Shown: positions 1 through 34,987 of the stretch, piece after piece
Numbering within the stretch: the first letter of the stretch is position 1
Layout: every line of letters begins with the position of its first letter
Assembly: GCA_016933215.1 (NCBI GenBank)
Contig: JAFGBH010000054.1
Coordinates: 1 to 34,987, forward strand
Source of the DNA: Deltaproteobacteria bacterium
GTDB taxonomy: Bacteria; Desulfobacterota; Syntrophia; Syntrophales; UBA2210
Direction of reading: 5' to 3'
DNA: 34,987 nucleotides
Translations under genes and position numbers: made by a program
Notes under the pieces: generated by a model
Told to the model about the DNA's origin: nothing
Databases searched by the model: none
Seen by the model: only the letters and a program-made list of their open reading frames with translations

Positions 1-1
1 C

Positions 2-142
2 GAACATCCGGCCAAACAGTTCCGAAAGCTGAATCCGGTGGGGTTCCATGCAAATGAACTCACATCACTGGGAGAAACCGAGATCGAGTCTCTCTTCGAT
101 GCCTCGATTTTCAAAGAAGTGGCAAAGAGCATATCCAACTAA
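2..142 (+). CDS. 3' end of an unrecognised protein (partial)
   Basis: An open frame enters from the left edge and runs 46 codons to a TAA at 140-142. The visible C-terminus is hydrophilic, mixed charge and probably helical, ending in KEVAKSISN, with no membrane segment. I do not recognise the family. Codon use looks like the neighbouring genes, so it is probably a real gene truncated by the window. A double-hairpin element starts a few bases after the stop. Confidence 0.5.
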   Translation, partial: EHPAKQFRKLNPVGFHANELTSLGETEIESLFDASIFKEVAKSISN

Positions 143-149
143 TAACATT

Positions 150-312
150 GAATTTTCCCGCAATACGTTGCGGGGAATCTCCGACTGTTCAGTAAGTTAA
201 AATTTATTTTCTGTGTTTTTTTGACAGGAAATAATTCCGTTAACGCACTAACCCCCGTTTATCGGGGTTGAGGAAACAATTTATTTCTTATGCGCTCGCT
301 TTACAGTTCATA
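150..312 (+). repeat. Double-hairpin intergenic element, type A copy 1
   Basis: The element has two GC-rich imperfect hairpins joined by an AT-rich spacer. Hairpin 1 (about 153-177) has arms CCCGCAA/TTGCGGG and is followed by GAATCTCCGACTGTT. Hairpin 2 (about 250-269) has arms AACCCC/GGGGTT. The 3' end is GCGCTCGCTT plus CAGTTCA (ends 310). A second copy with the same order of motifs lies at 2719-2833. The copy ends about 35 bases before the aminotransferase start, so it would form part of that gene's 5' leader. It could be a REP/MITE-like repeat or a structured leader. Confidence 0.6.
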
Positions 313-345
313 AAATACAGGTCTTCACCATCCGAGGGAGGTAAC

Positions 346-1602
346 ATGGAATACATCGGTCGAGACAGCAAGGAGCGGATCATAGCACGCTTTGCTACAC
401 ACGTATCCTCAGGAAAGACCGATTTCTTCACAAGCGTGGGGTTGGATTTTGTCTTCGGCCGAAGGGAGGTACCCTATGTCTGGGACACGACCTCGGGTAA
501 ACGTCTTATCAACTGCCACTGCAACGGCGGCGTCTTCAATCTGGGGCAGAGAAACCCGAAGATTATTGCCGCCCTTACGAAAAGCCTGACCGAACTTGAC
601 ATAGGAAACCATCATCTCATAAGCGAGCAGCGCGGCATACTTGCCGAGAAACTCGCCGAGACCATGCCGGGAGATATTAGTTATACCGTTTTCGGCGTGG
701 GGGGAGGAGAGGCCATCGATTGTGCCATAAAACTTGCCAGGGGTTACACGAAAAAACCCACAATCATCTCGGCCGGCGGAGGCTATCACGGTCATACCGG
801 TTTTGCCCTCGCCACGGGTGATGAAGAATTCAGGGAACCCTTCGGACCGAATCCTCCGGGTTTTATACAGGTCCCCTTTAATGACGGGTCTGCGCTTGCG
901 AATGCCGTTGACGACGACACCGCCGCCGTTATATTCGAGACTATACCGGCAACCTGCGGCATGCCGCTGCCCGATCCCGACTTTTTCGCCTTCACCCATG
1001 AACTGTGCAGGAAAAAGGGCGCCCTTTTCATCATCGACGAGGTGCAGACGGGCCTCGGCCGTACCGGAAAGCTCTGGGGTATCGAGCATTTCAACGTGGT
1101 GCCCGACATCGTGGTCATCGGCAAGGGTCTTTCGGGGGGGGTCTACCCGATGAGTGCCACCTGCTTCAGGGCGAAATACGAATCCTTCTTTCATGAACAT
1201 CCCTTTATCCATGTATCAACCTTTGGCGGGGCCGAGGTGGGATGTCCCGTGGCGCTTGCCGTACTGGAGGAATCAGGACGCCCCGAATTCCTCGAAAACG
1301 TCAACACCCTGGCAGGAATCTTTAAAAAAGAATTTGAGAAACTTAAAACGAAGCATCCTGAAATTCTCGTCAGGCTCCGTCAGCTCGGACTCATGATGGG
1401 AATCGAGATGGTAAATGATGCCTGTGGCCCCGTCATGTCAAAGACATGCTACGACAACGGTGTTCTCAGCATCTATGCCAATAACGACCGGAGAATAAGC
1501 CAGCTCCTCCCCCCCCTTATCATCGATGAGGCAACTGCCTATGAAATCATCGAAGGGGTGGACAGGGCCCTGGACGATACAAAAAAATTCCTGAATCTGT
1601 GA
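346..1602 (+). CDS. Class III PLP-dependent aminotransferase
   Basis: Predicted cytoplasmic fold-type I pyridoxal-phosphate enzyme of 418 residues, typical length for the ornithine/acetylornithine/GABA aminotransferase class. Seen: the PLP-phosphate loop motif GGGEAIDCAIKLAR, a YHGHT motif, the cofactor-ring Asp in IIDEVQTGLGRTG (D231) and the Schiff-base lysine in VVIGKGLSGG (K260). The substrate cannot be read from the sequence. The ATG at 346 is chosen because GGGAGG lies five bases upstream; the frame is open back to 268 but without a good ribosome site. The next gene, a kinase-fold protein, starts 13 bases after the stop, so the two form one transcript. Class III aminotransferases are known elsewhere fused to APH-type kinase domains, which makes the pairing meaningful. 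A decarboxylase or phospho-lyase of the same fold is an alternative. Confidence 0.88.
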   Translation: MEYIGRDSKERIIARFATHVSSGKTDFFTSVGLDFVFGRREVPYVWDTTSGKRLINCHCNGGVFNLGQRNPKIIAALTKSLTELDIGNHHLISEQRGILAEKLAETMPGDISYTVFGVGGGEAIDCAIKLARGYTKKPTIISAGGGYHGHTGFALATGDEEFREPFGPNPPGFIQVPFNDGSALANAVDDDTAAVIFETIPATCGMPLPDPDFFAFTHELCRKKGALFIIDEVQTGLGRTGKLWGIEHFNVVPDIVVIGKGLSGGVYPMSATCFRAKYESFFHEHPFIHVSTFGGAEVGCPVALAVLEESGRPEFLENVNTLAGIFKKEFEKLKTKHPEILVRLRQLGLMMGIEMVNDACGPVMSKTCYDNGVLSIYANNDRRISQLLPPLIIDEATAYEIIEGVDRALDDTKKFLNL

Positions 1603-1615
1603 GGACGAGGCGCCC

Positions 1616-2593
1616 ATGATGAAAGAAGGCATCGACACGCTCATCCTTGAGGATTTTGAAAAGGGACTCGATCCGAGACATCCCGAGATGAGTAAAATTC
1701 CCGCTCCCATTATAGGGTACGGGGAGATAAGCACCATTTTCGAAATCAAGAGCGCTTCGATGACGGGCTTCGCATTCAAGCGGATGCCTATATTCCAAAC
1801 AATAGAAGAGATGAATCAGTATGAACATCTCTACCGGGAATACAACAGGCTTATCAGCAACGATATCGGCATACACGTTCCCGAGAGCGAAACGGTAAGG
1901 ATCGTGCCAGATAAAGGGAACATGGTGGTGTATATCGTTCAGAAAAAACTGCCCCCGCAGTCTATCTGCAACCGTGTCATTAGCGTCATCGACGATACTT
2001 CCATCATTAGGCTCGTGAACCTTATACTGAGGGAGATGAAGAAAGTATGGGTTTTCAATTCATCGGGTGGAGAGAAGACCATCGGTTTCGACGGACAGAT
2101 CTCAAACTGGGCGATAAAAGGCTACGAAGGCCCTGAGCCACCCAGGATAGACGAAAAGACCGAACTCTACTACATCGATACGAGCACCCCCCTTATGAGT
2201 CATAACGGTGTGGAAGGGCTGAATCCCGATCTTTTCCTGAGAAGCGCCCCCTCGTTTCTGGTATGGCTCATCAAATGGCTCTTTCTCGAGGACGTCATGA
2301 CGCGCTACTACGATTTTCATCTCGTCGCCGTTGATCTTATCGCAAACTTTTACAAGGAGCAGCGGCCCGACATTATTCCGTCACTCATCGAGGCGGTGAA
2401 TGACTTCTTCGAAGGAGAGACTTCTCAACTTCACGTCCCACCCATTAATGAGAAAGAGGTCCGTTCATACTATCGGGAGGATGCCCTGATCTGGAATCTC
2501 TATCTCAATCTCCGAAGATTTGACCGTTTTATCCATACGAGAATTCTGAGAAAGCCCTATACCTACATACTTCCGGGCACGATAAAAAGGTAG
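1616..2593 (+). CDS. Putative protein-kinase/APH-fold protein of unknown family
   Basis: A 325-residue soluble protein that I cannot assign to a named family with certainty. Its residue pattern fits a protein-kinase or aminoglycoside-phosphotransferase fold: a glycine-bearing strand IIGYGEISTIFEI (32-44), a lysine in FAFKRMP (K55), a helix with acidic residues around 70-75, a catalytic-loop-like FDGQISNW with D159 and N164 at the canonical D-x4-N spacing, and a DFG-equivalent Asp in YYIDTSTP (D188). The C-terminal half is helical and holds a hydrophobic LVWLIKWLFLEDV stretch, probably a buried helix. There is an ATG at 1616 and another at 1619, with GAGGACGAGG upstream. It is translated right after the aminotransferase. 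It may phosphorylate a small amino- or hydroxy-metabolite; a pseudokinase is also possible. Confidence 0.75.
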   Translation: MMKEGIDTLILEDFEKGLDPRHPEMSKIPAPIIGYGEISTIFEIKSASMTGFAFKRMPIFQTIEEMNQYEHLYREYNRLISNDIGIHVPESETVRIVPDKGNMVVYIVQKKLPPQSICNRVISVIDDTSIIRLVNLILREMKKVWVFNSSGGEKTIGFDGQISNWAIKGYEGPEPPRIDEKTELYYIDTSTPLMSHNGVEGLNPDLFLRSAPSFLVWLIKWLFLEDVMTRYYDFHLVAVDLIANFYKEQRPDIIPSLIEAVNDFFEGETSQLHVPPINEKEVRSYYREDALIWNLYLNLRRFDRFIHTRILRKPYTYILPGTIKR

Positions 2594-2610
2594 CAGATCC
2601 CATCAGAAAA

Positions 2611-2660
2611 GCCTTTACTTCTCTCACCTAATTTACTATTCTCTCACCGTTTATAAAGGC
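2611..2660. repeat. Direct repeat inside an inverted repeat, intergenic
   Basis: Two near-identical pyrimidine-rich units, TTTACTTCTCTCACC (2614-2628) and TTTACTATTCTCTCACC (2632-2648), are flanked by the inverted pair GCCTTTA (2611-2617) and TAAAGGC (2654-2660). The block lies between the kinase-like gene and the second type A element. It may be a regulator site or a long-loop stem; no function can be assigned. Confidence 0.3.
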
Positions 2661-2718
2661 AACCTGTCACACATCAGAGCGCCTTATTTTTATATCGATG
2701 CACCATTTCCCTATAGAT

Positions 2719-2833
2719 TGAAGTTCCCCCGCAACAAGTTGCGGGGAATCTCCGACTGTTAAGGAAAAATGTATTTTTTATTCGCTCGCTAACCCCGCCG
2801 CAAGCAGCGGGAATGCGCTCGCTTCTCAGTTCA
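2719..2833 (+). repeat. Double-hairpin intergenic element, type A copy 2
   Basis: This copy has the same architecture as the one at 150-312. Hairpin 1 (about 2723-2749) has arms CCCCGCAAC/GTTGCGGGG and is followed by the shared GAATCTCCGACTGTT. After an AT-rich spacer come TTCGCTCGCTAACCCCGC, hairpin 2 (about 2793-2811), then GCGCTCGCTTCTCAGTTCA. It ends 25 bases before the DUF1846 start codon. The copies share order, orientation and position relative to the start codon, but the hairpin loops differ, as expected for paired changes in a structured or mobile palindromic element. Confidence 0.6.
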
Positions 2834-2857
2834 AAAACCAAAAAGGGCGGAGAGAAT

Positions 2858-4375
2858 ATGGCAGAAACACAGGCATTCGACAATGAGAAATACCTGAAAG
2901 AGCAGACCGAGGCGATCCTCAAAAGGGTTGAGAGATTTGACAACAAATTGTACCTCGAATTCGGCGGAAAGCTTTTCTATGACTATCACGCCGCGCGTGT
3001 TCTGCCAGGATACGATCCGAATGTAAAGGTGAGACTCCTCCAGAAGCTCAAGGATAAGGCGGGCATTCTCCTTTGTATCTATGCCGGCGACATCGAGAGG
3101 AAAAAAATACGGGCGGATTTCGGTATTACCTACGACTCGGATGCTATGAAGCTCATCGATGATCTGAGGAGTTGGGGACTCGATGTCCTTGGAGTCATCA
3201 TAACCCGCTTTGAGAAACAGCCTGCGGCCATTCTCTTCAAGAACAAGCTTGAACGGAGAGGGGTCAAGGTATTCACACACTCCTACACGAAGGGATATCC
3301 CACAGACGTTGACACCATTGTAAGCGACGAGGGCTACGGCGCCAATCCTCACGTCGAAACGGACAAACCCCTCGTTATCGTCACGGGGCCGGGACCGGGA
3401 AGCGGAAAACTTGCAACCTGTCTTTCCCACCTCTACCACGACTACAAGAGGGGGGTAAAATCGGGATACGCAAAATTCGAGACCTTCCCGATATGGAATA
3501 TCCCGCTGAAACACCCGGTGAATATTGCCTATGAAGCCGCAACGGCAGACATACGGGACTTTAACCTCATCGACCCCTTCCACCTCGAGGCCTACGATAA
3601 GAAGTCGGTGAATTACAACCGCGATGTGGAGGCCTTTCCCGTTCTCAGGAGGATCCTTGAAAAAATTACCGGCGGGGAGTCCTTTTATAAATCCCCCACG
3701 GATATGGGTGTCAACCGATGCGGGTTCGCCATCGTCGACGATGAGGCCACCCAGGAGGCGGCAAAGCAGGAGGTCATACGACGATACTTCCGTTACCGGT
3801 GCGAATACGCCATGGGTTTTACCGACAAGGAAACGGTCCAGCGCGTGGAACTTTTTAATAAGGAGTTCAAAATCGAGCCTGAATACCGAAGCGTCGTGAA
3901 ACCGGCGAGGGATGCCGCCCTCGAGGCACAGGAACAGGACAAGGGAAACGAAGGGATATACTGCGGTGCTGCCATTGAGCTGAAAGACGGCACAATAATA
4001 ACAGGGAACAACTCTCCCCTTATGCATGCGGCTTCGAGTCTTGTGATACATGCAATAAAGCATCTGGCTGAAATTCCGAAAAAGATTCAGCTTCTCCCAC
4101 CAAACATAACCGATTCGGTGCGGAACCTGAAAACGGAAATCCTGGATGAGAAATCGGTGAGCCTCGATCTGAATGAAACCCTTATCGCTTTAGGAATAAG
4201 CGCAACGACAAACCCGGCAGCCCAGCTGGCCATCGAAAAGTTGAAAGACCTGAAGGGCTGCGAGGTCCACATGACCCATATACCCACACCGGGTGACGAT
4301 GCAGGGTTGAGACGAATCGGCGTCAATCTGACCTCCGAGCCCAACTTTTCCACGAAGAACCTCTTTATTGCCTGA
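2858..4375 (+). CDS. DUF1846 family protein
   Basis: A 505-residue cytoplasmic protein matching the DUF1846 (UPF0371) family in length and motifs: an N-terminal region rich in Lys/Glu with YLEFGGKLFYDYHAARVLPGYDP, a glycine-rich phosphate-loop-like VIVTGPGPGSGK near residue 183, and a C-terminal region with HIPTPGDDAGLRRIGVN. The biochemical role of the family is not established; the glycine-rich loop suggests nucleotide or phosphate binding. The start is set at ATG 2858 because GGGCGGAGAGA precedes it; the frame is open from 2813 through the repeat element, which is unlikely to be translated. It stands alone, with a spacer of 264 bases upstream and 193 downstream. Confidence 0.88.
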   Translation: MAETQAFDNEKYLKEQTEAILKRVERFDNKLYLEFGGKLFYDYHAARVLPGYDPNVKVRLLQKLKDKAGILLCIYAGDIERKKIRADFGITYDSDAMKLIDDLRSWGLDVLGVIITRFEKQPAAILFKNKLERRGVKVFTHSYTKGYPTDVDTIVSDEGYGANPHVETDKPLVIVTGPGPGSGKLATCLSHLYHDYKRGVKSGYAKFETFPIWNIPLKHPVNIAYEAATADIRDFNLIDPFHLEAYDKKSVNYNRDVEAFPVLRRILEKITGGESFYKSPTDMGVNRCGFAIVDDEATQEAAKQEVIRRYFRYRCEYAMGFTDKETVQRVELFNKEFKIEPEYRSVVKPARDAALEAQEQDKGNEGIYCGAAIELKDGTIITGNNSPLMHAASSLVIHAIKHLAEIPKKIQLLPPNITDSVRNLKTEILDEKSVSLDLNETLIALGISATTNPAAQLAIEKLKDLKGCEVHMTHIPTPGDDAGLRRIGVNLTSEPNFSTKNLFIA

Positions 4376-4498
4376 TCGGCAAAAGCCATAAACATAGACA
4401 TTCAGCCGACATTCTATATATCAGAATATTTTTCGATTTTTACACTTGCCTCCCTTTGAGGTAAACCGGCTTCCCCTATAAAAATCTCCTTTTGGCAC

Positions 4499-4527
4499 TG
4501 GACATTGAGCTTATTAAAGGCTATAGA
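4499..4527 (+). promoter_or_regulatory. Sigma-70-type promoter of the flavin oxidoreductase gene
   Basis: TGGACA (4499-4504) and TATAGA (4522-4527) are separated by 17 bases. The next start codon, at 4569, is about 40 bases downstream with GGGGAG as ribosome site. No promoter-like pair of equal quality was seen nearer the gene. Confidence 0.5.
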
Positions 4528-4568
4528 AGCCGGGTGCAAAAACATAATTTATAAGGGGAGAACCATTT

Positions 4569-5558
4569 ATGAAAACAGCGATTACAGAAATGTTTGGTAT
4601 TAAGTACCCGATAATCTGCGGGGCAATGATGTGGCTTTGCAAACCTGAGCTCTGCGCTGCAATCTCAAACGCCGGAGGAATGGGCAATGTGACAGCTGCA
4701 AACTATGAAACAGAGGAGGATTTCCGGGCTGCCATCAGGGAGACGCGAAAACTCACGGACAAACCCTTTATGGTAGGTGTCACCATACTTCCCTCGGTAC
4801 GTATAACGGCGGATCACTACAATATGTATCTCAGGGTCTGCGCGGAAGAAAAAGTAGCCGGCGTGGAAGTCTCGGGTGCTCCTGTCGATAAGGCCTGCGG
4901 GATGGAATATATAGAAATGCTCAACAAGGCAGGGGTCAAGCTATTTCACAAAGTAGGTTCAGTCAGGCACGCCATTCACGCCGAAAAGTCAGGTTACAGC
5001 GGAATTTACGCCGCGGGCATCGAAGAGGGAGGACATCCCCTCAACGATGACGTCTCCTCCATGGTACTCACACCGAGAATCGTTGAAGAGACAAACCTGC
5101 CCGTCGTCACCGTGGGCGGTATCGCAAACGGAAAAAATCTCGCCGCGGCACTCGCGCTCGGGGCAGACGGCGTTATGATGGCAAGCCGTTTCATGACCAC
5201 CAAGGAATGTAATGTTCATGACAACATAAAAGAGGAAGTTCTGAGAAGGCAGGAGTACGAAACGACGCTTATCTGCAAGACAATTCATCTTCAGGCCAGG
5301 GCACTCAGAAATAAAAACGTTGAGGCCATCCTTGAAGTTGAGAAGCAGGGCGGCGGGCTGGAAGGGATTCTTCCCCTGATCACGGGAGAGAGAATTGCAA
5401 ATGCCTGGGAATCTGGTGACATTGACGTTGCACCCATGATGGTGGGACAGTCAATCGGATTGATCCATGATATTCCCACCTGCGAAGAACTTATAGAGCG
5501 AATGGTGCATGAAGCGGAAGAGCAGATTGCTCTCGTTTCTAAAAAGCTTGCCGGTTAA
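4569..5558 (+). CDS. Nitronate monooxygenase / FMN-dependent NAD(P)H oxidoreductase family
   Basis: A 329-residue TIM-barrel flavoprotein of the 2-nitropropane-dioxygenase-like family. Seen: the N-terminal YPIICGAMMWL barrel strand with following AISNAGGMGN, the central GIYAAGIEEGGHPL (the GxEAGGH-type flavin motif, with Glu for Ala), and the phosphate-binding VVTVGGIANGKNLAAALALGADGVMMASRFM. Members oxidise nitronates or act as NAD(P)H:quinone or enoyl reductases (FabK-like), so the substrate is open. GGGGAG ten bases before ATG 4569 supports the start. It is probably cotranscribed with the beta-CASP gene, whose start follows 44 bases after the stop. Confidence 0.85.
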   Translation: MKTAITEMFGIKYPIICGAMMWLCKPELCAAISNAGGMGNVTAANYETEEDFRAAIRETRKLTDKPFMVGVTILPSVRITADHYNMYLRVCAEEKVAGVEVSGAPVDKACGMEYIEMLNKAGVKLFHKVGSVRHAIHAEKSGYSGIYAAGIEEGGHPLNDDVSSMVLTPRIVEETNLPVVTVGGIANGKNLAAALALGADGVMMASRFMTTKECNVHDNIKEEVLRRQEYETTLICKTIHLQARALRNKNVEAILEVEKQGGGLEGILPLITGERIANAWESGDIDVAPMMVGQSIGLIHDIPTCEELIERMVHEAEEQIALVSKKLAG

Positions 5559-5602
5559 CGTGCATGGCAGAAAATACACCATATGTGGAAAGGTGAGGGC
5601 AG

Positions 5603-7213
5603 ATGGTTAAGATAACCTGTCTGGGTGCAGCGGGTTCGGTCACGGGATCGAACTTCCTCCTCGAAGACTCAAGGGGAAATAAAATTCTCGTCGATTGCGG
5701 TCTCTTCCAGGGCGGCAAGCAGATGGAGAAAAGGAACGACGGGGAGTGGGGGTTTGATCCAAAAGAGATACAATCACTGGTGCTGACCCACGCACATATC
5801 GATCACAGCGGCAGGATTCCAAAACTGGTGAGAGACGGATTCGGCGGAAAGATTATCACCTCTCCACCGACGGCGGAACTCTGCCAGATCATGCTCCTCG
5901 ATTCAGCCCATATTCAAGAGATGGATGCCGAATGGCAGACACGGAAAAACAGAAGGCAGGGGAAGAAAGATGTACGGCCCCTTTACACAATCGCCGATGC
6001 CGAGGAGAGCCTGAAATGTCTTTCGCCTCTTGAACGGGATGTTACTACCACCATCGAACCGGGGATACGATTACGCCTCAGAAATGCGGGACACATACTC
6101 GGTTCATCTATTGCCGAGCTCTGGATAGAAGACGGGGGTGAAGAGACCAAGATCGTCTTTTCGGGGGATCTGGGTAATAAGAATCAGCTTATCGTCAAAG
6201 ATCCAGAGGAAATCGTGGCGGCCAATTACCTCTTTGTCGAATCCACCTATGGCAACCGTCTGCACCGAAGCTTTGAAGACAGCAAGAAAGAATTGCTGGA
6301 AGCGATCCTCCACGCCGTATCTCACAAAGAAAAGGTGATAATTCCGGCATTTGCCCTGGAACGGTCGCAAGAAATCCTCTATCTCCTCGGCGAATTCTAT
6401 CGTGACGGTTCCCTTCCCGATATCCCCGTCTACCTTGACAGCCCCCTTGCCATCAAGGCAACGGAGATTTTCCGCAGGAACAAGAAATACTATGACGAAG
6501 AGGCACGGGTAATCGTTCAGCAGGGCTTCGATCCCTTCGATATGCCGAATCTCCACTTTACCCCCAGAACAGAGGAATCCATTGCCATCAATGAGCGGCC
6601 CGGCCCGGCAATCATAATCTCGGCGAGCGGGATGTGCACGGCGGGACGGATCAAACACCACCTGAAACACAATCTCTGGCGCCCCGGTGCCAGTATCGTG
6701 ATAGTCGGGTTCCAGGCGGGGGGAACAACGGGGCGGCAGATTGTCGATGGGGCAGAAAGCGTGAAGATCTTCCACGAAGACGTGGCGGTAAGGGCAAAGG
6801 TCTTTACGATAGGGGGATTCTCAGCCCATGCCGACCAGAAAGGACTCCTCGAATGGATCAGCAACTTTGCCGAATCCCGCCCGCGTGTCTTTATTGTCCA
6901 CGGAGAGCCGACATCGAGCGAGATACTGGCAGGCAAAATCGGGGAGAATTTCGGTCTCGAGACACATATCCCATTCTGGAGAGAAACGCTGCTTCTCGAA
7001 GCGAGAGAAATGAAAACAGAGGCGATGCCGGAGGAGGAAATACCCCTTGATACGAGCCACTATATGATGAACGGCATTGCCGATATTGAAAAAGAACTGA
7101 AGAGCCTTAAAAAACGCATAAAAAGGGGAATAGCCGAGGGAAAAATCGGCGAGGACGATGTTGAGAGTCTCAGAAAAATTCAGGGAGAGCTCTCTTCACT
7201 GATATCCAAGTGA
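5603..7213 (+). CDS. Beta-CASP metallo-beta-lactamase-fold RNase-like protein
   Basis: A 536-residue protein of the YSH1/CPSF73-like bacterial group. The N-terminal lactamase half has the zinc motif HAHIDHSG (about 60-67), an upstream Asp in VDCGLFQGG, and further metal ligands in RNAGHILGSS and VFSGDLG. The beta-CASP insertion includes GMCTAGRIKHHLKHNLW, with the final histidines in GGFSAHADQKGLLEWI and FIVHGEPTSSE. Together these correspond to RNA-processing exo/endonucleases that act on RNA in the cytoplasm. The C-terminus ends in a Lys/Glu-rich probable coiled coil (about 485-530). The start is ATG 5603 after GGTGAGGGC. All metal ligands appear present, so an active enzyme is likely. Confidence 0.9.
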   Translation: MVKITCLGAAGSVTGSNFLLEDSRGNKILVDCGLFQGGKQMEKRNDGEWGFDPKEIQSLVLTHAHIDHSGRIPKLVRDGFGGKIITSPPTAELCQIMLLDSAHIQEMDAEWQTRKNRRQGKKDVRPLYTIADAEESLKCLSPLERDVTTTIEPGIRLRLRNAGHILGSSIAELWIEDGGEETKIVFSGDLGNKNQLIVKDPEEIVAANYLFVESTYGNRLHRSFEDSKKELLEAILHAVSHKEKVIIPAFALERSQEILYLLGEFYRDGSLPDIPVYLDSPLAIKATEIFRRNKKYYDEEARVIVQQGFDPFDMPNLHFTPRTEESIAINERPGPAIIISASGMCTAGRIKHHLKHNLWRPGASIVIVGFQAGGTTGRQIVDGAESVKIFHEDVAVRAKVFTIGGFSAHADQKGLLEWISNFAESRPRVFIVHGEPTSSEILAGKIGENFGLETHIPFWRETLLLEAREMKTEAMPEEEIPLDTSHYMMNGIADIEKELKSLKKRIKRGIAEGKIGEDDVESLRKIQGELSSLISK

Positions 7214-7283
7214 TGACGGGGAGAGCATAAAGAGAAACTCATTGTCGAAGTTATTGTGAGACCACGGGGGATAAATGATTTTC

Positions 7284-7312
7284 TTGACACACAACAATCA
7301 ATCTCCTATGGT
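7284..7312 (+). promoter_or_regulatory. Sigma-70-type promoter ahead of the methyltransferase/DUF2156/HMGR block
   Basis: A perfect TTGACA (7284-7289) is followed after 17 bases by TATGGT (7307-7312). This is the strongest promoter match upstream of the methyltransferase gene (start 7402), leaving a leader of about 80 bases. It may drive the methyltransferase and the first DUF2156-HMGR cassette. Confidence 0.6.
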
Positions 7313-7401
7313 GCTTCCCAATTAAGGAGGGGCGTTTTCATCATAACCCGATCACTGGTGCTGATACCGCCGCTAAAAATACATATTCCGGAGAATCGAT
7401 C

Positions 7402-8046
7402 ATGAAGGATAAATACTCAATCATCGGACCCCTGTACGATTTTCTCGCCACCATCTACAGTTTCAATCAGATAGACAAATGCAAAACTGCCATGCACGAC
7501 ACGATCAAGACCGACGATAAGGTTCTCTTCGCCGGTGTGGGACACGGGATTGACGCCATAGCGGCGGCTGAACGCGGGGCACAGGTAACGGTCGTTGACC
7601 TGTCGGAAACAATGCTTGCGAGATTCAACAGGGGTCTCAGGAAAAAGGAATTCAGGCACCCGATACGGCAACTCCATGACAATATTCTCAACATTGACGA
7701 ATCTTCCAGTTACGATTTCGTCTTCGGCAACTTCTTTCTCAATGTATTTGAAGAGGAGATGATGCTAGAAATTCTCAGCCAGCTCGTAAAACTGGCAAAA
7801 CGAAAGGGATATGTCGTGATAGGGGATTTCTCACTCCCGACGGGAAATCCTGTCGCACGGTTCTTTCAGATACTCTACTGGCGTATTGCCGATCTGATTT
7901 TCTGGGCCGCTGCACAAAATGCCCTTCACCCGGTCTATGATTATCAGAAATACATGAAGCAACTCGGCTGCAAGATAAAAACGGTGAAGTATTTCAGATT
8001 TCTCTTCGATGATCGTTACTATTCGATTCTGGGACAAAAAAAGTAG
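7402..8046 (+). CDS. Class I SAM-dependent methyltransferase
   Basis: A 214-residue cytoplasmic protein with a Rossmann methyltransferase core. Motif I is VLFAGVGHGID (41-51), followed by an acidic residue at the end of strand 2 in VTVVDLSETML (D66), then DNILNID and FDFVFGNFFLN-like motif IV around residues 92-115. It resembles UbiE/phospholipid-type methyltransferases, but the substrate cannot be read. It carries hydrophobic stretches near 150-172 that may contact a lipid or membrane. GGAG eight bases before ATG 7402 supports the start. The DUF2156 gene begins 76 bases after the stop, so it is likely part of the same unit, although it is not duplicated with the cassette that follows. Confidence 0.85.
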   Translation: MKDKYSIIGPLYDFLATIYSFNQIDKCKTAMHDTIKTDDKVLFAGVGHGIDAIAAAERGAQVTVVDLSETMLARFNRGLRKKEFRHPIRQLHDNILNIDESSSYDFVFGNFFLNVFEEEMMLEILSQLVKLAKRKGYVVIGDFSLPTGNPVARFFQILYWRIADLIFWAAAQNALHPVYDYQKYMKQLGCKIKTVKYFRFLFDDRYYSILGQKK

Positions 8047-8122
8047 CCAATCATTATCCGTCCCGATGCGCGAAAGGGTTCACTGTTGAAACACCGCTTT
8101 AAAAATCTTTAGTAAAGTGACC

Positions 8123-9097
8123 ATGCCGGACCATATAAATACCTTCAGCTTTGAAGAAAGAATAGCCTATTTGAGAGAATACGGCAGTCATTGCATGTCC
8201 TTTTCGGCCCTCCAACCGGGCATTCATTACTTCGACATGCCAGGCAAGGGATATATCGCCTATGCGGAAAAGTGGGGTATACGAGGCGTTCTCTCGGACC
8301 CCGTCTGCGATGCAGAGGATCGGGAGTCCCTGATCGGAGCGTTTATAAAAGGGGGCGGGCGCACGGGTTTCGCCCAGGTATCGGAACCTGTGGCGGAACT
8401 GCTGCACGAAAAATTTGGATTGTACGCAACGCAATTCGGCGTCGAATCGATCATCGATTTAAAAAACTGGGATCTGAAGGGAAAGAAAAAACAGGTCCTG
8501 AGGACCTCGCTGAATCAGGCCGTAAAAAGTGGAATAACTATCAGGGAAAACTATCAGGAACATCGGTACAACGAGCTTTCCCGGGAGTGGGTAAAGACAA
8601 GAAAGGTAAGAAACAGAGAGATCAGGTTTCTCATCAGACCGATGAACATGGACTATCAGGAGGGAACGAGAAAATTTTTCGCCTACCGTGGAGACGAACT
8701 CATCGGATTTATCTTCTTCGATCCCGTCTACTCACACAACAGGGTGATAAGCTATGTTCCCAATATCTCCCGATTCAGCCAGTCATTTAGGCAGGGCATC
8801 TTCTACACCATAATGTTACAGGCCATGGAAACCTTCAGGGAAGAGGGTGTCGAACAGATCCATCTTGGCCTTTCTCCTTTTGTCGTCGGCGACAGGGATC
8901 GCCATTACGAATCGAAAATAACAAAAAAGCTGATCCGTTCGCTCTATCATTACGGCAACAGCATTTACAGTTTTAAGGGGATATATTTTACGAAATCGAG
9001 ATTCCGTGGGAAAGACTACCCGACATTCTGTTCCCACCGAAGAAACGTGCCGCTCAGGGAAATCATAACCCTCTTTAAAATTTCAAATCTCCTGTAG
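8123..9097 (+). CDS. DUF2156 (LPG-synthase C-terminal-like) protein, cassette copy 1
   Basis: A 324-residue soluble protein of the DUF2156 family, the dual-GNAT domain found at the C-terminus of phosphatidylglycerol lysyltransferases. Seen: GKGYIAYAEKWG and SDPVCDAED at the N-terminal half, the family hallmark DLKGKKKQVLRTSLNQA (K/R-rich), SRFSQSFRQGIFYTIMLQAMETF and HLGLSPF near the C-terminus. It lacks the membrane flippase domain of true MprF, so it acts as a stand-alone acyl- or aminoacyl-transferase candidate. The ATG at 8123 is preferred; a GTG six bases earlier is also open and neither has a strong ribosome site. The reductase gene begins 57 bases downstream. It is a paralogue of 11001-12068, with long identical blocks. 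Confidence 0.8.
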   Translation: MPDHINTFSFEERIAYLREYGSHCMSFSALQPGIHYFDMPGKGYIAYAEKWGIRGVLSDPVCDAEDRESLIGAFIKGGGRTGFAQVSEPVAELLHEKFGLYATQFGVESIIDLKNWDLKGKKKQVLRTSLNQAVKSGITIRENYQEHRYNELSREWVKTRKVRNREIRFLIRPMNMDYQEGTRKFFAYRGDELIGFIFFDPVYSHNRVISYVPNISRFSQSFRQGIFYTIMLQAMETFREEGVEQIHLGLSPFVVGDRDRHYESKITKKLIRSLYHYGNSIYSFKGIYFTKSRFRGKDYPTFCSHRRNVPLREIITLFKISNLL

Positions 9098-9154
9098 CGA
9101 GACGTGGGGTGGAGGTTTGATTATAATAACCGCTGTCAAAAAAGGAGCGAAACA

Positions 9155-10696
9155 ATGGAAATACCCTCGATAATTCTGAAGAAACTCTATGTGGCGGGAA
9201 GCCTCGTCAATTCGGAAGGAGGAGTTCACTTCTGCCTTACCAATCCCTTGGGTGACGCCACGCTCACAGGCATCTCAAAGGTGGAGATAAACGGCAAGGA
9301 GATATCACTCGACAAAATAGTTGCGACGCTGGAAGGAAGTACCATACGGGCCTCCGAGGTGAATGAGGAGAATGCAATCCAGTTTCTTCTCGGGCAGGCG
9401 GTGGATATTCAGGTTCATATGGAAACGCTGGAAGAGGAAAAGGAACACTTCCTAAGTTTTGCCTTTGATACCGATCCCTTCGGTCCCCTGAATTTCGACG
9501 TCACCGATATTATTACCGAGGAGACCGCATCACCGGCAAAGATTCCTTACGACAGGGCCCGGGACTACGAACCCGAGATAATTCAAAGACGCCAGCGGTT
9601 CATCGAAGAGTTTGCCGGCGTAAGGCTTTCATATATCGATAAATACCCCTTTGACCCGAAGGTCGTGCAGGGGAATATTGAAAATTTTACCGGCGTGGCC
9701 CAGGTGCCGATCGGCTTTGCAGGTCCGCTGAAAGTTAATGGAGAACACGCCCGGGGCGAGTACGTGATTCCCCTTGCCACCAGCGAAGGATCTCTCGTCG
9801 CCTCGTACAACCGGGGAATGAAATTTATAAATCTCTGCGGCGGGATCACCACGACGATATCGGATGACGCCATGCAGCGGGCACCTGTTTTCATCTTTGA
9901 CTCAGGGAGGGAGGCACTCGCCTTTGCAAACTGGATAGACGAAAATTTGGAGGAACTTCGGCTACAGGCCGAGGCAACATCAAATGTGGCAAAACTCATC
10001 AATATTCAGAAATTTCTCGTCAGTAAGTTTGTTTACCTCCGATTCAACTTCAAAACCGGCGACGCGGCGGGTCAAAATATGGTCACCGTTGCCACCTTTG
10101 CGGCCTGCAACTGGATTTTGAATCACTTCAAAGACATCCGGCACTACTACCTTGACGGCAACATCACCACCGACAAGAAAGCGTCAATAATCAACACGCT
10201 CCATACGCGGGGCAAGCGCGTCACCGCAGAATTAACCATGCAGCGCGATCTCCTCATCGAACAACTGCGGGTTGATCCTGAAACCTGCGTCTATTTCAAC
10301 AAGGTGGCAAACCTCGGAACCTTTATGGCAGGAGGCTCCAGCAACGGCCTTCACAGCGCTAATGCCCTTGCCGCCCTCTTTATCGCTACGGGACAGGATG
10401 TGGCAAACGTGGCTGAATCCTCAACGGGCCTGATTCACATGGAAGTGACCCCCGACGGTGATCTCTATGCATCGCTTACCCTTCCATCGCTCATTGTCGC
10501 CACCTACGGAGGAGGCACGGGACTCCCCACCCAAAAAGAATGCCTCGAGATACTTGGCTGCTACGGGAAGGGAAAGGTCCTGAAATTTGCCGAGATCGTG
10601 ACCGCCGTCGCAGCGGCAGGGGAGCTTTCGCTCGGTACAGCCATATCTTCCCTCGACTGGGTATCGGCGCATGAGAGATACGGTCGAAATCGTTAA
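9155..10696 (+). CDS. HMG-CoA reductase-like enzyme with extra N-terminal domain, cassette copy 1
   Basis: A 513-residue class I-type 3-hydroxy-3-methylglutaryl-CoA reductase homologue, which in the family makes mevalonate from HMG-CoA with NADPH. Residues about 140-513 are the catalytic region: ENFTGVAQVPIGFAGPL, PLATSEGSLVAS (Glu211), GDAAGQNM in place of the usual GDAMGMNM, TDKKASIIN (Lys341), ATGQDVAN (Asp415), GGGTGLPTQ, and the C-terminal His506 in SAHERYGRNR. The full catalytic set is present. Residues 1-125 are an added beta-rich domain not found in typical reductases, resembling in pattern the beta subunit of C-glycoside deglycosidases. ATG 9155 is preceded by AAAGGAG; the frame is open from 9104. 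No transmembrane anchor is seen. The true substrate may differ from HMG-CoA. Confidence 0.87.
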   Translation: MEIPSIILKKLYVAGSLVNSEGGVHFCLTNPLGDATLTGISKVEINGKEISLDKIVATLEGSTIRASEVNEENAIQFLLGQAVDIQVHMETLEEEKEHFLSFAFDTDPFGPLNFDVTDIITEETASPAKIPYDRARDYEPEIIQRRQRFIEEFAGVRLSYIDKYPFDPKVVQGNIENFTGVAQVPIGFAGPLKVNGEHARGEYVIPLATSEGSLVASYNRGMKFINLCGGITTTISDDAMQRAPVFIFDSGREALAFANWIDENLEELRLQAEATSNVAKLINIQKFLVSKFVYLRFNFKTGDAAGQNMVTVATFAACNWILNHFKDIRHYYLDGNITTDKKASIINTLHTRGKRVTAELTMQRDLLIEQLRVDPETCVYFNKVANLGTFMAGGSSNGLHSANALAALFIATGQDVANVAESSTGLIHMEVTPDGDLYASLTLPSLIVATYGGGTGLPTQKECLEILGCYGKGKVLKFAEIVTAVAAAGELSLGTAISSLDWVSAHERYGRNR

Positions 10697-11000
10697 GAAA
10701 TTCAAGTCGTTTATCACATAATACGCCGTCGGCTACCGGTCTAACCGCAATAAAAGGACATCGCAGGCCCTCTAATCCACCACCACATAATACAAGTTTT
10801 TACCTGATATTACACTTGTAACTATTTAGCAAGACATCCCCTGTCAAATATGGCTTAATAATAACCCCGTACACGAGGATCTCTACTTCAAAGCAAAATT
10901 TGAAAGAGATGAAAAGGTACCGTAGAATCTTGATTTTTGAAATTCTTACAAACGGGAAGCGGTGAGGCTTTTTTCAATTTTCAGAATAAGGGGAGAACAG
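10697..11000. other. Intergenic spacer between the two cassettes
   Basis: These 304 bases separate the first reductase from the second DUF2156 gene. I see no gene, no tRNA and no convincing terminator. There is an AT-rich stretch, including TTAATAATA near 10853, that could carry a promoter for the second cassette, but no clear -35/-10 pair. The decamer CACATAATAC occurs twice (about 10716 and 10785). The last 30 bases hold the ribosome site GGGGAG for the next gene. Confidence 0.4.
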
Positions 11001-12068
11001 ATGTACGTCTCAAATCATTCGTCAACAGCTTTCGATTACACGCAGGGAAAGTCACAGGTCAGGGTTCTGCTCGACAACGTTCATGTACTCAGGAAACCTG
11101 AGGAAAAGCGAAGATTTAATTTTACCGAGAGGGTTCGGTACCTGAGGAAATACGGAAATCACTGTATGTCCTATTCGGCCCTCCAGCCGGGAATGCATTA
11201 TTTCGACATAGCCGGAAAGGGATACATCGCCTATATGGAAAAATGGGGGGCCAGATTCGCCCTGGCCGACCCGGTCTGTGATGAAAAGGATTACGAGGAA
11301 CTTATCGGGGAATTTATACGGGAAAATCCAAATTGCGGATTTGCCGAGGTATCTGAACCCGTGGCGAAACTTATCCACGATAAATTTGGATTCTACGGCA
11401 CGCAATTCGGCGTCGAATCTGTCGTTGACCTGAAATCGTGGGATTTGAAAGGAAAGAAAAAGCAGGTTCTGAGGACCTCGCTGAACCACGCAAAAAAGAG
11501 GGGAATCACCGTTACCGAGAAGCACAATGATGACGGAGCCCGAGAGCTCTCAGAAGAGTGGCTCAAGACGAGAAAGGTTAAAACGAGAGAAATTCTCTTT
11601 CTTATTCGTCCGATGAACATGGACCATGATTTGGGTACGAGAAAGTTTTTCGCCTATCAGGGTGACGATCTCATCGGCTTTATCTATTTTGATCCCCTCT
11701 TCGAGAACGACAGCTTACTAGGATATGTCCCCAATATCTCTCGATTCAGTCAGTCCTTCAGGCAGGGCATATTCTATACGATTATGGCTCACGCCATGGA
11801 AGTATTCAAATCGGAGGGTGTTCCTGAGATACATCTCGGACTGTCACCCCTTGTCACCGGTGAGGGAGACAAACACTATGAATCACCCATCGTCAAGAAG
11901 ATTATCCGTCTCCTTTACGAATATGGGAACAAGATTTACAATTTCAAGGGAATCTATTTTACAAAATCCAGGTTTCGCGGCACCGACTATCCGACATACT
12001 GCTGTCACAAATCAATAATGCCGGCAAAGAAATTTCTGACCATGTTTAAGATAGCAAACGTATTTTAG
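11001..12068 (+). CDS. DUF2156 (LPG-synthase C-terminal-like) protein, cassette copy 2
   Basis: A 355-residue paralogue of 8123-9097, sharing blocks such as CMSYSALQPG, GKGYIAY, TQFGVES, DLKGKKKQVLRTSLN, FLIRPMNMD, PNISRFSQSFRQGIFYTIM and FKGIYFTKSRFRG. By eye about two thirds of positions are identical. It has an N-terminal extension of about 35 residues rich in Ser, Gln, Asp and Arg that copy 1 lacks. No membrane segment is present, so as with copy 1 it is a stand-alone dual-GNAT transferase candidate. ATG 11001 is chosen because GGGGAG lies just upstream; the frame is open from 10962. The second reductase gene begins 43 bases after the stop, the same arrangement as copy 1. Confidence 0.8.
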   Translation: MYVSNHSSTAFDYTQGKSQVRVLLDNVHVLRKPEEKRRFNFTERVRYLRKYGNHCMSYSALQPGMHYFDIAGKGYIAYMEKWGARFALADPVCDEKDYEELIGEFIRENPNCGFAEVSEPVAKLIHDKFGFYGTQFGVESVVDLKSWDLKGKKKQVLRTSLNHAKKRGITVTEKHNDDGARELSEEWLKTRKVKTREILFLIRPMNMDHDLGTRKFFAYQGDDLIGFIYFDPLFENDSLLGYVPNISRFSQSFRQGIFYTIMAHAMEVFKSEGVPEIHLGLSPLVTGEGDKHYESPIVKKIIRLLYEYGNKIYNFKGIYFTKSRFRGTDYPTYCCHKSIMPAKKFLTMFKIANVF

Positions 12069-12111
12069 AGGCACGAAGCATAAAGTTTGCGCAGTAAGAA
12101 AGGAGAGGGAA

Positions 12112-13653
12112 ATGGAAATACCAGCGCTGATCTTAAAACAGCTATACTCACTGGGTAGCCTCATGAATGTGGAGGGAGGGATTCGTTTCGGTATCAAAAA
12201 TCCCCTGGCAGATGCATCGCTGACAGGTGTCTCGAAAGTTGCAATCAATGGTAGTGACGTTCCGCTCGACAGGATCGAGGCCAAACTGAACGGCTCTACC
12301 GTACGGGCAACGGAAGTCGATGAAACAAACCTGATACCCTTTCCCCTGGGACAGGTCATTGACGTCTATGCCCACATAGATTCTCTGGAAGAGGGAAAGC
12401 AGCACCAGATCTGCATTGCCTTCAACACCGATCCCTTCGGTGCCCTCAATCTCGAGGTCAGTGACACCATCTCCCATGACAACGGGGACAGGATAACCAT
12501 TCCCTCAGACAGGGCTCGAAACTATCAGCCCGAAATCGTGCTCGAACGCCAGGAATTCGTGGAAGATTATACGGGCGTGAAGCTGGAGCATTTGACCAAA
12601 TACTCCTTCGACCCGGCGGTTACGCAGGGAAATATTGAGAATTTTACCGGTGTTGCACAGGTGCCCGTCGGCTTTGCAGGTCCAATCCGTCTCAACGGGG
12701 AGCACGCTCAGGGTGACTTCATTATCCCCCTGGCCACAAGTGAGGGAACTCTGGTTGCCTCCTACAACAGAGGGATGAAAGTAATCAACTTATGTGGTGG
12801 TGTTAAGACAACCATCTCGGACGACTGCATGCAGCGGGCACCTGTCTTTGTATTTGATTCAGCCAGAGAGGCACGGGAATTTTCCCTCTGGATCGATGAA
12901 AATATGGACGACATCAGAAAACAGGCGGAATCAACATCAACAGTCGCAAAGCTTTTGAATATCCAGAAGTTTCTTGCAAGCAAGTTCACCTACCTCCGGT
13001 TCAATTTCTCCACGGGAGATGCGGCAGGACAGAATATGGTCAACCACGCCACCTTTTCTGCATGCAACTGGATCATGAACCACTACAAGGGAATCCGTCA
13101 CCACTATCTGGAAGCCAACTTTGCCACCGATAAAAAGGCATCGCAGGTCAATATCATGCACACACGGGGGAAAAGGGTCACCGCCGAGATAACGATAGAT
13201 CGGGAAGTCCTGATACAATACATGAGAGTCGACCCGGAAACCCTCTGCTATCACAGCAGTGTCGCCAATGTGGGGGCCTTCATGGCGGGGGTGAATAACA
13301 ACGGTCTCCACTCGACCAATGCCATTACGGCAATGTTTATCGCCACGGGCCAGGATGTGGCGAATGTGTCGGAGTGCTCGGCGGGCATGCTCTACACGGA
13401 AGTAACTCCGGAGGGAAATCTCTATGGTTCGATCACTATTCCCTCCTTAATCGTTGCAACATACGGAGGAGGCACCGGTCTTCCCACTCAGAGAGAATGT
13501 CTGGAAATACTCGGGTGCTACGGCAAGGGAAAGGTGCGAAAATTTGCGGAAATTGTGGCCGGTGTTATTGCTGCCGGCGAATTATCCCTTGCTGCTGCAA
13601 TTTCATCCCTCGACTGGGTGACAAGTCACGAGCGGTACGGGAAGAACCGTTAA
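12112..13653 (+). CDS. HMG-CoA reductase-like enzyme with extra N-terminal domain, cassette copy 2
   Basis: A 513-residue paralogue of 9155-10696 with exactly the same length and residue numbering for the catalytic set: Glu211 in PLATSEGTLVAS, Lys341 in TDKKASQVN, Asp415 in ATGQDVAN, His506 in TSHERYGKNR. GDAAGQNM and YGGGTGLPTQ are also kept. The N-terminal beta-rich domain (1-125) is retained but more diverged than the catalytic part, including around GSLMNVEGGIRFGIKNPL. Both copies are therefore probably active and may differ in substrate or partner. AAAGGAGAGGG before ATG 12112 is a strong ribosome site. A rho-independent terminator follows the stop. There are no neighbouring mevalonate kinase, HMG-CoA synthase or decarboxylase genes. 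Confidence 0.87.
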   Translation: MEIPALILKQLYSLGSLMNVEGGIRFGIKNPLADASLTGVSKVAINGSDVPLDRIEAKLNGSTVRATEVDETNLIPFPLGQVIDVYAHIDSLEEGKQHQICIAFNTDPFGALNLEVSDTISHDNGDRITIPSDRARNYQPEIVLERQEFVEDYTGVKLEHLTKYSFDPAVTQGNIENFTGVAQVPVGFAGPIRLNGEHAQGDFIIPLATSEGTLVASYNRGMKVINLCGGVKTTISDDCMQRAPVFVFDSAREAREFSLWIDENMDDIRKQAESTSTVAKLLNIQKFLASKFTYLRFNFSTGDAAGQNMVNHATFSACNWIMNHYKGIRHHYLEANFATDKKASQVNIMHTRGKRVTAEITIDREVLIQYMRVDPETLCYHSSVANVGAFMAGVNNNGLHSTNAITAMFIATGQDVANVSECSAGMLYTEVTPEGNLYGSITIPSLIVATYGGGTGLPTQRECLEILGCYGKGKVRKFAEIVAGVIAAGELSLAAAISSLDWVTSHERYGKNR

Positions 13654-13676
13654 AAAATCAAACACCTCCTCACCAA

Positions 13677-13726
13677 GGGGCCGTTTATGTCACACACAAT
13701 ATGAAACATGAACGGCCCCGCTTTTT
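13677..13726 (+). terminator. Rho-independent terminator of the DUF2156-HMGR block
   Basis: The inverted repeat GGGGCCGTT (13677-13685) / AACGGCCCC (13711-13719) is followed by GCTTTTTAT. It lies 23 bases after the second reductase stop and 43 bases before the end of the convergent nagZ-like gene. Confidence 0.8.
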
Positions 13727-13768
13727 ATCCCTCTGTATTTTATTATAGAAACCTCACCATCAGGGAAG

Positions 13769-14929
13769 CTATCTCTTCAGTTTTTCCTTGAGCCTCAGTA
13801 TCCTCCGGTAGGATTCATCTATTCTTTCGCTTTTTATCTCTCCCTCATCCACCAGCTTCTTTATCACGCCGGCGGCCCGCGCGGCTATATCCTCATCAAA
13901 GACGGAATTGTTCGCGAAGACCAAGATATCGCACCCCGCATGGATTGCCATTTTGATCGCCCTTTCGAGGCCGTAAAAGGATCGTATGGCTTTCATCTGC
14001 ATGTCATCGGAAATGACGACACCGTCGAACCCCATATCATCCCTCAGCATTCCACTTATTATCCCGTGAGAAAGGGTTGCCGGCCAGAGCGGATCAAGAC
14101 TGGCGTTAAAAATGTGGGCCGTCATGACCATATCGCACCGTCCCGATTGAATAATGACTTCAAAGGGCCTTAATTCATCAGGCGACCACTGATTCGTCAC
14201 ATCCACGAATCCCTTGTGGGAATCGGACGAGGAGCTTCCGTGACCAGGAAAGTGTTTGATCGCCGAGAGTACACCATGCTTGTGCAGCATATCGATACAA
14301 ACAATCGAATGCCTCGTCACAATATCCGGATCGGGAGAGAAGCTCCTTTCCAGCTTTCCGATCACAGGATTCCCGGGATTGCGATCAAGATCGACAACGG
14401 GGGCAAAATTCAGGTTGATACCAAGATCGGCGAGCGTTTTCGCCGTACTCTCGGCGTATCTTTTCGTGACCTCGGGATCATCAATTTTTCCAAGATACCT
14501 CTCCGACACTGAAGGAGGAAAGCCAAACCGCTCCTTGAGTCTGTTTACCCTTCCCCCTTCCTGATCGATTGCGATAAAAAGGGGGATCGACGATGCCGAC
14601 TGCAAGGCACTCACAAGGGATCGTACCTGATCGGGAGATTCTATATTTCTGATGGTGGATCCTGAGGGAACATCATAGTCAAAGAGGATGACACCCCCGA
14701 TTTTTCTTTTCTTTACATCGGCTATCACAGGGCTCCCGTCGGCACCGGAAAGTCCCCGGAATCCGATCATGATCATCTGGCCGATTTTCACATTCATATC
14801 TGCATCGGCTACGTTAAAATCCTCTGAGAATGAGAGGTCTGATACTATGAGAATTCCCAAAGCAATAATACAAAGGCTACGACTCCCGATGATTCTCCAT
14901 TTATATTGAGTGTTTCGCTTCCTATCCAA
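13769..14929 (-). CDS. nagZ: Glycoside hydrolase family 3 beta-N-acetylhexosaminidase (NagZ-like)
   Basis: A 386-residue GH3 enzyme that in this family removes N-acetylglucosamine from muropeptides during peptidoglycan turnover. Seen: IDQEGGRVNRL (121-131), the family signature KHFPGHGSSSSDSH (225-238) carrying the catalytic histidine loop, and the nucleophile Asp in VVISDDMQM (about 308). An N-terminal hydrophobic stretch (about 19-35, SLCIIALGILIVSDLSF) suggests a signal peptide or membrane anchor, so it probably works outside the cytoplasm, unlike E. coli NagZ. The start is a TTG at 14929, with AAGGAG eleven bases upstream; no in-frame ATG lies before the signal region. It converges on the HMGR terminator and diverges from the acidic repeat protein. 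Confidence 0.88.
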   Translation of the reverse strand: MDRKRNTQYKWRIIGSRSLCIIALGILIVSDLSFSEDFNVADADMNVKIGQMIMIGFRGLSGADGSPVIADVKKRKIGGVILFDYDVPSGSTIRNIESPDQVRSLVSALQSASSIPLFIAIDQEGGRVNRLKERFGFPPSVSERYLGKIDDPEVTKRYAESTAKTLADLGINLNFAPVVDLDRNPGNPVIGKLERSFSPDPDIVTRHSIVCIDMLHKHGVLSAIKHFPGHGSSSSDSHKGFVDVTNQWSPDELRPFEVIIQSGRCDMVMTAHIFNASLDPLWPATLSHGIISGMLRDDMGFDGVVISDDMQMKAIRSFYGLERAIKMAIHAGCDILVFANNSVFDEDIAARAAGVIKKLVDEGEIKSERIDESYRRILRLKEKLKR

Positions 14930-15021
14930 TGGCGGATGCTCTCCTTAGTGGTTTGATTACGCCAAGATATTATTTTCAAAAACCATAGTATGCCGTTAGA
15001 AAATATACCACCATATCAAAA

Positions 15022-15050
15022 TTGACAAAAGGTGTTCGCTGATATAGATT
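15022..15050 (+). promoter_or_regulatory. Sigma-70-type promoter of the acidic repeat protein
   Basis: A perfect TTGACA (15022-15027) and TAGATT (15045-15050) are separated by 17 bases. The start codon at 15106 is about 50 bases downstream. The surrounding DNA is strongly AT-rich. Confidence 0.55.
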
Positions 15051-15105
15051 ACTACTCTGAAAACAATTCAGGTCAAAGATTATTTGCAACACAGAAGGTG
15101 AAAAA

Positions 15106-16170
15106 ATGAAAAAGGGCACTCACAGGTTTTTAGAAGTTTTGCGTTTTGCATGTCTGACCACGATTATTTTACTCGGATTTATTACAATCATAGGGACAAG
15201 CGGAGATGACGAGAAAACATCCGGTTCTGATACACGCGAAAGAGGTGTGTATAAATTTGTAGTGACAGAAATCGATAGCGGAGAATTTGAGCGCGGTGTA
15301 AAGACCCGTAAACTCGATATGGATAAGGACGAGGAACTGGTAGAGGAAAAAACCGAATATTTCGATGAAAACGAAAATTTACGAAGAGAAGTAAAAGACG
15401 ATGACGGTGACGAATTAGATGATTATGAAAATCAATTCGACTACAACGTAAACGGAGACATTGAAGAAGCCCGTTATGGATATTACGACGGAAGCGGAAT
15501 TCTCCAGATATCAAATATAATCGTATATACTTACTACAACGGCGAGCAAGGAGATAATCTATGGACGCAGGAGCTTGATAACGATTACGACGGCACCTTT
15601 GAAGTTGATGCTGCATACCAGTATACATACGTGGAACATGGTGATAAGTGGGATCTCGATAAAACGACATACGATAGCGACGGTGACACAGAGACAAATT
15701 ATACCTACACCTATGATTACGATTATGACGCTGTAAATGATCAATGGAACTTAACGACAGCTGGGTATTGGCTTGGGGATATTGATTTAGATAATCAAAT
15801 CTCCGAGGTTTCATATGTCTATGACGACGATGGAAATCTGCACATGAGCAAAACCGATTTTGATTTAAGCGGTGAAATAGACTGGACCTACGTTTTTACT
15901 TACGATGGAGACGGAAATAAAATAAGTGACGAAGCATATTGGGGCGATGGCGATACGGGAGATCTCATCTCAGGCATCTACTATACCTATGAAAGTGGAG
16001 ATTTAGTCAAAGAGGAATCTGATGAAAATGGAAATGGGAAGATTGATTCCGTTATTTATCGAGAGTATGACGATGACGATCCTGAGGGAAGAATAACAAA
16101 AGAAGAGACCGACTATAATAACGATGACGAAATCGATTTAACATACACCTGGGAATATATAGATAACTAA
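15106..16170 (+). CDS. Exported acidic protein with YD-like Asp/Tyr/Gly repeats
   Basis: A 354-residue protein. The N-terminus has basic residues and a hydrophobic segment ending TTIILLGFITIIGTSGDDE (to about residue 40), a signal-like pattern without a lipobox cysteine. The rest is very acidic and built from irregular repeats of about 20-40 residues such as YDDDGNLHMSKTDFD, YDGDGNKISDEAYWGDGDTG and ESDENGNGKIDSVIYREYD. These resemble Rhs/YD-type units and carry D-x-D-x-D/N-G patterns compatible with calcium binding. Codon use is more AT-rich than the neighbours. AGAAGGTG precedes ATG 15106. It has its own promoter and terminator, so it is a single-gene unit. Surface location is inferred; the function is unknown. 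Confidence 0.75.
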   Translation: MKKGTHRFLEVLRFACLTTIILLGFITIIGTSGDDEKTSGSDTRERGVYKFVVTEIDSGEFERGVKTRKLDMDKDEELVEEKTEYFDENENLRREVKDDDGDELDDYENQFDYNVNGDIEEARYGYYDGSGILQISNIIVYTYYNGEQGDNLWTQELDNDYDGTFEVDAAYQYTYVEHGDKWDLDKTTYDSDGDTETNYTYTYDYDYDAVNDQWNLTTAGYWLGDIDLDNQISEVSYVYDDDGNLHMSKTDFDLSGEIDWTYVFTYDGDGNKISDEAYWGDGDTGDLISGIYYTYESGDLVKEESDENGNGKIDSVIYREYDDDDPEGRITKEETDYNNDDEIDLTYTWEYIDN

Positions 16171-16175
16171 CGCAA

Positions 16176-16205
16176 TAAAAACCCCGCCCACAGGCGGGGT
16201 TTTTC
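16176..16205. terminator. Bidirectional rho-independent terminator
   Basis: AAAAACCCCGCC (ends 16188), loop CACA, GGCGGGGTTTTT (starts 16193). Runs of A before and T after the stem let it work for the repeat-protein gene on the + strand and the acetate permease gene arriving on the - strand. Confidence 0.88.
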
Positions 16206-16310
16206 GATTTTTACCCCCTGTTTATGCCCGGGGGTACCCTTTCAATGTGCCGTGTCAGCATGGTTATACGCAATCTCTTGTATCCTCAGATTAGTGATTG
16301 AACCCCCTTG

Positions 16311-16895
16311 CTACTCTACGGGACCCAGGGGTAATATGGTTTTCCCGTACATCTCATTCCATACCTGCGCCATGGCGGCGTAAATCGCCGCGAATCCGCA
16401 GAAGATTCCTTCATAGCCTGCACAATGCTTCACCGCCACGCTGCCCGATGCATCGCCCCAGGCCAGGAGGAAAAACAGAACAGTCAGCGTAAAGAACACA
16501 ACCTGGAGGGCTCTGTTTGCCTTCAGTGTCCCGATGAACATAAAGAAGGTAAAGAGTCCCCACATGAAAAGATAGGTGGCCATGGCACCGCTCGTGGGAC
16601 CGTTCCACCACCCTAATTTGGGCATCAGCACCAGAAAAACCAGGCTGAGCCAGAAAAGACCGTAGGACGTAAAGGCCGTCGTCCCGAAGGTATTGTTTTT
16701 CTTCCACTCCATAATACCTGCGATTACCTGTGCCAGGCCACCATAAAAAATCCCCATGGCCAGTATCATTGAATCAAGCGGATAGAAACCTGCGTTATGA
16801 ATATTCAGAAGCACCGTTGTCATCCCGAAGCCCATCAGACCCAAAGGTGCCGGATTAGCCGTCGTATCCTGTATCGTTACCAATTCTCTCCCCAT
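16311..16895 (-). CDS. satP: Acetate uptake transporter, GPR1/FUN34/YaaH (SatP) family
   Basis: A 194-residue inner-membrane protein with six hydrophobic segments. The family motif [14 protein letters not shown] lies at residues 12-25, and [15 protein letters not shown] and [10 protein letters not shown] are typical of the AceTr (TC 2.A.96) channels that move acetate or succinate with protons. GGAGGCAGG before ATG 16895 fixes the start. It faces the same way as the OFA-type transporter upstream but is separated from it by a terminator, so the two are expressed separately. In an anaerobe that forms or consumes acetate it could serve import or export; direction cannot be read. Confidence 0.9.
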
Positions 16896-17110
16896 AAACT
16901 TCCTGCCTCCTCAAATTTTACTGAAACAACGAAAATCGTAAAATGTTGGACATAAGATTGCGTATAACCTTCGTACCTGACATCCATAGCATTTTTTCGC
17001 TTATTTCCTACGATATGACGTGAGAACACGCGCGCAACTACCTACAACGGTTCCCGCAAAAGGTCAAGTCAGACTGAATCGAATATTGATAAAATGGCGG
17101 GAAAAACAAT
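16896..17110. other. Intergenic region upstream of satP
   Basis: This is part of a 384-base gene-free gap. It holds the satP ribosome site next to 16896 and AT-rich DNA where the satP promoter should lie on the minus strand, but I found no convincing -35/-10 pair. The remainder of the gap is the terminator at 17111-17142 and the type B element. Confidence 0.4.
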
Positions 17111-17142
17111 AAAAAACGCCGCCCGGAGGACGGCGTTTTTAT
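17111..17142. terminator. Bidirectional rho-independent terminator
   Basis: AAAAAACGCCG (17111-17121) and CGGCGTTTTT (17131-17140) form a stem with a nine-base loop. It lies 140 bases past the stop of the OFA transporter gene on the minus strand, after the type B element, and should end that transcript. Confidence 0.82.
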
Positions 17143-17270
17143 GTGAAGCTCCCCGCCCATAGGGCGGGGCTTCCCGGTAAGTAAGCCGAAGGCGAATAAT
17201 ATATTCCTTTTTAATTGCGCCCCTTGACCCCGCCTACAAGGCGGGGCTTGCGGGTGCGCTGCCGGTCACC
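17143..17270 (+). repeat. Double-hairpin intergenic element, type B copy 1
   Basis: Hairpin 1 (17145-17173) has GAAGC-T-CCCCGCC / GGCGGGGCTTC, with a single unpaired T in the left arm, followed by CCCGG and TAAG. Hairpin 2 (17228-17246) has CCCCGCCT-ACA-AGGCGGGG followed by CTTGCGGG. An AT-rich linker of about 50 bases joins them. Copy 2 is at 18611-18720, same orientation. The bulged-T stem recalls the subterminal palindromes of IS200/IS605 elements and REP sequences, but no transposase gene is present here. Confidence 0.65.
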
Positions 17271-17279
17271 TATTGCATA

Positions 17280-18590
17280 TTACTTTTTAGGCTGTTTTGA
17301 AATAAGGGTAAGGGCGGCGCCCAGGAGACAGGCAACCCCGGCAATCAAAAAGGGTGTTATCCAAATCGAGGGATCGCTCCCTCCTTTTGCGGCATCTTTG
17401 AAAAATCCCGCAATCTGAGGACCGATGACCCCGGCGATACCATAGGAGACAAATACGTAGCCATAGTTCAGACCCACGTTCTTGTTGCCGAAATAATCGG
17501 CGGTGACGGCCGGAAAGAGAGCGAAGTTTCCACCGAAGTTAAAGCCGATAATACAGGCACCGATGATAAGTGTTATTCCTGCGCCTCCCATCTTGTAGAA
17601 GAGAAGCATGATAACGCCCTGGAAAAGGCACATGAGGAAAATGGCCATCTTTCTGCCGATCTTGTCTGAAACGGTCCCCCAGACGATCCGTCCGAGGCCG
17701 TTGAAGATGGCATACCACGCCATGGCCGTACCTGCCACTGCCGAAGCGGCAGCAACGGCCATGCCATTTGCCTTGAGGGCGTCAATACCGAAGAGCTTGA
17801 TGCAGTAAATCACCATCAACCCGGCGATGGCCGAAAAGAGAAAGGTCAGCCAGGTCATATAAAACTGGGGCGTCTTCAGCATCTCGCCGGGGATAAATTC
17901 AACCATACCCAGGGCAGAACCGGGATTACCGGTTTTTGCGGTGGCCTGTTCCGGAGGCGTCCACCCGGCTGGTGCATAGCCCGCGGGGGGATCGATCATG
18001 ACGATACTTCCCAGAAGGACGGCAACGAGGAAGATAACACCGTAAAGAAGGAATACGCTCTGGACTCCCCCGAGACCGAAGAAGTTCAAAATATTAAGAA
18101 GGTCAAACCACGAACCGGCAGATTTGACCCATATGGTGGCACCGAAACCAAAGCCTGCAACGGCCAGTCCCGTCACCATTCCCTTTTTGTCGGGAAACCA
18201 CTTGACGCCCACCGCAATGGGAACCACATAGGCGAAGCCTATGCCGGCGCCACCGATAATTCCTATAAAGATCAGCTGGGCGATGAAGGAACTTCCGAAA
18301 AATCCGCCCAGAACATAGCCGACACCGAGGACAACCCCACCCAGGATAGCAAGTTTTCTCGGCCCTATTTTACCTATCATCCTGCCGGATATAATCATGA
18401 CGACGGCAAAGACGAGAAGTCCCACGGAAAAAACCCAGGCTGCCTGAGATGCACTGAAATTGTACATACCCCCCTGAGCAGTCAACTTGGGAGTAAATAC
18501 CGACCAGGCATAGATAGCACCGAGACAGAGCTGGATTAAGATCGCCCCCACAACCACATACCAACGATTCATCACCTTCTGATCTGCCAT
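17280..18590 (-). CDS. OFA-family MFS transporter (oxalate/formate antiporter-like)
   Basis: A 436-residue inner-membrane protein with about 12 hydrophobic helices, of the OxlT/OFA branch of the major facilitator superfamily. Seen: the N-terminal NRWYVVVGAILIQLCLGAIYAWSVF helix with its conserved GAIYAWSVF, PIAVGVKWFPDKKGMVTGLAVAGFGFGA, and NGLGRIVWGTVSDKIGRK (the second A-type loop). Family members carry small mono- or dicarboxylates. The start is taken at 18590 because AAGGAGGGG lies directly upstream; an ATG at 18608 would place that ribosome site inside the gene. The gene is tightly bracketed by type B repeats, 9 bases after its stop and 20 bases before its start. Confidence 0.88.
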   Translation of the reverse strand: MADQKVMNRWYVVVGAILIQLCLGAIYAWSVFTPKLTAQGGMYNFSASQAAWVFSVGLLVFAVVMIISGRMIGKIGPRKLAILGGVVLGVGYVLGGFFGSSFIAQLIFIGIIGGAGIGFAYVVPIAVGVKWFPDKKGMVTGLAVAGFGFGATIWVKSAGSWFDLLNILNFFGLGGVQSVFLLYGVIFLVAVLLGSIVMIDPPAGYAPAGWTPPEQATAKTGNPGSALGMVEFIPGEMLKTPQFYMTWLTFLFSAIAGLMVIYCIKLFGIDALKANGMAVAAASAVAGTAMAWYAIFNGLGRIVWGTVSDKIGRKMAIFLMCLFQGVIMLLFYKMGGAGITLIIGACIIGFNFGGNFALFPAVTADYFGNKNVGLNYGYVFVSYGIAGVIGPQIAGFFKDAAKGGSDPSIWITPFLIAGVACLLGAALTLISKQPKK

Positions 18591-18610
18591 GAACCCCTCC
18601 TTTTTCATTT

Positions 18611-18720
18611 GTGAAGCTCCCCGCTCACCAAGCGGGGCTTCCCGGCAAGGAATAGTTTGATTATATTGGGCCCCTTAAACCCGCCTGCAGGGCGGGGCTT
18701 GCGGGGACACCCCCCGTCAA
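18611..18720 (+). repeat. Double-hairpin intergenic element, type B copy 2
   Basis: It is parallel to 17143-17270. Hairpin 1 (18613-18641) has GAAGC-T-CCCCGCT / AGCGGGGCTTC with the same unpaired T, then CCCGGCAAG. The linker carries TTTGATTATATTGGGCCCCTTAAA. Hairpin 2 (18680-18696) is CCCGCC-TGCAG-GGCGGG followed by CTTGCGGGG, and a third small stem CGGGG-ACA-CCCCCCG (18702-18716) follows. It would lie in the leader or promoter region of the OFA transporter gene on the minus strand. Confidence 0.65.
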
Positions 18721-18818
18721 AGATTGTCACAACGGAGCTAACGTTGTGATTTTAGCGCAGTGCTATGAAAGTTATCTAAAATAGGTAAGACTGTCAAATA
18801 AAAAATATTTTTCGAGAC

Positions 18819-19382
18819 TCAGATAGTATTGAGGTCTTCGCGGGAATTTACGTTCAGAAACATCCTCCCTTCGGGATCGAATTTCGCTATTTCATCGGCA
18901 GTTATGAGGAGGGTCTTTGACTTTTTATAGAAACCCCGTATTTTCAGTTTATCCTTGTTAATGAGGTTTCGTATATGGGGAAGACAGCGTTTTGAATAGA
19001 TGGCATGGAGGGGTTGAAATCCGTCGGGTGGATTGGGAACGACAATATCGTTTGAATCAATTTTTCCTGCCATATACTCTATGAAGTCCCTTTGTAAAAA
19101 GGGCATGTCACAGGCGGCAAAGAAGGCATGCTCGCATGATGCATAAAAGAGACCCGTGTAAATCCCACCCAGCGCGGATTTTCCCCTGATCAGGTCCGTT
19201 ACTATTCTCACATCGTAATCGAGATAGTCCAGGGGCGAGTTGGTCACCAGGATAATCTCGTCAAAGACTTCCCTGTAAATTTCCAGCGTTCTCTCTATTA
19301 TCTTAGTACCATCTATCTCGATAAACGCCTTGTTTTCACCCATGCGGGTGTTTTTCCCGCCTGCCAGTATAATTCCCGTCAT
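18819..19382 (-). CDS. mobA: Molybdenum cofactor guanylyltransferase (MobA family)
   Basis: A 187-residue cytoplasmic nucleotidyltransferase. The N-terminal signature GIILAGGKNTRMGENKAF binds GTP and Mg, and FFAACDMPFL carries the metal-binding Asp. The family attaches GMP to Mo-molybdopterin to form MGD cofactor for formate dehydrogenases and related enzymes; small size and motifs fit MobA rather than MobA-MobB fusions. ATG 19382 is chosen over a TTG one codon earlier, with AAGAGGGTG upstream. It follows the iron-dependent dehydrogenase by 17 bases on the same strand, so the two are likely cotranscribed, though a functional link is not obvious. Confidence 0.88.
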   Translation of the reverse strand: MTGIILAGGKNTRMGENKAFIEIDGTKIIERTLEIYREVFDEIILVTNSPLDYLDYDVRIVTDLIRGKSALGGIYTGLFYASCEHAFFAACDMPFLQRDFIEYMAGKIDSNDIVVPNPPDGFQPLHAIYSKRCLPHIRNLINKDKLKIRGFYKKSKTLLITADEIAKFDPEGRMFLNVNSREDLNTI

Positions 19383-19399
19383 CAAAACAGCACCCTCTT

Positions 19400-20563
19400 T
19401 TATTTACATAACTTCAGAATATCGGCGATTACCTCTTCAGTATAATTCTTAAGTCCCCATACTTTGGCAAGTTCGCGGGCATTTTCCGCAATTGTTTCTA
19501 TATCACCCTCGGGGATTCCGACATCTTTTAACGATACGGGGCTCCCGATTGATGCAAACCACTCCCGCAAGCGTTTTATTCCATCGTTTCCCGCCTTCAG
19601 ATCATCGTCTTCCTTTACCCCGAAGATTTCCCTCGCGAGTCTGGCATACTTCGAAGGATTATCACCGACGATAGAGCTCATCCAGGCCGGCATCACAATA
19701 GAGAGACCGGCACCATGGGCTATGTTATAAAGGGCGCTTAGCGAATGCTCGATCATATGGGCGGGGAGACTCACCGTCCCCATCCCCGCTGTGGTGAGGC
19801 CGTTAAAAGCAAGTATTGCAGACCACATCATGTTTGCCCGTGCGTTGTAGTCTTCAGGATTTTTCAGAATTACCTCGGTGTTCTCCATGATCGTTTTCAT
19901 GATAGCTTCCACGAGCCTGTCCTGCATCGCGCTTTCCGGTTCGGTGTTGTTGAAGTAGCCCTCCAGCATATGAATTATGGCATCGACAGCACTGTAGGCA
20001 CTGTAAGAAGGGCTGAGGGTAAAGAGTGCGGTAGGATCCAGAATAGACGTCTTCGGCTGTATGAAGGGCGATCGGATACTGAATTTCTGAGATCCCTCTT
20101 CGTTTGTAATGACTGCAGCAGGATTCATCTCGGATGCACTTGCCGAGAGCGTTACCACCGTCAGAAGGGGAAGTGCATCTTTTATTGCCTTTTTATGAGT
20201 AAAAAAATCCCATAAATCGTCATCTGTTTTCGCCCCCACGGCGATTGTCTTTGCCGTATCGATGACGCTTCCGCCGCCAACCGCAAGTACTACATCAACC
20301 CCCTTTTCACGGGCAACTTCCACACCCTTGAGGGCGTGAGAGAGGACGGGATTTGCCCTGGCTCCGGGGAATTCGACAATTTCGATATCCGCATTCTGAA
20401 GCGATGCTATGACCTGATCATAGACACCACTTTTCTTGATGCTTCCCTCACCATAGACCATGAGCACTTTTTTTCCGAATTTCGCAATTTCACGGCCTGT
20501 TTTTCCAATCTGACCCTTCCCGAAGATGATCTTTGTCGGGTTTTCAAAGATAAAGTTTTGCAT
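19400..20563 (-). CDS. Iron-containing alcohol dehydrogenase (BdhA/YqhD type)
   Basis: A 387-residue cytoplasmic enzyme, the usual length of the butanol-dehydrogenase/YqhD group. Seen: N-terminal NFIFENPTKIIFGKG, the dinucleotide-binding VVLAVGGGSVIDTAKTIA (about 90-107), and the metal ligands in AVDAIIHMLEGYF, LPAHMIEHSLS and NIAHGAGLSI (Asp plus three His). Family members reduce aldehydes to alcohols with NAD(P)H. AAGGAGG before ATG 20563 fixes the start. A good promoter lies upstream at 20613-20641, and mobA follows. Confidence 0.92.
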   Translation of the reverse strand: MQNFIFENPTKIIFGKGQIGKTGREIAKFGKKVLMVYGEGSIKKSGVYDQVIASLQNADIEIVEFPGARANPVLSHALKGVEVAREKGVDVVLAVGGGSVIDTAKTIAVGAKTDDDLWDFFTHKKAIKDALPLLTVVTLSASASEMNPAAVITNEEGSQKFSIRSPFIQPKTSILDPTALFTLSPSYSAYSAVDAIIHMLEGYFNNTEPESAMQDRLVEAIMKTIMENTEVILKNPEDYNARANMMWSAILAFNGLTTAGMGTVSLPAHMIEHSLSALYNIAHGAGLSIVMPAWMSSIVGDNPSKYARLAREIFGVKEDDDLKAGNDGIKRLREWFASIGSPVSLKDVGIPEGDIETIAENARELAKVWGLKNYTEEVIADILKLCK

Positions 20564-20612
20564 GTTTCGCCTCCTTCGAGAGGGTAAATATACTCGATTT
20601 GATTTTAAAAAG

Positions 20613-20641
20613 CCTATACATGAGCCTTCTCTCTATGTCAA
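20613..20641 (-). promoter_or_regulatory. Sigma-70-type promoter of the Fe-ADH/mobA unit
   Basis: On the minus strand TTGACA (20641-20636) and TATAGG (20618-20613) are separated by 17 bases. The dehydrogenase start at 20563 lies about 45 bases downstream of the predicted transcript start. Confidence 0.65.
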
Positions 20642-20677
20642 TTGGCCTTTCCGGGTCGGAAGGAGGGCACACTTTTT

Positions 20678-20706
20678 TTGACTTACCCCGTCAAGTGTAG
20701 TATGTC
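20678..20706 (+). promoter_or_regulatory. Candidate promoter of azlCD
   Basis: TTGACT (20678-20683) and TATGTC (20701-20706) are separated by 17 bases. The -35 and spacer also contain the imperfect inverted repeat ACACTT...TGAC / GTCA...AAGTGT (about 20669-20698), which could be an operator. Confidence 0.4.
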
Positions 20707-20767
20707 ACCGGGCTAATCCGCTTCGGTCTTTGTGACGGAAATCAGGAGAGGACAAAAAAGAAATCCT

Positions 20768-21502
20768 ATGCGTCCAGGTGATTCTCAGGAAAAAAGAAAT
20801 GACTGGCCGCACGCCATCAGGGACGGAATGCTCGGGGCCTGGCCGATCTGCCTCGGATATCTCGCCATAGGCCTCGCCTTCGGGGTTATCGCCCAGAAAG
20901 CGGGTCTTCACCCCCTTGAAATCGGATGCATGTCACTTCTCGTCTATGCGGGGAGTTCGCAGTTTATCGCCGTTTCGATGCTCAGCGCCGGCGCAGGGTT
21001 TTTCGCCATCGTTATCACCACATTCACCGTAAACCTGCGGCATCTCCTCATGAGTTCATCCCTTTCGATATATTTGAGAGGTCTCAGTCACGGCTGGCTT
21101 TCGGCCTTTGCCTACGGGGTCACCGACGAGAGTTTCGCCCTCAATGTCGCCAATTTCAGGGAACGTGACTGGGACTGGCGTCGCGCCCTCGTTCTGAACC
21201 ACACCGCAAATCTCGCCTGGATAGGAAGCACCGTAGCGGGGGGATACGGCGGCCAGTTCATCCCCGCCGGCGCCTTCGGTATCGACTATGCACTCGTTGC
21301 CATGTTTATCTGTCTTCTGATTTTTCAGATCCGGGGTGCGTTGTATCTCGTCATCGCCCTGATCTCCGGGATCGCGGCCGTCCTCCTGTCGATTTGTATC
21401 CCCGGAAATGCCTACATAATTATCGCCTCGACGGCAGCGGCGACACTGGGGGTACTCCTCAAGAGATCGGGTCTTTCTCGGAAATTAGGAGAAAGCTCAT
21501 GA
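20768..21502 (+). CDS. azlC: AzlC family branched-chain amino acid exporter subunit
   Basis: A 244-residue (from ATG 20768) inner-membrane protein with AzlC motifs: LGYLAIGLAFGVIAQKAGLHPLEIGCMSLLVYAGSSQFIAV, FTVNLRHLLMSSSLS and TDESFAL. With AzlD it forms an exporter for branched-chain amino acids and analogues. Start choice is uncertain: a GTG at 20732 is open in the same frame, and the AGGAG near 20744 sits too far from the ATG and inside the longer form. Its TGA overlaps the azlD start codon (ATGA), the usual translational coupling of this pair. Confidence 0.87.
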   Translation: MRPGDSQEKRNDWPHAIRDGMLGAWPICLGYLAIGLAFGVIAQKAGLHPLEIGCMSLLVYAGSSQFIAVSMLSAGAGFFAIVITTFTVNLRHLLMSSSLSIYLRGLSHGWLSAFAYGVTDESFALNVANFRERDWDWRRALVLNHTANLAWIGSTVAGGYGGQFIPAGAFGIDYALVAMFICLLIFQIRGALYLVIALISGIAAVLLSICIPGNAYIIIASTAAATLGVLLKRSGLSRKLGESS

Positions 21503-21822
21503 TCCAGACCGATTATCTCTTGATTGTCATCGGTATGGGACTTGTCACCTACATCCCCCGATGGCTCCCCCTGCTCTTTCTCTCCCGAAGAGGGCTCCCC
21601 GAATGGTTTGCCGAGTGGCTCGACTTCATCCCCGCCGCCATACTGAGTGCCCTTATTTTCCCTCTCCTCGCCACGACGGGTGAACCGCGGCATCTTGACC
21701 TTCTGCGGCCAGAACTTTTCGTGGCACTACCGACACTTATTGTTGCTATAAAGACACGGTCGCTGGCGGGAACGGTAATTTTCGGCATGGTTCTCTACTG
21801 GATCGCCGGTAAGTGTATCTAA
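21499..21822 (+). CDS. azlD: AzlD family branched-chain amino acid exporter subunit
   Basis: A 107-residue inner-membrane protein with three to four hydrophobic helices, including the family-typical MGLVTYIPRWLPLLFL with conserved Arg-Trp-Pro and FIPAAILSALIFPLL. It is the small partner of AzlC. The ATG at 21499 overlaps the AzlC stop by four bases, with AGGAGAAAGC as ribosome site; the longer open frame back to 21394 lies inside azlC and is not used. Confidence 0.88.
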   Translation: MIQTDYLLIVIGMGLVTYIPRWLPLLFLSRRGLPEWFAEWLDFIPAAILSALIFPLLATTGEPRHLDLLRPELFVALPTLIVAIKTRSLAGTVIFGMVLYWIAGKCI

Positions 21823-21874
21823 GACGACATTTTGCAACTGCACGGCCGATCAAGGAAAAGATGGTGGATGTAAA

Positions 21875-22744
21875 ATGATGCAATACGCGAAACTCCTCTT
21901 TGTTGCCCTTTTCTGGGGAGGAACCTTTGTTGCCGGACGGACGGTTGCGCAGAATGTGGGCCCCTTCAGCGCCGCCTTCCTTCGCTTCGCCGTGGCATCC
22001 TTCTTCCTCGTCTTTGTCACCAGAAAACTGGAGGGGGGCATTCCTCTCCTGAAGAAACACCAGATTGTGCCGGTGCTCCTCCTCGGCATGACGGGGATAT
22101 TCGCCTATAATGTATTTTTTCTTTCGGGGCTGAAAATTATCGAGGCAGGCAGGGCCTCACTCATTATCGCAACGAATCCCATCTTTATCGCGCTGTTCGC
22201 ATACTCCTTCTTCAAAGAGAGGCTGACCGGGATCAACATAGCGGGCATTTTACTCTGTGCATCCGGTGCCATCATCGTCATATCGAAGGGCAATCCCCTG
22301 ATAATACTAAAGGGAGATCTCGGCAGTGGTGAGCTTTACATCCTCGGATGTGTCGTAAGCTGGGTCTTATATTCACTGATCGGGAAGCGAACCATGCATG
22401 ATATGTCTCCCCTTTCGGCGGTAACATACTCCTGTCTTATCGGCGGCCTTTTGCTTTTTCCCCCTGCCGTCTTCGAGGGGCTGTTCAGAGATTTCGGCAA
22501 CTACGGCGGCGCAGACTGGTTCGGCATCTTTTATCTCGGCTTCTTCGGCACCGTCCTTGGATTCACCTGGTACTACGAAGGGATAAAAGAACTCGGGGCC
22601 TCAAAGGCGGCGGTATTCATCAATTTCGTCCCCATAAGCGCCGTAATACTTTCCTTCCTCATCCTCAAGGAGACACTGGACCTCTCTCTCATTATCGGCG
22701 CTGTCATGGTTGTAAGCGGTGCATACCTGACGAACAGAAGGTAA
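21875..22744 (+). CDS. EamA/DMT superfamily transporter
   Basis: A 289-residue inner-membrane protein with about ten hydrophobic helices in two EamA repeats. Repeat one starts LLFVALFWGGTFVAGRTVAQNVGPFSAAFLRF and repeat two has GCVVSWVLYSLIGKR, ending in the conserved SAVILSFLILKETLDLSLIIGAVMVVSGAYL. Members export metabolites or amino acids. It begins 52 bases after azlD on the same strand and may be expressed from the azlC promoter, which would group three exporters of small metabolites. Confidence 0.9.
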   Translation: MMQYAKLLFVALFWGGTFVAGRTVAQNVGPFSAAFLRFAVASFFLVFVTRKLEGGIPLLKKHQIVPVLLLGMTGIFAYNVFFLSGLKIIEAGRASLIIATNPIFIALFAYSFFKERLTGINIAGILLCASGAIIVISKGNPLIILKGDLGSGELYILGCVVSWVLYSLIGKRTMHDMSPLSAVTYSCLIGGLLLFPPAVFEGLFRDFGNYGGADWFGIFYLGFFGTVLGFTWYYEGIKELGASKAAVFINFVPISAVILSFLILKETLDLSLIIGAVMVVSGAYLTNRR

Positions 22745-22753
22745 CGATTGATT

Positions 22754-22769
22754 GAGTTTCGCGAAACTC
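22754..22769. repeat. Perfect 16-base palindrome
   Basis: GAGTTTCGCGAAACTC sits ten bases after the EamA gene stop and 28 bases before the -35 box of the PIN gene. There is no T-run, so it is not a standard terminator. A two-fold-symmetric protein-binding site is possible. Confidence 0.4.
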
Positions 22770-22797
22770 CTCCCGGGAAAGCGCCCGCTCTATTTTA

Positions 22798-22826
22798 TTG
22801 ACAGGGGAGTACTTTCCTTATATTCA
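22798..22826 (+). promoter_or_regulatory. Sigma-70-type promoter of the PIN-domain gene (and glnS)
   Basis: A perfect TTGACA (22798-22803) and TATTCA (22821-22826) are separated by 17 bases. It gives a leader of about 65 bases before ATG 22898. As glnS follows the PIN gene by 19 bases, it probably drives both. Confidence 0.65.
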
Positions 22827-22897
22827 TCTCACCTGTAATGGAATTCTCTAACGATACGTGTCGCTGAATTCGCCACAGGCCAGGCAGGAGGAAAAAA

Positions 22898-23311
22898 ATG
22901 GGAACAATCTATGATACCTGTGTCCTTATTAACTATGAGCGTCTCGGAACCGAGATAGAGAATCTGGCACCCATAAAAGAGGGCGAACTCACAGGCGTCA
23001 GTGTGGTGAGTATTGCGGAACTCCTCCACGGCGCTCACCGTGCGGACGGAGAAGAGAGAAAGCAGGAGCGGCTGGCCTTTGTCGATAAGGTGTGCACAAC
23101 CTTCACCGTCTTCGACTACGACATGGCGGCGGCAAAAACATGTGCCGAAATATGGAGCAGCACGGCACAGAGGGGAATATCCGTCGGGGTCAATGATATG
23201 ATAATCGCAGCCACGGCACTGTCTCGAGGATACTCGGTTCTCACGCTCAACAAAAAAGATTTTGAAAACATCGAGGGTCTCTCGGTAACGATCCTTGATA
23301 GTGATATATAA
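22898..23311 (+). CDS. PIN-domain (VapC-like) ribonuclease without adjacent antitoxin
   Basis: A 137-residue cytoplasmic PIN-fold protein. Seen: the first acidic ligand in [14 protein letters not shown] (D6), the second in [13 protein letters not shown] (Glu), a third in [13 protein letters not shown] (Asp) and the C-terminal [11 protein letters not shown] Asp, matching the VapC quartet of Mg-binding residues. VapC toxins cut tRNA or rRNA. The usual small vapB gene is absent: there is no open frame of suitable size between the EamA gene and this gene, and the next gene is glnS. GCAGGAGG before ATG 22898 is a strong ribosome site. It may be a solitary housekeeping PIN nuclease, an orphaned toxin, or paired with a distant antitoxin. 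Confidence 0.85.
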
Positions 23312-23330
23312 CAAGAAGGAGCCTCCAACC

Positions 23331-25022
23331 ATGACTGAAGAGAACAACAATGCTCCCAGCGATTTCATCCGGGAGATCATCGATGATGACCTGAGAGAAG
23401 ACAGGAATCAGGGACGTGTCGCCACCCGTTTCCCGCCGGAACCGAACGGCTACATCCATATCGGACATGCAAAGTCGATCTGTCTCAATTTCGGCATCGC
23501 CGCCCAGTATAAGGGTACCTGTAATCTTAGATTCGACGATACCGACCCGAGCGGCGAATCCCTCGAATTTGTGGAATCGATTATCAATGACATCCACTGG
23601 CTCGGATTTGACTGGGAGGACCGTCTCTTTTTTGCCTCCGACTATTTTGAGAAGCTCTATCAACTTGCCTGTGAACTCATTAAAGCCGGGAAGGCCTACG
23701 TCTGCGACCTCACCGCTGACGAGATACGCGAATACCGCGGCAGCTTCACCGAACCGGGGAAGGAAAGCCCTAATCGAAATCGTTCCGTCGATGAGAACCT
23801 GGATCTTTTTGAGCGGATGAGGGCCGGTGAATTCGAGGACGGGACCCATGTCCTCCGCGCCAGGATCGACATGACTTCTCCCAACATCGTCATGCGTGAC
23901 CCCGTTATCTACCGTATTAAAAGGGCTCCCCACTACCGGACGGGAGACACATGGGTCATCTATCCGATGTACGATTTTGCCCACTGCCTTTCCGATGCAC
24001 TCGAAAGCATTACCCATTCGATCTGTACACTGGAGTTTGAAAACAATCGCCCTTTATATGATTGGATTATGAATCAACTGATCTCGGGCAGCCGACCCCA
24101 GCAGATCGAATTCGCCCGCCTCAATCTGAGCTACACGGTGATTAGCAAGCGGATGCTCATCGAACTGGTGGAGAAGGGTCTCGTTAACGGCTGGGATGAT
24201 CCCCGTATGCCCACCGTCTCAGGCCTCCGAAGGAGAGGATACACACCCGAGGCGATCAGAAACTTCTGCGCCGAAATCGGTGTCGCCAAGAATGACAATC
24301 TCATCGACGTGGCCCTGCTTGAGCACTGCGTCCGCGACGATCTGAACGAAAAGGCCCCGCGGGTGATGGGAGTCTTGAGACCCATTCGCGTCGTTATCGA
24401 TAATTATCCCGAGGATGGGGTGGAGGAATTCGAATTCGCCAATCATCCGCAGAACCCGGAAATGGGAACGCGAAAGGTCCCCTTTTCACGGGTGCTCTAC
24501 ATCGAGCGTGATGACTTTCAGGAAGATCCTCCCGGGAAATACAAGCGTCTCGCCCCGGGGCGTGAGGTTCGTCTTAGAAACGCCTATGTTATACGATACG
24601 AGCGCATGGTGAAGGATGAAGAAACCGGTGAAATCACCGAACTTCACTGCACCTATGATCCTGAAACGAGAAACGCATCATCCCCGGACGGCCGCAAGGT
24701 GAAGGGGGTGATCCACTGGGTATCGGCGGAGCATTCGATACCAGCGGAAGTCAGGCTCTACGACAGGCTTTTTCAGGTGGCCGATCCCGCCTCAGAAAGT
24801 GGTGACTTTACGGAATACCTGAATCCCGAATCTCTTGAAACGCTTGGCCCCTGCTATGTGGAACCCAGTCTGAAGAATGCGGAACCGGGGAGCAGATACC
24901 AGTTCGAAAGGCTCGGGTATTTCTCCGTCGATTCCGGGGATTCTCAGCCCGAAAAGCCTGTATTTAACCGGATTGTCGCACTTCGGGATACCTGGGGAAA
25001 GCGTGCCGCTACGGGAAAGTAA
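23331..25022 (+). CDS. glnS: Glutaminyl-tRNA synthetase
   Basis: A 563-residue class Ib aminoacyl-tRNA synthetase charging tRNA-Gln with glutamine. Seen: the HIGH-type motif [14 protein letters not shown] (HIGH at 43-46), the LRFDDTDPS block, the WGIYPMYDF-like [24 protein letters not shown] block, and VISKR (270-274) as the KMSKS equivalent. The C-terminal beta-barrel anticodon-binding region is complete, to [13 protein letters not shown]. The start is ATG 23331 behind AGAAGGAG, 19 bases after the PIN gene. The cognate tRNA-Gln(CTG) gene lies 7 bases beyond the stop in convergent orientation. Confidence 0.96.
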
Positions 25023-25029
25023 TAAAAAA

Positions 25030-25103
25030 TGGCTGGGGGACAAGGATTCGAACCTTGATTGACGGAGTCAGAGTCCGGTGTCCTACCATTGAACGATCCC
25101 CCA
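25030..25103 (-). tRNA. tRNA-Gln (anticodon CTG), CCA encoded
   Basis: Read on the minus strand: acceptor TGGGGGA/TCCCCCA with U1-A72 as in E. coli tRNA-Gln, D-arm GTTC/GGAC, anticodon loop CTCTGAC giving CTG, T-arm CAAGG-TTCGAAT-CCTTG, discriminator G and encoded CCA (plus-strand TGG at 25030). The anticodon stem has a possible mismatch at its outer pair (27-43, C/T). Total length is 74. It decodes CAG. Confidence 0.92.
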
Positions 25104-25182
25104 GCAAAGAATGGATCCATGAGGGACCGCATCTCCTTTGCCTCTCAGTCAGGTCTAAGAAGATACCCGCGGTCGACGACAC

Positions 25183-25211
25183 TATATAGTGATATCGGCT
25201 GTTTCTGTCAA
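25183..25211 (-). promoter_or_regulatory. Promoter of tRNA-Gln
   Basis: On the minus strand a perfect TTGACA (25211-25206) is followed after 17 bases by TATATA (25188-25183). The tRNA 5' end at 25103 lies about 75 bases beyond the likely start site. Confidence 0.65.
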
Positions 25212-25317
25212 CACATTTTTTGACCCGGAAACAGGCATTGAAATGGAACCCATTTCCTAAGCGGTGGACCTCATTATTGATGATTACCTCTCCCTAATTG
25301 TGCTCGAAATTGTATGG

Positions 25318-25357
25318 AAAAAAACAAAAGGGGTCGAGACACAGATCCCGACCCCTT
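25318..25357 (-). terminator. Rho-independent terminator of tRNA-Val
   Basis: On the minus strand AAGGGGTCG (25357-25349) pairs with CGACCCCTT (25336-25328), followed by a T-rich tail (TTGTTTTTTTCC). It starts 9 bases after the tRNA-Val CCA and separates it from the tRNA-Gln promoter. Confidence 0.85.
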
Positions 25358-25365
25358 CATATTCA

Positions 25366-25440
25366 TGGTAGGCGGTACTGGATTTGAACCAGTGACTTCT
25401 ACCGTGTGAAGGTAGCACTCTCCCACTGAGTTAACCGCCC
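25366..25440 (-). tRNA. tRNA-Val (anticodon CAC), CCA encoded
   Basis: Read on the minus strand: acceptor GGGCGGT/ACCGCCT (G1-U72 wobble), D-arm with AGTGGGA loop, anticodon arm CTACC-TTCACAC-GGTAG giving CAC, T-arm ACTGG-TTCAAAT-CCAGT, discriminator A and encoded CCA. Total length is 75. It decodes GTG. Confidence 0.93.
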
Positions 25441-25452
25441 AAGTTGGAGGTG

Positions 25453-25481
25453 ACTCTATCGTAAAGGATTCCCTTTTTCAA
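25453..25481 (-). promoter_or_regulatory. Promoter of tRNA-Val
   Basis: On the minus strand TTGAAA (25481-25476), a 17-base spacer, then TAGAGT (25458-25453). The tRNA 5' end is 12 bases beyond the -10 box, so the primary transcript would carry almost no leader. Confidence 0.55.
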
Positions 25482-25555
25482 GTTAAAAAATGTGCCTGAA
25501 CTATCTGAGGGCTTACCGCTTTTCGTCTTTCCTTTTCACCCGAGTTTCTTCAGTT

Positions 25556-25583
25556 TTGACAATACCATATTCGTGATTATCAT
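25556..25583 (+). promoter_or_regulatory. Promoter of the copper operon
   Basis: A perfect TTGACA (25556-25561) and TATCAT (25578-25583) are separated by 16 bases, upstream of the DUF4177-like gene, copZ and copA. The spacer is not the 19-base type used by CueR/MerR activators, and I saw no clear CsoR dyad. In the leader, CCTCC (25605-25609) can pair with the GGAGG (25620-25624) of the ribosome site. Confidence 0.6.
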
Positions 25584-25633
25584 AAAGAAAACGGGGTTTT
25601 TTAACCTCCCGTCTTGCAAGGAGGGAGAGAAAC

Positions 25634-25864
25634 ATGAAACACTTTGAATACGAAATCACCCGTCATAGCGCCGAAGATCTGAACCAGTTGATCGTTTTCT
25701 GCTCCGAGGGGGGCGAGTGCAATCTCGGGGATGTCCCCCGCAGCCAGACCGATATTTTCCGGAACATCTTGAATGAAAAGGGGAGGGAAGGCTGGGAACT
25801 CGCGGACATTGCCTTCGGGAAAGATGGAGTACTTGCCTTCTGGAAGAGGGAATTGGCGGGATAA
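25634..25864 (+). CDS. Small DUF4177-like protein
   Basis: A 76-residue soluble protein beginning MKHFEYEITRHSAEDLNQLI and ending with GREGWELADIAFGKDGVLAFWKREL, which fits the DUF4177 pattern (opening strand FEYE, a central helix, EGWELV, and a closing strand with a basic residue). The function of such proteins is unknown. GGAGGGAG before ATG 25634 is strong. It is the first gene of the copper operon, with CopZ starting 18 bases after its stop, so a role in copper handling is possible by position only; it has two Cys and two His but no recognised metal motif. Confidence 0.7.
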   Translation: MKHFEYEITRHSAEDLNQLIVFCSEGGECNLGDVPRSQTDIFRNILNEKGREGWELADIAFGKDGVLAFWKRELAG

Positions 25865-25882
25865 TCGAAAGGATACATGATT

Positions 25883-26080
25883 ATGGAAACCATAAAGATT
25901 AAAGGGATGTCGTGCCAGCACTGTGTTATGGCCGTCACGAAGGCCCTCGAAGAAATTGAGGGTATAGAGAATGTCATGGTAGATCTCGAAGGGGGCGAAG
26001 CCCGATTTGACAAGATAGCTCCCGTGGACGAGGAAACGATACGGGAACGGATCAGCGATGCCGGATACGAAATCGAATAA
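25883..26080 (+). CDS. copZ: CopZ-like heavy-metal-associated (HMA) chaperone
   Basis: A 65-residue HMA-domain protein with the Cu(I)-binding motif GMSCQHC near the N-terminus, followed by the ferredoxin-like beta-alpha-beta-beta-alpha-beta pattern and ending in ISDAGYEIE. It would carry Cu(I) to the adjacent ATPase. ATG 25883 is preferred because AAAGGA lies at a suitable distance; an ATG at 25877 is only three bases from it. Its 3' end overlaps copA by 23 bases in a different frame, so translation is probably coupled. Confidence 0.9.
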
Positions 26081-28547
26081 AGACACCTTTCACGTCCGGG
26101 GAATGACCTGCGCAACCTGTGTGAGACGTGTGGAAGAGGGCCTCAAAAAACTCGATGGCGTACAGGATGCCTCTGTTAACTTCGCCACCGAGACGGCTAC
26201 CGTGATCTATGATCCCGATTTTCTGAAAACGGAAGCGATATCGACGACCGTCAAGAACCTGGGATATGAAATTGCCGAGTTCGCACCCCCCCGGGGGGAC
26301 ACCCCCCTCCAAACCACCGTCATGGTGGGAGGAATGACCTGTGCCGCCTGCGTGAGAAGAGTGGAAAAGGCCCTCCAAACCATACCGGGGGTGAAGGATG
26401 CCTCGGTGAACCTGGCAACATCGAGAGCAACTCTTGTCCACGAGAAGACCGGTGTCGACATCACAAAAATAGAGGAAGTCATCAGGAAAACGGGCTACGA
26501 ATTTCTCGGTATTCTGAAAGACAGAAAGGACGATCCCGTCGAAGCGGCACGTAAGAGGGAATTCAAAGAGCTTACGCTGAAGGTATCGGCGGGAGCGGTT
26601 CTGAGTGTCCTCGTATTCATGGGGAGCATGCAGGACTGGTTTCCCTTCCTCTTCTTCATACCGAGACGGATTATGATGCTCCTACTCTTTCTTTTTACCA
26701 CACCGGTCGTCTTCTGGGTAGGAGATAGGTTTTTAAGGGGAGCCCTGAAGGCGGCACGGCAGAAAACGGCGGACATGAATACCCTCGTCTTTCTGGGATC
26801 GATGACCGCCTATATCTATTCAACAACAGCACTCTTTTGGCCCGGGTTTTTTGCATCTGCCGGGACATTCCCCCCTGTCTACTTTGACGGTGCCGCCATG
26901 ATCATAACCCTGGTCCTTGTGGGAAGGTTACTGGAGGCACAGGCCAAAGGGAAGACTTCAGAGGCATTGAGAAAACTCGCAGACCTGAAACCTGCCATCG
27001 CCCATCTCTTCTCAGAGGGAACGGTGAAAGACGTTCCCGTTGAAATCATTGTACCGGGAAATTTCATCATCGTGAAACCAGGCGAAAAGATCCCCACCGA
27101 CGGCGTGGTGAGAGAAGGAATTTCATCAATTGATGAGTCGATGCTCACCGGTGAGAGCATCCCCGTTGAAAAGTTGACGGGAAGCAGAGTCTTCGCCGGA
27201 ACCATCAATCAGAGCGGTAGTTTCGAATTCGAAACGACAAAGACGGGAATGAATACGATGCTCGAACAGATCATCAGGCTCGTTGAGGAGGCCCAGGGGT
27301 CAAAGGCCCCGATCCAGAGGTTTGCCGACAGGGTTGCTTCCGTTTTTGTCCCCATAGTGATCACCATCGCCATAGCCACCTTCATCATCTGGTACCTCCT
27401 TGTTCCCGAACCGGGTTTGAGTCGTGCCCTTTTGAATTTCGTCTCCGTGTTGGTCATCGCCTGCCCCTGTGCCATGGGACTTGCAACCCCCACGGCTGTC
27501 ATGGTGGGGACAGGACTGGGTGCGGAACAGGGCATCCTGATAAAGGGGGGAGAGACGCTGGAAAAGGCCCATCAGATCGATACGGTGGTTTTTGACAAAA
27601 CGGGGACCCTCACCGAGGGGAAACCCCGCATCACCGATATTATCACCGTGAACGGGGAAGAGAGAAAATCCCTCCTCGAGATGGCCCTTTCCCTCGAATC
27701 CGTCTCGGAACATCCCTTGGCCGGTGCGGTCAGGAAAAGAGCGGAAGAAGAAGGTGTCGAGGCGATTAAAGTGACCGACTTTGAGGCCTTTCCTGGTTTG
27801 GGAATCGGAGGGAGAATCGAGGGGAAAGAGGTCCTTCTGGGAAATGGAACGTTCATGGAAGAGAGGGGCGTCTCCCTTGCCGAGGAGGAAGAAAGGGTAA
27901 CTTCCCGGGAATTAAGGGGAAAAACGCTGGCCTTTGTCTCCCGGGAGGGTAAGCTCTCGGGAATCATCGGTTTTGCAGACCAGCCAAAGAAATCGGCCAA
28001 GGACGCCGTCGCGCGACTCCGAGAAGAGGGAATTACTGTAGCAATGATAACGGGGGACAACAGAAAAACCGCCGAGGCCATCGCAGCGGATGTGGGAATC
28101 GAGGAAACCATCGCCGAGGTACTCCCCCAGGACAAGGAACGGGAGATACGGGCCCTCCAGAGGCGGGGTCGCACCGTGGCCATGGTGGGAGACGGCATCA
28201 ATGATGCCCCGGCCCTTGCCGCGGCAGACGTGGGGATCTCCATAGGGTCCGGCACCGATATCGCCCGTGAAGCGGGAGATATTACCCTTATGAAGGACGA
28301 TCTGAGACTTGTGAGCTCTGCAATCCGTCTTTCTTCGCTGACGATGAGGGTGATCAGGCAAAACCTCTTCTGGGCATTTTTTTACAACAGCCTTGGAATC
28401 CCCATTGCAGCGGGAATACTCTATCCCCTTTTCGGCATCTTTCTGAATCCCATGTTCGCCGCCGCCGCCATGGCGCTGAGTTCCGTCTCCGTCGTCAGCA
28501 ATTCCCTGCGGTTGCGGAGGATATGGTCAAGGATTGACAGACCGTAA
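26058..28547 (+). CDS. copA: Cu(I)-translocating P1B-type ATPase (CopA)
   Basis: An 829-residue inner-membrane ATPase exporting Cu(I) (possibly Ag(I)). There are two N-terminal HMA domains with GMTCATC (15-21) and GMTCAAC (C95, C98), eight hydrophobic helices, the actuator motif MLTGES, the intramembrane copper motif CPC (469-471), the phosphorylation site DKTGT (D513), the nucleotide-binding SEHPLAGA and the hinge [10 protein letters not shown]. All hallmark residues are intact. Translation begins inside copZ (26058-26080 overlap), consistent with coupled synthesis of chaperone and pump. No copper-sensing regulator gene is in the neighbourhood. Confidence 0.96.
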
Positions 28548-28596
28548 AACTTTGCTTTATACTTACTTATCTTAAAAAGGAAAGGAGGGAATTACC

Positions 28597-28890
28597 ATGA
28601 AGGTCGCCATAATCTTCACCGGTACCGGCCCGATTCTCGTCCTGACCTCCTATGAATCACTGACAGACCCGGCGTTTATCGACAAGCTCGCGGCAAAGGG
28701 AATAAAGAAGTTCATCGCCTCGGAACTCCCCCTGGAAACGGTAAAGGAAAGATACGGCAAACATTTTACTGTTATCATGGGAGATCTATACCAGACGGAC
28801 GATCTCAGGGTTCTTGACTATAATGGATACAACATCTTCAAGAATTTCTCCTTCAGCGAAATGGGAAAACCGATCTACTACGAACCTTAG
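28597..28890 (+). CDS. Conserved small protein of unknown function
   Basis: A 97-residue soluble protein, MKVAIIFTGTGPILVLTSYESL..., ending in IFKNFSFSEMGKPIYYEP. I do not recognise a named family. The pattern of strands and helices (strand, loop with GTGP, helix LAAKGIKKFIASE, strand) suggests a small alpha/beta domain. GAAAGGAGGG before ATG 28597 is a strong ribosome site. It lies 49 bases after copA, so it may be read through from it, and it ends 19 bases from the convergent crotonase gene. There are no Cys residues, so direct copper binding is unlikely. Confidence 0.7.
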   Translation: MKVAIIFTGTGPILVLTSYESLTDPAFIDKLAAKGIKKFIASELPLETVKERYGKHFTVIMGDLYQTDDLRVLDYNGYNIFKNFSFSEMGKPIYYEP

Positions 28891-28909
28891 ATCTTCGAAA
28901 CGGTAATAA

Positions 28910-29686
28910 TCAGAACTGGCCATGACGGCCCACGCCGCCGGAAAATTTGAGAGCACCTTCGCCCGTCTCGCCGCTGGCAATAACCCTGAGTCCCAGTCTG
29001 AATTCGAGTTCCATGGCGTTTTTAAAATCCATGTCAAAACCGTCGTAGAGCGCCTCCCTGTCACTCCGCATGCATGCCTGGGGAAATTGGGAGATCGCTC
29101 TTGCGAGTTTCTCGGCCTCGTCCCGCGCCGTCCCTGTTTTCACCACGCGGTTTGCGAGTCCCATGGAGAGGGCCTCCTTTGCGACCACGGGCCGTCCAGT
29201 TATGATCAAATCGAGGGCCCTGCTCACGCCGATGAGGCGAGGGAGTCGCTGGGTTCCTCCATCGATCAGGGGAACCCCGAATCTGCGGCAGAAGACCCCC
29301 AGAACTGCATCCTCCTCCATTACCCTGAGGTCGCACCAGCAGGCGAGTTCAAGCCCTCCCGCCACGGCATAGCCCGAAATGGCAGCGATGACCGGTTTTG
29401 AGAGCCTCATCCTCGTTGGACCCATGGGACCATCATCGGACATGCTCTCGTTAAGCCTGTTTCCCCTTTTCTCAGGATCTTCGGCAAGTGCTTTCAGGTC
29501 AGCACCGGCCGAGAATGTCCCCCCACTCCCCCATAAAACGGCCACGTCAAGGCCGTCATCGTTGTCAAAGGCCCTGAATGCATCTGCCAGTTGATCCGCC
29601 GTGATTCTGTCGACGCAGTTTCTGACCTCGGGACGATTCAGTATAATCGTGCAGATCCTACCCTCCCGTTCAACCTTCACTTCCAT
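28910..29686 (-). CDS. Crotonase-family (enoyl-CoA hydratase/isomerase-like) protein
   Basis: A 258-residue cytoplasmic crotonase-fold protein. Seen: the oxyanion-hole segments FSAGADLKAL and GYAVAGGLELACWCDLR, followed by GVFCRRFGVPLIDGGTQRLPRLIG. The Glu in GGLELA matches rat hydratase Glu144, but the position of Glu164 is a Cys in this CRRFGVPLIDGG variant, so the classical two-Glu hydration is not expected. Members with this variant are often annotated as enoyl-CoA hydratase; isomerase, hydrolase or CoA-ligand binding are alternatives. ATG 29686 follows GAGGGAGGG; a GTG at 29701 is less likely. It diverges from the alpha/beta hydrolase gene. Confidence 0.85.
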   Translation of the reverse strand: MEVKVEREGRICTIILNRPEVRNCVDRITADQLADAFRAFDNDDGLDVAVLWGSGGTFSAGADLKALAEDPEKRGNRLNESMSDDGPMGPTRMRLSKPVIAAISGYAVAGGLELACWCDLRVMEEDAVLGVFCRRFGVPLIDGGTQRLPRLIGVSRALDLIITGRPVVAKEALSMGLANRVVKTGTARDEAEKLARAISQFPQACMRSDREALYDGFDMDFKNAMELEFRLGLRVIASGETGEGALKFSGGVGRHGQF

Positions 29687-29737
29687 GGCACCCTCCCTCA
29701 CAGGTTATTTACAAACCTCGTAAGAGAAAAGAGCATG

Positions 29738-29788
29738 CCTGTCAATAAAAAAGACCCGATAGACAGGTAATTGCTTTTGCTGTATACA
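29738..29788. promoter_or_regulatory. Back-to-back promoters with inverted repeat
   Basis: Plus strand: TAGACA (29760-29765), 17 bases, TATACA (29783-29788), serving the hydrolase gene at 29809. Minus strand: TTGACA (29745-29740) with a weak TACGAG as -10, serving the crotonase gene. The arms CCTGTC (29738-29743) and GACAGG (29762-29767) form an inverted repeat spanning both -35 boxes, a possible shared operator, though two facing -35 boxes are partly symmetric by nature. Confidence 0.45.
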
Positions 29789-29808
29789 TAGAAAAAGGAG
29801 GTCAGGCC

Positions 29809-30600
29809 ATGGCAAAAACGGACTATTCGATACTGGACAGACCGGAGATCCTTTCGTTTCTCTTTTATCCTCGAAAGGAAAGCTTCTTTTCACGATCAGA
29901 TAGTAGTGAAGACGATATCCTGATACCCGTTGCAGAGGATGTCGTGATCGGAGCCCGTTTCCATCGTGCCGCCACATCGGCCCCGACCATTCTCTTCTTT
30001 CACGGAAACGGTGAAATCGTCTCCGATTATGATGACCTGGGTCCCATCTACGTGAAGCTCGGGGTCAATTTTCTTCCCGTCGATTATCGGGGATACGGAA
30101 GATCAACGGGACGTCCTACCGTATCGGCAATGATGGGCGACTGCCACACAATTTTTACCTATGTTCGAGACTGGCTGAAAGAAAGGGGGCACAAGGGACC
30201 TCTTGTCGTCATGGGACGATCTCTCGGGAGCATCTCCGCACTGGAGATCGCATCGAACTACGGGGACGAAATCGAAGGCCTCATTATCGAGAGCGGCCTT
30301 GCCTATGCAATACCTCTCCTGCAACTCCTGGGTATCGATGCGGGACACCTCGGAATCTCAGAAGAGGATGGCTTCAGCAATATCGAGAAGATACAGGCCT
30401 TCCATAAACCCACCCTGATCATTCATGCCGAGTATGACCACATCATCCCCTTCTCAGACGGTGAGGCTCTTTTCGAGGCAAGTCCCGCCCCCGGCAAGAG
30501 ATTTCTCATGATCCCCGGCGCCAACCATAACGATATCTTTGCCAGGGGTCTTACGGATTACATGGATGCAACAGGGGATTTTCTGAAGGCTGTCGTGTAG
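29809..30600 (+). CDS. Alpha/beta hydrolase
   Basis: A 263-residue cytoplasmic serine hydrolase fold of the FrsA/BAAT-like or ABHD13-like group. Seen: ILFFHGNGE (oxyanion region, 61-69), VDYRGYGRSTGRPT, the nucleophile elbow GRSLGS (S138), IIHAEYDHIIPF with the acid D210, and PGANHNDIF with H240. The full catalytic triad is present, so it is an active esterase, thioesterase or peptidase of unknown substrate. AAAAAGGAGG lies before ATG 29809. It is divergent from the crotonase gene with which it may share regulation. Confidence 0.88.
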   Translation: MAKTDYSILDRPEILSFLFYPRKESFFSRSDSSEDDILIPVAEDVVIGARFHRAATSAPTILFFHGNGEIVSDYDDLGPIYVKLGVNFLPVDYRGYGRSTGRPTVSAMMGDCHTIFTYVRDWLKERGHKGPLVVMGRSLGSISALEIASNYGDEIEGLIIESGLAYAIPLLQLLGIDAGHLGISEEDGFSNIEKIQAFHKPTLIIHAEYDHIIPFSDGEALFEASPAPGKRFLMIPGANHNDIFARGLTDYMDATGDFLKAVV

Positions 30601-30620
30601 ACTTCTCTTCTTTTATAACC

Positions 30621-33600
30621 CTACATTCTCTTTTTGTACTTCAATTCCTCAAAGGTTATCCTGAATGTCGTTCCACCATTTCTCTCAATCTCCACAGAGG
30701 CATCAAGCTGGGTGACAAGAGTATCAACAAGCTGCAGTCCCAGTGTTTCGGTTTTCCGGAAGTCAAGATCGGCGGGCATTCCGATACCGTTATCGCTCAC
30801 AATGAAGACATATGTGCCGCCATTGGCCGAATGAAGGCCGATATGTATACCACCCTTTCTCCCCTCCGGAAAGGCATGCTTGAGGGAATTTGAAACCAGT
30901 TCGTTCGCGAGGAGGCCGAAGGGTGTGGCAGTTTCGATAGGGAAAAAGACCTCATCAACATCGAGGGTGAACCGAATGATATCCTGATCCACCCCATAGA
31001 TCTGGGAGAGATAATTGGTGAGGCTTCGTAGGTAATCTGCGCAGTCTATCCTGCTGATATCCTCCGATAGGTAAAGCTTTTCGTGTATGAGTGACATCGA
31101 TCGTATTCGGCTCCTGCTGTCTTCGAAAAGCTCTCGCGCCCTTTCATCATCAATATGTCTGGACTGAAGACTGAGCATACTGGAAATCACCTGCATGTTG
31201 TTCTTGACGCGGTGATGAATCTCCTGGAGCATAATTTCTTTTTCTTTCAGAGATTGCCGTATCTGCTCCTCTGCATGCTTGCGGTCCGTCACATCGCGAA
31301 TGACACCGCGGAATCCCATGGGAAGGAACTTTCCATCCCTCATCAGAGTAGCTGTTACCTCAAGTACCCTCACGGAACCGTCCTTCCTGATTATTTCATA
31401 GTCCTCAATTTCACCGGGGTTGCCTGTCCTGTAAATCTGGTTAAATGCCCGATAGGCCTTATCCGCCGTCTCGGGGGTCGTGTATTCGCGGTTGTTCATA
31501 CCCATGAGCTCATCAGGGGAATAGCCGAGAACCCTGCATGTTGAATCATTAAAAAAGGTGATATTGCCGACAAGATCAGTCTCGAAATATCCTTCACGAA
31601 TATTTTCGATGATCGCCCTGTACTTTTCTTCGCTTTTGCGAATTTCCTCCTCGGCAGCCTTGCGATCCGTCACGTCGCGAACGACACCGCGAAATCCTAT
31701 GGGACCGCCATCATCGCTCATCTTCAGCGTGACCGACAACTCCAGTATCCTTTTGCTGCCATCCATTCTGACTATTTCATAATTCACCAGCTCAGCAGGT
31801 TTTCCCGTTTTGTATATCCTATTAAAGTCCTCGTACATTCTCTTGGCCGTTTCAGGTGCCGTATATTCAAGATTGCTCAAACCCAGCAATTCTTCCCTGG
31901 GCAACCCCGCTATTCTGCACAGGGAATCATTAAAAAACGTAAATTTTCCTGCAAGGTCAACTTCGAAATAGCCTTCTTCTATACTCTCAAGGATGTTGCG
32001 GTATCTTTTCTCGCTCTCTATCAGCTTCTCCTCGGCATTTTTTCTCTCCGTGATATCGAGAAGCTGGGCGATAGTCTGCGTCTTTCCTTCCGAATAAGTG
32101 ACCACCGATGAGCTTATCTCGGCATGCCGTACCGTGCCATCTTTTCGCACTATGTTGAATCCGTATCTCGCCGGCAAAATCTCCCCGCCTCGCCTTTGGT
32201 GATAGCTCTTGGTAACAAGTTCACTGTCTTCTTCACCAAGAAATTCTCTAAAATCTCTCTCAAGCAGCTCTTTTCTGGAATACTTCAGCATGCGGCACAG
32301 TTCTTCATTGACATAGGCTAACCGATAGTTATCGTCCACGATGAGAATTCCCTCATGAGAATTTTCCACTATCGAACGAAAACGATCCATGCTTTCCATA
32401 AGCGCATCATTCAATCGCTTATACTCGGTCGTGTCCCGTGAAACGACGACGGCATGGGTTACTTTGCTGCCTCCGCTCGGGTATGGATAATAAGTCACAT
32501 CGAAATACCTGAGCCCCAGATCTTTGAACTCAAACCATCGCTGGTAATTCACCTCCTCGCCGGCAAAACAGCGCTCAAGGTGACCCTTAATTTCACCGTT
32601 GAAAACCTCATCACCCCATATATCGGCCGCAGACATCCCCACAATCTCATCTCTTTCGAGGCCTTGCGCCCTGCAGTATGCATAGTTTGCCGCTTCATAG
32701 ACATAACGGCTGTCAATAAGGGTCATCATATCACTCGCCGTATTCACGATAAATTCATATCTGCTCCACCGTTCCTCCATCCTCTTTCTTTCAGTAATAT
32801 CCGTATAGAGAGCAACAGCTCCAATCAATTCGCCACCCATCATTATCGGAGAACCTGCCACTATTACATGTACAGATGATCCATCCTTCCGATATCTTAC
32901 AACCTCCGAAGGGGGAACCTTTTGTCCGGCGAGGACCTGTTGAGACAAATCAGACGCCTCCTCAAGTACTTCCGGATTCGTGATCAGTTGATCAATATTC
33001 CTCCCCACCACCTCATCGGGAGTATATTCGAATAATCTCTCAGCCCCTTCGTTCCACTCAGCAACATTGTTGTCTTTATCAAGCGTAATGACTGCATCGG
33101 GAACCGCCCGCAACACCGATTCAAGGTAGAGCCGACGCTCTCGTATTTCTCGTTCACCTTTCTTTTTGTCAGTGACATCACGCGCAACACCCCTAAAACC
33201 GATGGGCTTTCCATCGGGACCCACCATCAGTGATGCCGACAGCTCGGCATATCTGATCGGGCCATCCTTTGTCAGAATCTCATAATCGACTATCTCCGAG
33301 GGATTCCCCGTAATATATACTTCGTGAAAAACCTGATATAAACTCTCTGCCGAGGCAGGGGTGGTATATTCCTGAAAATCCATGCCCGTAAGCTCGTCTC
33401 TGGAATAACCGGAAGAATCGCAGAGGATATCGTTGAAAAATGTCAGTCTTCCCGCCAGATCAACCTCGAAGTACCCCTCCTGAATGCTTTCGAGAATGGT
33501 CCTGTATTTTTCCTCGCTTCTTGTGAGTTCCTCCTCGGTCTTTTTCAGGTCGGTGATATCGGTAATTATTCCCTGAATACCCACGACGCGATCTTTATCA

Positions 33601-34940
33601 TAGACAGGCTGCGCGAAGGTAAGTGCCCAGATTACGCTACCCGATTTGGTTATTAACCGGTATTCCGTGGGTTCCGTTTTTCCTGCTATGATTTTCCGAA
33701 ATTGCTCGGCAATCGATTGAACGTCTTCCGGATGGATGAAATCGGTGATGGGTCTCCCTATTATTTCAGAGGGTTTATACCCCCCTATCGCTTCTGCAAC
33801 GGGACTTATATACGATATACATCCTTTTTCATCGGCGATATAGAAGATGTCCTTCATATTCTCCACGAGATTGCGATACTTCTCCTCACTTTCCCGCAGA
33901 GAGTCTTCAGCTTTTCTATGTTCGGCAAGCTCCCTGTTAAGGTCTCGTGTTCTCTCATGGACCCTCTTTCTCAATGTGCGGTTCCAGAGCAGTATCCCCA
34001 CAATTACCATGGCAATAGTTCCCAGGCCCGTAATGATACATATCCAGAATGTTTTACCTAATACCGGCAATCCCCTGTCCAGATGAATCCATTTCTCAAG
34101 TATCGCCGTCTTCTCCTTTTCCGTTATACCGGCGAGAGCCTTTTTTATGATACCGTGGAACTCCGGCCAGTCTTTGCGTGTCGCAAAAGACAACTTGGTA
34201 ACATAACCCGTTTCTCCCGCTACCCGAAGGTTTGTTATTCCCTCGCTTTCGATATAGTAGATCGCCACAGGGAGTGTTGCGACCAGGGCATCCGAAACGC
34301 CAAGAGATACTCTTTTCAAAGCGGTGCTGAGATCGGACACAAGATCGAGGCCTAAGTCCGGATAATCCTTTTCTATAAACTCATGCCATACATAGGACTT
34401 CACCACGGAAACCCTCATTCCCCTGAGGTCTTCCATGGTCAGATCGCCTACCTCTTTCCTTGTAATGATAACGCCGGGGAGGACGATGTGGGGATCGGAA
34501 AAGTGGACATATTGGGATCGGTCAGGCGTCTGCGCCGCGGCGGGAAGTACATCGACTTCCCTTTTTCTTGCTTTTTCGAGGACTTCTTCCCAGCTCTCGC
34601 AACGCAGAACCCTGAACTCTATACCGAGCTTTTCCTCGATAATCGCAATATAATCTGCAGAGATACCCCTGTAAATACCATTTTGATCAAAATATTCGAT
34701 GGGTGGAAAATAGGGATCGGGCGCTATGGTAATTACCCGATGCGAATCGAGCCAGCCTCTCTCTGTCTCGGTTACGGGGACTGAAATTCCGCCTGCACCC
34801 TTTGCACCAGCCACGGAGAGAAAAATGAAAAGAATTACCGACAAGAGAAGAAATGGACGCTTTGTGCTGAAACAATGAAGTGGTAACTGAAAAGCTCCTT
34901 TTCGGAATTTCCGAAGACAATATATCATCTTATTCGTCAT
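30621..34940 (-). CDS. Sensor histidine kinase: SBP_bac_3 - TM - seven PAS - HisKA_2/HATPase
   Basis: About 1439 residues. In order: a signal/TM segment (about 20-45, RPFLLLSVILFIFLSVAG), a periplasmic family 3 solute-binding domain (about 50-285, with ITIAPDPYFPPIEYFDQNGIYRG), a TM helix (about 295-320), a short coiled coil, seven PAS/PAC units (about 345-1215), then a HisKA_2 dimerisation motif HHRVKNNMQVISSMLSLQS (near 1237) with its phospho-acceptor His, and a HATPase_c domain with NELVSNSLKHAFPEG and DNGIGMP. It would sense an extracellular ligand and cytoplasmic cues and phosphorylate a response regulator that is not encoded here. Three PAS units (2, 6, 7) are close copies. The start is uncertain: ATG 34940, ATG 34928 and TTG 34967 lack clear ribosome sites. 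The gene is convergent with the hydrolase gene, 20 bases apart. Confidence 0.9.
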   Translation of the reverse strand: MTNKMIYCLRKFRKGAFQLPLHCFSTKRPFLLLSVILFIFLSVAGAKGAGGISVPVTETERGWLDSHRVITIAPDPYFPPIEYFDQNGIYRGISADYIAIIEEKLGIEFRVLRCESWEEVLEKARKREVDVLPAAAQTPDRSQYVHFSDPHIVLPGVIITRKEVGDLTMEDLRGMRVSVVKSYVWHEFIEKDYPDLGLDLVSDLSTALKRVSLGVSDALVATLPVAIYYIESEGITNLRVAGETGYVTKLSFATRKDWPEFHGIIKKALAGITEKEKTAILEKWIHLDRGLPVLGKTFWICIITGLGTIAMVIVGILLWNRTLRKRVHERTRDLNRELAEHRKAEDSLRESEEKYRNLVENMKDIFYIADEKGCISYISPVAEAIGGYKPSEIIGRPITDFIHPEDVQSIAEQFRKIIAGKTEPTEYRLITKSGSVIWALTFAQPVYDKDRVVGIQGIITDITDLKKTEEELTRSEEKYRTILESIQEGYFEVDLAGRLTFFNDILCDSSGYSRDELTGMDFQEYTTPASAESLYQVFHEVYITGNPSEIVDYEILTKDGPIRYAELSASLMVGPDGKPIGFRGVARDVTDKKKGEREIRERRLYLESVLRAVPDAVITLDKDNNVAEWNEGAERLFEYTPDEVVGRNIDQLITNPEVLEEASDLSQQVLAGQKVPPSEVVRYRKDGSSVHVIVAGSPIMMGGELIGAVALYTDITERKRMEERWSRYEFIVNTASDMMTLIDSRYVYEAANYAYCRAQGLERDEIVGMSAADIWGDEVFNGEIKGHLERCFAGEEVNYQRWFEFKDLGLRYFDVTYYPYPSGGSKVTHAVVVSRDTTEYKRLNDALMESMDRFRSIVENSHEGILIVDDNYRLAYVNEELCRMLKYSRKELLERDFREFLGEEDSELVTKSYHQRRGGEILPARYGFNIVRKDGTVRHAEISSSVVTYSEGKTQTIAQLLDITERKNAEEKLIESEKRYRNILESIEEGYFEVDLAGKFTFFNDSLCRIAGLPREELLGLSNLEYTAPETAKRMYEDFNRIYKTGKPAELVNYEIVRMDGSKRILELSVTLKMSDDGGPIGFRGVVRDVTDRKAAEEEIRKSEEKYRAIIENIREGYFETDLVGNITFFNDSTCRVLGYSPDELMGMNNREYTTPETADKAYRAFNQIYRTGNPGEIEDYEIIRKDGSVRVLEVTATLMRDGKFLPMGFRGVIRDVTDRKHAEEQIRQSLKEKEIMLQEIHHRVKNNMQVISSMLSLQSRHIDDERARELFEDSRSRIRSMSLIHEKLYLSEDISRIDCADYLRSLTNYLSQIYGVDQDIIRFTLDVDEVFFPIETATPFGLLANELVSNSLKHAFPEGRKGGIHIGLHSANGGTYVFIVSDNGIGMPADLDFRKTETLGLQLVDTLVTQLDASVEIERNGGTTFRITFEELKYKKRM

Positions 34941-34987
34941 AGGTGCCGAGGATAATTCTTTTATCAAAGTAAATCAACCGCTTTTAG

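Follow-up and report, generated by a model that had tools for sequence, protein, structure and literature searches.

A predicted long-chain acyl-CoA reductase (FcrA) inherited together with a soluble DUF2156 transferase and a methyltransferase in Desulfobacterota

The locus and its genes

The window, as we call the whole stretch of DNA analysed here (34,987 nucleotides of contig JAFGBH010000054.1, Desulfobacterota), carries two gene pairs lying head to tail. Each consists of a DUF2156-family transferase (hereafter GNAT) followed by a reductase related to HMG-CoA reductase (HMGR) and identified below as FcrA. A methyltransferase gene lies upstream, and all five genes are on the forward strand. 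The features are as follows.

5603–7213, forward: beta-CASP metallo-beta-lactamase RNase; left synteny anchor, outside the module
7402–8046, forward: SAM-dependent methyltransferase, 214 aa; third gene of the module
8123–9097, forward: GNAT copy 1, soluble DUF2156/LPG_synthase_C transferase, 324 aa (PF09924); its open reading frame opens with GTG at 8117
9155–10696, forward: FcrA copy 1, predicted HMGR-derived fatty acyl-CoA reductase, 513 aa (PF25653 and PF00368); open reading frame from 9104, ATG at 9155
9173–9517, forward: Lad domain (PF25653) of FcrA copy 1
10900–10928, forward: promoter-like site TTGAAA-17-TAGAAT before GNAT copy 2
11001–12068, forward: GNAT copy 2, soluble DUF2156/LPG_synthase_C transferase, 355 aa (PF09924); its open reading frame opens with GTG at 10962
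12112–13653, forward: FcrA copy 2, 513 aa (PF25653 and PF00368)
12130–12474, forward: Lad domain (PF25653) of FcrA copy 2, about ten beta strands in the model
13769–14929, reverse: GH3 beta-N-acetylhexosaminidase-like protein; right synteny anchor, outside the module

A sequence-only reading of this DNA had described a tandemly duplicated two-gene cassette of a soluble DUF2156 protein and an HMGR-like enzyme, and its measurements of the pairs hold. The gaps within them are 57 bases (9098–9154) and 43 bases (12069–12111), both reductases have 513 residues, and the two reductases are 67% identical and the two GNATs 66%, against a claim of about two-thirds. The GNATs are soluble insofar as neither they nor the reductases show a membrane-like stretch: over 19 residues the Kyte-Doolittle mean peaks at 0.72 for the GNAT and 1.77 for the reductase. 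That both copies are under selection is likewise borne out by dN/dS values of 0.03–0.10 in the computable pairs, which indicate purifying selection with the caveat that dS is close to saturation.

The start codon of GNAT copy 2 (ATG at 11001) is preceded by AAGGGGAG. The site at 10900–10928, from a scan that found 13 promoter-like sites where 7.5 were expected, is weak evidence for a separate promoter serving the second pair. Homology between GNAT copy 1 and its relatives continues upstream of the start codon, through 8084–8122 and across one in-frame TGA, suggesting that the N-terminus of this copy has been shortened.

Elsewhere in the window, positions 15106–16170 encode a 354-residue repetitive protein rich in Asp, Glu and Tyr, with a hydrophobic N-terminus and without a Pfam match, and positions 30621–34967 (reverse strand) encode a 1448-residue sensor histidine kinase with one solute-binding domain and six PAS domains. 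A link of the left-flank beta-CASP protein to the CRISPR type VII nuclease was considered and rejected; the profile match falls below its cut-off and the protein is an ordinary beta-CASP RNase.

Identity of the reductases

Both reductases match the HMG-CoA reductase family PF00368 (409 bits for copy 1 and 424 for copy 2) and, in front of it, the N-terminal domain PF25653 (99 and 110 bits, cut-off 27). Enzymes of this build have been described as FcrA, an HMGR-derived fatty acyl-CoA reductase with an extra beta-rich N-terminal domain termed Lad (Grossi et al. 2025, PMC11948995). We equate PF25653 with the Lad domain on the grounds of position, length and beta-rich fold. The AlphaFold2 model of FcrA copy 2 (pLDDT 82) combines an N-domain rich in beta strands with a catalytic part that resembles HMGR and matches its structure 6hr8 with a TM(target) of 0.81, and the window reductases are approximately 60–65% identical to FcrA members from Chloroflexota and Bacteroidota.

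Relatives of FcrA were collected by scanning genome contigs with a search built on a 17-sequence alignment. The catalytic residues Glu559, Lys691, Asp767 and His866 (human numbering) are invariant in all 98 members, including both window copies, as had been claimed for the latter. All 98 also carry three replacements in the substrate pocket: Ser684 to Asp or Glu, Lys735 to Ala, Gly, Ser or Cys, and Leu862 to Trp. The comparison set consisted of human HMGR, the Methanothermococcus HMGR and three other class I HMGR homologues, and most of the true class I HMGRs in it have Ser, Lys and Leu at these positions. FcrA copy 1 has Asp and copy 2 Glu at 684, and both have a small residue at 735 and Trp at 862. 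The published FcrA changes are the same three, the lysine being printed as Lys795, which we take as Lys735 (PMC11948995). In HMGR this lysine is salt-bridged to HMG, whose carboxylate may be repelled when residue 684 is acidic (PMC11948995); with the bridge lost and 684 acidic, the natural substrate is expected to lack that carboxylate.

On every sequence feature compared, then, the window reductases are FcrA and not HMGR, and the HMGR-like substrate first proposed for them gives way to that of an already described family. The characterised FcrA, from Ca. Promineifilum breve, is NADPH-dependent, reduces acyl-CoAs of C14 and longer to the alcohol, is inactive on HMG-CoA and is insensitive to statins (PMC11948995). 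By homology to this one member, the window enzymes would reduce long-chain acyl-CoA to fatty alcohol; their chain preference may differ, because residue 684 varies between Asp and Glu within the clade.

The Lad-type domain is not exclusive to FcrA, since it is also found fused to a uroporphyrinogen-decarboxylase-like protein (L039:7889-9478) and to an alpha-L-arabinofuranosidase (L040:7659-9608). PF25653 matches in genomes G184 and G489, the two beyond FcrA in the 395-genome sample described below and first considered as distant FcrA members, were set aside as such Lad-type domains on a uroporphyrinogen-decarboxylase protein and an arabinofuranosidase. Long open reading frames around FcrA at loci L076, L081 and L097 were examined as possible fusions and rejected, no other domain being present.

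It is extremely improbable that the reductases are true HMG-CoA reductases of the isoprenoid pathway, as PF00368 scores above 400 bits and annotation by similarity would have it. The MEP-pathway enzyme DXR is encoded in all 13 Desulfobacterota FcrA carriers, the window genome included, and the two window reductases are the only PF00368 genes of that genome. HMG-CoA synthase was sought with PF08540 and, because this model alone misses the archaeal-type enzyme, also with TIGR00748: PF08540 found none in the 13 carriers, and TIGR00748 gave weak matches far below its cut-off in the eight carriers tested. Two residues of the HMG-carboxylate pocket, Ser684 and Lys735, are replaced throughout the 98 members. 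Annotations as 'HMG-CoA reductase' in MEP-pathway bacteria, where the protein has a Lad domain, would on this reading be wrong.

Of the FcrA carriers examined from other phyla, six lack DXR, and five of these (all but G542) hold further PF00368 copies. Such copies are of class II or class I, or are fusions with a GHMP kinase, and show no Lad domain where scanned. In two of these carriers an HMG-CoA synthase gene adjoins the extra copy. The idea that the Lad enzyme serves as the mevalonate HMGR of Chloroflexota was dropped when TIGR00748 located the true synthase beside an ordinary HMGR. Genome G542 (Rhodothermaceae, the source of locus L111) has no DXR, an HMG-CoA synthase-like match and only a Lad-type reductase; gaps in the assembly are possible. 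An Acidobacteriota genome encodes an HMG-CoA reductase fused to a GHMP kinase, probably mevalonate kinase (L142:421-2679, reverse strand).

Co-inheritance and history of the module

We counted the three genes in a sample of 395 genomes of the phylum, using strict thresholds and profiles made from the carriers. Lad-containing FcrA, the GNAT subfamily and the methyltransferase subfamily each occur in 11 of the 395, and the 11 genomes are identical. The probability of such identity is about 1e-21 per pair if genomes are taken as independent. The carriers belong to three families, however, which leaves far fewer than 11 effective events. The pairing of DUF2156 and HMGR-like genes is therefore conserved across a lineage rather than confined to this locus, and the cassette has three genes where two had been proposed: the methyltransferase at 7402–8046 is present in exactly the same 11 genomes and lies adjacent to the cassette in nearly all Desulfobacterota loci. 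Gene order is methyltransferase–GNAT–FcrA in the window and in lineage f82, and methyltransferase–FcrA–GNAT in lineage f52.

Copy numbers of FcrA and GNAT are equal in all 11 genomes, at 2:2 in G000, G282, G355, G397 and G507 and 1:1 in the others. Separate contigs hold the second FcrA and the second GNAT of G282 and G397, but the two genes still take matching positions in the two gene trees. Twenty-one FcrA carriers of other phyla lack this GNAT (one has a weak generic match). This bears on the earlier suggestion that an aminoacyl or acyl group, once loaded by the transferase, is reduced by its partner to an alcohol or amino alcohol. Residue 684, being acidic, offers a conceivable binding site for an amine; nevertheless, FcrA occurs without the GNAT in those phyla, and the characterised FcrA takes free acyl-CoA of C14 and longer without a partner (PMC11948995), which makes this order of events very doubtful. 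We favour the other order first offered: reduction to an alcohol, followed by modification of that alcohol by the transferase.

The methyltransferase matches Methyltransf_25 (43 bits). Its best NCBIfam match is CpaM (86.5 bits, under the cut-off of 180), and it matches a phospholipid N-methyltransferase model weakly (36.9 bits). In the tree it groups with that of G475. This last profile match, an ether-lipid role proposed for some FcrA (PMC11948995) and the action of the DUF2156 archetype on phosphatidylglycerol (PG) would fit a scheme in which the FcrA alcohol goes into alkyl ether lipids while the targets of the GNAT and the methyltransferase are the head groups of these or of further phospholipids and not the alcohol. 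We regard this as unlikely: the cassette neighbourhoods showed no gene for an ether-lipid synthase, and the scheme does not by itself account for the strict 1:1 match in copy number between FcrA and GNAT.

The two window pairs are not products of a local tandem duplication, as the first description had it, but diverged anciently. With FcrA from other phyla as the outgroup, FcrA copy 2 is orthologous to the FcrA of loci L007 and L008, the single cassettes of two genomes of the same family, and so is GNAT copy 2 to their GNATs. These cassettes occupy the same position, flanked by the beta-CASP and GH3 genes, and the FcrA of L007 is 86% identical to copy 2. FcrA copy 1 is orthologous to that of L025 (G475), L045 and L046, which belong to other lineages, and GNAT copy 1 to that of L025 and L045, not to copy 2. 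Sisterhood of the window copies is rejected for both genes (p-AU 1.8e-26 for FcrA and 3.0e-5 for GNAT), so either the tandem preserves ancient paralogues that were lost in other genomes, or one cassette was acquired next to a resident one. The FcrA and GNAT trees agree with each other, the unlinked second copies included, and do not show the two families duplicating at unrelated times. Strict joint inheritance of FcrA, a private GNAT branch and the methyltransferase points to an undescribed modified-lipid pathway.

Two further features of the neighbourhoods were seen. In G475 (L025:11150-17998) the methyltransferase–GNAT–FcrA cassette is followed by a PfaD-like/FabD-insert protein and a KS-AT-ACP PUFA/polyketide synthase. 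In the f52 genomes (L043:5437-6612) an iron-containing alcohol dehydrogenase gene lies directly upstream of the methyltransferase and is possibly part of the fatty-alcohol pathway.

The proposed pathway and known systems

The GNATs match PF09924 (LPG_synthase_C, formerly DUF2156) with 172.6 bits for copy 1 and 185.8 bits for copy 2 (cut-off 27.5). The N-terminal flippase membrane domain of MprF is absent from them, the proteins being 324–355 aa long without a hydrophobic segment. Nearest folds of the GNAT model are L-PGS (4v36 for copy 2), A-PGS and MprF. FemX-like and further aminoacyl-tRNA transferases come next and acyl-CoA GNATs rank lower, an order that rests on a low-confidence AlphaFold2 model (pLDDT 55). 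We aligned 20 GNATs to three solved DUF2156 domains, deducing the numbering of Bacillus licheniformis L-PGS from a 58-residue spacing. Position 684 is Ser or Thr in all 20 (Ser in both window copies), and R742 and K814 are retained throughout. D739 is Asn in all 20 and the FSLG/DLMR/GMAPLS signature is largely changed, so donor and acceptor could have changed as well. S684 and R742 are reported to matter in the production of aminoacyl-PG (PMC11630815). In the same study, DUF2156 proteins excluded for missing the catalytic motif rarely have a flippase (PMC11630815), which makes the soluble members a mixed group.

We judge the chances about even that the module joins an alcohol made by FcrA, tRNA-dependent aminoacylation by the DUF2156 enzyme and tailoring by the methyltransferase. 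In a first step FcrA would use NADPH for the four-electron reduction of a long-chain acyl thioester to a fatty alcohol; of the three steps this is the only one with characterised homologues behind it. In a second, the DUF2156 enzyme would transfer an amino acid from aminoacyl-tRNA to the hydroxyl of the fatty alcohol or of a lipid derived from it, an acceptor modelled on those of relatives that act on phosphatidylglycerol, diacylglycerol and ergosterol. In a third, the methyltransferase would methylate the product, perhaps on the amino group. Between the two copies, the preferred chain or amino acid would differ. The more specific proposal, that the three Desulfobacterota families make an undescribed lipid consisting of long-chain alkyl esters of amino acids, formed by the DUF2156 enzyme on FcrA alcohols in a tRNA-dependent reaction and tailored by the methyltransferase, we offer only tentatively.

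The usual user of fatty alcohols is WS/DGAT. In Acidobacteriota, Gemmatimonadota, Rhodothermia and KSB1, FcrA adjoins genes for WS/DGAT, phasin, PhaR, patatin, acyl-CoA synthetase, PlsC and ABC1, and such neighbourhoods by themselves point to a fatty-acyl-type substrate, in agreement with the published description of the family. Among Acidobacteriota and their neighbours, FcrA lies in a recurrent storage-lipid island (L049, L058, L076, L077, L081, L087, L088, L111, L115 and L120) with an ABC1 kinase often directly downstream, then patatin, phasin, PhaR, WS/DGAT and PlsC, and sometimes ArsA. WS/DGAT is absent from 11 of the 13 Desulfobacterota carriers, the window genome included, and present in G475 and G003. 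What becomes of FcrA alcohols in the frequent cases without a wax synthase is a question posed with the description of the family (PMC11948995).

The GNAT might itself fill this place as an alternative wax-ester synthase, joining the FcrA alcohol to an ordinary acyl group that acyl-CoA or ACP would donate. The general absence of WS/DGAT from the carriers, its position beside FcrA in other phyla, the habit of GNAT folds of taking acyl-CoA and the PUFA/polyketide synthase adjoining the G475 cassette all speak for such a replacement. To our knowledge, though, every characterised DUF2156 enzyme uses aminoacyl-tRNA; the S/T684-R742-K814 pocket residues are retained; and G475 and G003 have both WS/DGAT and the GNAT. 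We give the wax-synthase reading a low probability, and prefer aminoacylation of the alcohol.

If this preferred pathway is correct, the strict 1:1 partner of FcrA offers, for one lineage, a testable answer on the fate of fatty alcohols. Amino acid alkyl esters would be a cationic or zwitterionic counterpart of wax esters, and tRNA-dependent lipid aminoacylation would be extended from glycerolipids and sterols to simple alcohols. No paper in the literature searched joins FcrA with a DUF2156 transferase or describes the module. The FcrA family has been known since 2025 and the DUF2156 transferase family for long.

Compared with published FcrA (PMC11948995), the window enzymes share the Lad N-domain, the catalytic tetrad, the change of S684 to an acidic residue, of K735 to a small one and of L862 to Trp, and occurrence in MEP genomes without a mevalonate pathway. 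They differ in being tied 1:1 to a DUF2156 transferase together with a methyltransferase, mostly without WS/DGAT, and in that residue 684 of copy 1, as of much of the clade, is Asp rather than Glu. The GNATs share with the synthase domain of MprF, L-PGS and A-PGS the Pfam family, the nearest fold and S/T684, R742 and K814, but lack the flippase domain, have D739 replaced by Asn and other signature changes, and form a clade of their own that, within the sampled genomes of the phylum, accompanies FcrA and is otherwise absent. The proposed chemistry, transfer of an amino acid from tRNA to a neutral-lipid hydroxyl, is that of ErdS/ErgS and LysX/AlaDAGS, DUF2156 relatives among which ErdS aminoacylates ergosterol (PMC9437257) and LysX diacylglycerol (PMC10580965); here the acceptor would instead be a fatty alcohol, and the window GNATs have no fused aminoacyl-tRNA synthetase. 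With the WS/DGAT wax-ester clusters the module would share an alcohol for esterification supplied by FcrA, while differing in that most Desulfobacterota carriers dispense with WS/DGAT and pair the reductase with a transferase of another family.

Follow-up and report, generated by a model that had tools for sequence, protein, structure and literature searches.

A C-glycoside deglycosidase beta-type domain at the N-terminus of a clade of class I HMG-CoA reductase-like proteins

Introduction

HMG-CoA reductase (HMGR) is an enzyme of the cholesterol pathway, and C-glycoside deglycosidases (CGDs) are sugar-removing enzymes of gut and soil. In CGDs, the substrate lies in a cavity between the two subunits, alpha and beta; CarB and CarC are inactive separately and active when combined (PMC8563793). 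The CGD of Microbacterium testaceum (8un2_A, 8qrz_A) joins both parts in a single chain, with the beta domain N-terminal. For HMGRs, Pfam already lists a family, PF25653 (HMG-CoA_red_N), under the description 'Hydroxymethylglutaryl-CoA reductase, N-terminal domain'.

Here we compare these systems with a locus in a window of 34,987 nucleotides (the whole stretch of DNA analysed; our contig G000:C42), which belongs to a Desulfobacterota genome of 2.69 Mb in 102 contigs. A first-pass annotation had proposed that both HMGRs in this window carry an extra N-terminal beta-rich domain resembling the CGD beta subunit (DUF6379-like), that such a domain would be new on an HMGR, and that it might bind a sugar or a partner protein. 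Our preferred reading, to which we give a probability of roughly 0.6, is that a domain of the CGD beta superfamily is fused in cis to class I HMGR-like enzymes that make up a distinct and old clade, in which it would take the role of an auxiliary subunit and the enzyme would act on another CoA thioester.

Gene layout

The window contains two tandem units, each made up of an MprF-like aminoacyltransferase followed by a 513-aa reductase. The relevant features are as follows.

7402..8046, + strand: SAM-dependent methyltransferase that completes the conserved trio (PF13649, 43.2 bits; best NCBIfam match CpaM, below cut-off; conserved neighbour)
8117..9097, + strand: MprF-like aminoacyltransferase (LPG_synthase_C, without the flippase part), partner of copy 1 (PF09924, 172.6 bits; conserved neighbour)
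9155-10696, + strand: HMGR copy 1, whole gene, 513 aa
9155..9520, + strand: CGD-beta-like N-terminal domain of HMGR copy 1 (PF25653, 99.1 bits, profile match 9173-9517; AlphaFold2 beta-sandwich; PDB fold matches)
9581..10696, + strand: class I-type catalytic domain of HMGR copy 1, with unchanged catalytic residues and three altered pocket residues (PF00368, 409 bits)
10962..12068, + strand: MprF-like aminoacyltransferase, partner of copy 2 (PF09924, 185.8 bits; conserved neighbour)
12112-13653, + strand: HMGR copy 2, whole gene, 513 aa
12112..12477, + strand: CGD-beta-like N-terminal domain of HMGR copy 2 (PF25653, 109.9 bits, profile match 12130-12474)
12541..13653, + strand: catalytic domain of HMGR copy 2 (PF00368, 423.7 bits)

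AGGAG-type ribosome sites precede the ATG starts of both copies, at 9155 and 12112. The start of copy 1 is likely this ATG rather than an in-frame GTG at 9104, because AGGAG lies upstream of it, copy 2 is arranged alike and relatives begin at the same residue. A scan for promoters and terminators returned 13 promoter-like sites (7.5 +/- 2.7 in shuffles) and 11 terminator-like sites (8.0 +/- 2.8).

The two whole reductases are 67% identical to each other, and their N-terminal domains 56% over 123 residues. Copy 1 is closest to the type found in G420 (L045; 76% over the whole protein) and copy 2 to the window's own family (86% and 81%), while the sister genera (G003 and G005) have a single copy-2-type unit placed between a methyltransferase and a GH3 gene. 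Judged by sequence comparison and the tree of catalytic parts, the two aminoacyltransferase-HMGR units are divergent old paralogues rather than a recent duplication.

N-terminal domain

In both reductases, the HMGR family PF00368 covers only residues ~143-511, and residues 7-121 form a separate domain that matches PF25653 over its whole profile (positions 1-115 of 115) and far above the curated cut-off of 27 bits. The extra domain proposed on both enzymes is thus borne out, being in each an independent beta-sandwich from residue 1 to ~122 (9155-9520 and 12112-12477); the start proposed for copy 1 stands, and the proposed end at 9530 lies slightly past the domain, whose profile match stops at 9517. 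An AlphaFold2 model of residues 1-130, built from 22 sequences (mean pLDDT 83.3, pTM 0.71), is an all-beta sandwich whose only helix is short and N-terminal, in agreement with the earlier remark that the segment does not resemble the HMGR membrane part. The motifs quoted in that annotation are also conserved, with G15, G23, F26, N30 and T106 invariant in 18 relatives that include two non-HMGR fusions. Identity of the segment with the known membrane or N-terminal part of HMGR structures was ruled out by the all-beta model, and no PDB match to an HMGR touches residues 1-133. The supposed novelty on an HMGR does not hold, since PF25653 is the same domain in the same position on the same enzyme and makes the segment a known HMGR N-terminal extension.

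The likeness to CGD beta was found by fold and by sequence. A Foldseek search of the PDB with the domain model gave 17 chains at E<=0.001, every one a CGD beta chain or the single-chain M. testaceum CGD, with TM scores (query) of 0.61-0.73 at 10-21% sequence identity and the best match to 8qvc_B (E 3.4e-7, TM 0.69/0.71). In a VIA-align 2 comparison with 995 chains, ranks 1-12 were all CGDs (Z 14.4 to 10.4), followed by FlaG at 9.1. A single-sequence search of the PDB with the domain gave only one irrelevant match (E 0.89), so a profile was needed; one built from 18 domains placed 8umc_B/8qvc_B (DUF6379) at the top of the PDB sequences (E 0.002, 94 collinear positions), and the next different protein came only at E 0.27. 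Profile-profile comparison by hhalign with eight DUF6379 proteins drawn from plasmids, the check that the first-pass annotation had named alongside structure prediction, reached a probability of 97.4 (E 1.2e-11, score 68.5), against a maximum score of 18.9 (probability <=2.6) in 200 column shuffles and scores of 14.3 and 13.0 (probability <0.5) with reversed profiles; a domain set restricted to HMGRs still gave 96.8.

Pfam models connect the two groups in both directions below their cut-offs. The CGD beta of D. aetherius matches PF25653 at 8e-5, the domains of L048 and L017 match the CGDB family at 5e-4 and 6e-4, and the CGDB model matches 6 of the 18 domain members at E<=5 (best 6.4e-4; below cut-off in members checked singly). 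Against the curated cut-off of 27.6 bits for PF19906 (CGDB), copy 1 scored 11.9 bits (E 0.21) and copy 2 had no match at E<=1. The shared beta-sandwich and the collinear sequence profile together place the domain in the CGD beta superfamily: it is kin to CGD beta by fold and descent, as a sister family and not a CGDB member under the Pfam rule. The CGDB model matched 0 of 297 genomes in a census of the window's phylum, a zero that does not show absence because the model matched nothing anywhere.

The kinship extends to the fold over ~110-124 residues of CGD beta (8qvc_B, 7dnm_B, 7bvr_B) and to the collinear motifs S-L, G--F, D/N-G-E--P and G-EH. Unlike the HMGR domain, CGD beta is a separate subunit whose gene, in annotated plasmid records, adjoins one of TIM-barrel/sugar-isomerase type; among the scanned neighbours between 268 and 22741 (part of the ORFs), there was no xylose-isomerase-like alpha subunit. 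CGD beta also has a YYRG-type loop that is missing from the HMGR domain in the alignment with the eight DUF6379 proteins, where Y28 and R29 are invariant and the loop aligns to an N-P-L-x-D-A stretch. The single-chain M. testaceum CGD shares the arrangement, aligning over its residues ~3-177 with an N-terminal beta domain in one chain; its catalytic half is a different enzyme.

The domain is also found on other proteins. It stands at the front of a URO-D protein with MtaA/CmuA-like matches in G129 (L017; 52.7 bits) and of a GH51-like arabinofuranosidase in G434 (L018; 42.4 bits), in each case with the two domains in one stop-free open frame, though each fusion comes from one genome and may be an assembly error. 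Every other locus examined with the profile is an HMGR fusion (63 frames, counting duplicates), and no stand-alone copy was seen among the loci examined. The domain is not exclusive to HMGR, contrary to what the Pfam name implies. Because the domain also heads URO-D/MtaA-like and GH51-like proteins, PF25653 is by its architectures a shuffled, transferable N-terminal module; we further differ from Pfam in grouping the family with CGD beta. Carriers made up 3 of 100 genomes in a sample of relatives and 13 of 395 in a sample of the phylum (each including the window's genome), and 21 of 345 in a Bacteroidota sample. The relatives with named genomes are metagenome-assembled genomes (MAGs) labelled Deltaproteobacteria, Desulfobacterales or Syntrophaceae, one Acidobacteriota and several Bacteroidota. 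A tblastn search of plasmids with the HMGR-type and GH51-type domains found none.

Between copy 2 and more distant Desulfobacterota loci, identity is 35-46% in the domain and 66-73% in the catalytic part. The domain evolves faster than the catalytic part, which suits a structural role no less than a place in the pocket. One could take it for a mere structural, solubility or oligomerisation appendage, truly descended from CGD beta and without meaning for the active site, as its rapid change relative to the catalytic domain would allow and as the invariant residues, which look structural in being common to the non-HMGR fusions, would also allow. We consider this unlikely in view of the contribution of known CGD beta to the active site, as given in the available text of PMC8563793, and of the presence of the domain in 63 of 63 HMGR frames of the fused clade, a weak count in that duplicates are included and the loci were chosen by the domain. 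A full-length AlphaFold2 model was weak (pLDDT 73.6, pTM 0.59, residues 123-127 below 50) and uninformative on how the domain docks.

Catalytic domain

The catalytic parts are of class I HMGR type by their PF00368 scores and by the catalytic Glu, Lys, Asp and His, which they share with 6hr7 and 8ecg and which are kept in 47 of 47 fused sequences; they do not reach the NCBIfam equivalog TIGR00533 (359.1 and 352.2 bits; cut-off 441.8). In human HMGR numbering, the equivalents of Glu559, Arg590, Asp653, Asn658, Asp690, Lys691, Lys692, Asn755, Asp767 and His866 are present in all 47 and that of His752 in 45. The pocket, in contrast to that of 6hr7 and 8ecg, which carry the standard Met, Met and Ser, has Ala at the Met655 equivalent and Gln at the Met657 equivalent in every fused sequence, and Asp (16) or Glu (31) at the equivalent of Ser684, a residue that contacts HMG in the human enzyme. 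The Val of TVGGGT is replaced by Tyr (41), His (5) or Phe (1). Since the same changes are uniform across three phyla, they argue for a shared, different preference in substrate or cofactor.

In a tree of catalytic parts only (the 47 fusions, L102 and 6hr7; 8ecg left out), the fusions group together and the Desulfobacterota label takes three changes, with rooting and near-root order unsure because the two outgroups sit on very long branches. For both the pocket survey and the tree, two sequences cut by contig ends (L042 and L075) were removed and near-identical pairs were reduced to a single member.

The outgroup L102 (G434:C35, ORF 1668-4427) is itself unusual. Its 920-aa frame begins with ~145 aa that precede a class I HMGR-like domain (PF00368, 310 bits) and ends in a domain of EcKL/APH kinase-like type. 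The HMGR-like domain has lost catalytic residues, with Arg, Ile and Gln at the equivalents of Lys691, Asp690 and His866, so that the protein probably joins a pseudo-HMGR to a kinase.

Pathway context

We scored 36 genomes that carry fused HMGRs (13 Desulfobacterota, 1 Acidobacteriota and 22 Bacteroidota) for HMG-CoA synthase (HMGS; PF01154) and for GcpE of the MEP pathway, as single markers in genomes that are partly incomplete. GcpE was found in 34 of the 36 and HMGS in 2, so that 34 genomes have GcpE without HMGS; the window's own genome (GcpE 1, HMGS 0) is among those that lack the mevalonate-pathway marker, and in this and in its additional domain the fused HMGR departs from class I HMGRs. 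The two HMGS-bearing carriers, both of them lacking GcpE, are MAGs from Bernardetia and Saprospiraceae (G480 and G481; L100 and L101), each with a second HMGR that has no N-terminal domain and adjoins a GHMP-kinase-like ORF. These second HMGRs gave no match to the window's catalytic domain at E 1e-10 and look like class II enzymes by sequence. Mevalonate kinase (TIGR00549) was over cut-off in 0 of 18 genomes, the two HMGS-bearing ones included, which makes this zero uninformative.

Because domain-free relatives (G001, G002 and G006) likewise have GcpE and lack HMGS, the MEP pathway is the background of the phylum, and the informative point is that an HMGR occurs in MEP-type genomes at all. By these markers, nearly all of the examined carriers appear to have their fused HMGR outside the standard mevalonate pathway. 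Leucine breakdown also yields HMG-CoA, and with every catalytic residue kept the fused enzymes might be ordinary HMGRs that make mevalonate from such a source for a non-isoprenoid use. This is doubtful when set against the three pocket residues that are changed throughout, among them Ser to an acidic residue in 47 of 47, and against TIGR00533 scores below the cut-off.

Neighbouring genes

Across 19 distinct Desulfobacterota loci (L023-L047, with four contigs that had been fetched twice counted once), an aminoacyltransferase gene lies <=75 bases from the HMGR in 18 and a methyltransferase <=1.5 kb away in 17. The exceptions are L042, cut by a contig end, which is without both partners, and L037, which is without the methyltransferase; L053, where only the HMGR start is on the contig, has both. 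Neither partner was nearby at five Acidobacteriota and Bacteroidota loci, some with short flanks, and no MprF-like or methyltransferase partner adjoined the HMGR at the Bacteroidota loci compared. The trio thus belongs to Desulfobacterota and cannot account for the domain, which loci from other phyla have without these partners. A docking platform that holds the aminoacyltransferase, the methyltransferase or both in a complex with HMGR would make sense of the near-constant company in Desulfobacterota, yet this role is improbable for a domain that lacks such neighbours at all five of the other loci (short flanks included) and that also occurs on URO-D-like and GH51-like proteins.

Discussion

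Carbohydrate binding, as suggested in the first-pass annotation, is very improbable: relatives do occur in sugar-metabolising enzymes and a GH51-like arabinofuranosidase is among the fusion partners, but we found nothing else in its support, and the available text of PMC8563793 describes CGD beta as one wall of a cavity formed with alpha and not as a sugar-binding module in its own right. The role of an enzyme partner seems the better lead, because CGD beta builds the active-site cavity jointly with the alpha subunit.

We return to a CGD-beta-type domain fused in cis to a separate HMGR-like clade. On the best reading of these data, the fused HMGR would be a neofunctionalised thioester reductase with a built-in auxiliary subunit, its N-terminal module acting in the manner of CGD beta or of the beta half in the single-chain M. 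testaceum CGD. The module may pack on the catalytic domain and shape or stabilise the substrate site or the assembly, and the enzyme would reduce another CoA thioester in place of, or in addition to, HMG-CoA; in Desulfobacterota, it may act together with the MprF-like aminoacyltransferase and the methyltransferase. A more specific proposal can be offered only tentatively, namely that this clade of Desulfobacterota, Bacteroidota and Acidobacteriota left the mevalonate pathway, that the CGD-beta-type domain walls a remodelled pocket, that the thioester reduced possibly has an amine or neutral end in place of the HMG carboxylate, and that in Desulfobacterota the product feeds a lipid-type modification by the aminoacyltransferase and methyltransferase. 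If the clade does stand outside the mevalonate pathway in this manner, CGD beta would be an instance of an enzyme-helper module of general use.

The open-access literature, with most subscription journals outside it, held nothing pertinent on a link of HMGR with CGD or with an MprF-like synthase, on DUF6379, PF25653 or the Salinibacter HMGR, or on mevalonate in Deltaproteobacteria and Bacteroidetes. The link between PF25653 and CGD beta, the presence of the module on URO-D/MtaA-like and GH51-like proteins and the position of the fused HMGRs outside the mevalonate pathway appear, within that literature, to be unreported. An HMGR extension without assigned function is now tied to a structurally known helper subunit, and that subunit to a module common to unrelated enzymes. 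Genes annotated as HMG-CoA reductase in bacteria with the MEP pathway probably do not report the mevalonate pathway, and a mainstream drug-target family with an orphan branch whose pocket changes are fixed should be of interest to enzymologists and genome annotators.

Other observations in the window

Two further genes of the window deserve mention. At 15106-16170 lies a 354-aa protein without a Pfam or NCBIfam match; the sister genera G003 and G005 have a counterpart next to the cluster, conserved at 32-34%. At 5603-7213 lies a Beta-CASP metallo-hydrolase, which gives strong matches below cut-off to the type VII CRISPR nuclease model Cas14 (383.5 of 800 bits) and to aCPSF1.
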